Positions 1 through 61,418 of a DNA stretch of 61,418 nucleotides are shown piece after piece (the first letter of the stretch is position 1; each line of letters begins with the position of its first letter). The notes below the pieces were generated by a model. It had not been told where the DNA came from, searched no databases, and worked only from the letters and a program-made list of their open reading frames with translations. The DNA lies in contig JASBTR010000178.1 in assembly GCA_030148325.1 (NCBI GenBank), positions 1 to 61,418 of the forward strand, given 5' to 3'. The DNA is from Gammaproteobacteria bacterium (GTDB taxonomy: Bacteria > Pseudomonadota > Gammaproteobacteria > UBA6429 > Thiohalophilaceae). A program made the position numbers and the translations under genes.

Positions 1-151
1 ATCTTTCATCTATTGTCTGATTTTGGCTAATTTTAGCCCTGCCTGCGTTATTTTTTGCTATCAATGGAGTGCATTGATACGTAAAAAATGCCTTGTCAGG
101 ACTAAAATTTTCTCAAAATCAGCCTAACATCTGAAAGATCAACAGACCCTA
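1..151. repeat. MITE-like element, copy 1 (5' end cut by window edge)
   Basis: This stretch matches 60569..60719 base for base apart from a few substitutions. The complete copy at 60557..60719 shows what is missing here: the left end, which would carry the inverted terminal repeat. The right end TGAAAGATCAACAGACCCTA is present. The left and right arms are imperfectly complementary over nearly the whole length and meet near the centre (TATCAATG and CATTGATA), so the element can fold into one long hairpin. It has no coding capacity. The terminal TA forms part of the TAG stop codon of the adjacent cfa gene on the minus strand. Confidence 0.85.
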
Positions 152-1342
152 GCGTATGGAGCGGTAGTCTTTCTGCTGGCCGCGGTGGGAGAGTACAATC
201 TGCCATAACTGGCCCTGTCCGGATCGGAACAGGCCGGCGCAGACGTGCAGGTAGTATTTCCACATACGGTAGAAACGCTCATCGTAGCGGTTGCGTAATT
301 CAGGCCAGGCGGCGTTGAAGTTTTCCCACCAGGCCATCAGAGTTGGGTCATAGTCGGGGCCGAAATTGTGCCAGTCCTGAATGACAAGATGGGGTTCGAT
401 CTTAGTCGTAATAAGTCGCGCCGAAGGCAGGATGCTGTTGGGAAAGATATAGCGATCGAACCAGGGGTCGTTGTAGCTGACAGTCTCGTAGTCGCCGATG
501 GTGTGCAGAAGAAACAGGCCATCCTCCGCCAGCAGGCGGCGTACAGTATCGAAATAGGTGGCATAGTTTTTCTGACCCACATGCTCGAACATGCCGACAG
601 AGACGATTTTATCGAAACGACCCTGTTGTTCGCGGTAGTCTCTCAGGGCGATCTCTACCGGCAGGCCGGCGCAACGCTCCTGCGCAAACCGCTGTTGTTC
701 GCGTGAAATGGTAATACCCAGCACTTCGACGCCGTAATAGCGGGCTGCATGACTGGCCAGGCCACCCCAGCCGCAGCCGATGTCCAGCAGGCGCTCGCCG
801 GGCTGCAGATCCAGCTTGCGGCAGATAAGTTCCAGCTTGGCCAACTGGGCATCGATGAGGTTATCGGCCTCAGCCCAATAGCCGCAGCTGTAGCTCATGC
901 TGGGGTCAAGCATGGCCTGGTAGATGTCGTTGCCGATATCGTAGTGACGCCTGCCCACCTCATAGGCGCGCTGGCCCATCTGGCGGTTGATGAGGCGGTT
1001 CTGCAGTGTACTGGCGAGGCTGGCGAGCAGCAGGCGCAGGCGGGGCAGGAACCGGATTTCACGGTTGATATCAGCGCGAAACAGACGTTCGAAGAGTTGA
1101 TCTAACTGCGCGGCATCCCACAGGCCATCCATGTAGGCTTCGCCGAAGCCCAGTGAACCCTGGCTGAGGATGCGGTGGTAGGTTGCCGGATCGTATATCT
1201 GGATATCCCAGGGACGATCGCCGTTTAGGTGGATGTCAGCTTTAGCCAGCAGATCAACCAGTATCTGCGGGGCGGTGGCCGGCGCCGGATCGGGTGCACC
1301 GTAAGCCAGGTTGCCATTGATCGGGTGTATATGGTTCATCAT
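149..1342 (-). CDS. cfa: Cyclopropane-fatty-acyl-phospholipid synthase
   Basis: The enzyme transfers a methylene group from S-adenosylmethionine to double bonds of membrane phospholipid acyl chains, hardening the membrane against acid and stationary-phase stress. At 397 residues it is full length for the family. The family motif HYDIGNDIY begins at residue 133, YSCGYW follows near 151, and the SAM-binding loop LLDIGCGWGG is at 185-194; EHVGQKNY lies further on. Two ATGs stand in tandem. AGGAGGG lies only 2 nt before the first and about 5 nt before the second (1339), so the second is the likelier start. The stop codon TAG is shared with the end of a MITE-like element, so the last few codons may have been reshaped by its insertion. 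A TGTCA-N6-type dyad lies about 94 bp upstream. Confidence 0.96.
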   Translation of the reverse strand: MMNHIHPINGNLAYGAPDPAPATAPQILVDLLAKADIHLNGDRPWDIQIYDPATYHRILSQGSLGFGEAYMDGLWDAAQLDQLFERLFRADINREIRFLPRLRLLLASLASTLQNRLINRQMGQRAYEVGRRHYDIGNDIYQAMLDPSMSYSCGYWAEADNLIDAQLAKLELICRKLDLQPGERLLDIGCGWGGLASHAARYYGVEVLGITISREQQRFAQERCAGLPVEIALRDYREQQGRFDKIVSVGMFEHVGQKNYATYFDTVRRLLAEDGLFLLHTIGDYETVSYNDPWFDRYIFPNSILPSARLITTKIEPHLVIQDWHNFGPDYDPTLMAWWENFNAAWPELRNRYDERFYRMWKYYLHVCAGLFRSGQGQLWQIVLSHRGQQKDYRSIR

Positions 1343-1427
1343 GCCCTCCTTGAACAGGTACAGGCTAATTTGCCAGTAACTTACCGGCGATGGCTATGCA
1401 GAATAGCACCAGAAAATATTTTCTGGC

Positions 1428-1443
1428 TGTCACCTGTGAGACA
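1428..1443. promoter_or_regulatory. Crp-family-type dyad upstream of cfa
   Basis: TGTCACCTGTGAGACA keeps the left half-site and the terminal ACA of the consensus TGTCACC-YR-GGTGACA, but the right half is degenerate. It is centred about 94 bp upstream of the cfa start and lies between cfa and the divergent Crp-like fragment. It is one of the weaker members of a nine-site set. Confidence 0.45.
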
Positions 1444-1519
1444 GTGGGTGGCTTCTTGTTGCGCAATTTGGCGGGAGTCTAAATGGTAGTCGTATCGGAA
1501 CTTAAAATGCCCCTGCCTC

Positions 1520-1744
1520 TTGAGTGAGCTGGCGACCGACCTGGCCCTGCATGATACGATGGCCCGCCTGGCTCACCTGATTTTGCACAACTACGAAGAG
1601 AGCAGAGTGAATTCGCGGCGTGATCTGTTGCATGGTCTTTCGCATGAGGAACTGGCGCACATGATCGGTACGGTGCGCGTGGTGGTCAACCGCCTGCTCA
1701 AAGAGTTACGGGAGGAGGGCATTATTGAATCTCTACGGGTTTAA
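1520..1744 (+). pseudogene. C-terminal HTH fragment of a Crp/Fnr-family regulator
   Basis: The 74-residue frame holds only the dimerisation helix and helix-turn-helix of a Crp-family regulator. LATDLALHDTM near its N-terminus is also present in the complete regulator at 41432..42181 (residues 147-157). The HTH is at about residues 40-68, with recognition helix GTVRVVVNRLL. No cyclic-nucleotide-type sensor domain is readable upstream, and the only start is a TTG without a good ribosome binding site. The last codons (ESLRV and the stop) fall inside a dispersed repeat that begins at 1728. A decayed paralogue is the best reading. Expression as a small DNA-binding protein is possible but not supported by a start signal. 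Confidence 0.7.
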
Positions 1745-1885
1745 TTCCCCACAGCTTGCTGTGATTAATATTAACCGCCAAGACGCAAAGGACGCCAAGT
1801 TTTAGCTAAACAATTCCTGGCGTCCTTTGCGTCTTGGCGGTTCAGGTTGTTCCTTTGACTAATACCCCGTAGCTTGCTGCGGGGT
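1728..1885. repeat. Modular hairpin repeat, copy 1
   Basis: A 158-bp repeat related to 38075..38233. Its outer module starts AATCTCTACGGGTTTAATTC and ends near ACCCCGTAGCTTGCTGCGGG. Inside is a 27-bp inverted repeat (1773..1799 and 1816..1842) with one mismatch and a 16-bp loop, built from units like CGCCAAGACGCAAAGGACG. Relative to the second copy, an A-T pair in the stem is replaced there by G-C on both arms. The rest of the 387-bp gap before the next gene holds the dyad at 2038 and no recognised gene. Confidence 0.85.
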
Positions 1886-2037
1886 CGCAAATTCTTATCA
1901 TTACTATTTCTGTGTTTGCTTTTTTGAACAAATGGCTGTTCGCTATCTATGCGTCTGGACCCAGTCAAATTATGAGCATGCCGCTTGATTTATGTTTCAG
2001 TTTTATGAACAAATACGCTGCTTATTATGAGGGTTGC

Positions 2038-2053
2038 TGTAACCTGGGTTGCT
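2038..2053. promoter_or_regulatory. Crp-family-type dyad upstream of the DUF2934/PilZ pair
   Basis: TGTAACCTGGGTTGCT matches the consensus in its left half and in the core ACC-TG-GGT. It is centred about 86 bp before the start at 2132. Confidence 0.45.
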
Positions 2054-2131
2054 GCATAAGCCTCTGTGGAGGGTGAGAATAGCTAGACATTTCTGGTTAT
2101 AGTTACTACAAACTTTAAGAGGAATTAAGCG

Positions 2132-2449
2132 ATGGCAACAAAGAAAAAAGGAGTTGTTGCGAAATCCCCCTCCCGTAAAAAAATTGCGAAGAAAAAAGCG
2201 GTTGCCAAAAAAGCCGTGAGCAGAAAAAAAACTGCAAAAAAAACAGCCGGTAAGAATCCTGCAGTGCGCAAAGCCAGTAATCGAAAAGCCGCTGCTTCAT
2301 CCGTCGGGGCCAGAACCCGCCGGAAAATGATCGCAGAAACGGCCTACTTTCTTTCGCTTCAACGTCGTTCCGAAGAAGGTTCAGCACTGGAAGACTGGTT
2401 GACCGCCGAAGCGCAGGTCGATCAGAAACTCACCAGCCAGAAGGATTAA
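2132..2449 (+). CDS. Lys-rich DUF2934 protein
   Basis: A 105-residue basic protein. Residues 1-60 are a histone-H1-like run of Lys, Ala, Arg and Ser with repeated KKxAxKK patterns, suggesting nucleic-acid binding by a disordered tail. The C-terminal part, with IAETAYFLSLQR followed by ALEDWLTAEAQVD, matches the short DUF2934 domain, whose function is unknown. GAGGAATTAAGCG before the ATG supplies a ribosome binding site. It ends 3 bp before the PilZ gene, so the two are likely cotranscribed. A dyad shared with carbon and stress genes lies upstream. The domain call rests on motif recall; the biochemical role is unknown. Confidence 0.8.
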   Translation: MATKKKGVVAKSPSRKKIAKKKAVAKKAVSRKKTAKKTAGKNPAVRKASNRKAAASSVGARTRRKMIAETAYFLSLQRRSEEGSALEDWLTAEAQVDQKLTSQKD

Positions 2450-2452
2450 ACA

Positions 2453-2752
2453 ATGGAACATCGTTATTTCCCTCGTCGCATCGAAAATTTTAATGTTATT
2501 CTGAAGAGAAAAACCGGTGAAACAATAGATACCCGAGTACTGGATGTCAGTCGAGAAGGTTTGCGGGTCAGTGTAAATAGCCCGTCGATTTGCCCAGGGG
2601 TTATTGTCGATGTCATTATGCCCAGAGACAGGCAGAGCCTGTTTGGCTCGCGTTATCTGCGCGCCTTCGTGGCGCATGCCGAGCCCGGAGCGTTAGGGCT
2701 GTGGCTGATTGATGAGGCAAAGAAATTTGATCGGGCGGCGGCTGGGAATTGA
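2453..2752 (+). CDS. PilZ domain protein
   Basis: A 99-residue single-domain protein. RYFPRR near the N-terminus corresponds to the RxxxR c-di-GMP-binding motif of PilZ domains, and LDVSREGLRV to the second motif (D/NxSxxG). A beta-rich remainder ends in GALGLWLIDEA. PilZ domains sense cyclic di-GMP and switch motility, polysaccharide or other outputs; the target here is not apparent. It lies 3 bp after the DUF2934 gene and is tail-to-tail with the HdeD-like gene. Confidence 0.85.
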   Translation: MEHRYFPRRIENFNVILKRKTGETIDTRVLDVSREGLRVSVNSPSICPGVIVDVIMPRDRQSLFGSRYLRAFVAHAEPGALGLWLIDEAKKFDRAAAGN

Positions 2753-2754
2753 TC

Positions 2755-3303
2755 TTAAAGTTTCCCCGACTTGCGCATAGCCATACCGATAGCCACCAGA
2801 GCGCCGCCATCGAAAAGCAGACTGATGCTGATGTACAGCCCCACCAGCCACATGGAGGTGGCCGGCCAGCCAATCAGGAACAGCAACGCCAGTAAGAGTG
2901 AAACAATGCCATTGAATACCATCCAGCCCCAACCGCTGAGAGGGTGAATCAACTGAGCCAGGGCAAAACTGCCGAAGGCATCCAGGAATAGATAAACCGC
3001 CAGCAGCAGGCCGACGGCCGCGACGCCGGACTGGGGATAAAACAGTATCAGGCTACCGATAATCAACAGCAGGGCCGGTTTGATCCAGTCCATGACATTT
3101 CCTGCATTGTGTTTATAGGTGTGAACGGACCAGATGATGCCGCCTGTGATCAATAGCCCGGCAATGAAGAAAACGGTTCCCAGCGAGACCAGACCGGGCA
3201 GAAAAATACCGGCAGCGCCAAGTACAAGCAAGAGGATGCCTGTGGTCGTGGTGTAAGAACCAAAGTTACCGCTAAGGTTTTCAGCTGCAGGCATGTTAGC
3301 CAT
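2755..3303 (-). CDS. HdeD-like (DUF308) membrane protein
   Basis: 182 residues, almost wholly hydrophobic, with about six predicted membrane segments in paired hairpins (LLLVLGAAGIFLPGLVSLG and similar). This is the layout of HdeD, an inner-membrane protein linked to acid resistance in enterics. A short polar N-terminus precedes the first helix. AGGAGAGAAAA stands just before the ATG. It follows the E1 beta gene by 30 bp on the same strand and is probably the last gene of a pdhA-pdhB-hdeD operon. Molecular function in this family is not established. Confidence 0.82.
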   Translation of the reverse strand: MANMPAAENLSGNFGSYTTTTGILLLVLGAAGIFLPGLVSLGTVFFIAGLLITGGIIWSVHTYKHNAGNVMDWIKPALLLIIGSLILFYPQSGVAAVGLLLAVYLFLDAFGSFALAQLIHPLSGWGWMVFNGIVSLLLALLFLIGWPATSMWLVGLYISISLLFDGGALVAIGMAMRKSGKL

Positions 3304-3333
3304 TTTTTCTCTCCTTCTTGATCTGTAGCTTGT

Positions 3334-4326
3334 TTAAACACGTTTATCCTGTCCAGCCAGTTGCCGGGCGGCATGCACGATGTCGCTTATTTGTGGAATA
3401 CTGCCTGCTTCCAGCTCCCGGTTGAACGGGGTGGGCATGTCCAGTCCAGCGATGCGCACGGGGGCGGCGTCCAGATCAAAGAAGCAGCGTTGGCTCAGGT
3501 TTGCCGCGATCTCTGCACCGGCACCGGCGAAGCGGCAATCTTCTTCCACTATCAGCAGACGATGGGTTTTTTTCAGAGAGGCTGCGCAGGTTTCCCAGTC
3601 AATGGGATTGAGGCTGCGCAGATCGATCACTTCCGCCTGGATGTTATGCGGGTCAAGTTCTTCGGCGGCGGATACGGCCAGATTCGCCATGCGTGAATAA
3701 CCGATGATAGTCAGATCCGTTCCGCTACGACGAATGGCGGCCTGATGAATGGGCGGTGGTTCAGCAGTGAGATCGAGCCGGCCCTTGTCGAAGTACAGCA
3801 GTTCGTGTTCCAGCACGATAATGGGGTCGTCGGTGGCGATAGCCTGGCGCAGTTGCCAGTATGCATCCTGAGGGGTGGCCGGGACGACGATACGCAGTCC
3901 CGGTACATTCATCAGCGTGTGTTCCAGGCGTTGTGAATGCTGGGCGGCCAGTTGTTTTGCCACGCCGCCGGGCATGCGGATCACCAGCGGCATGGGAAAC
4001 TGTCCGCCGGACATAAACGGGATCTTGGCGGCCATGTTGATGATCACATCCAGCGCCAGCAGGGCGAAGTTGACGGTCATGATTTCCACTACCGGGCGCA
4101 TCCCGGTCAATGCTGCGCCCACGCCCAGCCCGGTGAAACCGCCTTCTGAAATCGGTGTGTCACGCACCCGCCATTCGCCGTATTTGGCATACAGGCCTTC
4201 GCTGACCCGGTAGGAACCGCCGTACAGGCCGACATCCTCGCCAAGAATAAACACGAATTCGTCGCGCGCCATTTCAATGTCCAGCGCCTGGTTCAATGCC
4301 TGCCAGAACAACTGTTGTTCAGTCAT
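3334..4326 (-). CDS. pdhB: Pyruvate (2-oxoacid) dehydrogenase E1 component, beta subunit
   Basis: With the alpha subunit it forms the thiamine diphosphate-dependent E1, which decarboxylates pyruvate or a related 2-oxoacid and passes the acyl group to a lipoyl E2. At 330 residues it has the normal length. The N-terminal transketolase-type domain includes FILGEDVGLYGGSYRVSEGL and a conserved AMPLVIR-like stretch. The C-terminal domain has ADLTIIGYSRM-type sequence and ends near residue 320. The ATG at 4326 is preferred over the TTG at 4341 because GGGGAG lies about 8 nt before it. The start overlaps the alpha-subunit stop by 8 bp, which suggests translational coupling. No E2 or E3 gene is in the window. 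Confidence 0.92.
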   Translation of the reverse strand: MTEQQLFWQALNQALDIEMARDEFVFILGEDVGLYGGSYRVSEGLYAKYGEWRVRDTPISEGGFTGLGVGAALTGMRPVVEIMTVNFALLALDVIINMAAKIPFMSGGQFPMPLVIRMPGGVAKQLAAQHSQRLEHTLMNVPGLRIVVPATPQDAYWQLRQAIATDDPIIVLEHELLYFDKGRLDLTAEPPPIHQAAIRRSGTDLTIIGYSRMANLAVSAAEELDPHNIQAEVIDLRSLNPIDWETCAASLKKTHRLLIVEEDCRFAGAGAEIAANLSQRCFFDLDAAPVRIAGLDMPTPFNRELEAGSIPQISDIVHAARQLAGQDKRV

Positions 4327-5389
4327 GGCTGGACTCCCCAATCAGCGTTTCATGTTGGCGGTTGCAATAAAGGCTGGCCCAGGCATCGTCCATTGCCGGT
4401 TGCGGACTTTGTTGGGCAAACTGCACCGCGTCATCGACGACGGCTTCCACCTCCTGTTTGATGCGCTCGATATGTTGTGCGTCAAAATGATCAATGGCGG
4501 ATGGGTGATCGATCAGTTGGGCTATCACATCAGGGCCGGCGGCGGCAATTTCCTCCGATGTGGGATAGCCGAACTCGGCTTCCCTGATCATGGTCTTTAG
4601 CGGATCGCGTTCGGCATAGGCGCTGACTTCCGATCGCGGTCGGTAACTGCCGGGATCGGCCATCGAGTGGCCGCGAAAACGGTAGGTTTCAAATTCCAGT
4701 AGCTGCGGGCCGTTACCGGCACGTATCTGGGCGAGCGCATGCCGGGTTGTATTGTAGACATTGATGACATCCATGCCATCGAGTTTTTCTGCCGGGATGT
4801 TGTAGGCGCAGGCGCGTTTATAGACATCGACTACGGCAGAGTGACGATGAATTTCGGTGCCGATCTGGTAGTGGTTGTTTTCACAGACAAACAGCACAGG
4901 CAGTTTCCAGAGGGCGGCCATGTTCAGCGCTTCGTGAAAGCTGCCCTGGTTGACCGCGCCGTCACCGAAGAAACAGATTGCGACTTCCGGTAGCTGGCGC
5001 AGCGCAATGCTGTAGCCGATACCGGTTGCGACCGGGAAGGTTTCACCGACAATTGCATAGCCGCCCATGAAGCGGCGTTCGCGATCGAACAGGTGCATGG
5101 AACCGCCCATGCCCTTGCAGATGCCATCACGACGTCCGAACAGTTCGGCCATGATCTCGCGAGCGGGTATACCGCGTACCAGTGCATGTACGTGTTCGCG
5201 GTAGGTGGTGACAAGGTAGTCGCCGGGTTCTGTGGCATGAATCACGCCTACCGCAACCGCTTCCTCGCCCGGATACAGGTGTAAAAAACCAGCAATGTTG
5301 CCCTCGCTGTATTCCTGCGCCGCGCGTTCCTCGAATGCGCGCGCCAGCAGCATGTCATATAGAAAACGGCGTAGCGTGTCTCTGTCCAT
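4319..5389 (-). CDS. pdhA: Pyruvate (2-oxoacid) dehydrogenase E1 component, alpha subunit
   Basis: Catalytic partner of the beta subunit. The thiamine diphosphate motif runs from GDGAVNQGSFHEALNMA to the ENN of FVCENN, with the expected spacing. YRFRGHSMADPGSYR is the loop that is phosphorylated in eukaryotic homologues. At 356 residues it is full length. The start at 5389 is chosen over a GTG seven codons upstream because GGAGA lies 8-9 nt before this ATG and the family homology begins here. It leads the pdhA-pdhB-hdeD operon, and a TGTCA-type dyad lies about 139 bp upstream. The substrate could also be acetoin or a branched-chain oxoacid; pyruvate fits best beside PEP synthase and acetate kinase. 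Confidence 0.92.
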   Translation of the reverse strand: MDRDTLRRFLYDMLLARAFEERAAQEYSEGNIAGFLHLYPGEEAVAVGVIHATEPGDYLVTTYREHVHALVRGIPAREIMAELFGRRDGICKGMGGSMHLFDRERRFMGGYAIVGETFPVATGIGYSIALRQLPEVAICFFGDGAVNQGSFHEALNMAALWKLPVLFVCENNHYQIGTEIHRHSAVVDVYKRACAYNIPAEKLDGMDVINVYNTTRHALAQIRAGNGPQLLEFETYRFRGHSMADPGSYRPRSEVSAYAERDPLKTMIREAEFGYPTSEEIAAAGPDVIAQLIDHPSAIDHFDAQHIERIKQEVEAVVDDAVQFAQQSPQPAMDDAWASLYCNRQHETLIGESSHD

Positions 5390-5520
5390 TCTGGTTTGTC
5401 TCCAGCACAAATTTGTCGTACGCCTTTGGTAGTCTGGTCATGGCGTTACGGGCACGCGGGTCGCTCAGCTATCGACAACAGACTGTCGGATAAATTGTGC
5501 ATAAATCACCACAACAGGGA

Positions 5521-5536
5521 TGCAACCTGGGTGACA
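5521..5536. promoter_or_regulatory. Crp-family-type dyad upstream of pdhA
   Basis: TGCAACCTGGGTGACA has a perfect right half-site and core. It is identical to the site at 29374 upstream of the glucan phosphorylase gene. It lies between the aldolase stop and the pdhA start, so pdhA is the only gene it can serve from upstream. Confidence 0.65.
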
Positions 5537-5561
5537 ATTCCGGCAGCCTGCCTGAGTGTAT

Positions 5562-6584
5562 TCAGGTCGAAGATTCCATCTCTGCCTGGTATTCGCCGAG
5601 CATGGCCAGATGATTCAGGCGCGCGCGTTTAAGCAGGGCCTGTTGCGCGGCAGCCAGATTTTCCTTTTTACCCATCCAGGCCTGCAGTGCCGTTTGTTGC
5701 AGCGCGCGTCCGTAGGAAATGCTCAGGTTCCAGGGCGCGTCCTGTCCCTGCTGGTTGATGGCATTGAGATTCACGGTGGCTTCTTCCGGTCCCTGACCGC
5801 CGGAAAGAAAATTGATGCTCGGCACCGCCGCTGGCACCGTGCGTTTCAGCACCTTCAGTGTCGCCGCCGCCACCTCATCTGCTTCGGCTCGGCGACAGTC
5901 CTTGCCGGGCAGGACCATATTGGGTTTCAGGATCATCAGTTCCAGTACAACATGATGCCGGTGCAGGGCATGGAATACAGCGTGCTGGACGGCTTCGGTA
6001 ACTTCAGCATGACGATCGATATCGTGGCTGCCATCCATTAATACTTCCGGCTCGACAATCGGCACGACTCCTTCGGCCTGGCAGACGGCGGCATAACGGG
6101 CCAGCATTTCGGCGTTGGCTTCGATGCCGTGTTGTGTCGGTGCGTGTTTTTCGATGGTGTAGACCTCGCGCCACTTGGCGAAGCGCGCGCCCTGTTCCTT
6201 ATAGGTTTGCAGCCGTTTGGCCAGGCCATCGAGGCCCTGGGTGATCAGATCACCGGGTGACAGGGCCAACGGGATCTTGCCCTTGTCGACCTTGATACCG
6301 GGAACAATTTTTTGCGCCCAGGCCGCCTGTGGAATGCTTTGTCCGCTATCGGTTTTTTGCGCCAGGGTTTCTTCAAACAGAATGATACCGCTGATGTATT
6401 TGCCCAGTTCATCCGTGGTGACCAGCAGGCTGCGCCAGGCGCGCCGGTTTTCTTCGGTGGATTCGACATCGATGGCCTTGAAGCGTTTGGCGATAGTGGG
6501 GGAGCTTTCATCGGCAGCGAGTATGCCTCGGCCTTTTTGCACCATGTCTCTAATCGTGCTTTCAAGTTCGTTTGCGTATTCCAT
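5562..6584 (-). CDS. Fructose-bisphosphate aldolase, class I
   Basis: Interconverts fructose 1,6-bisphosphate with glyceraldehyde 3-phosphate and dihydroxyacetone phosphate through a Schiff base. GILAADESSPTIAKR near residue 19 is the family N-terminal motif. EPEVLMDGSHD precedes LMILKPNMVLPG, whose Lys is the Schiff-base residue, and SGGQGPEEATVNLNA follows. The 340 residues are the normal length. AGGAGG lies 6 nt before the ATG. The start overlaps the end of the broken phosphoglycerate mutase frame by about 22 bp, so the gene sits at the end of a ppsA-eno-(gpm)-fba series that looks gluconeogenic. Confidence 0.95.
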   Translation of the reverse strand: MEYANELESTIRDMVQKGRGILAADESSPTIAKRFKAIDVESTEENRRAWRSLLVTTDELGKYISGIILFEETLAQKTDSGQSIPQAAWAQKIVPGIKVDKGKIPLALSPGDLITQGLDGLAKRLQTYKEQGARFAKWREVYTIEKHAPTQHGIEANAEMLARYAAVCQAEGVVPIVEPEVLMDGSHDIDRHAEVTEAVQHAVFHALHRHHVVLELMILKPNMVLPGKDCRRAEADEVAAATLKVLKRTVPAAVPSINFLSGGQGPEEATVNLNAINQQGQDAPWNLSISYGRALQQTALQAWMGKKENLAAAQQALLKRARLNHLAMLGEYQAEMESST

Positions 6585-7033
6585 GTCCTGCCTCCTGTTT
6601 TAGCGTGTTGAGTTTTTTGAATCGTTCTTGGTTGAGTATGTGTTTCTCCAGAATCTGCATGTGCTTATCGAGTTCATATATATGGGGGGCGCCGGTCTTC
6701 AATTCATAGCCCAGGATCTGCATTGCTGTCATTTTTTCAAGCTGCATAATGATGGCGCGCCTTGAAGTGCTCGTACCACTCACGGCCGGTTTCATGGACA
6801 CGCAGATAATGGTTGCAGTGGCGATTCTGTCTGAGGACTTCATAGAGGGTATCCTGGGCTCGCAGCAGGCTCGAGGTGAAAGCCAGATCGAAGCGCTGCT
6901 CGGTGAGCAGGGCCGCTGCCTGTTGCGCCTCTTTAACACCCTGCGCGCTGAGGGAAACATCAATCCAGCCGGTGAACCGATTCTGCAGGTTCCAGATCGA
7001 CTGGCCGTGGCGGATCAGCGTCAGGCGTCCCAC
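6562..7033 (-). pseudogene. 2,3-bisphosphoglycerate-dependent phosphoglycerate mutase with internal deletion
   Basis: The frame from GTG 7033 begins as a normal enzyme, with LTLIRHGQSIWNLQNRFTGW holding the phospho-accepting His, and runs to EWYEHF. It then reads into a foreign tail and stops at 6737. The C-terminus of the enzyme, RAIIMQLEKMTAMQILGYEL followed by KTGAPHIYELD, continues in another frame from near 6760. The middle third, including the ERxYG segment and the second catalytic His (AHGNS), is absent. The break therefore combines a deletion of roughly 100 or more codons with a frameshift. The gene starts 3 bp after the enolase stop, keeping the operon layout. The product cannot be an active mutase. 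Confidence 0.85.
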
Positions 7034-7036
7034 AGG

Positions 7037-8347
7037 TTAGTCCTTTGCCGATGCAGGTCGGCGGCAATAGGCGTTTGCCCCGGCATAGCGAGCAGCATCA
7101 CCCAGGTGTTCTTCGATGCGTAGCAGCTGGTTGTATTTTTCCACCCGTTCGCCGCGTGCCGGGGCGCCTGTTTTCAGGTGTCCGGTATCCAGCGCCACGG
7201 TCAGGTCAGCGATAAAGCTGTCAACGGTTTCGCCTGAGCGATGGGAGACGAAGGCGCCCCAGCCATGGTTACGGGCCAGGCGGGTGGCTTCGATAGTTTC
7301 CGTCAGGCTGCCGATCTGGTTGAGCTTGATCAGCACCGCGTTAGCCGCATTCTCTTCGATACCGCGCGCGATGATCGCCGGGTTGGTGCAGAACAGATCA
7401 TCGCCGACCAGTTCGATACGTCCACCGAGTACCTGATTCAGGTGCTTCCAGCCGTCCCAGTCGTCCTGGGCCATGCCGTCTTCCAGCAATACCAATGGAT
7501 AGGCGTCGCTGAGTTTTTCATAGTAGGCGACCATGCCGTTGGCGTCGAGCCGTTGTTTCTCTGTGCGCAGCTTGTATTGTCCGTCCTCGAAGAACTCGCT
7601 GGAGGCGGGATCGCAGGCGATGCCGACATCCTCTCCCGGATGCAATCCCACCTGCTCGATAGCACTAACAATCATTTCAAAAGGTTCTTCATTGGAACGC
7701 ACATGCGGTGCGAAACCGCCTTCGTCACCGACACCGACCGAGAGTCCCTGTTTTGTCAGTAGCGTCTGCAGGGCATGGTAGATTTCGCTGCCCCACTGCA
7801 TGGCCTGGTGGAAGCTGTCCGCGCCGAAAGGGGCAATCATGAATTCCTGAAAATCCGCTCCCTGCCAGTGGGCGTGGACGCCGCCATTGAGAATATTCAT
7901 GTGTGGCACCGGTAGACGGGTTGCGCCCGGCCCGCCGAGATACTGGTACAGGCGCAGGTCGCAGGCGTCAGCGGTGGCGCGCGCCACGGCCAGGGAAACG
8001 CCGAGAATGGCATTGGCGCCGAGCCGGGCCTTGTTGGGTGTCCCGTCCAGTTTAATCATGGCCTCATCGATCGCCGCCTGCCGACGGGCGTCCTGTCCGA
8101 GCAGAGCCGGGGCTATCACATCGTTCACATTGGCCACGGCTTTCAACACCCCTTTGCCGTTGAACCATGCAGCATCACCATCACGCAGTTCGACCGCTTC
8201 AAGGCTGCCGGTGGATGCGCCGGAGGGCACCGCCGCCAGGCTGAGCGTCCCATCGCTTAGCTGGCACTCGACCTCGACGGTTGGGTTGCCGCGGGAGTCG
8301 AGGATCTGGCGCGCCTGAATTTGCTCTATATTAAAAGATCTATTCAT
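7037..8347 (-). CDS. eno: Enolase
   Basis: Interconverts 2-phosphoglycerate and phosphoenolpyruvate. 436 residues, full length. Family motifs are SGASTGSLEAVELRD, DEGGFAPHV, ASSEFF, LEDGMAQDDWDGW, VGDDLFCTNP, LIKLNQIGSLTET and SHRSGET. The substrate loop reads GGVHAHWQGADFQEFM, one residue longer than and unlike the usual GGxHAdNNVDxQEFM. The catalytic positions around it seem kept, so this may be a specialised second enolase; whether another copy exists cannot be seen here. It lies between ppsA (104 bp upstream) and the broken gpm gene. A REP-like palindrome sits just before the ribosome binding site. Confidence 0.94.
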   Translation of the reverse strand: MNRSFNIEQIQARQILDSRGNPTVEVECQLSDGTLSLAAVPSGASTGSLEAVELRDGDAAWFNGKGVLKAVANVNDVIAPALLGQDARRQAAIDEAMIKLDGTPNKARLGANAILGVSLAVARATADACDLRLYQYLGGPGATRLPVPHMNILNGGVHAHWQGADFQEFMIAPFGADSFHQAMQWGSEIYHALQTLLTKQGLSVGVGDEGGFAPHVRSNEEPFEMIVSAIEQVGLHPGEDVGIACDPASSEFFEDGQYKLRTEKQRLDANGMVAYYEKLSDAYPLVLLEDGMAQDDWDGWKHLNQVLGGRIELVGDDLFCTNPAIIARGIEENAANAVLIKLNQIGSLTETIEATRLARNHGWGAFVSHRSGETVDSFIADLTVALDTGHLKTGAPARGERVEKYNQLLRIEEHLGDAARYAGANAYCRRPASAKD

Positions 8348-8359
8348 GGTGTTTTCCCT

Positions 8360-8381
8360 GTAGGTTCGCCTTCAGGCGAAC
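8360..8381. repeat. REP-like palindrome
   Basis: GTTCGCCTTCAGGCGAAC is a perfect palindrome preceded by TGTAG. The same form recurs at 23764, 30574, 30624, 45771, 45790 and 54791, always between genes. Here it lies between ppsA and eno. Confidence 0.8.
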
Positions 8382-8451
8382 AATGTTAGTTTAAGCTCTT
8401 TGAGTTCAATTCCCCGCTGCCCATACAGGTACCTACCCCGCAGATGTCTGC

Positions 8452-10878
8452 CTATTGCCCCCCTTTACCGGCCTCAAGGCTTTTCTCGACCTCCAGCACA
8501 TGGCGGGTGGTGGCGAGCACCGTGTCCGGATTCAGGCTCATGGAATCGATGCCGATTTTGACCAGGTATTCGGCCATCTCCGGGTAGTCGGAGGGCGCCT
8601 GGCCGCAGAGGCCGGAGTGACGCTGGTTGCGCCGCGCGCCTTCCACCGCCAGGCGGATCATTTCTTTTACGCCCTCATCGCGTTCATCGAAATCGAAGGC
8701 GACAATTTCCGAATCCCGATCTACACCCAGAGTGAGCTGGGTGAGATCGTTGGAGCCGATGGAGAAGCCGTCGAATAGTTGCGCGAAGCGGTCGATCAGA
8801 ATCACGTTGTTGGGGATTTCGCACATGACATAGATTTCCAGGCCGTTGTCGCCACGCTTTAATCCATTGTCCGCCATCGCCTGAAGCACCCGTTCGCCTT
8901 CGTCTATCTTGCGGCAGAAGGGGATCATCAGCTTCACGTTGGTCAGGCCCATGTCGTCGCGCACTCGTTTCATGGCCGCGCATTCCAGCGCGAAGCCTTC
9001 GGCATAGGCAGGATGGGTGTAACGGGCGGCGCCGCGAAAGCCGATCATGGGATTGTCTTCTTCCGGCTCAAAGCCGTGCCCGCCCAGCAGGGTGGCGTAT
9101 TCGTTGGTTTTGAAATCCGACATGCGCACCACAACCGGTTTGGGCCAGAAGGCGGCGGCGATGGTGGCGACGCCTTCAGAGAGTTGCTGAATAAAAAATT
9201 CCGCGCCATCCCGGTAGCCGTGGATCAGCGTTTCAATCGCCTTGCGCTCATTTTTATTCTTTACCCGATTGGGGTGGAGCAGGGCCATTGGGTGGGCCTT
9301 GATATATTCATTGATAATAAATTCCAGTCGCGCCAGACCAACGCCATCGTTGGGCAGAAAGCGAGTGGAGAAGGCCAGATCCGGGTTGCCCAGATTGATC
9401 ATGATCTGAGTACGGGGGCGGGGCAGGTTGGACAGATCGGTGCGTTCTACCTTGAAGGGAATCTCACCGAGATAGATCCGACCTTCGTCACCACCGGCGC
9501 AGGAGACGGTGATCGTTTCATCGTCAGGGATGTTGTCGGTGGCATCACTGCAGCCAACCACGGCGGGGATATTTAATTCCCGCGCGATAATGGCGGCGTG
9601 GCAGGTGCGGCCGCCGTGATTGGTGACAATAGCAGCGGCCTGTTTCATTACCGGTTCCCAGTCCGGCGTGGTGGTGTCGGCCACCAGTACTTCGCCGGGC
9701 TGAAACTCGTGCAGATGAGCAACATCAGGAATATAACGGGCCCTGCCGGTGGCGATGTGGGTACCGATGGCATAGCCCCGAGCCAGAATTTTGCCGCCAC
9801 CCTGCAAATGATACTGTTCCAGGATGGTTCCTTTCTGTTGTGAGGCGACTGTCTCCGGCCGCGCCTGTACCAGATAGAGCTTGCCGTCGAGACCATCTTT
9901 GGCCCACTCCATATCCATGGGTTTGGCATGTCCCGCCTGGTCGCTGTAGTGCTGTTCAATTTTGATGGCATAGTCAGCCAGTTGCAGCACATCTTCATCA
10001 TTGATGCAGAAACGCAAACGATCCTGTTCGGGGGTGGGAATATTGCGGGTTGCCTCGCGGGTATGGCCCGTGGCGTAGATCATTTTGATCGCCTTACTGC
10101 CGCGGTGGCGGCGTAATACGGTTCGGTAACCCTGCTCGAAGGTGGGCTTGTGAACATAAAACTCATCGGGTTCGACTGCGCCCTGAACTACGTTTTCTCC
10201 CAGACCGTAACTGCCGGTAATGAAAACCACATCGCGGAAACCGGTCTCGGTATCGAGTGAGAACATGACGCCGCTGGCGGCCAGATCAGAACGCACCATT
10301 TTCATGACACCGATAGACAGCGCCACCTTAAAGTGGTCAAAGCCCTGATCTATACGGTAGTGAATGGCGCGATCAGTAAACAGGCTGGCGAAGCAGCGGC
10401 GACAGGCGTCCAGTAGTGCGGCGTCACCGCTGATATTGAGATAGGTATCCTGCTGACCGGCAAAGCTGGCGTTGGGTAGATCCTCAGCGGTAGCGGATGA
10501 ACGCACCGCCAGACTGAGGCCCTCGCCATATTCCTTGTTTAAGCGCTCAGCGGCCTGGCGAATTTCCAGTTGCAGATCTGCCGGCAGACCGGCACTGTAA
10601 ATGATATCTCGAGCCCTGGCCCCACGCCGCGCCAGATCCTCGACATCATCTGGATCCAGCCCGTCAATTGCTTCGTGCAGGGTGTCCCAGGCGTTGGCTC
10701 GCTCCAGCACATAGCGATAGGCCTGGGCGGTGATAGCAAAGCCGTTGGGGATGCGTATGCCTTTGGGCGTCAGGGTCTGATACATCTCACCGAGTGAGGC
10801 GTTCTTGCCGCCTACCAGCGGCACATCATCGATGCCCAGTTCATTGAACCAGCAGATATAAGTGGCTTTCCTGGTCAT
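8452..10878 (-). CDS. ppsA: Phosphoenolpyruvate synthase
   Basis: Converts pyruvate, ATP and water to phosphoenolpyruvate, AMP and phosphate, the entry step to gluconeogenesis from pyruvate. At 808 residues it matches the family (about 790). The N-terminal nucleotide-binding domain opens with VGGKNASLGEMYQ. The swivelling phosphohistidine domain carries TNHGGRTCHAAIIAREL, with the catalytic His. The C-terminal PEP-binding barrel ends with GLCGQAPSDYPE, with the conserved Cys, and SMSLNPD. AAAGGAT precedes the ATG. It heads the ppsA-eno-(gpm)-fba series. A 9-bp inverted repeat lies between it and the PstS-like gene upstream. Confidence 0.96.
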   Translation of the reverse strand: MTRKATYICWFNELGIDDVPLVGGKNASLGEMYQTLTPKGIRIPNGFAITAQAYRYVLERANAWDTLHEAIDGLDPDDVEDLARRGARARDIIYSAGLPADLQLEIRQAAERLNKEYGEGLSLAVRSSATAEDLPNASFAGQQDTYLNISGDAALLDACRRCFASLFTDRAIHYRIDQGFDHFKVALSIGVMKMVRSDLAASGVMFSLDTETGFRDVVFITGSYGLGENVVQGAVEPDEFYVHKPTFEQGYRTVLRRHRGSKAIKMIYATGHTREATRNIPTPEQDRLRFCINDEDVLQLADYAIKIEQHYSDQAGHAKPMDMEWAKDGLDGKLYLVQARPETVASQQKGTILEQYHLQGGGKILARGYAIGTHIATGRARYIPDVAHLHEFQPGEVLVADTTTPDWEPVMKQAAAIVTNHGGRTCHAAIIARELNIPAVVGCSDATDNIPDDETITVSCAGGDEGRIYLGEIPFKVERTDLSNLPRPRTQIMINLGNPDLAFSTRFLPNDGVGLARLEFIINEYIKAHPMALLHPNRVKNKNERKAIETLIHGYRDGAEFFIQQLSEGVATIAAAFWPKPVVVRMSDFKTNEYATLLGGHGFEPEEDNPMIGFRGAARYTHPAYAEGFALECAAMKRVRDDMGLTNVKLMIPFCRKIDEGERVLQAMADNGLKRGDNGLEIYVMCEIPNNVILIDRFAQLFDGFSIGSNDLTQLTLGVDRDSEIVAFDFDERDEGVKEMIRLAVEGARRNQRHSGLCGQAPSDYPEMAEYLVKIGIDSMSLNPDTVLATTRHVLEVEKSLEAGKGGQ

Positions 10879-10911
10879 AATATCGATCCTTTGAACGTGT
10901 TGGTATCAAAA

Positions 10912-10963
10912 TATGCGAGCGACATGTGTGTCGATGGAGCAGAAACATAGCGCTGCTCGCATA
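10912..10963. other. Inverted repeat in the PstS-like/ppsA gap
   Basis: TATGCGAGC at 10912..10920 is the exact reverse complement of GCTCGCATA at 10955..10963, and a smaller stem, CGACA-TGTG-TGTCG, lies just inside it. The structure starts a few bases after the stop of the PstS-like gene. It could end that transcript or act in the ppsA leader; there is no T-run to make it a clear terminator. Confidence 0.4.
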
Positions 10964-10965
10964 AG

Positions 10966-11898
10966 CTATAGCGGTCTCGCCAGTCTTACATAGCCCGCTC
11001 TGGCCGCAATGTCCTGACCCTCCACTGAAAGAACAAATTCGATAAAGCTTCGTAACAGTGGGGACATGTCCTGTTGTGGCGGTAAGTTATAAGCAATGGA
11101 CAGGCTGCGGGCGAGCGGGTAGCGCCCGCTGCGAATGGCCTCTGGACTCGGCCTGATTGCCGTCCCGTTATCATGGCGCGCGACGGCGACAGTGTGTAAT
11201 TCGGGATCAATCTGTGAGCTGCTGGCAAAGCCGATGGCGGCGCGGTTGTGGCTGATAGCCGCCTGTACAGCGCCGGGGCCGACCATGGCCTGAAAGTCTG
11301 TTCGAAAGTCCCCGCCACAGAGGGCCTTGCTGCGAAACAGGTAATAGGCGCCGCTGTCAGCGTTAAGGCCAAGCGTGGCAATGGACTGCTGTGCAAGTTC
11401 GCCCTTCAGTCCCAGTTCTGCCCAGCGCTGGATGGCTTTGTCGGCGCCACAGCGTCGGGTGCGGGAGAAAATCGCGTCAAGCTGGGGCAGGCTGATCTGC
11501 CTCAGTGGGTTGAGCCTGTTGACGAAGATAGCGACGCCATCATACGCCACCGGCATGACGGTAGGCGCATAGCCGTAGCGATCGATGAAACGCTGTTGCT
11601 GATGTTTACGCAGTGGGGTGCTGAGCAGTACCGCATTGGCGCTGCCGTTGAGCAGGGCTTCCAGGCCCACCGCACTGCCTGAATCGGCTACGCTGAAAGG
11701 GATTGCCGGATAGCGCAGGCGAAAGGCATCGGCCCACAGGCTTACCAGATTGGCGAGGCTGGTCGAGCCGCTGAGCGTGAGAGTTGGCAGTGGCTCAGTA
11801 CTGTCGGCTGCAGCCGGACGTCCAGTGAATAATAAGAGCGTGCTGAGTATGACGAGCAGGATTTGAAACCGTGCAGGCAAACGAAAAATGTCAGGCAT
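10966..11898 (-). CDS. PstS-like phosphate/oxyanion-binding periplasmic protein
   Basis: An N-terminal hydrophobic stretch (ILLVILSTLLLFTG, cleavage likely after AAA) directs export. LTLSGSTSL near the mature N-terminus and SGSAVGLEALLNGSA match the phosphate-binding SBP family, and SRTRRCGADKAIQRWAELG resembles the hinge region seen in PstS-like proteins. The length is about 310 residues. The frame is open to an ATG at 11961, but GAGG lies 9 nt before the ATG at 11898 and the signal peptide follows it directly, so 11898 is preferred. No Pst permease or ATPase genes are near, so a sensory or scavenging role rather than classic transport is possible. Confidence 0.72.
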   Translation of the reverse strand: MPDIFRLPARFQILLVILSTLLLFTGRPAAADSTEPLPTLTLSGSTSLANLVSLWADAFRLRYPAIPFSVADSGSAVGLEALLNGSANAVLLSTPLRKHQQQRFIDRYGYAPTVMPVAYDGVAIFVNRLNPLRQISLPQLDAIFSRTRRCGADKAIQRWAELGLKGELAQQSIATLGLNADSGAYYLFRSKALCGGDFRTDFQAMVGPGAVQAAISHNRAAIGFASSSQIDPELHTVAVARHDNGTAIRPSPEAIRSGRYPLARSLSIAYNLPPQQDMSPLLRSFIEFVLSVEGQDIAARAGYVRLARPL

Positions 11899-11947
11899 GG
11901 CGATGCGCCTCATTTTCCAGGTGCGAAAACAGATCGGAATAAGCGGG

Positions 11948-12637
11948 CTACTGGATTGCATTTTTACTGTGATCCAGAATAAAGTTCATAGCATTGTGCA
12001 GTGATTCGAGGATTTTGTCATAGTCGTTTGTGGTCAGCGGTTTTCTGTGCTGCTGAATTTTGAAAAACAGACGGGATTGTTCCACGATTGCCGCCTGCAG
12101 GGGCAGGTTCAGGCCGTCACAGGTAAGAAAGTGGCGCGCTTTTTTAAGTTCCTCCAGCGCATCACCCTTGCGGTCACCCTGCAGTATCTCCTCGGCGTGT
12201 CCAACCGCCTCCTCGGCAGTGTCCTGCGCATAGTCATCCGGTAAGGCAAGCAGAGCGCTGTGCAGCAGTGGAAACCAGGTCAATAACTGCTGGTTGTTTT
12301 CATTGGGCCTGGCCAGAATAACACTGTCGATTAACAGCGCAGTCCGAGCGCCGGCGCCGCGGCTGGTTGCCTGTTGAAGTACGGCGCCTGCCGCATTCAG
12401 GGTGTTCACCATTTCTGCGAGATCCCCTCTGGCCTGGGCTGCCCGTGATCGCATTATAAGCTCCAGACTGGAAGACAGATCTTCGGCTGTTATCAGAAGG
12501 ATGTCTGCCGCTGGACAGTAGTTGCCCGGAGAGTGAGCGCTGGGTGCAGCGGTTGTCATCCGCAGTGGTGAAACTACTATTAACAGGATGAGCAGGCTGT
12601 AAAAATACAGACGGGTTGAATGGCTGTGCTGTGGCAT
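11948..12637 (-). CDS. Exported YfdX-like helical protein
   Basis: 229 residues with a signal peptide (LYFYSLLILLIVVSP, cleavage probably after TTAA). The mature part is helical and repeats the pattern hydrophobic-x-x-A-x-x-L seen in YfdX proteins: EEAVGHAEEILQGDRKGDAL, then LPLQAAIVEQSRLFF and a final ESLHNAMNFIL. A clearer YfdX member lies at 38256..38918. YfdX proteins are periplasmic, acid-induced and of unclear function. The gene precedes the PstS-like gene and overlaps its longest frame by 14 bp, so they are likely cotranscribed. The family call is tentative. Confidence 0.55.
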   Translation of the reverse strand: MPQHSHSTRLYFYSLLILLIVVSPLRMTTAAPSAHSPGNYCPAADILLITAEDLSSSLELIMRSRAAQARGDLAEMVNTLNAAGAVLQQATSRGAGARTALLIDSVILARPNENNQQLLTWFPLLHSALLALPDDYAQDTAEEAVGHAEEILQGDRKGDALEELKKARHFLTCDGLNLPLQAAIVEQSRLFFKIQQHRKPLTTNDYDKILESLHNAMNFILDHSKNAIQ

Positions 12638-12669
12638 GTTTATCTCCTTGCGTCGTGCAGTTTTATCGC

Positions 12670-14046
12670 TTAATCAGATTTAATTTTCTGAGCCAGATGC
12701 TGAATGGGAAGCACTTTGCTGGTTAGCTTTTCAGCGTTTTCTTCGAGTTTCAAAAATTCCCGCTGGATAAAGCCACGACCACTGATACCGCGGTAGAAAA
12801 ATTCGATCACAAGGCTGGCGCCAATGGTGATCCAGGTGCCATAGAAGGCGTTCCTGCTGGTTTGCCACTGATAGTGGAGCAGGAGGATGAAGACACCGGC
12901 AATAATCATGAAGCCACTGGCAATGATGGTGGGATTGCCGCCGTATTGAGAGCGCAATCGCCAGTGGGCGGCTAATACGAACAGATAGATCACCATAAAT
13001 ACGCTGCTGGTAATGGAGGCAATGCCATTCAGGTTGAACATCAGCGCAAATAGCAGGCCCAGTCCGGCGGTGAGGTAGAATCCCTCCATCGAGCCAAACC
13101 AGATCTTACGTTCGAACAAACGGGGCAGTTCACCGTCGCGGGCCAGCGCATAGGCAACATTGGCGCCGCCGAACAGCGTTGCATTTATAGCTGAGGAGAT
13201 GGAAAACAGTGCGCCGATGGCGACCAGGGAATAGCCCAGGTTGCCGAGGAAGGGTTCCGCCGCGACCGCCAGGGCATCGTCCTGAGCCCTGATTAATTCA
13301 GGCAAAGGCAGGTTACCCATGGCAACGGTGGCGACGGAGATATAAACCAGGGTGACGATAAGAATGCTCAGATAAATAGCGCGAGGCACGTTGCGGCTGG
13401 GGTTGATCATGTTCTCTGAGGCATTGGTTACCAGACCAAACCCCATGTAAGAGAGAAAAAAGATAGCTGTGGCATTGAGAATGCTATGAATGCCCTTTGT
13501 ATCCAGCGCCGGTGTGATCTGCTCTGTTTGAATACTGCCGATGCCAAGCACCACGAACAGGCCGAGAATGCCGAGTTTGATCATCACGATAAAGGACTCA
13601 GCCCTGCCGACGGCAGCAGAACCAAACACGCCCAGCGCGGTAAATACCAGGATCACACCCAGCTCGGTAAGTCCCATACCAATGGCATTTGCAGGCAGGT
13701 GGATGAGCGGCAGCAGATAACCGGCAAAGCCTTTGGCAAACAGGGCAATAGAAACAACATAACTGAACCAGAAGAGGAAGCTCAGACTGCCCGTTATAAG
13801 ATTGTCACCGATGCCTCTGAGAATGAATTCCATGGGCCCGGCATTGGAAATGATGCGCCTTCCCAGCTGCGCATAGGAGTAGGCGACGAACAGGGCGGCG
13901 AGTCCGGAAATCAGGAATACCAGGGGCAGGTTGCTGCCGGCGATTCGTGCACCGAGACCAAAGATAGAAAATATGCTGGCACCGATCATGGTGCCGACTG
14001 CCAGGGCAATGGTCTGCCACAAATTGATTTTTTTATTATCCGGCAT
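12670..14046 (-). CDS. APC-family amino acid/polyamine permease
   Basis: 458 residues with about 12 predicted membrane helices. The first helix carries VGTMIGASIFSIFGLGAR, the GxxxGxxIF substrate-binding signature of APC transporters. VTNASENMINPSRNVPRAI between helices 6 and 7 is also typical. A charged tail of about 40 residues follows the last helix. It is related to the permease at 25467..26777. Substrate cannot be assigned; glutamate/GABA-type antiport would suit acid stress but is inference. A dyad of the shared motif lies about 230 bp upstream. Confidence 0.85.
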   Translation of the reverse strand: MPDNKKINLWQTIALAVGTMIGASIFSIFGLGARIAGSNLPLVFLISGLAALFVAYSYAQLGRRIISNAGPMEFILRGIGDNLITGSLSFLFWFSYVVSIALFAKGFAGYLLPLIHLPANAIGMGLTELGVILVFTALGVFGSAAVGRAESFIVMIKLGILGLFVVLGIGSIQTEQITPALDTKGIHSILNATAIFFLSYMGFGLVTNASENMINPSRNVPRAIYLSILIVTLVYISVATVAMGNLPLPELIRAQDDALAVAAEPFLGNLGYSLVAIGALFSISSAINATLFGGANVAYALARDGELPRLFERKIWFGSMEGFYLTAGLGLLFALMFNLNGIASITSSVFMVIYLFVLAAHWRLRSQYGGNPTIIASGFMIIAGVFILLLHYQWQTSRNAFYGTWITIGASLVIEFFYRGISGRGFIQREFLKLEENAEKLTSKVLPIQHLAQKIKSD

Positions 14047-14103
14047 GGTTAATGCTGCTCTTTGGTTTGTTGTTTTCGACTATTCACAATCTGCCCTAAT
14101 TGC

Positions 14104-14199
14104 GTAGGGGGGGCACGATTTTTGTGCCCACCGGATCACTGGCAGGCCAATTGATCAGCAAAAATTTCCGCGTGGACACAAAAATCGTGCTCACCCTAC
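14104..14199. repeat. Inverted repeat with GCACGATTTTTGTG arms
   Basis: The left arm (14104..14132) holds GGGCACGATTTTTGTGCCC and the right arm (14172..14199) holds CACAAAAATCGTGCTCACCC. The arms are complementary over about 26 bp with few mismatches and are separated by about 40 bp. It looks like a dispersed intergenic element; no gene is readable in the 268-bp gap. Confidence 0.65.
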
Positions 14200-14268
14200 C
14201 GGGCTTGCCGAGGTGCTCCGCTATCCTTGATGCGATAAATTATTCTAGGGATATGTCGGTGGTTACGC

Positions 14269-14284
14269 TGTCATGCAGGTGACA
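14269..14284. promoter_or_regulatory. Crp-family-type dyad upstream of the APC permease
   Basis: TGTCATGCAGGTGACA has both outer half-sites TGTCA and TGACA perfect with a 6-bp spacer; the inner CC is replaced by TG. It is about 230 bp before the permease start and 31 bp past the ATPase stop, the furthest from a start in the set. Confidence 0.45.
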
Positions 14285-14314
14285 ATTTATACATTGTTTA
14301 TTGTCTTTCTGGCT

Positions 14315-16768
14315 TCAATGCCAGTCGTGTACAAAGCGACCCTTGAGCACATTGAGAAAGTGCTGATGGCGCGGTGTACGGTGGCCGAGATGCCGATAGA
14401 CTGCGACTTTGACCAGATCGGTTATGTAAGCGGAGCCGATCGAATAACCCCATATGAGCGCGATTTCGGGCCAGCTGATGGGGGTTATGAGGCCGAAACC
14501 ATAAGCCGCCAGCAGGGTTGCCGCCAGTTTGGTGATGACCGCCGACCAGATCATAATCGGTGCGGGCCAGGGCTGTTTCCAGAAATGATCCTTGCTGCGG
14601 GCAACGAACAGCACCAGGTGCCCGGCGACGGCCATCTTTAGAAAAACGTAGGTCTGGATCTGGCTGACACTTAGATGTAACCAGTCCATGGCGATAAGCA
14701 GCATACCGAAGCTGCCGACGACACCGGTAATGCCCATGGCGGTGGCGACGGTGATTACCTGCTGCATATCCCACCTGACCGGGGTTTTTTCCAGACGGGT
14801 GTGATCGTAGGCGATGGTCATGATTGGAATATCGTTAAAGAAGGCCAGCAGGATGATCATCACGGCGGTGATGGGGTAGAAATCAAAGAAGATCATCGCC
14901 AGCACGACAAAAAACATGATGCGGATGGTTTCGCTGATGCGATAGATGGCATAGGCGTTCATGCGTTCGAAAATACGCCGCGCCTCTTCAATGGCATTGA
15001 TAATGACTGACAGCCCGGGGTTGGTGAGAACCAGGTCGGCGGCGGCGCGGGCGGCATCGGTGGCGCCGCTGACGGCGATGCCCACGTCCGCCTGTTTCAA
15101 CGCGGGAGCGTCGTTGACTCCGTCGCCGGTCATGCCGGTAATATGATTATGCTGCTGTAGCGTTTTGACAAAGCAAAACTTGTGCTCGGGAAACACTTCG
15201 GCAAAACCGTCTGCCCTTTCTACTCGCTCGTTGGCATCTCGGGTTTCGGTGGTCCTGGCATCGTTAACAGGCAGGCTGTTCGCTTTCAAAATATTTGTAC
15301 CAAGCCCGAGTTTGCTGGCAATCTGACGGGCGATGGCGACGTTGTCACCGGTGACCATTTTTACCTGAACACCATGCTCACAAGCACTGGCGATAGTCTC
15401 GGCGGAGTCTTCACGCGGTGGATCGAACAGGGATAGAATACCAAGGAAGATCCAGGGGGCATGCTCCTGTGCCTGGCGTGCGATTCCCAGCGCCCGGTAA
15501 CCCTGGGCGGCGAAGTCGTCTACCACCTTTTGCGCACGCTCCAGTTCGGCGCCCGCCAGTCCGGACAGTTGCATGATGATCTGAGGCGCCCCTTTGCTGA
15601 CTCGAAACGAGGTTCCTTCATCATCGGCTATGGTTGCTTCGGTGCGCTTGTGCACTGGATCGAAAGGCACGAAGGCGATTTGTTTAAAGTGGCTAATATG
15701 GTCCCTGTTTTTGAGTCCATGTAACACCGCTTCGTCGATGGCGTCCCGATCATCCTCTCGCGAAGCCAGGGCGGCGGCCAGCAATACTTCCTGTTCGTCT
15801 TTGGCGTTGAACAGCTCAATCTTGCCCAGTGTGAGCCGGTTCTGGGTCAGGGTGCCGGTCTTGTCGGAACAGAGTATGTCCATACTGGCCATTTCCTCAA
15901 TCGACTCCAGGCGGGTGACGATGGCCTTGCGCTTTGACAGTGCCATCGCACCCAGCGCCATGGTCATGGACAGCACTGCCGGCATGGCGACCGGGATGGA
16001 GGCGACAGTGAGGATAAGTGCGAACTGCACCAGTTCCAGCCATGGAGTTTGACGGTGTAATTGTACCAGCACCAGGGCGATCACCAGCGCCAGACTGACG
16101 TAGATGAGATAGTCGCCGATGGTCAGCACGGCCTTCTGGAAATGGGAGACGGTCTTTGCCTGTTGCACCAGGCTGGCGGTTTTTCCAAACCGGGTGCTCT
16201 TGCCGGTGGCGGTGACCTCGGCCATGGATTCTCCCTGTTTGATGATGGTGCCGGAGAAGGCCTCATCACCCTGCTGTTTGCTGACAGGCAGGGACTCACC
16301 GGTGAGGGCGGATTGATCGACGCTTAGATAATCATCCTGTAGCAGCCTGACATCAGCGGGTATCACGTCGCCGAGGCGTAGACGGACCACGTCGCCCGGC
16401 ACCAGCTGGCTGGCATCGATTTCCTGCCACTGGCCATCACGCAGTACTCGGGCTTTCAGGGCGAGCTGTTTTTTCAACGCGGCTACCGCATTACCTGCGG
16501 TGTACTCCTGCCAGAAGCCGACCCCAGCATTGAAGATCAGCAGGATGATAATGATCCAGAAATCATCCCAGTGCTGGATTAGCGCAGAGAGAATGGCCGC
16601 CACCTCGATCATCCATGGAATGGGTCCCCAGAAGTAGCTCAATAACTTTAATAGCGGTGAGATTTTTTCTTCTTCCAGCGCGTTGGGACCATATTGCTGC
16701 AGCCGTTCGGCTGCCTGTGTCGATGTGAGCCCTTTTATCGGGGCGTTATCGCTGACTGACTCACTCAT
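14315..16768 (-). CDS. Plasma-membrane proton-efflux P-type ATPase (P3A)
   Basis: Pumps H+ out at the expense of ATP, or may run as a cation ATPase of similar fold. At 817 residues it matches the bacterial P3A family. ALTGESLPV (actuator) is near residue 155, the phosphorylation motif [11 protein letters not shown] has its Asp at about 302, and MVTGDN and [20 protein letters not shown] form the nucleotide and hinge motifs. GGAG lies 7 nt before the ATG at 16768, which overlaps the phosphoketolase stop as ATGA; a longer frame to 16792 lies inside phosphoketolase and is not preferred. It is the last gene of the ackA-xfp operon, so ATP from acetate kinase could feed proton extrusion. Confidence 0.92.
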
Positions 16769-19164
16769 GTTTGCTTCTCCGGGCTTATCCATTTCCAGTT
16801 GCGGATCTCCGGCATGTCTTCGCCGTGTTCGGTAATGTACTGTTTATGTTCAATCAGTTTGTCGCGCATGAGTTGTTTCAGATATGCACCCTTTGAACCC
16901 AGGCCATCAACCCGGTCTATGACATCATCGACCAGATGAAAGCGATCCAGATCATTCAGTACGGTCATGTCGAAGGGAGTCGTGGTAGTGCCTTCTTCTT
17001 TGTAGCCGCGCACGTGCATGCCTTCGTGATTGTGGCGTCGATAGGTCAGCCGGTGAATCAGCCAGGGGTAGCCGTGGAAGGCGAACACAATCGGTTTACC
17101 GAGGCTAAACAGGGTGTCAAAATCGTCATCGTCCAGGCCGCTCGGATGTTCTTCTTTTGGTTGCAGGGTCATCAGATCGACGACATTGATAACCCGGAGT
17201 CTCAGCTCGGGAAGGTGTTCGCGTAGTATCTTTACCGCGGCGAGGGTTTCAATGGTTGGCACATCACCGGCGCAGGCCATGATCACATCCGGCTCGCTGT
17301 CACTGTCGTTGCTGGCCCATTCCCAGATGCCGATGCCGGCGTGACAGTGTTTAATCGCCGCGTCCATGTCCAGCCATTGTGGTTCGGGCTGTTTACCGGC
17401 GACGATAACATTGACCAGGTTGCGGCTTCTGAGACAACGCTCGGTGATACACAACGTGGTGTTGGCATCCGGCGGTAAATAAACGCGCACGATGTCAGCT
17501 TTCTTGTTCACCACGTGATCGATAAAACCGGGATCCTGATGGGAAAAACCATTGTGATCCTGACGCCAGACGTGAGAAGTGAGCAGAATATTGAGAGAGG
17601 CAATGGGTCGTCGCCAGGGGATCTGTTTGCTCACCTTGAGCCACTTGGCGTGCTGGTTAAACATGGAGTCAACAATATGGATAAAGGCTTCATAACAGGA
17701 AAACAGACCGTGTCGACCTGTCAGTAAATAACCTTCCAGCCAGCCCTGACAGGTATGTTCTGAGAGAATTTCCATGACCCGGCCGTCTGCCGCCAGGTGA
17801 TCATCGTAATCATATTTTTCAGCCTCCCAGGCCCGGTTGGTGACTTCGAGCAAGGCCCCCAGCCGGTTAGAGACGGTTTCATCCGGTCCCATTACGCGGA
17901 AGTTTTTACGTTCAATATTCAGCGCCATGACATCACGCAGATAGTTGCCCATGCGGCGCGTAGCCTCGCCGGTTACGCCACCGGGAACGGGCACGTCTAC
18001 GGCGTAGTCATGGTAGTCGGGTAGTTTAAGATCATGTAACAGCAGACCGCCGTTGGCATGTGGATTACTGCCCATGCGGCGTTCACCAGTGGGGGAGAGG
18101 GCAGCGACCTCCGCGATTAAGCGACCCTCGTTATCGAACAGGTTTTCGGGCTGATAGCTTTTCATCCACTGTTCGAGAACGCGGATGTGTTGCGGTTTTT
18201 CCGCCAGTTGTGCAAACGGCACCTGATGCGCGCGCCAGTAATCTTCGAGTTTCAGACCATCGATTTCTTTCGGACAGGTCCAGCCCTTGGGTGTGCGCAG
18301 AATGATCATCGGCCATAGCGGACGAGCGAAACTGTTACCGCTACGCGCTGCAGTTTGAATGGTATGAATCTGATCCATGACTTTGTCCAGGGTGGCGGCC
18401 ATGGCCTGATGCACGGCCGTCGGATCAGCGCCTTCAATCAGATAGGGGGTATAACCGTAGCCGTGAAACAGATCCATCAGCTCCTGGTTGCTGATACGCG
18501 CTAGCACGGTGGGATTGGCAATCTTGTAACCGTTCAGGTGCAGGATGGGCAGCACCGCGCCGTCGCGTTCGGGATCAAGAAATTTATTGGAATGCCAGGC
18601 GGTAGCGGCCGGGCCGGTTTCCGCTTCGCCGTCGCCAACCACACAGGCAACGACCAGATCCGGGTTATCGAAGGCCGCACCATAGGCATGACTCAGTGAA
18701 TAACCCAGTTCGCCGCCTTCATGAATCGAGCCGGGCGTTTCCGATGCAGTGTGGCTGGGAATGCCGCCGGGAAAGGAGAACTGTTTGAACAGCCGGCGCA
18801 TGCCGGTTTCATCCCGGGTGATGTTTGGATACAGCTCGTTGTAACTGCCCTCCAGCCAGGTGTTGGCGACCAGCCCCGGTGCGCCATGGCCTGGCCCGGT
18901 AACATAAATGATGTTCAGATCGTGCGCCCTGATCACCCGGTTTAAGTGAGCATAGATCATATTCAGGCCGGGTGTGGTACCCCAGTGCCCGAGTAACCTT
19001 GGTTTAATGTGTTCGAGGCTGAGTGGTTGTTTGAGCAGGGGGTTATCCAGCAGGTAGATCTGGCCGATGGAAATATAATTCGCTGCACGCCACCAGGCGT
19101 CGATCAGGGCCAGTTCAGTATCAGACAGCGGTGAATCTGTGACGGTAAAATTTGATTTAATCAT
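16765..19164 (-). CDS. xfp: Phosphoketolase (xylulose-5-P/fructose-6-P)
   Basis: A thiamine diphosphate enzyme that splits xylulose 5-phosphate or fructose 6-phosphate with inorganic phosphate to acetyl phosphate plus glyceraldehyde 3-phosphate or erythrose 4-phosphate. 799 residues, full length. The cofactor motif [20 protein letters not shown] and the downstream [10 protein letters not shown] are characteristic. [12 protein letters not shown] and [17 protein letters not shown] lie in the C-terminal third. Both ends overlap neighbours by 4 bp (ATGA), showing tight coupling to ackA before it and the H+-ATPase after it. Together they convert sugar phosphate to acetate plus ATP without the full glycolytic route. 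Confidence 0.96.
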
Positions 19165-20363
19165 AATGACATCCTGTATTTGCTGTTGTCCGTGTGTATG
19201 AGTGCGAGTGTTTGTTCGGCAATCAGGCGTTCCTCATCGGTAGGGATCACCCAGGCCTGCACGGGACTGTTTTGCTGTGTGATGCAGGCCTGGCCGGAGA
19301 GGTTAGCCTTCTTGTCCAGCTGTACGCCCAGCCACGCACAGCCTTTACAGATCGCGTCACGTATCGACACCGCATGTTCACCAATGCCTGCAGTGAAGAC
19401 GATGGCATCGACGCCCCCCAGCGCGGCGGCCAGTGAACCGATCGCACGCGTGCTGTGGTGAATGAATAAATCAATAGCGAACTGTGCCTGCGTATCCGAC
19501 TGCTGGAGCAATTCGGCCAGGTTGTCGCTGGTGCCGGATACACCGAGCAGGCCGGACTGAAAATACAGTAGATCCGAAATTTCTTTTTCGCCCATGCCCC
19601 GTTGCAGCAGATACAGTACAACCGCAGGATCGATCGAGCCGCAACGCGTACCCATCGGTATGCCATCCAGCGGGGTAAAGGTCATGGTTGTGGCAATGCT
19701 GCGCCGTTCATGCATGGCGCATAAACTAGCGCCGTGACCCAGGTGCGCGACAATGATTTTTCCATCGGCCGCTGCACCAAGGTAGTCGGGCAATACGCTG
19801 GCGATATACTGGTAAGACAGACCATGAAAACCATAGCGGCGAACGGCTTTCAATTTGGAATGTGAGGGCAGGGCGAAGCGTTGTTCCACTTCTGGCCGCG
19901 CATGATGAAAGGCTGTGTCAAAACAGGCGACCTGGGGAATGCCCGGTTGCAGATCCTGTAATGTGCTTATACCGAGCAGGTTTGCCGGCTGATGGTTGGG
20001 TGCCAGCGGGACCAGTGTCTGTAAATACTCCAGCACATCCGGCGTTATAAGTGTTGGTGTGGTAAAGCGAGTGCCGCCATGCACGATACGATGTCCTGTC
20101 GCGAGCAGTTGCAATGAACGGGTTTCTTTCGCTAACCAGTCCAGCAGGATTTGCAGTGCCTGCTGGTGACTGGAAATGTCTGGATTTTGTTTATGCAGTA
20201 CACGCCCGTCAGCATCACTGACCTGAAATTCCCCGCTGCCGCCTATGGCTGTGAGCTGTCCCTGATACAGTCGTTGCAGGTGTTTGGTTTCAGTGATTGA
20301 AAACAGGCCGAATTTAAGACTGGATGAACCACTGTTAATGCTGAGCAGGGACGCGGCGCTCAT
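19161..20363 (-). CDS. ackA: Acetate kinase
   Basis: Makes ATP and acetate from acetyl phosphate and ADP, or the reverse. 400 residues. [13 protein letters not shown] is the N-terminal phosphate-binding motif; [19 protein letters not shown] (catalytic Asp), [11 protein letters not shown] and TAGIGEHA follow in order. It is the second gene of the operon that starts at 20777 and overlaps phosphoketolase by 4 bp. No phosphotransacetylase gene is adjacent, so its acetyl phosphate supply is most simply the phosphoketolase. Confidence 0.96.
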
Positions 20364-20369
20364 GGCATT

Positions 20370-20777
20370 TCAGAAGCCGAGGAGGGACGGATGCTCCGGT
20401 CCCATCTGCATCCAGAAAATGGCGTCAAACAGAAACCACTGCAGGAAGATAAAGCCGGCTATGGCCAGCAGCGCCATAATTACGGCTGCCAGCAGCGCGT
20501 TACCAAAACTGTCAACTTCAAAACCCGGTACCAGAGCGGCAGTCAGTTTCACCATGAACGCATTAATTAATAACGCAAACAGTCCAAAGGTGAGTACCGT
20601 CAGCGGCATGGTCAGAAGCCACAGTATAGGTCGTATAATAGCATTGATCGTGCCCAGCACGAACGCCGCCAGCAGCAAATCACCGGTCGATCGGGCGTGG
20701 ATGCCAGGCACAACCAGAGTGACCAGCCAGAGACCCAGCGCGGTAATTAACCAGATCAGCAGAACTCCGATCAGCAT
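20370..20777 (-). CDS. Small four-helix membrane protein (phage holin 4/YvlD-like)
   Basis: 135 residues with four predicted membrane helices. TINAIIRPILWLLTMPLTVL is the conserved stretch of the phage-holin-4-like family (YvlD in Bacillus), whose function is unknown and which is mostly not phage-borne. It lies 6 bp before acetate kinase on the same strand and is the first gene of the ackA-xfp-ATPase operon. A near-perfect dyad of the shared motif is centred 78 bp upstream. Confidence 0.8.
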   Translation of the reverse strand: MLIGVLLIWLITALGLWLVTLVVPGIHARSTGDLLLAAFVLGTINAIIRPILWLLTMPLTVLTFGLFALLINAFMVKLTAALVPGFEVDSFGNALLAAVIMALLAIAGFIFLQWFLFDAIFWMQMGPEHPSLLGF

Positions 20778-20847
20778 AGCAATATCCCTTTGTGAAACAA
20801 CAATGAGTATTGGTAGAGTTATTGTGCGCGTATTAGATACCGGTATC

Positions 20848-20863
20848 TGTCACCCAGGTTACA
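20848..20863. promoter_or_regulatory. Crp-family-type dyad between the ackA operon and the divergent gene
   Basis: TGTCACCCAGGTTACA differs from the ideal palindrome at one position. It is centred 78 bp before the minus-strand gene at 20777 and 88 bp before the plus-strand gene at 20944, so a single bound dimer could serve both. Confidence 0.7.
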
Positions 20864-20943
20864 GCTAAAGGGCAAACAGGGTTATAAAGTAGTTGCAGGC
20901 TGCAAGAGTATCCCACTGCTAAGCTGACAAAAGGCGACATCTC

Positions 20944-21531
20944 ATGGCAAACGTAAAGCAGGAAGAAAACAGGTATGAGCATGCTCGTCTGGTGCTGGCT
21001 ATTGGTATTTATAGTGATGAGGAAAAGGCCCTGCAAACCCTCGAAAAGTTGATCAAGGATGACTTCCCGGCAGATCGGCTTTCGTTGCTACGTAAGGCCG
21101 GCGGTACGGGTGATGACATGTTGGGACTGGCTTATACCAATACCAAAGAACGGGTAAAAGCCTGGGGCAGGCATGGCGTTGTCTGGGGGGTTTTATGGGG
21201 GATATTGACCGGTGCAACCGGACTCTTTGTGTTGCCGGGTATTGGGCCGTTACTCGCCGCAGGTCCGGTTGTGGAAACACTGGGTGGAGCTATCGCCGGT
21301 GCGACAGTGGCAGGGGGCGCAATGGCGGGTGCAGCGGCCCTGACTCAACTGGCCGGCGCGCTGCACAGGATTGGTGTCCCCGCATCGGCTATTGAGCAGA
21401 TACATCGCGCAATCGAATCAGACCATTATGTAATTATCCTGCACTGTGAACCTGAACAGGCCAGCCATTGCGGCATGCGCCTGGGAATGGCGGGAGCGGA
21501 TCCGGTTATTGTGATGCCCATCGAACATTGA
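20944..21531 (+). CDS. Gly-rich membrane-hairpin stress protein
   Basis: 195 residues. The N-terminal third, with LAIGIYSDEEKALQTLEKLI, resembles the fold of general-stress YflT-like or DUF1269 proteins. A central Gly/Ala-rich hydrophobic hairpin (VWGVLWGILTGATGLFVLPG, then AGPVVETLGGAIAG) follows, and a second ferredoxin-like half contains GVPASAIEQIHRAIESDHYV. A shorter paralogue with the same layout is at 42337..42849. Both are preceded by a TGTCA-type dyad at a similar distance. Function is unknown; conserved structure and context suggest a stress-induced membrane protein. Confidence 0.75.
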   Translation: MANVKQEENRYEHARLVLAIGIYSDEEKALQTLEKLIKDDFPADRLSLLRKAGGTGDDMLGLAYTNTKERVKAWGRHGVVWGVLWGILTGATGLFVLPGIGPLLAAGPVVETLGGAIAGATVAGGAMAGAAALTQLAGALHRIGVPASAIEQIHRAIESDHYVIILHCEPEQASHCGMRLGMAGADPVIVMPIEH

Positions 21532-21555
21532 ATGTAACAATGTTTATGGTTGCGA

Positions 21556-23607
21556 TCAGGCCATCAACACCACAACCGAACGGGCTTTTACCCGGTAGTT
21601 CAGGCTTTGCAGCGCCACCTCCTGACCCGGTTCAAGAATGTCATGGGGACTCTCCCGGGCGGTATCGATGACGCGGCGCCAGTTGTTTAGAGCGCCCTCC
21701 TGAATGCTGAAAACAAGATCTTCCCACCAGGCGTTAATCATGACATAGATATCCCGATCATCCTGCGAGGCGCCGCTGAGGTGATAGGCCAGGCTATGAG
21801 AATCACGGGAGCGGTCGACATCCGGCCCAATGCCATACCAGTGCACATCATCGCGCCAGAAACGACTGCGAGCCAGTGATGGGTGCGCTTTACGAAAGGC
21901 AATCATCTGTTTGAAGAAGCGGAAGATATCCTGATTGGACTGGAGTAAATCCCAGTTCAGCCAGCTAATCTCGTTATCCTGATTGTAGGGGTTGTTGTTG
22001 CCGGACTGAGTCTGCATAAATTCATCGCCGGCGCGAATCATCGGTGTGCCGTTGGCCAGCATCAGCAGACAGCAGAAATTTTTGATCTGGCGTTTGCGCA
22101 AACGCATAACCGCGTCGGGAACAGCCGTATCGCCTTCCCAGCCGCTATTCCAGGAATAATTATGATCGGTGCCATCTGTGTTGCCATGGCCGTTGACTTC
22201 GTTATGTTTATAGTTGTAGGAGACCAGATCATAGAGCGTGAAACCGTCATGGGCAGTGATAAAGTTAATGCTCTGGTAAGCGTGGTAGGCCTGCATGCGT
22301 GAATCCGGAAACAGATCATCGCTGCCGTAAAGCCGCTGCATGAGCGAATTGACCAGGCCACTGTCGCCACGGACGAAGCGGCGAATGTCATCGCGAAACT
22401 GTCCGTTCCATTGTTGCCAGCTGATGCCGGGGAAACTGCGCCCGAGTTGATAACTGGAAATGTCCCAGGCTTCAGCGATCAAACGCACTCCGGCAAGATC
22501 GGGATCGGAACGAATAGCGGAGATAATCGGCGCATCTTCAAGATTAACCGAACCGTCGCTGCGGCGAGTGAAAATTGAAGCCAGATCAAAGCGGAAGCCA
22601 TCCACCTGCATGTCCTTGACCCAGTAACGCAGGCTGTCGAGCACCATGCTGCGCACATAGCGGTTGGCGGTATGCAGGACATTGCCGGTACCCGCGTCGT
22701 TGCGGTAATAACGACGATCGTTTTCGAGCAGGTAATAAGTTGTGTTATCGAGGCCGCGAAAACTGTAGGTTGGTCCCTGCTCATTGCCTTCGCCGGTATG
22801 GTTATAAACTACATCCAGAATGACTTCGATATTCGCACGATGAAATGCGCTGACCATTTGTCTGAATTCATTCAGCAGAGCGGCGGGCGACTCAGCCCTG
22901 GCATAGAGGTGGTGTGGTGCAAAAAAACTCAGCGGCATGTAGCCCCAGTAATCATTCTCCTGTGGATCAAACTGGAAAATTGGCATCAGTTCGACTGCGG
23001 TAATACCGAGAGATTGTAAGTAGGGGATTTTTTCAACCAGGCCTGAAAAGGTGCCGCGCCTGTCGGCGGCGACCGCGGAACCAGCACGCCGGGTAAATCC
23101 TTTTACATGCAACTCGTAGATGACTGTGTCGTGAGTGTGGCGTGGTTTTTGATCCTGGCTCAGGATATTACTATCGGCCTGCGTATGAATCACCCCGAGC
23201 GGTGCCCTGCCGATGTTTGAACCTGCCTCAATGGCGGCCTGACGATCAAACGTCGGTGGAAAAAACACAGCCCGGCTATACGGATCCAGCAGCTGCTTTT
23301 GTGAGTCAAAGCGATGACCTTGCTGCAGATCGAACGGGCCATCAACCTGATAAGCGTAATAGTGCGCCCCTTCCACCGTTGTCGCCGGCAGGCGGCAGTG
23401 CCAGATACGACCGGATTTGTTCAGCAAGGGGTTGAATGTGTAGCTGTAAACCGGGGTTTGCGTATCATTTTCACGGTATAGATGTAATCTAACCGCCGAG
23501 GCATGTTTGCTATAGAGGGCGAAATTCCAGGCCTGCTGCGAGGCAACAAAATTTACACCCAGTGGTCTGGCAGATCCTTCCAGTGCTTCCCAGTTATTCA
23601 CAGGCAT
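21556..23607 (-). CDS. glgX: Glycogen debranching enzyme (isoamylase type)
   Basis: Hydrolyses alpha-1,6 branches of glycogen left by the phosphorylase. 683 residues. An N-terminal CBM48 domain (LGVNFVASQQAWNFALYSKH) precedes the GH13 barrel. The catalytic residues are seen as VDGFRFDLASIF (nucleophile Asp), LIAEAWD (acid Glu) and FITAHDGFTLYDLVSYN (third Asp). VVYNHTGEGNEQGPT is also typical. The gene is divergent from the STAS-USP fusion, and a dyad is centred 72 bp before its start. It pairs functionally with the phosphorylase at 26786..29311. Confidence 0.94.
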   Translation of the reverse strand: MPVNNWEALEGSARPLGVNFVASQQAWNFALYSKHASAVRLHLYRENDTQTPVYSYTFNPLLNKSGRIWHCRLPATTVEGAHYYAYQVDGPFDLQQGHRFDSQKQLLDPYSRAVFFPPTFDRQAAIEAGSNIGRAPLGVIHTQADSNILSQDQKPRHTHDTVIYELHVKGFTRRAGSAVAADRRGTFSGLVEKIPYLQSLGITAVELMPIFQFDPQENDYWGYMPLSFFAPHHLYARAESPAALLNEFRQMVSAFHRANIEVILDVVYNHTGEGNEQGPTYSFRGLDNTTYYLLENDRRYYRNDAGTGNVLHTANRYVRSMVLDSLRYWVKDMQVDGFRFDLASIFTRRSDGSVNLEDAPIISAIRSDPDLAGVRLIAEAWDISSYQLGRSFPGISWQQWNGQFRDDIRRFVRGDSGLVNSLMQRLYGSDDLFPDSRMQAYHAYQSINFITAHDGFTLYDLVSYNYKHNEVNGHGNTDGTDHNYSWNSGWEGDTAVPDAVMRLRKRQIKNFCCLLMLANGTPMIRAGDEFMQTQSGNNNPYNQDNEISWLNWDLLQSNQDIFRFFKQMIAFRKAHPSLARSRFWRDDVHWYGIGPDVDRSRDSHSLAYHLSGASQDDRDIYVMINAWWEDLVFSIQEGALNNWRRVIDTARESPHDILEPGQEVALQSLNYRVKARSVVVLMA

Positions 23608-23671
23608 ATCTCCAGGGTTTCCCGCTTTCCTTAACAGAACAGAATTATTAAACCAATTTACGTCTGTTTTC

Positions 23672-23687
23672 TGTCACCCAGGTGGCA
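23672..23687. promoter_or_regulatory. Crp-family-type dyad between glgX and the USP gene
   Basis: TGTCACCCAGGTGGCA has a single mismatch to the palindrome. It is centred 72 bp before glgX and about 148 bp before the divergent stress-protein gene. Confidence 0.65.
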
Positions 23688-23763
23688 GCATGATGCAGAC
23701 AGTGTGCTTTAGAATAAATTTCCGTTGTTCCTGACTGCAGCGGGGGTGCCATGAGCCGTACAA

Positions 23764-23786
23764 GTTCGCCTGAAGGCGAACCTACA
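23764..23786. repeat. REP-like palindrome
   Basis: GTTCGCCTGAAGGCGAAC followed by CTACA. It is the reverse orientation of the copy at 8360 and lies between the dyad at 23672 and the USP gene. Confidence 0.8.
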
Positions 23787-23827
23787 GCGAGGTAGTTTAT
23801 TTATCAACTGTGTCCGGAGGTAGACAA

Positions 23828-24646
23828 ATGTTCGAAATAATTCCCGTTGATGACAGGCATATTCTTGCGTTCAAGGTGATTGGCAAACTCACTGATGCGG
23901 ATTATCAGGCGTTCCTTCCCGAACTGGAGAAACTGATTCAGGAACAGGGCAGTATTTCACTATATATAGAACTGGAAGATTTTCAGGGCTGGGAAGCAAA
24001 AGCTGCGTGGGCTGATCTGAAGTTTGATTTACAGCATGATAAGGATTTCAGGCGTATTGCGATTGTTGGTGATACTTTTCTGGAACATTCAGGGATCGTG
24101 CTGGCAAATTTTTTCACCCGCAGCGAAATGCGTTTTTTCAGTAAAGATGAAGCAGAATCCGCCTGGGACTGGTTAAAAGAAAATTTGCAGGCAACGGAAT
24201 CAATAAAACCCGTGCAACCCTACCGGAAAATTCTACTGGCCATTGATTTTTCTTCACACTCTGAGCGGGCTGCTCTTCGTGCTCTGGAGTTGTCACGCTG
24301 CCACGAGGCCAAACTGGAGGTCCTGCATGTCATCGAGGATCCGGTGTTTTATACGGAGGCTGATGCCATTAGTGCTGATATTCCACTGGGTAAGGAAACA
24401 CTGAAAGAGCAGGCGGAGGAGCGCATGCGTGAATTCGCAAAACGTGTGGGAATGGATAAGGATGCTATACTCGAGGTGCAGTGGGGGCGTCCTAAATGGG
24501 CGATTGTCTTCTGGGCGCGTAAAAAAGGTGTTGATCTGGTTATTGTTGGTTCACATGGGCGGCATGGCGTCGAACGCCTGCTGGGTTCAGTCAGCAGCAG
24601 TGTTCTACATTCATCGCATTGTGATGTGCTGGTGGTTAAATACTAA
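23828..24646 (+). CDS. SpoIIAA-like (STAS) domain fused to universal stress protein domain
   Basis: 272 residues. Residues 1-120 match the SpoIIAA-like/STAS fold: FEIIPVDDRHILAFKVIGKL, then IELEDFQGWEAKAAW. Residues 135-272 are a UspA domain opening with RKILLAIDFSSHSERAA and ending with the ATP-binding loop VGSHGRHGVERLLGSVS (G-2x-G-9x-GS). The start at 23828 has GGAGGT 7 nt before it; the frame is open 18 bp further upstream but without a ribosome site. The two domains are usually separate proteins. The fusion may couple membrane or anti-sigma-like signalling to stress adenine-nucleotide sensing; this is inference. Confidence 0.88.
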   Translation: MFEIIPVDDRHILAFKVIGKLTDADYQAFLPELEKLIQEQGSISLYIELEDFQGWEAKAAWADLKFDLQHDKDFRRIAIVGDTFLEHSGIVLANFFTRSEMRFFSKDEAESAWDWLKENLQATESIKPVQPYRKILLAIDFSSHSERAALRALELSRCHEAKLEVLHVIEDPVFYTEADAISADIPLGKETLKEQAEERMREFAKRVGMDKDAILEVQWGRPKWAIVFWARKKGVDLVIVGSHGRHGVERLLGSVSSSVLHSSHCDVLVVKY

Positions 24647-24830
24647 CTCACGGCTTCTCACTCCGGCTCTATAATCCAGACCGAAAGAACGGAAAGATTT
24701 TCTGTGTCGAATGGATAAATCAGGGAATGCCTGGCTGAAGTAATATGTTACTTTATGTGCGCGCATAAAAAGCATATTAAATATATTCAATCCATTGACA
24801 CAGAATTGTGAGAGCCAGCAGGAGTTAACG

Positions 24831-25430
24831 ATGCCGCGACCACAGCTTGATGAAATACTCGATCGTATCCATGAACTGCAATCCCAGCTGGAGCAGGAAT
24901 TTAACCACCTGCTGGCCGAGAAGCGTGCCCAGTTTAAATACACGCTGGAAAAGGGCCGAGTTATTTTCGATGACGGTGTGCGTGAATTGCAGCAGCGTTA
25001 TCGCACCGAACTCTGGGTTTATCTGCGTGATGCCCGATTAGCGCATATTTTGACGGCGCCGGTGGTTTACAGTGTTGTGTTCCCGCTGCTGTTGCTGGAT
25101 CTGGCTATTTTTCTTTATCAGCAGATCTGTTTTCGTGTTTATGGGGTGCCCCTGGTGCGGCGTGCGGACTATGTGGTAATAGATCGGCAACATCTCGCCT
25201 ATCTGAATGTGATTGAAAAATTCAATTGTGTGTATTGTGGCTATGGTAACGGTCTTATCGAATACGTTCGTGAAGTGATTGCCCGGACAGAGCAATACTG
25301 GTGCCCGATTAAACACGCGCGACGCACACCAAACCCACATCATCGAAGTGAAAAATTCGCCGATTATGGCGATATTGAAGCGTACCAGAAGAAATTGAAA
25401 GAATTACGAAAGGAACTCAGGGGGGAGTAA
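24831..25430 (+). CDS. Membrane protein with N-terminal coiled coil and Cys motifs, unknown function
   Basis: 199 residues; not recognised. Residues 1-60 are a likely coiled coil rich in Glu, Gln and Leu (LDEILDRIHELQSQLEQEFN). A membrane segment near 85-105 contains VVYSVVFPLLLLDLAIFLY. After it come CVYCGYGNGLIEYVREVIAR and YWCPIKHAR, three Cys that could bind a metal or form disulfides. The C-terminus is again charged. AGGAG lies 8 nt before the chosen ATG; a frame to 24795 has no such signal. It lies between the USP fusion and a convergent permease. Confidence 0.7.
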   Translation: MPRPQLDEILDRIHELQSQLEQEFNHLLAEKRAQFKYTLEKGRVIFDDGVRELQQRYRTELWVYLRDARLAHILTAPVVYSVVFPLLLLDLAIFLYQQICFRVYGVPLVRRADYVVIDRQHLAYLNVIEKFNCVYCGYGNGLIEYVREVIARTEQYWCPIKHARRTPNPHHRSEKFADYGDIEAYQKKLKELRKELRGE

Positions 25431-25466
25431 GAAAAATTTTAATCTGGGTTGAGTAGTTATAAATTT

Positions 25467-26777
25467 TTAACGATTTCTCCGAAACAGGCAGCGTTGGCTG
25501 AAGACCAGTTCTGCTGTAATGACAGCTAAATAAATAACCCCGATCCAGTACAGGCTATCGGGGTTGGTTTGCCAGAGGTAAACCGCCAGCACTGACCAGG
25601 AGGCTAATGAAAGCAGCAGGCCGGTCATGGGCAGCAATATTGTGCCACCAATTTTCTGGCGCAGGCGACAGGCGGACAGGTTGATCAGCGCGAAGATCAG
25701 TAAAAAGGTCGAACTGGCAAATGATGAGATGATGGTCAGGTTGGCAAGGTTGACGAATACAAGGGTCACGCCGGTTATGATGATCAGGCTGGCCCAGGGG
25801 ATATTGTTCTGTTTTCTCCTGAAACCGAAAGCCGGGGGTAAAGCTTTATCAGTCGCCATAACCATGCCCAGACGGGCGGTGCCAAACAAAGTGGCATTGA
25901 TTGCCGAGGCGGTGGAAAACAGGGCGGCCAGACCAATTAACAGGAAACCCGCCTGTCCTAAAAAGGGTTTGGCCGCGACTGCCAGAGCGTATTCCTTATA
26001 CAGGACGATTTCTTTCGGTAGCAGATTTCCAACTGCAACAATAGAAACCAGCACATAGATAGCAATCGTTATAACAATAGACCAGACGATGGCCGGTTTC
26101 AGGTTGTGCTGCGGGTTCTCCATTTCATTAATGGCATTGGGAATTAATTCAAAACCTTCGTAGGCGACGAATATCAGGGCAGCGCCCATGATGACACCGG
26201 TATAACCCTGGTTAAATACCGGCAGCAGGTGATCGGCCCTGACATAAAACAGGCCGATCCCCGCAAATAGAAACAGGATGATCACCTTGACGGTGACAAT
26301 CAACAGCTCGCTGGCGCCACTGGCCTTGATGCCGTAAAGATTCACCCCGAGGAAGGTGAGCAGTATCAGTGATTCTAGCAGATGGTGCATGGCAAGATTA
26401 GAACCGTCATCGCCCAGCATGGCGCTGCCATAGACGCCGAAGGTATAGGCATACAGTGCCATGGTGCTGACATAACCGACCAGCAACAGCCAGCCGCCCA
26501 TGGCGGCGATATTAGGGCTGGAAAATGCGTGTTCGAGGAAGGTAAAACTGCCGCCGCTGGATTGAAACACCAGCCCCAGGCGTGCATAGGAAAGCCCGGT
26601 TAACAGGGCGATGCAACCACCGAGGGCAAAGGCAAACGGTGCTGCGTGCCCGGCCTGTGCAATAGCCAGCCCCAGTACCGAAAAAATACCGCCACCGACC
26701 ATACCGCCGATGCCCATGGCAATGACTTCCTTGAGCGTGAGTTTTTCGTTATTTATGCCGGATTGGTTATTTTTCAT
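25467..26777 (-). CDS. APC-family amino acid permease
   Basis: 436 residues with about 12 predicted membrane helices. MGIGGMVGGGIFSVLGLA in helix 1 is the APC substrate-binding signature, and NAINEMENPQHNLKPAI matches the helix 6-7 loop. It is related to the permease at 12670..14046 along its length. It lies 8 bp after the glucan phosphorylase on the same strand, so it is probably cotranscribed from the promoter region holding the dyad at 29374. Substrate unknown. Confidence 0.85.
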   Translation of the reverse strand: MKNNQSGINNEKLTLKEVIAMGIGGMVGGGIFSVLGLAIAQAGHAAPFAFALGGCIALLTGLSYARLGLVFQSSGGSFTFLEHAFSSPNIAAMGGWLLLVGYVSTMALYAYTFGVYGSAMLGDDGSNLAMHHLLESLILLTFLGVNLYGIKASGASELLIVTVKVIILFLFAGIGLFYVRADHLLPVFNQGYTGVIMGAALIFVAYEGFELIPNAINEMENPQHNLKPAIVWSIVITIAIYVLVSIVAVGNLLPKEIVLYKEYALAVAAKPFLGQAGFLLIGLAALFSTASAINATLFGTARLGMVMATDKALPPAFGFRRKQNNIPWASLIIITGVTLVFVNLANLTIISSFASSTFLLIFALINLSACRLRQKIGGTILLPMTGLLLSLASWSVLAVYLWQTNPDSLYWIGVIYLAVITAELVFSQRCLFRRNR

Positions 26778-26785
26778 TTATGTTG

Positions 26786-29311
26786 TCAGCGCTGCCAGAC
26801 AATCAGCTGTACTTCAGCGGGAACGCGGGCATCCGCATGATACGGAATAACACGGGCGGTGAAATCCGTTGCCGGCCGATCTGTGTTGATGTTTGCATGG
26901 AAACAGTAACCGTGAATAGCGCCGGTAATTTTTTCCCCGCAGTCGCAGTCGTGCACCTGCGGCGCATCGCCGTTGATACCTTCGGCATATAGCTGGACCC
27001 GAATTTGTTCGGGCAGTATTTCACCGAGGTAGACCTGTATATGAAACAGCCAGCCATCGTCAGCACTGGTCACGGTCAGGTTGCCGAAGTGTATCTGCTC
27101 CCAGTGTAGCTTAAGTGTGCTGTGCCAGTCATGAAGTTGTTTTGCCAGCTGTCCCTGCTGAGGGCAACGTTTTTCATGCGCTATATTTGCCGGGTGATAA
27201 AGTTGCCGGACATATTCCTGCACCATGCGGTTGCTGCTGAATTGCGGCGCCAGTTGCATCATGCTCTTGCGGATGCGTGTCAGCCAGTTACGCGGCAGGC
27301 CCTGTGCATCACGCGTGTAGAACATGGGGATGATTTCATTTTCCAGACGTTGATAAAGTTGTTCGGCTTCTACTGCATCCCAGCCTAAATCAGCATCATG
27401 CTCTTTACCGTCGCCCAGCGACCAGCCGGTTTCTTCCGAGCAGGCTTCGGCCCACCAGCCATCCAGTTCCGAAAGATTGAGACCGCCATTAACCAACACC
27501 TTCATACCACTGGTGCCACTGGCTTCCCATGGGCGGCGGGGCGTGTTGATCCAGACGTCAATGCCCTGCACCAGTTGTTGCGCCAGTGCGATATCGTAAT
27601 CTTCCAGGAAAACCGCGTGACCACGGATAGCAGGCTGACGAACAAACTGAACCCACTCCTGGATCATGCGCTGGCCCTCACTGTCGTTGGGGTGCGCCTT
27701 GCCGGCAATAATCAATTGCACCGGTTGTGCATGATCGGTCAGTAGACGTGTCAGGCGCTGGCTGTCGTGCAATAACAGGTTTGGCCGTTTATAGGTCGCA
27801 AAACGCCGGGCAAAACCCAGGGTTAATGCATTCGGATCCAGCACCTGCGCCACCTGTTCCACCTGCGCCGGACTGGCCCCGGCCTGGCCCAGTTGCAGGG
27901 CCAGACGTTTGCGTGCGTAGTGCACCAGATCCTCACGTTCACTGGCGCGCAGCTTCCACAGGGTTTCATCATCCAGTGTCTGGATAGATTGGTGCAGGGC
28001 ATCGGTGTTGCCAAGCCAGCGTTGTTTGCCGCAGGCTTTGGTCCAGAGCTGGTCAGCCCAGGGTGAATCCCAGCTCGGTACATGTACGCCATTAGTTACA
28101 TGGCTGACCGGGACTTCAGTCTGCGGCCAGCGTGGATAAAGTTCACTGAACAGCTGGCGACTGACTTCACCGTGCAGACGGCTGACTGCATTACTGTGCG
28201 CACAGCCGCGCATGGCCAGATAAGCCATATTAAATGCTTCTGTCTGGTCCTCCGAATTTTTGCGGCCCAGCGCCAGCAGCGCCTGCAGTGAGAGTCCGGT
28301 ATGGGTGAGGAAATTGTGGAATATCGGGAAATATTTGTCGATAAACTGGGGTGGAAAAGTGTCGAAACCCGCTGCTACCGGGGTGTGAGTGGTAAAAACA
28401 TTGCTTGCGCGAGTTGCCCACAGGGCCGTCTGAAACGAACAGGCTGCCTGATCCATAAAGCTGCGCGCACGTTCCAGTACTACAAAGGCGGCATGCCCTT
28501 CATTGAGATGACAGACTGAAACTTCTTCTCCCACGGCTTTTAACAAGCGCCAGCCACCGATACCGAGCACTAGTTCCTGCAGGAAGCGCAGTTCGTGGCT
28601 GCCGTCGTAAAGTTTATTGGTAATGCCACGATCGCGCGGGCTGTTGAGTGGATCATTGCTGTCCAGTAAATACAGGCGGACACGACCGACTATTACCTGC
28701 CAGATGCGTAACTTTAACTGTCGTCCCGGCAGGTTCAGGGGTACATGCAACCATTTTCCGGATTTGCTGAGGACCGGCTGAATCGGCAGGGTAGACGGTT
28801 CATTATAGGGATACACGGCCAACTGGCGGCCATCGGTGTCGAGCATCTGACGGAAATAGCCTTCCTGGTAGAGCAGGCCGACACCCACAAGTGGGATCCC
28901 CAGATCGCTGGCGGTTTTGAGAAAATCTCCGGCGAGAATGCCCAGACCGCCGGCATAAACAGGCAGGGCTTCGCCGAGACCAAATTCCATGCTGAAGTAG
29001 GCGACCTTGCCAACTTCAAACTGCTGTTGTGCCTCACTGTACCAGCCGGGACTGGCGAGGTAGTTTTCCCGCTCATCAGACAGGCGGTCCAGTTCCTGAC
29101 GGAATGCTGCGTCATTGGCAAGCTGTTCCAGGCGCTGGTAAGGCACATCCTGTAAAAGTATCCAGGGGTTTTTACTGCGTTCCCAGGCTTCTTTATCAAG
29201 CGTACGCCAGAGGGTGTCAGCGCTGTGGCTCCAGGTCCAACGCAGATCCAGCGCCAGATCGGTGAGCAGTTCGAGTCCCGCCGGTAACGGGCGCGGTAGA
29301 AAAGCGGGCAT
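26786..29311 (-). CDS. glgP: Alpha-glucan phosphorylase (DUF3417 type)
   Basis: Releases glucose 1-phosphate from glycogen or maltodextrin with inorganic phosphate. 841 residues, with the DUF3417 N-terminus (LALDLRWTWSHSADTLWRTL) of the short bacterial type. YFSMEFGLGEALPVYAGGLG is near residue 105, and EASGTSGMKVLVNGGLNLS holds the pyridoxal-phosphate Lys. The C-terminal extension of about 100 residues after ENEIIPMFY is also typical. A dyad is centred 70 bp upstream. With GlgX it would supply hexose phosphate to the phosphoketolase branch. Confidence 0.94.
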   Translation of the reverse strand: MPAFLPRPLPAGLELLTDLALDLRWTWSHSADTLWRTLDKEAWERSKNPWILLQDVPYQRLEQLANDAAFRQELDRLSDERENYLASPGWYSEAQQQFEVGKVAYFSMEFGLGEALPVYAGGLGILAGDFLKTASDLGIPLVGVGLLYQEGYFRQMLDTDGRQLAVYPYNEPSTLPIQPVLSKSGKWLHVPLNLPGRQLKLRIWQVIVGRVRLYLLDSNDPLNSPRDRGITNKLYDGSHELRFLQELVLGIGGWRLLKAVGEEVSVCHLNEGHAAFVVLERARSFMDQAACSFQTALWATRASNVFTTHTPVAAGFDTFPPQFIDKYFPIFHNFLTHTGLSLQALLALGRKNSEDQTEAFNMAYLAMRGCAHSNAVSRLHGEVSRQLFSELYPRWPQTEVPVSHVTNGVHVPSWDSPWADQLWTKACGKQRWLGNTDALHQSIQTLDDETLWKLRASEREDLVHYARKRLALQLGQAGASPAQVEQVAQVLDPNALTLGFARRFATYKRPNLLLHDSQRLTRLLTDHAQPVQLIIAGKAHPNDSEGQRMIQEWVQFVRQPAIRGHAVFLEDYDIALAQQLVQGIDVWINTPRRPWEASGTSGMKVLVNGGLNLSELDGWWAEACSEETGWSLGDGKEHDADLGWDAVEAEQLYQRLENEIIPMFYTRDAQGLPRNWLTRIRKSMMQLAPQFSSNRMVQEYVRQLYHPANIAHEKRCPQQGQLAKQLHDWHSTLKLHWEQIHFGNLTVTSADDGWLFHIQVYLGEILPEQIRVQLYAEGINGDAPQVHDCDCGEKITGAIHGYCFHANINTDRPATDFTARVIPYHADARVPAEVQLIVWQR

Positions 29312-29373
29312 GGCATTAACCCTTCAGGTATTGAGTTCCTGTGGAAAGCTTACGTGAGTTGCCTGTCGTGAGA

Positions 29374-29389
29374 TGCAACCTGGGTGACA
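29374..29389. promoter_or_regulatory. Crp-family-type dyad upstream of glgP
   Basis: TGCAACCTGGGTGACA, identical to the site before pdhA. It is centred 70 bp before the glgP start and lies between glgP and the convergent end of the DedA gene. Confidence 0.7.
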
Positions 29390-29433
29390 GATGAAGAATG
29401 TTCACTATCACTGTTGGCAAACAGGAACGGATT

Positions 29434-30018
29434 TTATTTTCGCAAGACTGAATTATGCTGGAATTTTCTATGCCGCCACCACCAGAAAGCGAGCATGACG
29501 AGGAGGACGGCCAGTAGTAACTGTTCAATATGCGCTATTCTGCCCAGCAATTTTTCCGCACCGGTTCCAATCAGGTATCCGCTGCCGACACCGGCTATGG
29601 CCCATAGCGATGCGCTGAACAGATTAATCAGTGCGAAACGTCCAGCCGGGTAGCCATACACAGCCAGCAATACCGGTGTGACTATCCGTGTCCCATAGAT
29701 AAAGCGGCAGCCAAAAGCGAGCCAGTCGGATTTTGATGTCAGCCGAGGACGGGCTTTATTGGCCTGCTGCGCAAACCACTGAAACCGGGAAAGCATGTTT
29801 GTTCCATAGCGGCGACCAAGATGAAAGCCTGTTTGATCCCCGATAAAAGCGCCTGATGCTGCGGTGAACATCGTCCATTCGAGTGGTAGTGCTCCCTGAT
29901 GGCAGAGTATGCCGGCCAGTACAATAATAGTTTCACCTTCAAAGAATGCACCGAGCAGCACCAGGACAAGACCATAGTGTGCGATAAACAGTAACCAGTC
30001 CTGTGTTTCTATCGGCAT
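29434..30018 (-). CDS. DedA/SNARE-associated family membrane protein
   Basis: 194 residues with four to five membrane segments. FFEGETIIVLAG near residue 25 and GRRYGTNMLSRF match the DedA signature, and FIYGTRIVTPVLLAVYGYPA the conserved Arg-bearing loop. DedA proteins are inner-membrane lipid transporters or flippases needed for envelope integrity. The gene follows the DUF202 gene by 32 bp on the same strand. Confidence 0.85.
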   Translation of the reverse strand: MPIETQDWLLFIAHYGLVLVLLGAFFEGETIIVLAGILCHQGALPLEWTMFTAASGAFIGDQTGFHLGRRYGTNMLSRFQWFAQQANKARPRLTSKSDWLAFGCRFIYGTRIVTPVLLAVYGYPAGRFALINLFSASLWAIAGVGSGYLIGTGAEKLLGRIAHIEQLLLAVLLVMLAFWWWRHRKFQHNSVLRK

Positions 30019-30050
30019 CCTGATCCACTGTGAATAATCAGTCGCAATTG

Positions 30051-30446
30051 TTAATCAGCCAGATACCATAAACAGCTGAGTGCAATTATCGAACATCCCG
30101 CAAGCAACAGACTTAGACTCCTGATCATGGTGCGCGGCATTGCCTCAACCTCAAGGTGAGATACTTTTATGTGCAAATGACTATAGCGCCAGGCGGCGAG
30201 CAAAAATGCCGCCGCGCTAAATAGAATAAGCACCGTGACGATAATTCGGATGCTCCACAACGGTAACACGTTTCTCATAAATTTTGCTGTTCCGAGTCCT
30301 GTTACCAGTGCAGCCAGTCCGGTTCGAATCCAGGCAGCATAGGTTCTTTCATTGGCAAGTACCGTTCTGTCCAGCGCCAGATTTGTTCGGCTTATATCAG
30401 CCGTTGTGGTTTTCTGCTTCTCATCAATCATGTCAGGCATTGCCAT
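30051..30446 (-). CDS. DUF202 (YidH-like) membrane protein
   Basis: 131 residues. LALDRTVLANERTYAAWIRTG is the signature of DUF202; three membrane helices follow (for example IIVTVLILFSAAAFLLAAW). Function is unknown; homologues are small inner-membrane proteins. It appears to be first in a two-gene unit with DedA, with a TGTAACC dyad centred 63 bp upstream. Confidence 0.85.
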   Translation of the reverse strand: MAMPDMIDEKQKTTTADISRTNLALDRTVLANERTYAAWIRTGLAALVTGLGTAKFMRNVLPLWSIRIIVTVLILFSAAAFLLAAWRYSHLHIKVSHLEVEAMPRTMIRSLSLLLAGCSIIALSCLWYLAD

Positions 30447-30501
30447 ATGCAGGTGCTAACGAGGGATAATTAAAATTTTAGTTGGCTAATGTTGTAAAAG
30501 A

Positions 30502-30517
30502 TGTAACCTGGATGACA
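30502..30517. promoter_or_regulatory. Crp-family-type dyad upstream of the DUF202-DedA pair
   Basis: TGTAACCTGGATGACA, matching both half-sites with one change in each. It is centred 63 bp before the DUF202 start. Confidence 0.6.
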
Positions 30518-30573
30518 GAAGTAGCCGGTTCTTTGTCGTTGTTACGTGTTGTGTCTCATTTATCGGGTTCCGT

Positions 30574-30641
30574 GTTCGCCTGAAGGCGAACCTACAAAGG
30601 CCTGTTGCGAAGTATCGTTGTAGGTGCGGCTTCAGCCGCAC
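30574..30641. repeat. Inverted pair of REP-like palindromes
   Basis: GTTCGCCTGAAGGCGAAC (30574..30591) is followed after 32 bp by GTGCGGCTTCAGCCGCAC (30624..30641) in opposite orientation, each flanked on the inner side by CTACA or TGTAG. It lies between the DUF202 and BatD genes, both on the minus strand. Confidence 0.8.
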
Positions 30642-30684
30642 GCGGAGCTACGTATACAGGCAGGCCCTGCTTTAAGCCTTACCG

Positions 30685-32595
30685 TCAGGAGTGTTGCGGA
30701 TAAAGCGGCCTGAGTTCATCGTCCCGGCTTTGTCTGTCAGGTTTCTTTTCCTGCAGGCCGTGTCTGAATTCATCCCACAGCGCGGCACCATTCCAGTCGC
30801 TTGCTTCGGCGGCGTAGAGGCTGCGTTCCAGTTCACTGAGTTGTTGCTGACCTTTTTCAATACGCATACCGATCGCGCCGAGGCTGCGTGGCGGATCGTC
30901 GGGCCAGTGTGCCTGGGCGAGGTCCAGCAGGGCTTTGGCGGCGGCGTGCCTGTCATTGTCTTTGCAGGCTTTTTGCAGGGCCTGTAAAGCGGATTTCTGA
31001 TCCGGTTGAGCCTGTGCTGTCCGGGACGGTGTTTGTTTTTCTGCACTCGGTGCGTCGGTCCGGCGGCGTTGTTTCGCACGCCGGGCTATGTGCGCGAGCA
31101 GCAGAACAAGGACGAGGAGTATGCCACCGGCGCCGGCCAGCCAGCGCCAGTTTGATTTGATGGTGGCGATGAGTGTGCTGCCCGAGGCTAATCCGGTTTG
31201 TCTGGTATCCGACTGTGCTGTTTTACTGGCCGGGGTTGTTTGTTGCCCTGCCTGAGCGGCATTGGCTGTCGGTGTTTCAGCTGTGCCGGGAGCACCGGGC
31301 AGCACCTTGAATTGCCAGCCGGGCAGGGTGGTGCTGGCGGCCTTGTTATGCTGCGTGTCCCACCAGTTAAGTGTAATCGCCGGTACTTTAAGCGTTCCCT
31401 GTGCGCCGGGAATGTAGGTCAGGGTCTGGGTGCGCGTGCCATAAATCGTTTTGCCGTCGGTGCGGCTTTCATGGCTCGGGGTTTCCGGGTACAGACGGGC
31501 ATTGGCCGGGGCGCTGATGTTCAGCTCGGGGATCTGCGAGCCGGCCAGGCCCCGGGTCTGGATGGTAATGGTGCGTGAAACCGGTTCGCCGACCTTGAAC
31601 TGGGGCGGGTTTTCAGTCCAGCTGTCATGCAGGCTGACGGCCTCGGCCGGCAGCCAGTGCTGACGGGCGGCGGCGGGCCGTGGCTTGATGTCGATGTTAA
31701 TCGCGCGACTGCGGATGGCGATGGGCTTACCGGGATCGCCAAACGGACTGTTGCTGAAAAAGCGATCGTTGAACATGTTGTCGCGGAAGAAAGGATCGTT
31801 GGCAAAGGGACTGTTTTTGAAAAACTGATCCATCATGCTGCTCGGCCCACGACTGCGTCCGCGCTGCTCGGGCACGGCGATACGGCCGCGGAAGGTGGCG
31901 GGGGGGATCGTGAGTGAACCGCTTTTTTCCGGTGAAATCACATAATGACGTTCGATGACGCTGTACTGGCGACCATTGCGCACGGTGCTGTAGCGTTTGT
32001 CTTCGCCAAGCTGTTCGACCACGGCGTTTTTCGGTTCTGGTCCGCTGAGTTCACCGTCCTGCAGGCGCTCATCATAGTAAAGACGCACGCTATAGGGGAT
32101 CTGTTGCTGCACATAGATCTGCTTTGCAGACGTGTCGGCCTCGACCTCGATGAACACATGCTGGTTGGGCTGCGATGCTGTTTGTAGTGGCGCTTTGCTG
32201 ACCTTAAGTTCAAGCGCGGCGGTTTGCTGCCTGCCGACGGTAACAGGAGGAATGCGCAAGCGGCCGGATTGACGCGGCTGAAGCTGCACCTGCCAGAGGG
32301 TTTTGTCAGAGCGTCGGCCGTTAAAAATACTCACCTGCGTCTGGGTACTGGTGCCAAGCACTTCGAAGTTTTTTTCCAGTGGCGTGAGATCCGGCTGTAA
32401 ATGCGACTGTTGACCATCACTCTCAAGCGTCAGGGTAACAATGTCGCCTGCGTAGACGGTGTCGCGGTCGAGCGTGGCGCGCACCGCGGCTTCACTCGTG
32501 GTTACCGCCAGCATTAGCAGTAATGCGGACAGGACAGCCAGCCACCGTGATGCCTGTAAACACTTTTGTGTCTGCGTGTTGAGTCTCGATTTCAT
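30685..32595 (-). CDS. batD: BatD family protein
   Basis: 636 residues. A signal peptide (LAVLSALLLMLAVTTSEA) leads into beta-sandwich repeats beginning ATLDRDTVYAGDIVTLTLES. A membrane helix near residue 545 (WLAGAGGILLVLVLLLAHIA) leaves a cytoplasmic tail. This is the BatD (oxygen tolerance) layout. The ATG at 32595 is chosen because GGAG lies 8 nt before it and the signal peptide follows; the frame is open 76 codons further upstream, but that part lies inside the neighbouring gene. It is the last gene of the moxR-bat operon. Proposed roles are envelope stress tolerance and oxygen tolerance. Confidence 0.9.
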   Translation of the reverse strand: MKSRLNTQTQKCLQASRWLAVLSALLLMLAVTTSEAAVRATLDRDTVYAGDIVTLTLESDGQQSHLQPDLTPLEKNFEVLGTSTQTQVSIFNGRRSDKTLWQVQLQPRQSGRLRIPPVTVGRQQTAALELKVSKAPLQTASQPNQHVFIEVEADTSAKQIYVQQQIPYSVRLYYDERLQDGELSGPEPKNAVVEQLGEDKRYSTVRNGRQYSVIERHYVISPEKSGSLTIPPATFRGRIAVPEQRGRSRGPSSMMDQFFKNSPFANDPFFRDNMFNDRFFSNSPFGDPGKPIAIRSRAINIDIKPRPAAARQHWLPAEAVSLHDSWTENPPQFKVGEPVSRTITIQTRGLAGSQIPELNISAPANARLYPETPSHESRTDGKTIYGTRTQTLTYIPGAQGTLKVPAITLNWWDTQHNKAASTTLPGWQFKVLPGAPGTAETPTANAAQAGQQTTPASKTAQSDTRQTGLASGSTLIATIKSNWRWLAGAGGILLVLVLLLAHIARRAKQRRRTDAPSAEKQTPSRTAQAQPDQKSALQALQKACKDNDRHAAAKALLDLAQAHWPDDPPRSLGAIGMRIEKGQQQLSELERSLYAAEASDWNGAALWDEFRHGLQEKKPDRQSRDDELRPLYPQHS

Positions 32596-32614
32596 TTTGA
32601 GTTCTCCATTTTTG

Positions 32615-34495
32615 TTACCAGGGCTGGCGGCTGCCTGTGCCATCACGTTGCGCCCGTTGTTGATACTGGTAAAGGAATTTGCGTCGTAACAGGCCGCCGG
32701 GATCATCCGGGATACGGCGCAGCCATTGTTCAGCCGCCATCTGTTCCTCGCTGCTGAGCAATTCTGCACGAGCCGGCTGGCCGTTGGCCTGTGGCTGTTT
32801 AGCCTGCGATTTGCCGCCGGCATCCTTGCGGCGTTTATTTTGCTTCTGCTCGGCGTCCTTTTCTGCCGCGGATTTTTTCTCGCCGTCTTTCTTTTTCAGA
32901 GCGTTGGCGGCATTGGCAAACTGATTTTCATCCGCCTTGCCGTTCTTTTGTTGATTCTTATCCTGCGGGTTTTGCTTGCCCTGTTGGGCCTGTTTGTCCT
33001 GCGGGTTTTGCTTGCCCTGCTGGCCCTGTTTATCCTTTGAGTTTTGTTTGCTTTGCTGGCCCTGTTTGTTCTGCGAGTTTTGCTTGCCCTGTTGATCCTG
33101 TTTGTTCTGCTGATCCCTGTTTTGCTGTTTTTGCTGGCGCAGCAGCGCTTCGACCGCGGCTTTATTGGCCAGCGCATCTTCCATGTTGGGCGCCGCTTTC
33201 AGTGCGGCGTCGTAGGCGGCGATGGCCTCCTTATAACGACCGATCTTCGCCAGCGCATTGCCCCGGTTGTAATCCGCCGTGACGCCTTTGGCCTGGGAGA
33301 ACGCTTCCAGTGCCTCTGTGTAATTGCCGCGTCGGTATTCGGCGCTGCCGCGTTGCAGAGGATCGTTTGCGACCTTGCTCGCCTGTTCGTAGTCTTTTTC
33401 CGCCAGGGCCTTTGCCGCCTGTTGATCGGGGCGTTGCCAGAGATCCACCCAGTCGGCGGCCATTGCGGGTTGGGGGGGAGAAAGCACGCCGACCAGCAAG
33501 ACCAGACTCAGCAACCAGCCGCGACGAAAGGCCAGCGCTGCCAGCGGCAGCAGCAGGATGACCAGCCAGGGGCCGCGCGCTTTCCAGTCCTGTCCCTGCA
33601 TATCATTGTTGACAGGGTTTTCAGTATTCAATGGGGTGCTGTCTAACACCGCTTTGATGTCGGCATCGCTGCTGCTGAAGTTGCGGTAACGACCGCCACC
33701 GGCCTCGGCCACCGCTTTGAGCGCAGTCGTTTCAAGCTGCGGCAGGATGAGCTTGCCGTCGCGCGTGTGCAGCAGGCGGCCCTGTGCGTCGGTCAGGGGT
33801 TCGGGCTTGTCAGCGCCGACGCCGATCACCGATACGCGATAGCCTTTTTTGCGTAACTGGGTGGCAGCCCGGCGCGCTTTGTCACCGCTTACGCCATCGG
33901 CTAACAGAAGGATCTGACCATTCGTTAATCCGGCCTGCTGTAACAGTTCGCCGGCTTTCTGCAGACCCAGATCTGCACGACTGCCCTGTACCGGCATGAG
34001 ATCGGGATCGAGTGATTTGAGCAGGGCGCGAATGGTATCCACGTCGCGAGTCAGTGGCGTGACGGTAAAGGCGTCACCGGCAAACACGACCAGCCCGGTC
34101 TGGCCTTCTTCGTTGCGGGCAAGGATGTCCTCGATTTTGAAACGTGCACGGGCCAGCCGTGAGGGTTTGAGATCCCGATCAAACATGGAGCGGGAGAGAT
34201 CCAGCACGATAACCCGCGCCGCGCTGGTCTGGTAAAGTGGTCGCGGCTGCTTTTCCCATACCGGGTTGGCCAGCGCCAGCGCGGCGAGTAGCCAGCCCAG
34301 TCCGAGCAGCCATAACAGGGAGCGGTTGCGCCCCTGATTCTGGCCGGATAGCAGCAGCGCCTGCAGACGGGCGTCAATGATGCGCAGCCACGGGTTATCG
34401 CCCGTCGCCGCATGTCGCAGCCGCCATACCAGCAGCGCCAGTGGGATCAGGCTTAGCAGCCACAGGGGCTGGAGAAAATGAAATTGTTCAGGCAT
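32615..34495 (-). CDS. VWA-TPR protein (BatB/BatC type)
   Basis: 626 residues joining what are often two genes. Two membrane segments (near 10-25 and 60-80) precede a von Willebrand A domain with MIDAS LDLSRSM (Asp 99, Ser 101, Ser 103). A further helix near 310-335 leads to TPR repeats (SAEYRRGNYTEALEAFSQAK, then RYKEAIAAYDAALKAAPN). Residues 455-530 are a low-complexity stretch of about ten units related to KQGQQSKQNS, which is Gln, Lys, Asn and Asp only. The start overlaps BatA by 8 bp. In Bat systems the VWA and TPR parts mediate envelope protein assembly, but no precise activity is known. Confidence 0.9.
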   Translation of the reverse strand: MPEQFHFLQPLWLLSLIPLALLVWRLRHAATGDNPWLRIIDARLQALLLSGQNQGRNRSLLWLLGLGWLLAALALANPVWEKQPRPLYQTSAARVIVLDLSRSMFDRDLKPSRLARARFKIEDILARNEEGQTGLVVFAGDAFTVTPLTRDVDTIRALLKSLDPDLMPVQGSRADLGLQKAGELLQQAGLTNGQILLLADGVSGDKARRAATQLRKKGYRVSVIGVGADKPEPLTDAQGRLLHTRDGKLILPQLETTALKAVAEAGGGRYRNFSSSDADIKAVLDSTPLNTENPVNNDMQGQDWKARGPWLVILLLPLAALAFRRGWLLSLVLLVGVLSPPQPAMAADWVDLWQRPDQQAAKALAEKDYEQASKVANDPLQRGSAEYRRGNYTEALEAFSQAKGVTADYNRGNALAKIGRYKEAIAAYDAALKAAPNMEDALANKAAVEALLRQQKQQNRDQQNKQDQQGKQNSQNKQGQQSKQNSKDKQGQQGKQNPQDKQAQQGKQNPQDKNQQKNGKADENQFANAANALKKKDGEKKSAAEKDAEQKQNKRRKDAGGKSQAKQPQANGQPARAELLSSEEQMAAEQWLRRIPDDPGGLLRRKFLYQYQQRAQRDGTGSRQPW

Positions 34496-35501
34496 GACGC
34501 ACCTCCGTACGGGCCGGCAGCCTTCGCCCGCCGAAAGCCGCCGCCAGGGCGATTAGCACGCTGAGCAGCAGGGCGGCGCCCAACGGCCAGAAATAAAGTT
34601 CATCTACCGGTCGCCAGGTCTGTTCATCTTTGGAAACAGGTTCGATGCGATCCAGCAGGGCGTAGATTTTCGCCAGCTGCGCGGTGTTATGAGCGCGGAA
34701 ATAACGTCCGCCGGTTTTCTCGGCAATGGCTTTGAGGCTGGCTTCATCGAGATCGCCGGTTGCAATTCGGCGCAGACCGAAGGGCGTTCGCACCTGCATT
34801 TCACCCTGGCCGATGCCAATGGTGTAGATGCGGACACCTTCACGCGCAGCCAGATCGGCCGCTTTTAGCGGGTCGACGTTACCGGCGGTGTTGGTGCCAT
34901 CCGTGAGCAGGATCAGGATCCGGTTACGGGCCGGTTCCTTGCGCAGGCGCTTGATCGCCAGACCGATGGCGTCACCGATAGCGGTCTGCTTGCCGGCCAG
35001 ACCGATCTGGGCTTCGTTAAGCAGGGTGCGCACCGTGCTGCGGTCAAAGGTTAACGGCGCCTGCAGGTAGGCTTCATCACCAAACAGGATCAGGCCGAGG
35101 CGGTCGCCCTTGCGTTCTTCGATAAATTCACCGGCCACCAGTTTGACCGCGGTGAGGCGGCTGAGCTGGCGATCGTTGATCTGCATGTCTTCGTTCTGCA
35201 TGGAGCCGGAAATATCCACCGCCAGCATCAGGCTGCGGCCGCTGATCGGCAGGTGCACTGTTTCGCCAATGAGTTGTGGGCGTGCGGCCGCCAGCACCAG
35301 TAACAGCCAGGCGAGCACGGCCAGTATCAGCCGCAGACGGGAACGCTGCCCCGCGTGGGTTTGCAGGCTGGGTTGCAGGGCCTCATAAAAGGGAAAGCGC
35401 AGCGCGGCCGGTGCAGCACTTGCTGCGCGCGGCAGCAACAGAGCCAGCAACGGCAAAGGCAGGGCGGCGAATAACCAGGGCCAGGCAAATTCAATATTCA
35501 T
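34488..35501 (-). CDS. batA: VWA domain protein (BatA type)
   Basis: 337 residues. Two N-terminal membrane helices (LFAALPLPLLALLLP and RLRLILAVLAWLLLVLAAAR) and one at the C-terminus (WPLGAALLLSVLIALAAAF) bracket a VWA domain whose MIDAS is VDISGSM (Asp 96, Ser 98, Ser 100), with LLTDGTNTAG at the second metal-site loop. It starts 2 bp after the DUF4381 stop and overlaps the next VWA gene by 8 bp, so it is tightly coupled. It probably works with the MoxR ATPase as a chaperone-like pair. Confidence 0.9.
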   Translation of the reverse strand: MNIEFAWPWLFAALPLPLLALLLPRAASAAPAALRFPFYEALQPSLQTHAGQRSRLRLILAVLAWLLLVLAAARPQLIGETVHLPISGRSLMLAVDISGSMQNEDMQINDRQLSRLTAVKLVAGEFIEERKGDRLGLILFGDEAYLQAPLTFDRSTVRTLLNEAQIGLAGKQTAIGDAIGLAIKRLRKEPARNRILILLTDGTNTAGNVDPLKAADLAAREGVRIYTIGIGQGEMQVRTPFGLRRIATGDLDEASLKAIAEKTGGRYFRAHNTAQLAKIYALLDRIEPVSKDEQTWRPVDELYFWPLGAALLLSVLIALAAAFGGRRLPARTEVRHA

Positions 35502-35502
35502 A

Positions 35503-35982
35503 TCAGTGTTCCGTGTTCTTTTTTATCCACTCACGCAGCAGAGCGCCCAGTGCATGAGGATCCAGATCGGCGGTCAGTGCGGGTTGATAGGGACCATTGG
35601 CCAGCACCTGTCCGGGGCCGTGGCTGAAGCGGCCGTTGCCGCCGGATTCATCCAGAAAACGCAGCCAGTCACGGCCGGTCAGGGCGGCGACGCGCTGCCG
35701 GGGATAACGCATTAAGGCCAGACGACGCAGCAGGCTGGAAATCTGTGCAATTCTTTTCGGTGTTATGCTATTCGCGGATTCCAGTTCACCGAGCATCGCG
35801 AGGATCCGCTGGCGCTGACGGCGCAGGCGATAACGGCGCAGGAGAATGCGTCCCGCCCAAACCAGCAGGACTAGCAGCAGCGCGGCGAGCAGCCACCAGC
35901 CGGGCGCCGGAGGCCAGAAGCCGGGTTCGGCGGGCAGATGGATGTCACGCAACTGCAGGGCTGTGGGACTGGCCGGATTCAT
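35503..35982 (-). CDS. DUF4381 membrane protein
   Basis: 159 residues with one membrane helix near 26-46 (PGWWLLAALLLVLLVWAG). LRDIHLPAEPGFWPPAPGWW before it is the DUF4381 signature, and a charged helical domain follows. Such proteins are found between DUF58 and BatA genes in proteobacterial moxR operons, as here. The start overlaps the DUF58 stop by 4 bp. Function unknown. Confidence 0.88.
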   Translation of the reverse strand: MNPASPTALQLRDIHLPAEPGFWPPAPGWWLLAALLLVLLVWAGRILLRRYRLRRQRQRILAMLGELESANSITPKRIAQISSLLRRLALMRYPRQRVAALTGRDWLRFLDESGGNGRFSHGPGQVLANGPYQPALTADLDPHALGALLREWIKKNTEH

Positions 35983-37025
35983 GCCGCCGCCTCCTGTGTA
36001 TTGTTAATCTGACTCGGGTTCAAACAGCGTCGCAATTTGCCGGCGACATCCTCTTCGGTGGACAGTTGCAGCAGGGGAATGGCCCGACTGCGCATGAGAT
36101 CGCGCACCGTCTGATGATGCTGTTGAAAAAATGCGGCATAGGCATTTCGCGCCGCGGCTGAACGAGTGTCGAGAACACCCGTGTGCCGGCCGTCGCTGAC
36201 GGCGTAACGCGCCGGTGGCGGTGGACTGAGTTCGAGGGCATCGAGCAACTGGATGGCGACCACATCATTATGCTGGCGCAGGCGCATCAGGTGGTTGCCG
36301 GTTTCCTCATTGATGCCATAAAAATCGCTGAGCAGAAAAATCAGGCTGCCGGGTCGGCTGACCCGGCGCAGTCTGGCCAGCGCCGTGTTGAGTCCTTCCG
36401 GATGAGGTGGATGTTTCAGGTTTTCCAGCGGATCGCTCTGCGCCACCAGTTGTCGAATCAGACGCAGCACGCCGTGTTTGCCGCCGCGCGGCGGCAGTTC
36501 ATGGTGTTCGCCGTTGAAGAGCAGAGCGCCGATGCGGTCGCCGTGGGCGATGGTCGCCCAGCCGATCAGGCTGGCGGCGCGGGCGGCGACGACTGATTTA
36601 AGCGCGCCGCGGCTGGCGAAAAACATGCCCGGATTGAGATCCACGCAGACCACGACCGGGCGTTCCCGCTCTTCCTGATAAACCTTGGTGTGCGCTCGGC
36701 CGGTGCGGGCGGTGACGCGCCAGTCCATGCTGCGAATGTCATCGCCGGGCTGATAGATACGGGATTCCTGATAGTCCATGCCGCGGCCGCGAAAGCGCGA
36801 GGCGTGGTTGCCGGCCAGTTGCGCCAGCGCCGCCTGCCGCTGACCGAGCCTGAGCTTGCGCGCCTGCTGACGCAGGGCGATGAGTTCGTCGATGCTGACC
36901 CGGGTGGCCGGGTTGAGGGCGGGATTCTCCCTGACACCCTTAACCGCAGTTTGATCGACCGCGCTGACGCCAGACCAGCGGCGCAGTATTTTCAGGGCGG
37001 CAAGCGGTAGATCGATAAGTTTCAT
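35979..37025 (-). CDS. DUF58 domain protein
   Basis: 348 residues. SRFRGRGMDYQESRIYQPGD and IRSMDWRVTARTG form the DUF58 signature. The rest resembles a VWA fold with VVVCVDLNPGM in the MIDAS position, where DxNxG replaces the usual DxSxS, and FLLSDFYG later. ATG 37025 is 14 bp after the moxR stop; a TTG at 37046 would overlap moxR and is less likely. It is soluble, unlike the rest of the operon, and likely binds the MoxR ATPase. Confidence 0.9.
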   Translation of the reverse strand: MKLIDLPLAALKILRRWSGVSAVDQTAVKGVRENPALNPATRVSIDELIALRQQARKLRLGQRQAALAQLAGNHASRFRGRGMDYQESRIYQPGDDIRSMDWRVTARTGRAHTKVYQEERERPVVVCVDLNPGMFFASRGALKSVVAARAASLIGWATIAHGDRIGALLFNGEHHELPPRGGKHGVLRLIRQLVAQSDPLENLKHPPHPEGLNTALARLRRVSRPGSLIFLLSDFYGINEETGNHLMRLRQHNDVVAIQLLDALELSPPPPARYAVSDGRHTGVLDTRSAAARNAYAAFFQQHHQTVRDLMRSRAIPLLQLSTEEDVAGKLRRCLNPSQINNTQEAAA

Positions 37026-37038
37026 CTCAGGCAACCGG

Positions 37039-38049
37039 TCAGGCAACGGGGATCAGTTTCAGCAGTTCGCGGATCACATCATCGGAGTTCAGGCCTTCGG
37101 CTTCCGCCTCGAAGGAGATCAGCACCCGGTGACGCAGCACGTCAAAGGCGACTGCCTGCACGTCGGCCGGGGAGACAAAGTCCCGGCCTTCCAGCCAGGC
37201 ATGGGCGCGGGCGCAGCGGTCGAGAGCGATGCTGGCGCGCGGACTGGCGCCATAGCTTATCCAGCAGGCCAGTTCCTGACTGTAGGGCGAGGGATCGCGG
37301 CTGGCCAGCACCAGTTGCAGCAGATATTCTTCGACCGGTTCGGCCATGTGGATCTGCAGCACTTCGTGGCGGGCGTCGAAAATCTGTTGTTTGCTTAATT
37401 CCAGTTCGCTGGCGGCCGGGCCGTTGTCTTCACGCTCGGCCTGCTCGCGTGCCAGTTTCAGAATCGCATGTTCCGACCGGGCATCGGGGTAGTCGATGCG
37501 AAGGTGCATTAAAAAACGGTCCAGCTGGGCTTCGGGCAGGGCGTAGGTGCCTTCCTGCTCGATGGGATTCTGGGTGGCCATGACCAGAAACGGGCGCGGC
37601 AAAGGATAGGTATGGCGACCGACCGTGATCTGTTTTTCGCCCATGGCTTCGAGCAGGGCGGACTGCACCTTGGCGGGGGCGCGGTTGATTTCATCGGCGA
37701 GAATCAAATTATGAAACAGCGGCCCCTGCTGGAAATGAAAGTCGCCGGTTTCCGGTCGGTAGATGTCGGTGCCGGTCAGATCGCTGGGCAGCAGATCGGG
37801 GGTGAACTGGAGGCGGTGGAAGTCGCCTTCCAGCACCGCGGCCAGCTCCTTGATGGCGGTGGTCTTGGCCAGTCCGGGCGCGCCTTCCACCAGCAGGTGG
37901 CCGTCGGCCAGCAGTGCTATCAGCAGGCGTTCGACCAGCGCCTGCTGGCCGATGATGCGTTGCTGCATGTGCTGGCGAACCTGATGAAATGCCTGGTAGC
38001 TGGCGCTGCTGGCGGTTTTCGACTCAACCGGTGCGATGTTTGCGTTCAT
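37039..38049 (-). CDS. MoxR-family AAA+ ATPase
   Basis: 336 residues. Walker A is GAPGLAKT (56-63), Walker B is LILADEINRAP, and an arginine-bearing sensor region includes QEGTYALPEAQLDRFLMHL. The C-terminal lid ends at ELLKLIPVA. MoxR ATPases act with VWA proteins in metal insertion or envelope complex assembly. It is the first gene of a six-gene unit (moxR, DUF58, DUF4381, batA, vwa-tpr, batD) reading towards lower coordinates; the repeat at 38075 lies just upstream. Confidence 0.92.
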   Translation of the reverse strand: MNANIAPVESKTASSASYQAFHQVRQHMQQRIIGQQALVERLLIALLADGHLLVEGAPGLAKTTAIKELAAVLEGDFHRLQFTPDLLPSDLTGTDIYRPETGDFHFQQGPLFHNLILADEINRAPAKVQSALLEAMGEKQITVGRHTYPLPRPFLVMATQNPIEQEGTYALPEAQLDRFLMHLRIDYPDARSEHAILKLAREQAEREDNGPAASELELSKQQIFDARHEVLQIHMAEPVEEYLLQLVLASRDPSPYSQELACWISYGASPRASIALDRCARAHAWLEGRDFVSPADVQAVAFDVLRHRVLISFEAEAEGLNSDDVIRELLKLIPVA

Positions 38050-38074
38050 TTTAAAAGACTCCTTGACGGTGTTT

Positions 38075-38233
38075 AATCTCTACGGGTTTAATTCCCCACA
38101 GCTTGCTGTGATTAATGTTAACCGCCAGGACGCAAAGGACGCCAAGTTTTAGCCAAACAATTCCTGGCGTCCTTTGCGTCCTGGCGGTTCAGATTGTTCC
38201 TTCGACTAACACCCCGTAGTTTGCCGCAGGGTG
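38075..38233. repeat. Modular hairpin repeat, copy 2
   Basis: A near copy of 1728..1885. The inner inverted repeat is 38120..38146 with 38163..38189. In this copy the stem reads CCAGGACG on the left and CGTCCTGG on the right, where copy 1 has CCAAGACG and CGTCTTGG; the pair changed on both sides and pairing is kept. It fills the gap between moxR and the YfdX gene, so the moxR promoter must be inside or next to it. Confidence 0.88.
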
Positions 38234-38255
38234 TTTATTGTGCCGAGCACGGATT

Positions 38256-38918
38256 TTATCCAGCCGGGTTTTCGTTAACAGCATTAATGACAATACTGTC
38301 GTGGATCAGTTCTGCTTCGGCCTCAGCCAGTGCCTTGCTGGCCTGTTTGGTATTTTTTTCAGACAGTGATTTGAGGGCGGATTCGACTTTTCCAAGTGTT
38401 GCCGCAACCGGCAGATCGACAAAGCTGTATTGCAGTTCGACACCCACATTTTTGAGCGTCTCGACAACTTTTTTGTGTTTGCCGCGAACTACATCCAGGT
38501 GAGTGGTTTCCAGTTTTTGTTTAAGCTGTTCGGTAATCTCCACTTCCTTGCTGATCCCCAGTTGCGAATAGATGGGGAGCAGGCCGGAGGTGTTGCCTTT
38601 CTTTGCGCTGACTTCTGATTTCAGTTTTGTCAATAAATCCCGCGCCTGTTCCAGATACTGGCGCGCTTCTTTCTCATGTTGTTCAGAGAGTAGCTGGCGC
38701 GCTGCGACAATGTATGACATGGCTTTGCGCCCGTTTCGTGCAAGCACGTCGGCCTGCTGAATTTGCGCCTCCCGGGCGCTCAATGGTGCGGCTTTACCGG
38801 TTGCTGTTGAGCTGGCTGGCTGTGTCATTGCTGTATTAGCTATGACTGCTGTGCTGCCAAACGTCATACCTGCCAGCACAAGCAGTGTGACGGCTGAATT
38901 TTTTCTGATGCTGTTCAT
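38256..38918 (-). CDS. YfdX family periplasmic protein
   Basis: 220 residues with a signal peptide (LLVLAGMTFGSTAVIA, cleavage likely after IANT-A). The mature part is helical: QIQQADVLARNGRKAMSYIV, EARQYLEQARDLL, LPVAATLGKVESALKSLSEK and KALAEAEAELIHDSIV match YfdX. In enterics YfdX is under acid-response control, and periplasmic chaperone-like activity has been suggested. The gene appears monocistronic. Confidence 0.82.
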   Translation of the reverse strand: MNSIRKNSAVTLLVLAGMTFGSTAVIANTAMTQPASSTATGKAAPLSAREAQIQQADVLARNGRKAMSYIVAARQLLSEQHEKEARQYLEQARDLLTKLKSEVSAKKGNTSGLLPIYSQLGISKEVEITEQLKQKLETTHLDVVRGKHKKVVETLKNVGVELQYSFVDLPVAATLGKVESALKSLSEKNTKQASKALAEAEAELIHDSIVINAVNENPAG

Positions 38919-39027
38919 AGGGCTATCCTCATGTTCAGTTGACTATCGTGACTGGTTTGCTCTGCAAAAGTGCGGGCTTCGGATACAACCGTATCCTGTT
39001 TGGGTTTAACTGGAGGTGGAGCCGAGA

Positions 39028-40422
39028 TTAAGATTCGTTAATCTTCGCATGCTGAGCTGTCGGAAAGTCACAAAGGATTCGAAGACCGGGATGGTTGTCT
39101 TCCAGCGTTAGATTCATGTCATGGATCCTCGCTACCGCGCCTACCAGACTCAGGCCCAGTCCGCTGCCGGGGGTGGTGCGGCTTTTTTCCAGCCGGTAGA
39201 ACCGCTGGAACACCTGCTGGCGCTCAGCTTCGGGGATACCCGGGCCGTTGTCGGTAATCATGATCCGGCCTTTACCGGCCTGCTCATCGAGGCTGATCCT
39301 GATTTGTCCCTGCGCAGGGGTATACTTGATGGCATTGTCCAGCAGGTTGGCCATGGCCTGAAACAGCAGGTCGCGATCGCCCTGCATGTGCACAGTCGCG
39401 TTCAGATTCAGGCTCAGAGACTGGTTTTTTTCTTCGGCCAGCGGTTCGTAGAGTTCAATCACGTCGTGCAGCAGGGCGCCCATATCGATGTCAGTGAACG
39501 ACTCTCTACGTTGGCGGGTTTCAATTCGGGCGATGCGTAACAGGGCATTGAAGGTTTTCAGCAGGCCATCGGCTTCGCTGATGGCCTGTTCGGTTTGAGT
39601 GGGATCCTGGCCGCTCTTTTCCTGCTCGGCTCGCAGCAGTTCAAGTCGGTTGCGCAGCCTCGCCAACGGTGTGCGCAGATCATGGGCGATGCTGTCGGAG
39701 ACGCGCCGCACGCCTTCCATCAGTTCTTCGATTCGGTCGAGCATGGCGTTGAGATTATCGGCCAGTGCATCGAATTCATCGCCGCTGTGCTGCAGGGGGA
39801 TACGGCGTGACAGGTCGCCGTTGATGATTTCGCGGCTGGTGGTGTTGATGGCTTCCAGGCGTTTCATGACCCGACGACTGAGGACGAAGCCGCCGATGCC
39901 GCCCAGCACCAGGGTGATAATAAAACCGAGGATCAGGGTCTGAATAATGCGTTGCTGAGTTTCTTCGAGTTCGTAGATGTCGCGACCAACCAGCAGGTGA
40001 AAACCGCCGGAGAGGGTAAAGCTGCGCGCTCGGGCCAGGTGGATTTCATTTTTGCCATGACCGGCATTTTCCAGTCGAAAGTTGAGCCAGCCATCGCTGT
40101 CGGCCTGCACCGATGGCCAGCGATTTAGATTGCCTGCGATCCGGGTGTTGAGCGCCGTGGTCAGTAGATAAATCGATGAGCCGGTAGGCTTGCGTGACAG
40201 TCGTTCGTTGATGACCTCGATCAGGCCGGCGAGGCCGTCCATGTCGTAGCGTTCAGAGAGGCCGGTGATCTCGGCGGCGATGGTGGCGTCAGTCTGTCTG
40301 GACATATAGGCTGCGGTCGACCAGTAGATAAACCACAGCAGCAGCAACACCGAAGCGCCGAACAGCGCCATGTAGGTAAAGGCAAGGCGAAAACTGAAGC
40401 TGCGCAACAGGCGGGCTTGCAT
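39028..40422 (-). CDS. Two-component sensor histidine kinase
   Basis: 464 residues. Membrane helices near 15-35 and 160-182 bracket a periplasmic sensor domain of about 125 residues. A HAMP linker (RRVMKRLEAINTTSREIING) leads to the H-box DSIAHDLRTPLARLRNR with His 247. The ATPase domain has LLDNAIKYTP, ITDNGPGIP and GSGLGLSLV. It lies 3 bp after the response-regulator gene. The signal is unknown; the sensor domain is unlike the compact PhoQ type, and no metal-binding motif is evident. Confidence 0.93.
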   Translation of the reverse strand: MQARLLRSFSFRLAFTYMALFGASVLLLLWFIYWSTAAYMSRQTDATIAAEITGLSERYDMDGLAGLIEVINERLSRKPTGSSIYLLTTALNTRIAGNLNRWPSVQADSDGWLNFRLENAGHGKNEIHLARARSFTLSGGFHLLVGRDIYELEETQQRIIQTLILGFIITLVLGGIGGFVLSRRVMKRLEAINTTSREIINGDLSRRIPLQHSGDEFDALADNLNAMLDRIEELMEGVRRVSDSIAHDLRTPLARLRNRLELLRAEQEKSGQDPTQTEQAISEADGLLKTFNALLRIARIETRQRRESFTDIDMGALLHDVIELYEPLAEEKNQSLSLNLNATVHMQGDRDLLFQAMANLLDNAIKYTPAQGQIRISLDEQAGKGRIMITDNGPGIPEAERQQVFQRFYRLEKSRTTPGSGLGLSLVGAVARIHDMNLTLEDNHPGLRILCDFPTAQHAKINES

Positions 40423-40425
40423 GGT

Positions 40426-41115
40426 TTATCCGACTTCCGGCGTCGGCTCGCGTAGACAATAGCCTGCACCGCGCACGGTCTGCAGCAGGGGCGGATCAAA
40501 ATCCCTGTCGATCTTGTTGCGCAGGCGGCTGATGTGTACATCGATGATGTTGGTCTGTGGATCGAAGTGATAATCCCAGACGCTTTCCAGCAACATGGTG
40601 CGAGTGACGATCTGCCCGGCGTGCTGCATAAGGTATTCGAGGATCAGGTATTCGCGCGGTTGCAGGTCAATGGATTTGCCCGCCCGTTTGACTGAGTGCG
40701 TCAGGCGATCCAGCTCCAGATCCGCCACCGTCAGCAGGCTGCTATCGGGTTTGATTTCCCCGCGTCGCAGCAGGACTTCGATGCGTGCCAGCAATTCGGA
40801 AAAAGCGAAGGGTTTAACCAGGTAGTCATCGCCGCCTGCCTTTAAGCCCTCGACTCGGTCGTCCACTTCTCCCAGCGCGCTGAGAATGATGACCGGCGTC
40901 TGTTTGTCAGAGCTGCGCAGGGTTTTCAGAATCGAGAGGCCGTCGAGCGCAGGCAGCATGCGATCGAGGATGATAATCGCGTAGTTGTTTTCCAGCGCCA
41001 TAAACAGGCCGTCTTTGCCGTCATTGGCCTGATCGACCGTATGCCCATGCTCTTTCAGACCTTTGGCAATGTAATTGGTTGTTTCGGTGTCGTCTTCGAT
41101 GACAAGAATGCGCAT
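40426..41115 (-). CDS. OmpR-family response regulator
   Basis: 229 residues. The receiver has the acidic pair ED at residues 7-8, phospho-acceptor Asp 51 (LDRMLPALDG), and Lys in LVKPFAFSEL. The C-terminal winged helix includes LQPREYLILEYLMQHAGQIV and DVHISRLRNKID. It is divergent from the Crp-family gene across a 316-bp gap that holds a direct repeat of TGTAAC at an 11-bp period, a spacing used by this family for tandem half-sites, so autoregulation is plausible. Confidence 0.94.
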   Translation of the reverse strand: MRILVIEDDTETTNYIAKGLKEHGHTVDQANDGKDGLFMALENNYAIIILDRMLPALDGLSILKTLRSSDKQTPVIILSALGEVDDRVEGLKAGGDDYLVKPFAFSELLARIEVLLRRGEIKPDSSLLTVADLELDRLTHSVKRAGKSIDLQPREYLILEYLMQHAGQIVTRTMLLESVWDYHFDPQTNIIDVHISRLRNKIDRDFDPPLLQTVRGAGYCLREPTPEVG

Positions 41116-41244
41116 AATATTTTATCCGGCGGAAGCGGCTACAGCCTTTTTTGCTGCCAATGATAGCAGGATCGTTCGCCAGCATATCTGTTTCCAGCTG
41201 AAGTACGCATGGATAAAACATTAAACATTGTTAACCTTACTGTC

Positions 41245-41261
41245 TGTAACCACTTTGTAAC
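41245..41261. promoter_or_regulatory. Direct repeat, candidate OmpR/PhoB-type operator
   Basis: TGTAAC-CACTT-TGTAAC repeats a hexamer at an exact 11-bp period, as bound by OmpR/PhoB-family dimers. A related TGTTAAC is at 41229. It lies 130 bp before the response regulator and 170 bp before the divergent Crp-family gene. No other gene is seen in the 316-bp gap. Confidence 0.5.
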
Positions 41262-41431
41262 GAATTTATATTAAGTATCGTTGTCGCATAGTTGAAACAA
41301 CAGGCGTAGCATAGGATCAAGCCGCTATTTTTTTTACTATGCAGTGTCGGGGCAGATGTTCGGCAGGGCCAGGGTTCCATTGCCCGGTTGTCGAATTACG
41401 ATAATAACGTATTTCATAAGGAGAACTGTGT

Positions 41432-42181
41432 ATGAAACGGGATCCTGTCTATTACAGTCACTGTAAACATATTCTTACCCACTCGCCTTTGTTTGTGGGA
41501 CTGGCGGACGAATTGCTGGATGACATGTTGTTGCTGTTTCGGCGCGATACCTGGCGTCGTGGACTACAGCTGGACCCGGTTATTTTCCAGGAGCGTTTTT
41601 ATCTTCTGATTGAAGGCCGACTCGAGGTTATGCGCATCAACCCGGAAACCGGCAGAAGCATTACCCTGTTTTTACTTGGTCCAGGAGACGGCGTCGATAT
41701 AGCGACCCTGCTAAACAGTAAGCCGCACGAAATAGCGCCCGTGGCCCTGGATGATGTCGCCCTGATTTCTGTACCCATACCGGATGCCCGCAGCTGGATT
41801 GATCTTCATCCGGAATTCAATCGCAACTTTTTGCCCTACCTGGGGGAACAAATGCGGCAAATGGAAGATCTGGCTACCGATCTGGCTCTGCACGACACCA
41901 TGACGCGGCTGGCTCGCCTGATCCTGCGCCATGTTGTGCCGCATCACCCTCAGTCTGCCGATGGCGGGCATCATCTGAATTTGATTAATGATCTGCATGA
42001 CGAGGCGCTGGCGCGCATGGTCGGGTCGGTGCGCCAGGTCGTTAACCGCCATCTTCAACACTGGCGCAAGCAGGGCATTCTACACAAACACAAGTTCCAC
42101 AGTGAAGTTGCTGATCTGGAGAGCCTGCACCAGTATGCGGGTGAGGCGTTGCCACAGACGAAGCAGCAAAAAAAGGCTTAA
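41432..42181 (+). CDS. Crp/Fnr-family transcriptional regulator
   Basis: 249 residues. The N-terminal half is a cyclic-nucleotide-type beta roll (HSPLFVGLADELLDDMLLLF, then FYLLIEGRLEVMRINPETGR). It lacks the Fnr cluster Cys pattern and the canonical cAMP-contact motif, so the ligand is unknown. A long dimerisation helix contains MEDLATDLALHDTMTRLARL, and the HTH is at about 186-217 with recognition helix GSVRQVVNRHL. AGGAG precedes the ATG. Dyads of exact Crp geometry (TGTCA-N6-TGACA) lie just downstream at 42230 and at eight more places in the window, so this is the most likely protein to bind them. That link is inference. Confidence 0.92.
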   Translation: MKRDPVYYSHCKHILTHSPLFVGLADELLDDMLLLFRRDTWRRGLQLDPVIFQERFYLLIEGRLEVMRINPETGRSITLFLLGPGDGVDIATLLNSKPHEIAPVALDDVALISVPIPDARSWIDLHPEFNRNFLPYLGEQMRQMEDLATDLALHDTMTRLARLILRHVVPHHPQSADGGHHLNLINDLHDEALARMVGSVRQVVNRHLQHWRKQGILHKHKFHSEVADLESLHQYAGEALPQTKQQKKA

Positions 42182-42229
42182 AACCTGCCGTACAGGCTTA
42201 TCATCTCTCGCCAGTGGCCTTACTGTGTC

Positions 42230-42245
42230 TGTCACCTGGGTGACA
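42230..42245. promoter_or_regulatory. Perfect palindromic dyad, the consensus site of the set
   Basis: TGTCACCTGGGTGACA: the two 7-bp arms are exact reverse complements across the central TG. It lies 48 bp after the Crp-family regulator stop and is centred about 100 bp before the next gene. It is the strongest member of the nine sites. Confidence 0.75.
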
Positions 42246-42336
42246 GCCATATTTCCACCTGTAGCTCATTATTATGACTCAGTGACTGAAACCGGAGCAT
42301 CGCCCGGGCAGAGTTGTCACTGTTTCGTAGAATGCG

Positions 42337-42849
42337 ATGAGCAAAAAAAATTGTTGTGTTTCTATTTACCCGACCCACCAGGCTACTGAGCAGGCGCTCA
42401 GTGAATTGCAACAAGCGGGCGTTGATCTGAGGCAGGTGTCGATTGCCGGCAAGGGTTGTCAGAGTGAGGCGCATCCGATCGGGTTTTACAACGTCGGTGA
42501 CCGTATTCGCTATCGGGGGCGTCAGGGTAATTTCTGGGTTGGCCTGTGGGGGCTATTGTCGGGTGCAGCATTTTTCTGGGTACCCGGTTTTGGGCCACTG
42601 GCGGCGGCAGGGCCTTTTGTCGACTCGCTGATGTGCGGGCTCGACGGTGTTGCCATCGGTGGTGGTTTTAGTGTTTTTGGCGCTGCGCTTTACAATATGG
42701 GGATCCCCAGAGACAGCATTAACCAGTATGAGCAGGCCATCAAGGCAGACCAGTGTCTGTTGATTGTTCATGGTGAACGTGATGCTGTCGAACATGCCTG
42801 TGAAATTTTGCACAGCGAAATGCAGCAGGTGACCGTGCACCGAGCCTGA
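42337..42849 (+). CDS. Gly-rich membrane-hairpin stress protein (short paralogue)
   Basis: 170 residues with the same layout as 20944..21531: an N-terminal ferredoxin-like half (CVSIYPTHQATEQALSELQQ), a Gly-rich hydrophobic hairpin (WVGLWGLLSGAAFFWVPGFG, then LAAAGPFVD) and a C-terminal half with IPRDSINQYEQAIKADQCLL. The shared pattern VPGxGPLxAAGPxV is the clearest link. The ATG has no strong ribosome site. A perfect dyad is upstream. Function unknown. Confidence 0.78.
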   Translation: MSKKNCCVSIYPTHQATEQALSELQQAGVDLRQVSIAGKGCQSEAHPIGFYNVGDRIRYRGRQGNFWVGLWGLLSGAAFFWVPGFGPLAAAGPFVDSLMCGLDGVAIGGGFSVFGAALYNMGIPRDSINQYEQAIKADQCLLIVHGERDAVEHACEILHSEMQQVTVHRA

Positions 42850-42871
42850 AAATTTGCTGCTATCCTGGTTT

Positions 42872-43034
42872 AATCTCTATGGGTTAAATTCCCCGCTGTT
42901 TGCAGCGAGAACAGGCAGGAGCGGGCGGTGAAAACCGGTAGGAGCGGGCTCGCCCGCGAATAGTTTGAGGTTCATCCAACCGTTTTCGCGAGCAAGCTCG
43001 CGCCTACGATTTAATACCCCGTCCGCTTGCGGCG
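42872..43034. repeat. Outer repeat module carrying a different inner hairpin
   Basis: The left edge AATCTCTATGGGTTAAATTC and the right edge AATACCCCGTCCGCTTGCGG match the outer modules of the repeats at 1728 and 38075. The inner part is not the CGCCAAGACGC stem but an inverted pair of GTAGGAGCGGGCTCGCCCGC and CGCGAGCAAGCTCGCGCCTA type. The remaining DNA to 43294 is the thrS leader. Confidence 0.7.
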
Positions 43035-43294
43035 AAGTTGTTTATTCGAAATAAGCGTTCCAAATCCCTGCTACCACCCCTGAGCCGGCTTTACGGATAA
43101 ACCTGATTCCTGTAAAGTTCGCGTTTTGCTGATGGGTGCTTTAAGTTGTTGATTATATTAAGTGCTCAGCTGCGGAATCCGGATTTATCCCCGTCAATGC
43201 GCTAGAGGGTTTACCAGCCTCTACCGGTTCAAAAAATAATGACGCCTCATGTGGCCTTTGGTAGGGGTCACCACTGGCTGACAAAGGTGCTGAT
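43035..43294 (+). other. thrS upstream region
   Basis: 260 bp without a gene. AAGGTG stands 6 nt before the thrS ATG. In enterics this kind of leader folds into a tRNA-like operator bound by threonyl-tRNA synthetase; I could not identify such a structure by eye, nor a clear sigma-70 promoter. Confidence 0.3.
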
Positions 43295-45220
43295 ATGCCT
43301 GTAATTACACTTCCCGATGGCTCGAAACGTAAGTTTGAAAACCCTGTTAGCGTGATGGAGGTCGCCGCTGATATCGGCGCCGGTCTGGCACGTGCAACCC
43401 TGGCTGGTAAGGTGGATGAGCAGCTGGTCGATGCCAGTTATGTCATCGATCATGATGCATCGCTTTCGCTGATTACTGATCGGGATGCGGAAGGGCTGGA
43501 AATTATTCGTCATTCCGCCGCGCACCTGATGGCGCAGGCGGTGAAGCAGCTTTTCCCCAAAACCCAGGTGACCATCGGCCCGGTGGTGGATGACGGGTTT
43601 TATTATGATTTTGCCCGCGATGAGTCGTTTACCGAATCTGATCTCGCCGTGATTGAGAAAAAAATGAAGGAGCTGGTGAAGCAGGATATTCCTGTCGAGC
43701 GTTCCGTGATGTCGCGTGACGAGGCGATTCGTTATTTCCGCGATCTGGGAGAGAACTACAAAGCTGAGATCATCGAATCCATCCCCGAGGATCAGGATCT
43801 AACCTTATATAGACAGGGTGAGTTTACCGATCTCTGCCGCGGGCCGCATGTGCCGTCCACCGGTAAAATAAAGGCCTTTAAACTGATGAAACTGGCCGGG
43901 GCTTACTGGCGCGGTGATTCGAACAATGAAATGCTGCAACGCATTTATGGCACCGCCTGGGGTGACAAAAAGGCGCTCAAGGCCTACCTGCATCGACTGG
44001 AGGAAGCCGAGAAGCGCGATCACCGTAAGCTGGGGCGCCAGCTGGATCTGTTCCACTCGCAGGAAGAAGCGCCTGGCATGATCTTCTGGCACGACAATGG
44101 CTGGGTGCTGTATCAGGAGATTGAACAGTATGTGCGCACGCTGCTGAGGCAGCATGGTTATGGTGAGGTGCGTACGCCGAATCTGGCGGATCGGGTGCTG
44201 TGGGAGAAGTCCGGCCACTGGGACAAGTTCAAGGATGACATGTTCACGACCCATTCGGAGAACCGTGAGTATGCGGTCAAGCCTATGAACTGTCCCTGTC
44301 ACATCCAGATTTACAATCAGGGGTTAAAGAGCTACCGCGACCTGCCCTTACGCATGGCCGAGTTTGGTTCCTGTCATCGTAACGAGCCGTCCGGCACCCT
44401 GCACGGGCTGATGCGCGTGCGCGGCTTTACTCAGGACGATGCGCATATTTTCTGTACCGAAGATCAGATTCAGGATGAAGTCTCGGACTTTATCGATCTG
44501 CTGTTTGAAGTGTACCGGGATTTCGGTTTCGAGGATGTCATCATCAAACTGTCTACCCGTCCGGAAAAACGGGTAGGGTCAGACGAGGTCTGGGACAAGG
44601 CCGAGGCGGCCCTGGCCACGGCGCTCAATGCCACGGATCTGGAATGGGATTTACAGCCGGGCGAGGGCGCGTTTTACGGCCCGAAAATCGAGTTTTCCCT
44701 GCGCGACTGTCTGGATAGAGTCTGGCAGTGTGGCACCATTCAGGTGGATTTCAATATGCCGGGACGACTGGATGCCCAGTATGTAGCCGAGGACGGATCG
44801 CGTCAGACACCGGTGATGCTGCATCGCGCTATCCTGGGTTCGCTGGAACGATTTATCGGTATCCTGATTGAGCATTATGCCGGTGCTTTTCCGCTCTGGC
44901 TGTCGCCAAATCAGGCGGTGGTGATGGGGATTACCGATAATCAGGCCACTTATGTGCAGAGTGTGGCAGAAAAACTGCAAAAACAGGGGATTCGAGCCAT
45001 TGCTGACTTGAGAAATGAGAAGGTAGGCTTTAAGATCCGCGAACATACGCTACAGAAAGTACCCTATCTCCTGATTGTTGGAGACAGGGAAGTCGAAAAT
45101 TCTACTGTGGCCGTGCGCACGCGAAGCGGTGAGGATCTGGGCGGAATGACATTAGCGTCATTCGCCGAGAAAATCACAGAAGAAATCGCGAGCCGCGGCC
45201 GCAGTTATTTGGAGGGTTAA
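43295..45220 (+). CDS. thrS: Threonine-tRNA ligase
   Basis: Charges tRNA-Thr. 641 residues, the bacterial length. The TGS domain is residues 1-60 ([20 protein letters not shown]). The editing domain has [16 protein letters not shown] near residue 73. The catalytic core has [13 protein letters not shown] near 331, with the zinc Cys, and [16 protein letters not shown]. The anticodon-binding domain is at the C-terminus. It heads the thrS-infC-rpmI-rplT cluster, and its stop is 3 bp before the proposed infC start. Confidence 0.98.
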
Positions 45221-45223
45221 AAT

Positions 45224-45739
45224 ATCGCGACCAAGAAAACGCGCACCAATGCGGAAATAACTGCACCGGAAGTGCGAGTCATTACATCAGATGGAGAACA
45301 GGCGGGTGTTCTGTCTATTCAGGAAGCACAACAGCTGGCGGATGATGCAGACATGGATCTGGTAGAAGTCGCGCCAGAAGCGAAACCGCCGGTTTGCCGG
45401 ATTATGGATTATGGCAAGTTCCTGTTCGAGGAGAACAAGAAACGCCATGCTGCGAAGAAAAAGCAGAAGCAAATCCATATCAAGGAAGTAAAGTTCCGGC
45501 CGGGTACCGAGAAGGGAGATTACGACGTGAAATTGCGTAATCTCAAACGGTTCCTTGAAAATGGCGACAAGGCGAAAGTTACACTGCGTTTTCGTGGACG
45601 TGAAATGGCGCACCAGGAGCTGGGCCTGCAACTGCTCAAACGTGTCGAGGCCGATCTGGCAGAATATGGAACGGTCGAGCAGTATCCACGGCTGGAAGGT
45701 CGGCAGATGGTGATGGTGATTGGTCCAAACAGGAAATAA
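45224..45739 (+). CDS. infC: Translation initiation factor IF-3, start codon ATC
   Basis: Binds the 30S subunit, keeps it dissociated and proofreads initiator tRNA and start codon. No ATG, GTG or TTG lies near the expected N-terminus. Homology starts with [14 protein letters not shown], which needs a start before 45242. ATC at 45224 is preceded by GGAGGG with a 7-nt gap, directly after the thrS stop. This mirrors the rare AUU start of E. coli infC, which underlies its self-repression. From ATC the protein has 171 residues. [15 protein letters not shown] and [18 protein letters not shown] are typical. The GTG at 45272 would remove conserved N-terminal residues and has no ribosome site. Confidence 0.93.
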
Positions 45740-45770
45740 CCCCCATACAATTTTGTATGTACAGCTGTAG

Positions 45771-45807
45771 GTACGACTTCAGTCGTACCGTTCGCCCGAA
45801 GGCGAAC
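45771..45807. repeat. Two adjacent REP-like palindromes
   Basis: GTACGACTTCAGTCGTAC (45771..45788) and GTTCGCCCGAAGGCGAAC (45790..45807) lie 1 bp apart, flanked by TGTAG and CTGCA. They separate infC from rpmI in what is otherwise one operon, so they may process or attenuate the message. Confidence 0.8.
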
Positions 45808-45921
45808 CTGCAAATGCACCTTAAATGGTGCAGCCGCCGGTTTTGGCGGCAACAAGAAGTGATCCCGGGTCCTTTTCATACCTGATTCACTATTATTTAT
45901 TAACTAATGCGGAGTAAGAGC

Positions 45922-46119
45922 ATGCCTAAAATGAAAAGCAACAGCGGCGCCCTTAAGCGCTTCAAGCGTCGGGCGTCCGGCGGATTCAAACGTGGTAACG
46001 CCAACAAAAGCCACATCCTCACCAAGATGACCACCAAGCGTAAGCGCCAGCTGCGTAACGGTGAAGCGGTCAGCGCAGCCGATACGGCCGCCGTTCGCAA
46101 AATGATTCCATATAGTTAA
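45922..46119 (+). CDS. rpmI: Ribosomal protein bL35
   Basis: 65 residues from the ATG at 45922 ([20 protein letters not shown]), basic throughout and ending [10 protein letters not shown]. An in-frame ATG 15 bp upstream would add MRSKS and is not conserved in the family; GGAGTAAGAG gives the ribosome site for the chosen start. It lies 15 bp before rplT. Confidence 0.96.
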
Positions 46120-46134
46120 GGGGAGGGTGAGACT

Positions 46135-46494
46135 ATGCCAAGAGTAAAACGCGGCGTCACTGCTCGTGCACGCCATAAAAAAGTACTGGATCAGGCCAAG
46201 GGTTATTATGGCCGTCGCAAGAACGTTTACCGGGTTGCGGTTCAGGCCGTCACCAAGGCCGGTCAGTATGCCTATATCGGTCGCAAGCAACGCAAGCGTC
46301 AGTTTCGCGCCCTCTGGATTGCCCGCATCAATGCAGGCGCACGGGAATGTGGTCTGTCCTACAGCCGTTTCATCAATGGCCTGAAAAAGGCTTCGATTGA
46401 AATCGATCGTAAGGTGCTGGCGGACATGGCAATTTTTGACAAGGTCGCATTTGCAGCCTTAGCAGAAAAAGCCAAGGCCAACCTGTCGAATTGA
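46135..46494 (+). CDS. rplT: Ribosomal protein bL20
   Basis: 119 residues, full length ([20 protein letters not shown] at the start, [20 protein letters not shown] in the middle). Needed early in 50S assembly. In enterics it also represses its own operon by binding the rpmI leader. GGGGAGGG precedes the ATG. An intrinsic terminator follows 64 bp after the stop. Confidence 0.98.
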
Positions 46495-46557
46495 TAGCAT
46501 AACGTCGTTCATTCCTGCACGGATTATTCGGGCAGGTGCTGAAAACGTGACAATAAG

Positions 46558-46590
46558 GGGAAGGCTGAGGCTTCAGTCTTCCCTTTTTTT
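46558..46590 (+). terminator. Intrinsic terminator after rplT
   Basis: GGGAAGGCTGA and TTCAGTCTTCCC pair fully, allowing one G-U pair, around a 3-4 nt loop and are followed by seven T. In enterics a Phe-codon leader peptide and attenuator lie here before pheS; I see no Phe-rich short frame, so a plain end of the thrS-rplT transcript is preferred. Confidence 0.8.
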
Positions 46591-46613
46591 ATGTATTGAA
46601 GGAAACATTGAGC

Positions 46614-46666
46614 GTTCACCCTGAGCCCTTCGTCAAACTCAGGAGAGCCTTGTCGAAGGGTGAATA
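46614..46666. repeat. Dispersed hairpin repeat of the GAGCCCTTCG/AGGAGAGCCTTGTCGA type
   Basis: TTCACCCTGAGCCCTTCGTC and the matching CTTGTCGAAGGGTGAA arms form a hairpin between rplT and pheS. A second, diverged copy is at 61342..61399 at the other end of the window. Confidence 0.65.
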
Positions 46667-46691
46667 CAATGAATCAGAGCGTGTTTCCTGA

Positions 46692-47732
<1,041 letters not shown>

Positions 47733-47764
47733 CCGCCGTGGCTTAAATATAAAGGGTTATATTA

Positions 47765-47848
47765 AACGCAAAGAACGCAGAGACGCGGAGAAAATAATTT
47801 TGTTACATTTTATTCTTTGCGACTCCGCGTCTCTGCGTCCTCTGCGTT
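47765..47848. repeat. Long inverted repeat between pheS and pheT
   Basis: Arms 47765..47790 and 47823..47848 are complementary over 26 bp with two mismatches, with a 32-nt AT-rich loop. The arm core is ACGCAGAGACGCGGAG. Such units are dispersed in many bacterial genomes. It is related in composition to the inner stems at 1773 and 38120 but is not the same sequence. Confidence 0.85.
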
Positions 47849-47876
47849 AATTATCCATTACAGATAAAAGGGCAAT

Positions 47877-50258
47877 ATGAAATTCAGTGAAAAATGGTTA
47901 AGAGAGTGGGTCAATCCCGATATTGACACCGAGACGCTTGCACATCAGTTGACCATGGCGGGGCTGGAAGTGGAGGCTGTCGAGCCGGTGGCGGCCGAAT
48001 TCGAGAAGGTTGTAGTGGCTGAAGTGCTGTCAGTTGAGTCGCATCCCGATGCCGACAAGCTGCGCGTCTGTAAAGTCAATGTGGGCGCTGATGAGCCTCT
48101 GGACATCGTCTGCGGTGCCGCCAATGTTCGCACCGGCCTGAAAGTACCGGCGGCGCTGGTGGGGGCGAAACTGCCGGGCGGCCTGAAGATTAAAAAATCC
48201 AAATTACGTGGGATGCCTTCTCACGGCATGCTCTGTTCCGAGCAGGAACTGGGCCTGGCCGAGCAGGCGGACGGGCTGATGGAATTGCCGACTGGTGCGC
48301 CGGTGGGTCTTGATATCCGTGACTATCTGAAACTGGATGATGTCAGCATCGAGCTGGGGCTGACGCCCAACCGTGGTGACTGCCTGAGCGTTGCCGGTAT
48401 TGCCCGGGAAGTCGGCGGCCTGAACAGGATAAAGCCGACCCCCCCCGTGATTGCCGAACTTGCCGCTGAAATCGGAGATTTGCTGCCGGTAAAACTGGAG
48501 GCCGGGGCCGACTGCCCGCGCTATGTGGGCCGAATTATCCGTGACATCGATCCCAAAGCAGTCACACCTCTCTGGTTACAGGAGAAGCTGCGCCGCAGCG
48601 GCCTGCGCAGCCTGGGGCCGGTGGTCGATGTGACCAACTTTATCCTGCTGGAGCTGGGACAGCCCATGCACGCCTTCGATCTGGCGAAGTTGAAGGGTGA
48701 AATTGTCGTTCGTCACGCAAGCGATGGCGAGTCGCTGACCCTGCTGGATGGCCAGCAAATCAAACTACAACAGGGCAGCCTGTTGATTGCCGACAGCATG
48801 GCGCCGCTGGCCCTTGCGGGCATTATGGGCGGGGCGGATTCTGCCGTTAGTGATGATACCCAGGATATTTTCCTTGAAAGTGCCTATTTCAATCCATTGG
48901 CGATAGCCGGGCGGGCGCGAAGCTACGGTCTGCACACGGATTCCTCCCACCGTTTTGAGCGGGGCGTGTCATTTGAACTGCAGCGCGAAGCGATGGAGCG
49001 AGCCACCGCACTGTTACTGGAAATTGTGGGTGGACGACCGGGACCGATCATCGAGCAGACTCGGAAAGAGGATCTGCCTGCCAGGACGCCGGTAGCGCTG
49101 CGTGAGGCGCGTATTCAGCGGGTGCTGGGGGTTGAAGTTGCTTCTGATAAGGTCGTAGAGATACTCTCAGGGCTGGATATGGCTGTGGAAGTGATTGACG
49201 GCGGCTGGCGTGTCACGCCACCGGCTTTTCGTTTTGATATTGAACATGAAGTGGATCTGATCGAGGAAATCGGTCGGATTCATGGCTATGACAATTTGCC
49301 GGAATCCCGGCCGCATATTCGTCTCCAGATGCAGCCCAGCAGTGAAACCCGGATTAGCATGCAGCAAATCCGTCAGGTGCTGGTGCAGCGGGGTTACTAT
49401 GAGGCGATCACCTACAGTTTCGTCGATCCCAAAATACAGAAACTGCTGGATCCGGCGCAGAAATCGGTGGCGCTGCTGAATCCTATTTCCAGCGACCTGT
49501 CGGTGATGCGTACCAGTCTCTGGCCGGGTTTGGTGCAGGCGGTCATTTATAACTTGAATCGCCAGCAAAATAGGTTATTCTTATTCGAGTCCGGTCTTAA
49601 GTTTGTAATGCAAGATGCTGAATTGCAGCAAAAAATGGTGATATCCGGGGCAGTGACTGGTGAGGCCTGGCCACCGCAGTGGGGCATGGAAAGCCGCAAG
49701 GTGGATTTCTATGATATCAAGGCGCATGTAGAGGCGCTGGTGAGCCTGGGCGGCAAAACCAGGGGTGTTGAATTTCGGGTAAAAGCGCATCCAGCCTTGC
49801 ATCCGGGACAAAGTGCGGCTATTTATAGTCAGAATGGAAATTTATTGGGGTATATTGGGGCATTACATCCTGAGGTTGAGCGGGCTCTGGGCCTGAATCA
49901 ACGGGTCTTTGTCTTTGAACTGGCCCTGGAGTATGTGCAAGAGGGTCAGGTTCCGGCTTTTTCACCATTATCCAGATTTCCGGCGATTCGCCGGGACATC
50001 GCCGTGATTGTGGACGAAGCCATAGAATCACAGAAAGTGCATGACTGTATTCTTCGGGCGGCCTCTTCGAGGCTGAAGAATGTTGAGCTATTTGATGTGT
50101 ATATGGGCGAAGGTATTGATTCTGGTAGAAAAAGTCTCGCGCTGGGCTTGACCTTACAGGATCTTTCACGCACTCTTACAGATAGTGAAGTGGATTCTGA
50201 AATTCATAATGTTGTCAGCGCCCTGGGTGCTGAACTTGGGGCTACATTGAGAGAATAA
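47877..50258 (+). CDS. pheT: Phenylalanine-tRNA ligase beta subunit
   Basis: 793 residues. The N-terminal tRNA-binding domain has [20 protein letters not shown] (about residues 42-61). Then come [13 protein letters not shown], the B3/B4 editing region, B5 near 400-475 (ending in [16 protein letters not shown]) and the C-terminal anticodon-binding FDX-ACB domain ([20 protein letters not shown] onward). Pairs with PheS as an alpha2-beta2 tetramer. It ends 5 bp before ihfA, matching the gammaproteobacterial order. Confidence 0.97.
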
Positions 50259-50263
50259 GAAAT

Positions 50264-50566
50264 ATGGCGTTGACCAAGGCCGAAATGGCAGAAAGATTGT
50301 TTGAAGAACTTGGGCTCAACAAGCGCGAAGCCAAGGAAATTGTGGAGATGTTCTTCGAGGAGATTCGAGGCGCACTGGAAAATGGACAACAGGTAAAATT
50401 ATCCGGTTTTGGCAATTTTGATCTGCGTGACAAAAAGCAGCGGCCGGGCAGAAATCCCAAGACCGGGGAAGAAATTCCGATTACCGCACGCCGCGTAGTC
50501 ACTTTTCGTCCCGGTCAGAAACTGAAAGCCAGAGTAGAGGCGTATGCTGGAACCAACCAACAATAA
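50264..50566 (+). CDS. ihfA: Integration host factor alpha subunit
   Basis: 100 residues. Bends DNA as a heterodimer with IhfB, in recombination, replication and transcription. [20 protein letters not shown] is the family N-terminus, and [20 protein letters not shown] is the DNA-clamping beta arm with the intercalating Pro. It overlaps the MerR-like gene by 23 bp. Confidence 0.97.
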
Positions 50567-50903
50567 CGAATTACCTCCCATACCCGGCAAGCGCTACTTC
50601 ACAATTGGTGAAGTTAGCGAATTGTGCAACGTTAAACCTCACGTGCTGCGCTACTGGGAACAGGAATTTCCCCAGCTCAAACCGGTAAAACGGCGGGGCA
50701 ATCGGCGCTACTACCAGCGTCAGGATGTGATCATGATCCGCCAGATCCGGGCCTTGCTCTATGAGCAGGGCTACACCATTGGCGGCGCGCGTCTTCAGCT
50801 TTCCGAAAGCGACGAAAACAAGGAAAGCCAGAAGAACAGCAAGGAAACCTTGCATGAAATTCGTGTGGAGCTTGAAGAAATCAGGGATCTTCTTTCCTGT
50901 TAA
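50544..50903 (+). CDS. MerR-family regulator (IHF-linked type)
   Basis: 119 residues. The winged HTH is residues 13-80: [20 protein letters not shown] and [20 protein letters not shown] short coiled-coil C-terminus ends [10 protein letters not shown], without the metal-binding Cys pairs of classical MerR. This protein regularly follows ihfA in gammaproteobacteria; its targets are unknown. The 159 bp that follow, to the tRNA gene, hold no recognised feature. Confidence 0.9.
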
Positions 50904-51062
50904 GTCAGCTAAAGCGGACTCTTTTCTGTAAGCTCTGAGACACAGAAAATCCTTGTCTAAAGGATTAAATCATCCATCAGGCATTCCATCTTATCAGCGC
51001 CTGAGGTATCATTGCCGTCGTTTCTGAGTATCCACTTCTGGAAAATAATCAGTAACTTACAA

Positions 51063-51139
<77 letters not shown>

Positions 51140-51160
51140 ATTTTATCCCCACTTCCCATA

Positions 51161-52018
51161 ATGAACATCGTTCACATCGGTTCATCAACGGCCCTGTCTC
51201 TGATTCCACTCCAGGCTTTACTGGATTCACGCCATGTTGTTCAGGCGATTGTAGCCGATGATCGTGGCCATGAGCGGGATGCAAGGTTTCCGGTGTTTGA
51301 TGCTTCGCGTAGCTCTCTGGAGTCACTGGCCTTTACGCATGGTATTCCGCTTATTCGAGCCGGTCTGGATGGAGCAGGCTGCGCTGAACGGATCCGGTGC
51401 TATTCACCCGATGTTATTTTTGTGTCCTGTTTTTCGCATCGTTTGTCCGAGGAACTGTGCGCGATTCCGGCGCGTGGCTGTATCAACCTGCATCCTTCAT
51501 TGCTGCCTGCTCACCGTGGGCCAGATCCCGTATTCTGGCAGTTCAGGCAGGGTGCTGATTTCGGTATTAGCCTGCACCATGTCTCGCCTGAGCTGGATGC
51601 GGGAGCGGTTCTTGCGCAGAGGCGGGTAAGCATGGCGGATGGAATCACTTATTCTGCGGCCTGTTATCAGCTGGCTGAGGCCGGGCGTGATCTGCTGCTG
51701 GCCCTGCTGGATCAGATTGAACATCAGTTCTGCCCGGGGCAGGTGCAGGATGAAACACAGGCCAGCTACCAGTCCTTTCCCGCAAAAGAAGATTTCATCC
51801 TGAGTACAGACTGGACAGCGAAAAGAATGTATAACTTTATCTGTGCCATGCAGGAACGCGGCGTGTATTATCCCTGCGTTATTGATGGACATACTTACTA
51901 TTTAACAAAGGCGTTCTCATACCAGACGGGAGAAAAAACAGACATGACGATCAATCATCAGCGCATTAACGTTCCCTGTCAGGACGGAACAGTTGAAGCC
52001 GATTTTCTGCTAGAATAA
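51161..52018 (+). CDS. Formyltransferase-family protein (methionyl-tRNA formyltransferase-like)
   Basis: 285 residues from ATG 51161; the frame runs back through the tRNA and cannot be coding there. The formyltransferase catalytic triad is visible: Asn and His in CINLHPSLLPAHRGPDP, and Asp in LHHVSPELDAGAVL. The C-terminal 80 residues (AKRMYNFICAMQERGVYYPC) resemble the end of Fmt. The true fmt normally lies beside def, so this is likely a paralogue acting on another amine such as a sugar nucleotide or modified amino acid. It ends 36 bp before the radical SAM gene, possibly one unit. Confidence 0.8.
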   Translation: MNIVHIGSSTALSLIPLQALLDSRHVVQAIVADDRGHERDARFPVFDASRSSLESLAFTHGIPLIRAGLDGAGCAERIRCYSPDVIFVSCFSHRLSEELCAIPARGCINLHPSLLPAHRGPDPVFWQFRQGADFGISLHHVSPELDAGAVLAQRRVSMADGITYSAACYQLAEAGRDLLLALLDQIEHQFCPGQVQDETQASYQSFPAKEDFILSTDWTAKRMYNFICAMQERGVYYPCVIDGHTYYLTKAFSYQTGEKTDMTINHQRINVPCQDGTVEADFLLE

Positions 52019-52054
52019 CCGCCGTTTGTTTATTACCCGGCAAAAATAAAATAC

Positions 52055-53116
52055 ATGCGAGACACATCTCCCCGTCAGTACCAGCTTGTTGAAACCCGCC
52101 TGCAGGAAAAACTGGACAACAGTACGACCCGCTGTCATCTGTGTCCCTGGCGCTGCAAGATTGGACATGGACAACGCGGCTTCTGTCAGGCCCATGTCAA
52201 CCGTAATGGTGTTTTGTACAACCTGTCCTACGGTATTTTATCCGCGATTGAAATCGGTGCGATTGAAGACAAGCCTGTCAGGCATTATCGCCCGGGAAGC
52301 CGGATTATGTCGGTGGGAAGCTATGGCTGTAGTTTTCGTTGCGGCGGTTGCCATAATCTGGATATTTCATGGGGCGTGACAGCGCTTGATGAACTGGCGA
52401 AGGGTCAGTCCACGGAAGCCTGGGTGGCGCCTGAAACGCTGGTTGAAGCTGCACTGCGCGCCGAGGTACAGGGGATCGCCTTTACCTATTCCGAGCCGGC
52501 GGTCTGGCTTGAATACATTATTGATGTCAGCCAGCTGGCGCATGAAGCCGGACTCTATACCGTATATGTCTCCAACAGCTATGTCACCGATGAAGCGCTG
52601 GAACTGGCTGCGCCGCATATTGATGTTCTGTGTTCAGACATCAAGAGCCTGCGGGATGATTTTTATCAGGACATCTGCAAGCCGGCAAAGGTAGAACAGG
52701 TCCTGCATTCGATCAAAAAAGCCCATGAACTGGGCATACATGTGGAAACGCGCACCAATATTATTCCCGGCAAAAACGACAGCGCCGATGAACACTACCG
52801 CATGGCCTGCTGAATTCGTGACAACCTGGGTGGGGATAGCCCCTGGCATATTACAAAATTCTTTCCAGTCTATAAATTAAGCCACCTGCCGGAAACGGAC
52901 GATGCGATGCTGTTTAGTGCGCGGGACGCTGCGCTACGCGCCGGACTAAAACATGTTTACGTGTATAATGATAAGGGCTGTGACTGTGCGAAACAGAATT
53001 TACCGGTTGATGTATATCTCAATGGCAGCTGGGAAGAAATACATCAGCTTAAGGTATGTGCCGCAGACTGTTGTGGTGATGATGGCGTATTATTGAAAAA
53101 GTACGAACAGGAATAG
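52055..53116 (+). pseudogene. AmmeMemoRadiSam-type radical SAM enzyme interrupted by in-frame TGA
   Basis: The frame codes LCPWRCKIGHGQRGFCQAHV, then the radical SAM cluster motif CSFRCGGCHN (CxxxCxxC), then AFTYSEPAVWLEYI and ETRTNIIPGKNDS, as in AmrS proteins. A TGA at 52811..52813 breaks it after HYRMAC. The same frame continues for 101 codons (IRDNLGGDSPWHITKFFP) to a stop at 53116. Homologues have Trp at the TGA position (W-I-x-x-x-L-G), so TGG to TGA is the simplest cause. The intact downstream frame implies a recent mutation, a sequencing error or readthrough. A small GGGG-AUAG-CCCC hairpin 21 nt after the TGA is too short for a convincing SECIS. The C-terminus ends with an unusual Cys cluster (VCAADCCGDD). 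Confidence 0.75.
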
Positions 53117-53146
53117 ACGAAAAAATAGTTGAACCGGTCTTTCTTT

Positions 53147-53186
53147 CGCGGCAAGCAGCGGGGAATTAAACCCTTAGAGATTAAAT
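53147..53186. repeat. Outer module of the modular repeat, inverted solo copy
   Basis: GCGGCAAGCAGCGGGGAATT and AAACCCTTAGAGATTAAA are the reverse complement of the left module of the repeats at 1728, 38075 and 42872. No inner hairpin or right module follows. Confidence 0.65.
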
Positions 53187-53214
53187 ATCAGGAAACAGAA
53201 CGTCGAGGTTAATT

Positions 53215-53502
53215 ATGACAAGAATGGTAGAGTGTGTGGTATTGAAAAAAGAAGCGGAAGGACTGGACAGTCCGCCGCATCCGGGGGATATTGGACTGCG
53301 TATTTATGAAAATGTTTCCAGGGAAGGCTGGAAAAAGTGGCTGGAACGTCTGACTGTCATCATCAATGAAAATGGTCTGTCAACGGCCGATGTGCGCAAC
53401 CTTGAGTTGATTGAAAAACACATGCTGGGTTTCCTGTTTGGTGAAGGTGATTATGGCCAGATGCCGGCCGGTTTCCATGAGGGTGGTGGCGGCAAGAAAT
53501 AG
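53215..53502 (+). CDS. yggX: Fe(2+)-trafficking protein YggX family
   Basis: 95 residues. The family pattern is visible: VVLKKEAEGLDSPPHPGDIG, LRIYENVSREGWKKWLERLT and LINENG-like INENGLSTAD. In enterics YggX protects iron-sulfur clusters and aids iron handling under oxidative stress. The conserved N-terminal Cys (ECVVL) is kept. It is tail-to-tail with the ATP-grasp gene, 7 bp apart. Confidence 0.92.
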   Translation: MTRMVECVVLKKEAEGLDSPPHPGDIGLRIYENVSREGWKKWLERLTVIINENGLSTADVRNLELIEKHMLGFLFGEGDYGQMPAGFHEGGGGKK

Positions 53503-53509
53503 ACCGAGC

Positions 53510-54673
53510 TTATTGTCGTTGCAGACGGATGACGGGGGCAACGACAAAATTCAGTTTTGCATGGGCTTCACGCAGCGCCTGAATAACGGCATCCGGGGTC
53601 TCGGCGCGGGCAAAAATATAACCGGGATACTGGTTGCCTTCGGGCAGTGGAATAAGTTCATGACCCTCGCGCATAATGATATCGATGCTTTCAATGTGCT
53701 CGACTTTTTGCGCCTCACTCAGACCCTCGACCCGTCTTAAAATACCCGCCTGTTTGACCGGGATCATCATCACTCCCCGGGCATCCTCCAGCGGCTGTGT
53801 ACTGACAGATTTACCTGTGGCCAGCGCCAGCGTCAACTCTTCAAGATTGAAGTTGCCCTGATCCAGACTGCGGGCGCAGTCACCGCCAATGGTGCGGCAG
53901 GCGACTTCCAGTATCCACACATCCTCTTCATTGATACGAAGCTCAGCATGCACTGGGCCGGTTATCAGGCCGTAGGCGCAACAGGCCTCGGCCACACGTC
54001 GACTGATTTTTTCCTGTACTGCATCAGGCAGTTGTGAAGGTGTGACATAAATGGTTTCTTCAAAGAAAGGGCCGGTCAGGGGATCGGGCTTGTCAAAAAT
54101 AGTCAGGGTGCGCAAGCGACCCTCCTCCAGGAAGCCCTCATAGGCTACCTCGATACCATCAATATATTCTTCCACCAGCACATGTTGCTGTTCGAATTCA
54201 TCGCCTGAATTCGCAATGATGCTGCGGATTTGCGCAAGCGCTGCATGAAACTCGGCGCGGTTATCCGCGCGAATGACGCCGCGGCTGGCAGAGAGGTTGA
54301 GTGGTTTGATGACGCAGGGCCAGCGGATGTCTGCGATCTGTTGATCGAGCTTACGCTCAAGGTCTATCAGCCAGTGGCGAGGAACAGCACAGCCGTTGCG
54401 GGCGAGATGCGTCCGCGCCAGATCCTTGCGCCGGGTTAACCTTGCCGCTTCTGGCGGGTTGTGGGGCAGGCCAAGTTGGGCAGCCGCACGTGCCGCCAGC
54501 TCTACAGTGCTGTCATCACAACCAAGCACGCCGACATAGGGCGTTTTTGCAGCCTGTCGGAGAATATCGGCAAGGGCGCTGTCCGGATCATCAAGATCAA
54601 CATGCAGCCCATCATGGACTTCGGAAATCAGTGAATGTTCGCCGCGGGAGGCAATCTGTATTGCCAGCCCCAT
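53510..54673 (-). CDS. ATP-grasp domain protein; true start unclear
   Basis: 387 residues from the first ATG. ATP-grasp elements: WPCVIKPLNLSASRGVIRAD (Lys in beta strand), VLVEEYIDGIEVAYEGFLEE, and WILEVACRTIGGDC with metal-binding acidic residues. Such enzymes join a carboxylate to an amine or thiol. The frame stays open for 28 more codons upstream (RILLIAQPGSYRIAPYLEAG), which look like the conserved Rossmann start. In that extension only ATT or similar codons are available, with no ATG, GTG or TTG. So either initiation is at a rare codon or the start was lost. The substrate is unknown; no amino-acid-ligase context is present. Confidence 0.8.
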   Translation of the reverse strand: MGLAIQIASRGEHSLISEVHDGLHVDLDDPDSALADILRQAAKTPYVGVLGCDDSTVELAARAAAQLGLPHNPPEAARLTRRKDLARTHLARNGCAVPRHWLIDLERKLDQQIADIRWPCVIKPLNLSASRGVIRADNRAEFHAALAQIRSIIANSGDEFEQQHVLVEEYIDGIEVAYEGFLEEGRLRTLTIFDKPDPLTGPFFEETIYVTPSQLPDAVQEKISRRVAEACCAYGLITGPVHAELRINEEDVWILEVACRTIGGDCARSLDQGNFNLEELTLALATGKSVSTQPLEDARGVMMIPVKQAGILRRVEGLSEAQKVEHIESIDIIMREGHELIPLPEGNQYPGYIFARAETPDAVIQALREAHAKLNFVVAPVIRLQRQ

Positions 54674-54790
54674 ACCCCTGCCGGCCTCAAGATAGGGCGC
54701 AATACGGTAGCTACCGGGCTGGGCAATGAGCAGGATACGTGGGGAAATGACGATAATCCGTCAGCGTAGGTATAGCTTCAGCAATAGTAT

Positions 54791-54808
54791 GTACGCCTGA
54801 AGGCGTAC
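54791..54808. repeat. REP-like palindrome
   Basis: GTACGCCTGAAGGCGTAC, a further member of the family, lies between the ATP-grasp gene and erpA. Confidence 0.75.
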
Positions 54809-54823
54809 ATACAAAACAGAGAT

Positions 54824-55201
54824 TCAGGCGCAGCCGCCACCGGCGGAGCCACATCCGCCACAGCTGCCGGCACCACCGGAATTGGCAAAGACGTTCTTGA
54901 ACACGAAGCTCTGATTGAGTCCTTCATTTTGATAGTCGATTTCCACGCCCTCAAGGAAACCCAGGGCGACCGCATCGATGTAAATATTGACGTCATCCTT
55001 TTTCAGCACGGCATCAAAATCGCTGGGCCTGTCGACAAAAGTCATGCCGTATGTCATGCCACTGCAACCGCCGCCCGAAACAAAAATGCGAATGCCGTTA
55101 ACGCCTTCCTCATTATTCATAATGGCCAGCAGTTGTTCAGTTGCGGCGGGGGACACCTTGATTTCATCGGTTAATTCATTTTTAAACTGTAGTTCAGACA
55201 T
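54824..55201 (-). CDS. erpA: A-type iron-sulfur carrier (ErpA/IscA family)
   Basis: 125 residues. Delivers iron-sulfur clusters to target proteins. The first conserved Cys is in SGGGCSGMTYGMTF. The C-terminal pair, usually CGC after NPxA, here falls in a Gly-rich tail GAGSCGGCGSAGGGCA with four Cys; the canonical CGC reads CGGC. The body (AALGFLEGVEIDYQ-like DAVALGFLEGVEIDYQNEGL) is typical. GGAGACAGTC stands before the ATG. Whether it is ErpA or another A-type carrier is not decided by sequence alone. Confidence 0.85.
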   Translation of the reverse strand: MSELQFKNELTDEIKVSPAATEQLLAIMNNEEGVNGIRIFVSGGGCSGMTYGMTFVDRPSDFDAVLKKDDVNIYIDAVALGFLEGVEIDYQNEGLNQSFVFKNVFANSGGAGSCGGCGSAGGGCA

Positions 55202-55468
55202 GACTGTCTCCTGAATATGAATTCTGCCTGGCGTTTATTGTACGCCTGTACTCGAGTATAACAGCATTCTAGCATGCCGCGGCGCCCGGGTAATAGTTGT
55301 CGCTTAATCATGGGTGTAAAAAAGATGTATTATATCCCTTACAAAACTGGGGTGTAACAACAGGGGCAGGGGATGTGCCTGTGTAGGAATTTATAATTCA
55401 TTCAAGCCTGACAGATTTTTGTTACAGTTCGCGTTCTGTCTTTTGATGCAGTTTGGAGAAACAGTATT

Positions 55469-56566
55469 GTGAGCAAACGCCTGATTCTGGTGATTCTGTT
55501 TTTGCTTGTGATCTTCGGCGGGATTTTCGGCTGGAAGTATTACCGCGGCCTGCAAATGGCGGCCATGATGTCTCGGCCACCCCCTCCGGCGGTGATCGCA
55601 GCGGCCGAGGTCAGTGTGGAAAGCTGGCAGCCTTATATGCATGCGGTCGGCAGTGTGACAGCGACTCAGGGCATTTTTGTTACTACCGAGGTGGCCGGTC
55701 AGGTAAGTGAGATCCTTGCCAGATCCGGTCAGAGAGTGAACGCCGGCGAGGTGCTGCTGCGCCTGGATGATAGCGTCGACAAAGCCGATCTGCGAGGTCT
55801 TATTGCTCAGCGCACCCTTGCCAGACTGCAGTTTGAGCGTGCGCGCAAGCTACTCGAGGATAAAACGGTGTCGCGCTCCGATTACGATGCGTCGCGCGCC
55901 AACCTCGACAGCGCCAGGGCGGCGGTGGCTGCGAAGCGCGCCCTGATCCGGAAGAAAACTATCAGGGCACCGTTTGGTGGGCAGCTGGGTATTACCGATA
56001 TTAACCTTGGACAGTACCTGTCTCCGGGAGACGCTATTGTCTCTTTGCAGGCGCTGGATCCTATCTATGTGGACTATAATCTGGCGGAACGCCACCTTGC
56101 CCAGGTACGCGTCGGGCAGGCGGTGGAAGTCAAGGTGCAGGCCTGGTCGGATCGTCGCTTCACGGGGGTGATCAGCGTGATCAATCCGGGCATCGATACC
56201 GGTACGCGCACATTGCGTCTGCGGGCGACGCTGGACAATCCGGATCAGTTGCTACGCCCCGGCATGTTTGCCGAGGTCAGTACGGTATTGCCGCTGCGCA
56301 ACAATATCCTTACGTTACCGCGTACGGCGGTGACCTATAATCCTTATGGTGAGTCGGTGTTCGTTTTGCAGCAACAGGATACCGGCCTGGTGGTGCAGAA
56401 CCGCCCGGTAAAAACCGGTGAAGTGCGCGCCGGCCGTGTGGAAATCATCGAAGGCCTGCAGGCGGGTGAGCAGGTGGTGGCGGCCGGGCAGAACAAGCTG
56501 CGCAATGGCCAACGGGTGACAGTCGATAACAGTGTGCCCTTGCTTGGCCAGGTTAACGGCAGATGA
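55469..56566 (+). CDS. RND efflux periplasmic adaptor (membrane fusion protein)
   Basis: 365 residues from a GTG with GGAG 9-10 nt upstream. An N-terminal membrane anchor (LILVILFLLVIFGGIFGW) leads to the lipoyl domain (VTTEVAGQVSEILARSGQRV), a helical hairpin (residues 110-150), the second lipoyl half (IRAPFGGQLGITDINLGQYL) and the beta-barrel domain. It links the inner-membrane pump to an outer-membrane channel. The stop overlaps the pump start by 4 bp (ATGA). No TolC-type gene is in the window. Confidence 0.93.
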   Translation: MSKRLILVILFLLVIFGGIFGWKYYRGLQMAAMMSRPPPPAVIAAAEVSVESWQPYMHAVGSVTATQGIFVTTEVAGQVSEILARSGQRVNAGEVLLRLDDSVDKADLRGLIAQRTLARLQFERARKLLEDKTVSRSDYDASRANLDSARAAVAAKRALIRKKTIRAPFGGQLGITDINLGQYLSPGDAIVSLQALDPIYVDYNLAERHLAQVRVGQAVEVKVQAWSDRRFTGVISVINPGIDTGTRTLRLRATLDNPDQLLRPGMFAEVSTVLPLRNNILTLPRTAVTYNPYGESVFVLQQQDTGLVVQNRPVKTGEVRAGRVEIIEGLQAGEQVVAAGQNKLRNGQRVTVDNSVPLLGQVNGR

Positions 56567-59500
56567 AATTCACCGATCTGTTTATCAAGCGACCGGTACT
56601 GGCCAGCGTCATCAGCCTGCTGATTCTGCTGGTTGGCATTCGGGCGATGTTTTCACTGGAAGTGCGCCAGTATCCGGAAACCAAAAACACTGTGGTCAGT
56701 GTGACCACCAGTTATCCGGGCGCCAGCAGTGAACTGGTCAAGGGATTTATTACAACACCGCTGCAGCAGGCGATCGCGGAGGCGGACGGGATTGATTATT
56801 TGTTCGCGCGTTCTACTCAGGGCCGCTCGACCATACAGGTCCATATGGAACTCAACCATGATCCCAATGCCGCGGTCGCTGAGATCCAGGCCAAGGTGGC
56901 CAGCCAGCGCAATGTTCTTCCGGATGAAGCGGATAACCCGGTGATCGACTCCACTACCGGAGAGACGACTGCGCTCATGTATCTGGCGTTTTACAGCGAG
57001 AGCATGCGGCCCTCACAGATCACCGATTACCTGTTGCGCGTTGCCCAGCCGCAATTGCAGGCTGTGCCCGGCGTGGCTAAGGCCGAGTTGATCGGCAACA
57101 AGACCTTCGCCATGCGTATCTGGCTGGATCCAGAACGCATGGCAGCGCTGAATGTAACTGCCAATGATGTACGCGAGGTGCTGCGCGTCAACAATTACCT
57201 GGCCGGCATCGGTCAATCCAAGGGCGCCTATACGGCGATTAACCTCACCGCTACCACCGATCTTGCCAATGTCGAAGATTTTCGCAAACTGGTCGTGCGT
57301 TCCGCGGATGGTGCGCTGGTGCGGCTGGAAGATGTGGCCACGCCCGAGCTCGGCGCGGAGGACTACGATTCCATTAGCTGGTACAAAGGCAAGCCGGCTA
57401 TTTTTGTTGGCGTCAAGCAGGCACCCGGCGCCAATCCGCTGGACGTCGCCAAACGCGTGCGTGAGTTGATGCCGGAAATTCGCAAACAGTTGCCGCAAGG
57501 TCTGCAGGCGCACATACCCTACGACGCCAGTGTCTTTATTGAAGATTCTATCGATGAAGTATTCAAAACCCTGATTGAAGCAGTCGGCATAGTCTTGATC
57601 GTGATCTATCTGTCGTTAGGTTCGATGCGCGCTGCGATTGTGCCGGCCGTGGCCGTGCCGCTGTCGCTGGTGGGCGGTGCATTTTTGATGCTGTTGATGG
57701 GTTTTTCCATAAACCTGCTGACACTGCTGGCAATGGTACTGGCGATTGGGCTGGTAGTGGACGACGCTATTATCGTGGTTGAAAACGTGCACCGACATAT
57801 TGAAATGGGCAAGTCACGTTTCGACGCGGCGCTGATCGGTGCGCGTGAGCTGGCCCTGCCGGTGATTGCCATGACCACGACACTGGTAGCCGTGTATGCA
57901 CCGATCGGTTTTATGGGGGGACTGGTGGGCACCCTGTTTACCGAGTTTGCCTTTGCCCTGGCCGGTGCGGTGCTGATCTCGGGCGTGGTGGCGTTGACCC
58001 TGTCGCCGATGCTGTCCTCCCGAGTACTCAAGGCGCACGGTCAGCAGGGGCGTTTTGAACAATGGGTCGAGCATTGGTTTGAACGTCTGGCGGCAGCTTA
58101 TCAGCGGCGTCTGCATAGCTCCCTGGAAGTCTTGCCGGCGACGCTGCTGTTTGCCTTTGTAGTACTGGTGTCGATCTTCTTTATGTTTGTCACCAGCAAA
58201 AATGAACTGGCGCCGGTGGAAGATCAAAGCATCCTGTTTTTCCAGGCCACCGCACCGCAGACCGCTACCCTGGAATACAATGAGACGTATACGCGGCAGA
58301 TTGTCAGCGCGTTTGAAAGCGTGCCCGAGTATCACGAAAGTTTTTTTCTGCTGGGACGTGGTGATCCCACCACTACCTTTGGCGGTTTTAAAATGCAGCC
58401 GCCGTCACAGCGACCGCGCTCGCAGATGCAGGTGCAACCGGAAATACAGCAAAAGCTGGCGCGTATTGCCGGTTTCCAGACTGCGGTGTTCCCACGGCCC
58501 AGCCTGCCGGGTTCCGGTGGCGGCCTGCCGCTGCAGTTTGTCATCACCAGCGACGCCGGCTATCAGACGCTGGATGCCATGGCTAATCAGTTGATCGGCC
58601 GCGCTATGGGCAGTGGCCGTTTTATGTTCCTGATGAAAGATGTGCAATACACGCGTCCACGCACCACTGTGGTAATCGATCGTGATCGTGCCGGCGATCT
58701 GGGCATCAGTATGGCGGATATCGGGCGTAACCTGGCGACCCTGCTGGGGGGTAATGATGTCAACCGTTTCAGTCTTGAAGGTCGCAGTTACAAGGTTATT
58801 CCTCAGGTGGCGCGTGAGTTCCGCCTGCAACCCGCCATGCTGAAGGATTATTATATCCGGCCCGGTTCCGGCGAACTGGTCAACCTGTCGACCGGCCTGA
58901 CACCGACCAATGCCGCGCGTGATCTGGGCGCTGCACCGCTGGTGCCGCTGGATGCCTTTGTTAAGTTGAAGGAAAGCGTCGAACCCAGCCAGCGCACCCA
59001 GTTTCAGCAGCTCAATTCGCTGACCCTGATGGGTGTCATGGCGCCGGGCGTGCCACTGGGAGAGGCACTCGCCTACCTGGAAGAGACGGCACGCGATCTG
59101 TTTCCGCGCGGCTTCGGCTGGGACTACGCCGGGCAGTCGCGTCAGTTCACCAGGCAGGGCAGTGCGCTGGTAGTGACGTTTTTTCTGTCTATTCTGGTGA
59201 TCTATCTGGTGCTCGCGGCCCAGTTCGAAAGCTGGCGCGATCCGCTGATTGTCCTGGTGTCGGTGCCCATGTCGATCGCCGGTGCACTGGCGTTTATCAC
59301 GCTGGGCTTTGCAACCATAAATATCTATACCCAGGTGGGTCTCATTACCCTGATCGGTTTGATTGCCAAGAATGGTATCCTGATTGTCGAGTTTGCCAAC
59401 CAGTTACAGATCAAAGAAGGGCTGGACAAACGACAGGCGGTGGAACTCGCTGCCGCGATTCGTCTGCGGCCCATCCTGATGACTACCGTGTCCATGATTG

Positions 59501-59697
59501 TAGCCATGTTTCCGCTCCTGCTCGCCAGCGGCCCGGGCGCAGTCAGCCGTTTTCATATCGGCCTGACCATCGCTACCGGCCTGGGGATTGGCACGCTGTT
59601 TACCCTTTTTGTCGTGCCGGCGGTTTACCTGTTGCTGGCGAAGAAACATCACCGGGAAATTGCTGGAAATCGAGTATCGGGTGCTGCCCCGGCGTGA
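56563..59697 (+). CDS. RND multidrug efflux permease (HAE1 family)
   Basis: 1044 residues with about 12 membrane helices and two large periplasmic loops. The N-terminus MKFTDLFIKRPVLASVISLL is the HAE1 start. The proton-relay pair is Asp 400 and Asp 401 in GLVVDDAIIVVEN, matching the AcrB helix-4 pair, and the partner Lys lies in LIGLIAKNGILIVEFAN. It exports hydrophobic or amphipathic compounds using proton influx; the substrate is not predictable. It is cotranscribed with the adaptor. Confidence 0.95.
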   Translation: MKFTDLFIKRPVLASVISLLILLVGIRAMFSLEVRQYPETKNTVVSVTTSYPGASSELVKGFITTPLQQAIAEADGIDYLFARSTQGRSTIQVHMELNHDPNAAVAEIQAKVASQRNVLPDEADNPVIDSTTGETTALMYLAFYSESMRPSQITDYLLRVAQPQLQAVPGVAKAELIGNKTFAMRIWLDPERMAALNVTANDVREVLRVNNYLAGIGQSKGAYTAINLTATTDLANVEDFRKLVVRSADGALVRLEDVATPELGAEDYDSISWYKGKPAIFVGVKQAPGANPLDVAKRVRELMPEIRKQLPQGLQAHIPYDASVFIEDSIDEVFKTLIEAVGIVLIVIYLSLGSMRAAIVPAVAVPLSLVGGAFLMLLMGFSINLLTLLAMVLAIGLVVDDAIIVVENVHRHIEMGKSRFDAALIGARELALPVIAMTTTLVAVYAPIGFMGGLVGTLFTEFAFALAGAVLISGVVALTLSPMLSSRVLKAHGQQGRFEQWVEHWFERLAAAYQRRLHSSLEVLPATLLFAFVVLVSIFFMFVTSKNELAPVEDQSILFFQATAPQTATLEYNETYTRQIVSAFESVPEYHESFFLLGRGDPTTTFGGFKMQPPSQRPRSQMQVQPEIQQKLARIAGFQTAVFPRPSLPGSGGGLPLQFVITSDAGYQTLDAMANQLIGRAMGSGRFMFLMKDVQYTRPRTTVVIDRDRAGDLGISMADIGRNLATLLGGNDVNRFSLEGRSYKVIPQVAREFRLQPAMLKDYYIRPGSGELVNLSTGLTPTNAARDLGAAPLVPLDAFVKLKESVEPSQRTQFQQLNSLTLMGVMAPGVPLGEALAYLEETARDLFPRGFGWDYAGQSRQFTRQGSALVVTFFLSILVIYLVLAAQFESWRDPLIVLVSVPMSIAGALAFITLGFATINIYTQVGLITLIGLIAKNGILIVEFANQLQIKEGLDKRQAVELAAAIRLRPILMTTVSMIVAMFPLLLASGPGAVSRFHIGLTIATGLGIGTLFTLFVVPAVYLLLAKKHHREIAGNRVSGAAPA

Positions 59698-60005
59698 AAA
59701 GTTTGAGATTTGTCGCCGGCGGTTAAAATTCCATTTCAATCTGTTTTACCAGGCGTAGGGTGACGAGATGGTCCCCCCCCTTATAAACGGCGTCACAATG
59801 CGCCATGATGGAAAAACCGAGGGTAGAAGTGAAGGATTACGGAGTGAAAACTCGATTTTGGCGCAGGAAAAGGGCAATGTTGAGGAAGATCCTGAAGGTT
59901 CAGGATTGAGTAAATAAAACGAGGGTTTTCTTTACTGCCTGGTGAACCTGTGAATTTGTGATATAGTAATAAAAGGTACTACCTGGTAATAATGAGGATT
60001 CCAGT
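59698..60005. other. Intergenic gap with candidate toxin-antitoxin promoter
   Basis: 308 bp without a gene. Near its right end TATAGT (59963..59968) could be a -10 element, and GGTACTACC (59975..59983) is a palindrome around its central base, well placed for an antitoxin operator. Nothing else is recognised. Confidence 0.4.
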
Positions 60006-60278
60006 ATGGCAACATCGGTTAAACTTGACGACGATTTGAAAAGTCGCATCCAGCACCTGGCTGACGTGCGGCACCGTTCGGCACATTGGATTATGCGCGA
60101 AGCGATCCGCGACTACGTTGAACGCGAGGAGGCGCGCGAGAGTTTCAAGCAGGAGGCCCTGGCGTCCTGGACGGCTTATAAGGAAACCGGGCGACACCTG
60201 ACCGGTCAGGAAGTGCGCGACTGGTTGAATACCTGGGGTACGGATAAAGAGACCGAGATCCCTCAATGCCACGAATAA
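60006..60278 (+). CDS. Ribbon-helix-helix antitoxin (ParD/CopG type)
   Basis: 90 residues. The N-terminal ribbon-helix-helix is SVKLDDDLKSRIQHLADVRH, with HRSAHWIMREAIRDYVEREE as the second part. A C-terminal helical segment would wrap the toxin. GAGGATTCCAGT before the ATG supplies the ribosome site. It overlaps the toxin by 13 bp, the usual coupling that keeps antitoxin ahead of toxin. Confidence 0.9.
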   Translation: MATSVKLDDDLKSRIQHLADVRHRSAHWIMREAIRDYVEREEARESFKQEALASWTAYKETGRHLTGQEVRDWLNTWGTDKETEIPQCHE

Positions 60279-60559
60279 TTGTCACGGAAGGTGCGGCACA
60301 AGGATTGGAGCGAAGTCGATTGTTTCTGGCTGGAAAAAATCCCCAGGCGGCGAGGCGAGCTGGTGAAACCATCGAACACCTGTTCGCACTGTTGGAAACT
60401 GAACCGGAGATAGGTCGACCGTTTGATGATTTGCCCGAGCTGCGCGAGTTAATCATTCCCTTCGGAGACTCTGGCTATGTGGCACTATATCACTTTGATA
60501 TAAAAGCCGATTCTGTGTATCTACTTGCCTTCCGGCACCAGAAAGAAGCGGGCTACTAG
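60266..60559 (+). CDS. ParE/RelE-family toxin
   Basis: 97 residues. IIVTEGAAQGLERSRLFLAG, GRPFDDLPELRELIIPFGDS and GYVALYHFDIKADSVYLLAF match the ParE/RelE fold. ParE members poison gyrase, RelE members cut mRNA on the ribosome; the sequence alone does not decide. The stop TAG is formed by the first bases of the MITE-like element at 60557, so insertion set or changed the C-terminus (which ends KEAGY). Confidence 0.88.
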   Translation: MPRIIVTEGAAQGLERSRLFLAGKNPQAARRAGETIEHLFALLETEPEIGRPFDDLPELRELIIPFGDSGYVALYHFDIKADSVYLLAFRHQKEAGY

Positions 60560-60719
60560 GGTCTGTTGATCTTTCATCTATTGTCTGATTTTGGCTAATT
60601 TTAGCCCTGCCTGCGTTATTTTTTACTATCAATGGAGTGCATTGATACGTAAAAAATGCCTTGTCAGGACTGAAATTTCCTCAAAATCAGCCTAACATCT
60701 GAAAGATCAACAGACCCTA
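60557..60719. repeat. MITE-like element, complete copy 2
   Basis: 163 bp with terminal inverted repeats TAGGGTCTGTTGATCTTTCA and TGAAAGATCAACAGACCCTA, exact over 20 bp including the flanking TA that is probably the target duplication. The interior is an imperfect palindrome centred near TATCAATG/CATTGATA. No coding frame is present. TA duplication points to mobilisation in trans by an IS630- or IS427-type transposase, not seen in the window. Confidence 0.88.
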
Positions 60720-60739
60720 ATAAAAACAAATAAAGACGC

Positions 60740-60997
60740 ATGACAGTCAATGAACATTTCCTGAATCAGCGACAACACTATCGACCGGTGACTCTGCCGC
60801 AGGATTTCTCCGATGAGGAAATGGCCAGAGACTGGACGCTCTCGCAAGCTGACAAACAGGAAATCGGTAAATACCGCAAGAACTCCCGGTTATTCATTAC
60901 AATTCAGCGCTGTGCGGTACGCTTGTATGGCCGTTTCTTGCTTGAAGTCAACGACTTGTCACCTCGCATCATTAGCTACCTGAACAGATCAACTTGA
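60740..60997 (+). pseudogene. Tn3-family transposase N-terminal remnant (DUF4158)
   Basis: 85 residues. YRPVTLPQDFSDEEMARDWT, LSQADKQEIGKYRKNSRLF and RCAVRLYGRFLLEVNDLSPR match the DUF4158 start of Tn3 transposases. It stops after SYLNRST. The next 250 bp (61000..61250) still read as transposase-like sequence in broken frames with several stops, for example LPLQTDPRKE. The MITE copy sits 20 bp before it. The rest of the transposon is beyond the window or lost. Confidence 0.75.
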
Positions 60998-61341
60998 TCT
61001 GCCTTCCTCACTAACCATGCCACTGCAAACGGATCCACGAAAAGAAACATCGAGAATTTCGCAAACGGCAAAAGAAAGCCATTGATACGGTACTCGATAC
61101 CACGCATGTAGTCCTCCTCGACTGGCCAGATGACAAACCGTTACAGAAAGCGAATCTATGGTAACGCATCGATGAAAAAAAGTTGCTGGAATCGCTGGAT
61201 GATCTCTACATCTTCAAACGACTAAATAACTGTTCCAAAAGGGTGTCCAGATATTATAAAGTAGGATGTGCTGAGTAAAACGAAGCGCATCATTTCAGGC
61301 TAAATAGCTGTTCCAAATACCAGATCACTTGTGAATTTCCA

Positions 61342-61399
61342 CGTTCGTGGTGAGCCCTTCGGTTTCGCTCAGGAGAGCCTTGTCGAACCATGAGCGTGG
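61342..61399. repeat. Dispersed hairpin repeat, second copy
   Basis: TGAGCCCTTCGGTTTCGCTC followed by AGGAGAGCCTTGTCGAACCA is a diverged copy of the element at 46614..46666, flanked by short inverted GTTCGTGG-like arms. From 61000 to the end no intact gene is seen. Confidence 0.6.
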
Positions 61400-61418
61400 A
61401 AATACTGTGAATAGAGTG

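Follow-up and report, generated by a model that had tools for sequence, protein, structure and literature searches.

The window, by which we mean the whole stretch of 61,418 nucleotides that was analysed, contains a gene for a Crp/Fnr-superfamily regulator, several genes for energy-reserve and stress functions and, in addition, nine predicted operators, which would serve about eleven promoters. The features on which the analysis relies are the following.

1428-1443, minus strand: predicted operator TGTCTCACAGGTGACA, before the cyclopropane-fatty-acid synthase gene 149-1342 (minus); TATTCT 22 nt after it
1520-1744, plus strand: 74-aa remnant, reduced to the HTH, of a second paralogue of Val type (GTVRVVVNRLL), grouping with L014-L016
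2038-2053: weaker predicted operator TGTAACCTGGGTTGCT, before the DUF2934 gene 2132-2449 and gene 2453-2752 (PilZ-like by eye, no Pfam hit)
5521-5536, minus strand: predicted operator TGTCACCCAGGTTGCA, before the pyruvate dehydrogenase-type E1 alpha/beta genes 5410-3334 (minus); -10-like CACAAT at 5494-5499
14269-14284, minus strand: predicted operator TGTCACCTGCATGACA, before the amino-acid permease gene 12670-14046 (minus); -10-like TAGAAT at 14242-14247
20848-20863: predicted operator TGTCACCCAGGTTACA, between gene 20944-21531 (plus) and minus-strand genes starting with that of a 135-aa membrane protein, 20370-20777
23672-23687: predicted operator between divergent genes, for a debranching enzyme, 21556-23607 (minus), and a universal stress/SpoIIAA-like protein (plus, likely ATG at 23828)
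29374-29389, minus strand: predicted operator, again TGTCACCCAGGTTGCA, before the glycogen/alpha-glucan phosphorylase gene 26786-29311 (minus); weak -10-like TAAGCT at 29347-29352
30502-30517, minus strand: predicted operator TGTCATCCAGGTTACA, before the DUF202 gene 30051-30446 (minus) and the VTT/DedA-like gene 29434-30018 (minus); -10-like TAAAAT at 30475-30480
41432-42181, plus strand: regulator ORF, 249 aa, ATG start, Crp/Fnr superfamily
42230-42245: predicted operator TGTCACCTGGGTGACA, located 48 bp beyond the regulator stop codon, with the ATG of the YflT-like gene following after 91 bp
42267-42272, plus strand: predicted -10 hexamer CATTAT, assigned from its position 21 nt after the 42230 operator
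42337-42849, plus strand: YflT-like protein, 12% Gly (Pfam YflT 21.1 bits, below the cut-off of 26.2)

All nine operator-like sites lie upstream of gene starts, at distances of 55 to 222 bp. The minus-strand genes beyond the 20848 site are those of the 135-aa membrane protein (MLIGVLLIWLITALG...), a homologue of which follows a site in the genome G116, and then of AckA, a phosphoketolase and a P-type ATPase. On the other side of the same site, gene 20944-21531 gave no Pfam hit and is homologous to the YflT-like gene at 42337 (30.6%, E 2e-25), of which a further homologue, at L131:8896-9456, exceeds the YflT cut-off. At 23672 and at 20848 one operator is placed between divergent genes with hexamers 21 to 22 nt away on both sides, as if it served two class II promoters: the former has TAATAA (weak) at 21 nt on one side and TAGAAT at 22 nt on the other, and the latter has TAAAGT (20885-20890) and CACAAT (20821-20826), both 21 nt off. 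The gene of a YfdX-family protein (38256-38918, minus strand) adjoins a kinase/response-regulator pair and a MoxR-Bat-type cluster, and no operator at up to 1 mismatch was found around it.

A preliminary description of this locus had reported a perfect dyad 48 bp behind the regulator gene and ahead of a Gly-rich gene, and this position is correct; the arms are 7 bp long (TGTCACC/GGTGACA) and not 5 bp. Similarly, the consensus TGTCA-N6-TGACA given there is right in its outer bases, but the six inner bases are not free, being mostly CCYRGG in the window clade. The pairing of the regulator with the motif also held, but the site beside the regulator, which had been taken as the regulator's own, is not evidently autoregulatory here, as the dyad stands ahead of the next gene and is one of nine. 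In the region ahead of the regulator's own gene (41116-41431) we found no site at up to 2 mismatches, the best match having 4, and autoregulation in the window genome was rejected on this ground; in G116 and L044, sites do precede the regulator gene.

The regulator is a member of the Crp/Fnr superfamily, with the beta-roll and the Crp-type HTH which characterize it. Pfam HTH_Crp_2 scores 38.7 bits on it (cut-off 27) and cNMP_binding 26.6 bits, slightly below its cut-off of 27.5. The AlphaFold2 model, built on an alignment of 37 sequences, has a mean pLDDT of 85.9 and presents a Crp-type beta-roll, a long helix and a winged HTH, in agreement with the beta-roll previously read in the sensor half. 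The solved structures nearest to the model are those of M. tuberculosis CRP with cAMP and of GlxR (Foldseek E 1.3e-18), and the full-length comparison with M. tuberculosis CRP gave a VIA Z of 24.1 and an rmsd of 2.1 over 221 residues.

Two absences noted in the preliminary description, of the Fnr cysteine set and of the canonical cAMP-contact motif, were both borne out. Fnr needs cysteines, and the window regulator has a single one, C11, and therefore no Fnr cysteine set, the four Fe-S cysteines of the Fnr/Anr type being absent from it. In E. coli CRP, cAMP is contacted by E72, R82, S83, R123, T127, and S128; in the alignment (E. coli numbering) all six are replaced in the window regulator, by Ile, His, Glu, Gln, Met, and Glu, respectively. 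Across the 37 family members, E72, R82, S83, and T127 are retained in none, R123 in 6, and S128 in 4. The analysis likewise agreed with the preliminary description in assigning no particular effector to the protein.

The sequence of the recognition helix was correctly given as GSVRQVVNRHL, with Q202 at the position of CRP E181. Its description as unlike that of Crp goes too far, because both recognition-helix arginines of CRP (R180 and R185) are retained, with the replacement of E181 by Gln and of T182 by Val, and the helix is therefore closer to CRP than had been stated. The Arg equivalent to R180 occurs in all 37 members and that equivalent to R185 in 33, the other 4 having Lys. At CRP position 181, Val is found in 20 members, Gln in 16 (including the window regulator), and Pro in 1, while Glu, the residue of cAMP-CRP, is found in none of the 37.

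The preliminary description had indicated that membership in a characterised clade with a different site would speak against it; judged by NCBIfam equivalogs, the protein showed no such membership, as none of those listed came near its cut-off. The best one, NtcA (TIGR03697), scored 32.2 bits against a cut-off of 244.95, and for four further listed equivalogs the score was far below each cut-off. Among the 37 members, the best E-value against any NCBIfam family was 1.8e-15, and NtcA was the family matched by most of them (36/37 at E 1e-5 or better).

Concerning the motif, the window has 38 matches to TGTCA-N6-TGACA with 2 mismatches allowed, compared to 23.0 +/- 4.4 in 100 shuffles of the window, none of which reached 38 (largest 37). 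The 16-mer TGTCACCTGGGTGACA, again at up to 2 mismatches, has 10 places in the 2.99-Mb genome, 8 of which are in the 61-kb window contig that makes up 2% of the assembly (binomial p 1.4e-12, or 5e-11 without the reported site itself); the weaker 2038 site is the ninth in the window, beyond these 8. Read backwards, the 16-mer has no match in the genome at the same tolerance. As for the two matches outside the window contig, one lies within a coding ORF and one ahead of an ORF, and at neither could we see a -10-like hexamer at the expected distance.

The class II activator position of CRP and Fnr is -41.5. When 21 nt separate a 16-bp site from the -10 element after it, the centre of the site falls at -41.5, and the sites tend to show this arrangement. 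Among 36 window-clade sites (up to 1 mismatch, with no filter for position in genes), the TATAAT-like hexamer was best at offset 21, where 20 sites score at least 4 of 6, compared to 3.0 sites on average and 10 at most for the remaining offsets (z 6.5); for each offset in the same manner, the better-scoring side of a site was used. The choice of offset 21 was made post hoc on this first set, and the other two sets were tested later: it came first again in 16 Val-type sites (9/16, z 6.0) and, among distant Gln-type genomes, in 19 sites matching TGTCA-N6-TGACA exactly (11/19, z 4.5). The class II spacing was thus found in three site sets, even if some of the hexamers in the window are weak (TAATAA and TAAGCT, for instance).

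On the basis of these sequence features and of the distribution of the motif described below, we propose, with a probability of about 80%, that the window regulator is a dedicated class II activator of the surrounding stress and energy-reserve island, acting via its own operators. A dimer of the regulator would bind 16-bp operators of the form TGT(C/A)ACC-YR-GGTGACA, which would be centred at -41.5 and take the place of the -35 element, and the bound regulator would recruit RNA polymerase in class II activation. In the window, the functions switched on would be glycogen breakdown, the acetate kinase-phosphoketolase route, pyruvate dehydrogenase E1, cyclopropane-fatty-acid synthase and stress proteins; chaperone genes, which in some relatives stand at sites of this type or next to the regulator gene, may be added to these. 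We infer activation rather than repression from the promoter geometry. Crp/Fnr proteins can repress, and a site at -41.5 overlaps the -35 region, where binding could block transcription; however, a distance of 21 nt from the site to a -10 that is mostly imperfect, as seen in three site groups, is the class II activator arrangement, and the divergent promoters with a common site carry their hexamers at 21 to 22 nt on both sides, so that a regulator which binds the predicted sites but mainly represses appears unlikely.

The association of the regulator with the motif extends to other genomes. In G002, which belongs to the same genus (regulator orthologue at 87-88%), the island is rearranged, and sites are kept before the genes of glycogen phosphorylase (with the identical sequence TGTCACCCAGGTTGCA), the debranching enzyme, the permease and the homologue of the 42337 protein, as well as between AckA and the 20944 homologue. 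Both G002 and G116 have sites before the pyruvate dehydrogenase genes, with a 115-aa ORF between. In G116, a single-contig genome (orthologue at 71-73%), 7 of the 14 matches at up to 2 mismatches fall within 957-981 kb, a 24-kb stretch inside which the regulator gene itself is found (980003-980722), and in G240 and G325, too, sites occur on the contig carrying the regulator.

The preliminary description had suggested looking for further genomes with the same regulator-motif pair. A genome was taken as a carrier if it had a match to the regulator of E 1e-20 or better, which was the case for 25 of 369 genomes of the class. The exact motif TGYMACCYRGGTKRCA occurs in 9/25 carriers, 6 of which have two or more copies, versus 11/344 non-carriers, none of which has two (Fisher 7e-7 for presence and 5e-8 for two or more), and the reversed pattern in 3/369 genomes. 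This pattern was shaped on the sites of G000, G116, and G240; without these three genomes the co-occurrence figure is weaker, with the exact motif in 6/22 carriers and two or more copies in 3/22 (p 2e-4 each). The exact motif is absent in 16 of the 25 carriers, and 4 of these (G093, G273, G159, and G307) have TGTCA-N6-TGACA sites with other inner bases. In the outer Val-type clades (G010, G024, G025, G391, G191, and others), scans for an operator gave only scattered one-mismatch matches.

At closer range, TGTCACCYRGGTGACA was searched at up to 1 mismatch in 58 relatives: it matches in all 3 genomes with a close orthologue (G000-G002) and in 7 of the 55 others (with two matches in G014), none of these 7 carrying a close relative of the regulator, and the reversed-pattern control matches in 2/58. 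A phosphoketolase was found in 22 of the 58 relatives. Over 148 kb of xfp neighbourhoods, taken from 15 genomes with no regulator relative at E 1e-20, no site at up to 2 mismatches was found, versus 10 in window positions 1-43000; four of the 15 stretches (G013, G003, G012, and G006) are shorter than 6 kb, and the control therefore leans on the other 11, while G009 and G040, both with a phosphoketolase match and without the regulator, were left out of it. An xfp-type control in the Val-type genomes G025 and G010 likewise gave no sites.

Homologues of the glycogen phosphorylase, P-type ATPase, universal stress and YflT-like genes are located near the regulator in relatives of other families. 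Furthermore, in G113 and G100 the regulator gene is preceded by genes for Clp-type and FtsH ATPases, a DnaJ gene lies beside the regulator in G116, and in G198 two sites (L126 2414 and 2502, G198:C119) are found between divergent HSP70 and ClpB genes, which suggests that the subfamily may also control chaperones. L013 and L066 are on the same contig as L041, and L070 and L135 on the same contig as L042; each protein was counted once in A1.

The operators differ between regulators with Gln and with Val at CRP position 181. With base 4 freed in the pattern (TGYNACCYRGGTNRCA), matches were obtained in 14 of 30 genomes. In the Gln-type genomes (G000, G001, G002, G116, G240, G325, G198, and G189), 22 of 23 sites have at least one C half-site, the sole exception being the single G189 site (A/T), probably a chance match; its hexamer at offset 21 scores 2/6, and that of the single G186 site 3/6. 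In the Val-type genomes (G214, G247, G347, G100, G113, and G186), none of the 17 sites has a C half-site, and in the first five of these genomes all 32 half-sites have A or T at base 4. The operator half-sites are TGTC and TGTA. From the correspondence of site and regulator type we infer that the reading of operator base 4 falls to the residue at CRP position 181, with Gln accepting C or A and Val accepting A or T. The Gln/Val change occurs one time on the tree, where the 16 Gln rows form one clade (support 94/97, slightly below the level that the tool stars); for the window clade, made up of 8 rows, the support is 97/98. The correlation therefore counts as one event, however small its p.

The window also holds a Val-type gene, now only the 74-aa remnant at 1520-1744. 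It precedes the DUF2934 and PilZ-like genes, and in L016 an intact relative stands before two genes of the same look; the remnant is apparently a decayed sister regulator. Gln/Val heterodimers were considered as the source of mixed C/A half-sites and are not needed, because mixed sites occur in G240 and G325, which have no second relative at E 1e-20, and in G002, whose other matches are at 29% identity or less (E 7e-7 or worse).

It could also be that the motif is bound by another factor, either the OmpR-type response regulator encoded at 40426-41115 or another Crp/Fnr protein, and that the 41432 gene is only linked to it. The response regulator and the histidine kinase adjoin the 41432 gene (in G002 they are on the same contig, 47 kb off), and other Crp/Fnr-like proteins are encoded in the genome (C113 and C137). 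However, the size, the dyad and the -41.5 position of the sites are Crp/Fnr-like, and the operator differs between Gln-type and Val-type genomes at the very base which the residue at CRP position 181 should recognise. Moreover, the motif is absent around xfp in the 15 regulator-less genomes, which have other Crp/Fnr-like matches, and in G116 the regulator sits amid the sites, with no homologue of the kinase/response-regulator pair in four annotated stretches. We consider this explanation decidedly improbable. Finally, 7-bp arms could form a hairpin, and chance gives some 2-mismatch sites per genome, but the dyads of the window lie upstream of gene starts, are clustered in one contig and are position-locked to -10-like hexamers, which leaves hardly any room for transcription terminators, REP-like repeats or chance palindromes.

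As regards the signal to which the proposed activator would respond, cAMP bound in the classical way is unlikely. In the pocket, the D89 position is occupied among the 37 members by Asp (23), Cys (7), Asn (6), or Ser (1), and H99 is found in 30, Glu or Asp at position 100 in 27, and Q140 in 28. One may speculate that a ligand or a metal is held in this D89/H99/E100/Q140 pocket, and our guess is that the effector is energy- or anoxia-related and acts in the pocket so remodelled.

Adjacent pairs of Crp-like paralogues occur as L077/L095 (G107), L078/L094 (G111), and L076/L097 (G247), and at G214:C283 and G100:C177; one G214 copy contains an internal stop, and one G100 match is partial. In the pairs of G107, G111, and G247, one member has Cys at the D89 position together with His99, and its partner has lost His99. 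A division of sensing between paired paralogues is possible.

It is tempting, albeit doubtful, to consider that the operator set was rewritten once, with the change from Val to Gln at CRP position 181, that the geometry and much of the stress and energy target set were kept, and that this was coupled to a new sensor chemistry, with an Asp/Cys-His-Asp/Glu cluster in the place where the cAMP phosphate would be. In this scenario, the tandem paralogues seen in several genomes could pair as heterodimers and bind half-sites of mixed type.

Activators of the Crp/Fnr type with a private regulon are an already known kind. The present proteins appear, from sequence comparison, to form a subfamily of Crp-like regulators that has an operator and a regulon of its own, and no description of the subfamily, operator or regulon was found in the literature searched, in which coverage of subscription journals was sparse. 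For this subfamily, present in 25 of 369 genomes, the analysis predicts a specific operator, describes the geometry of the promoters and brings together a coherent group of candidate targets, namely, reserve use, fermentation, stress proteins and, in some relatives, chaperones. It also predicts that a single residue, which is Gln or Val at position 181, acts as a switch of specificity, and natural regulons appear to have shifted from one operator to another. Since the effector is unlikely to be classically bound cAMP, identifying it could bring a new entry to the list of Crp/Fnr signals.

Among known systems, M. tuberculosis CRP and Corynebacterium GlxR, which are actinobacterial cAMP-CRP proteins, are the best match of the window regulator in both sequence and fold (family profile E 3.8e-38), with both recognition-helix arginines in common. 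Different from them, the window regulator has neither the G-E-L nor the R-T of their phosphate cassette in the alignment, and Gln instead of Glu at position 181. M. tuberculosis CRP and GlxR read TGTGA-type sites, the Glu at 181 being the residue that reads TGTGA. NtcA, the cyanobacterial nitrogen regulator, governs a regulon of another kind, and its site, GTA-N8-TAC, resembles the Val-type operator TGTAACC..GGTTACA.

CooA is a heme protein that senses CO. In CooA-1 of C. hydrogenoformans, the equivalent of CRP E181 is Gln, as in the window regulator, with a profile match of 86 bits for CooA versus 134 bits for M. tuberculosis CRP. According to PMC545781, the CooA sites of Desulfovibrio and R. 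rubrum have the consensus TGTCGGCNNGCCGACA, starting with TGTC, and they share with the island sites the 16-bp geometry and this start, while the inner bases differ (GGC versus ACC). The likeness to CooA, that is, Gln at 181 and the TGTC start, is a resemblance only, and the CooA helix and the CooA sites come from different species. At the level of the superfamily, a 2025 study (PMC12531629) describes the base-contact residues of the DNA-binding domain as largely conserved.

According to PMC9104464, the low-oxygen Fnr/Anr regulon, exemplified by the Burkholderia lxa locus, comprises universal stress proteins and functions of anoxic survival, some of the targets being similar to those of the island. 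The Anr-type site TTGAT-N4-ATCAA, an example of which appears in the same paper, is unlike the island sites; in the loci around the relatives of the regulator, it has 0 exact and 8 one-mismatch matches, in 7/29 loci. Lastly, at the level of protein families, the locus resembles tLST in the YfdX and DUF308 proteins of the window and in the HSP70, Clp, FtsH, and DnaJ genes that stand beside the relatives of the regulator or their sites.
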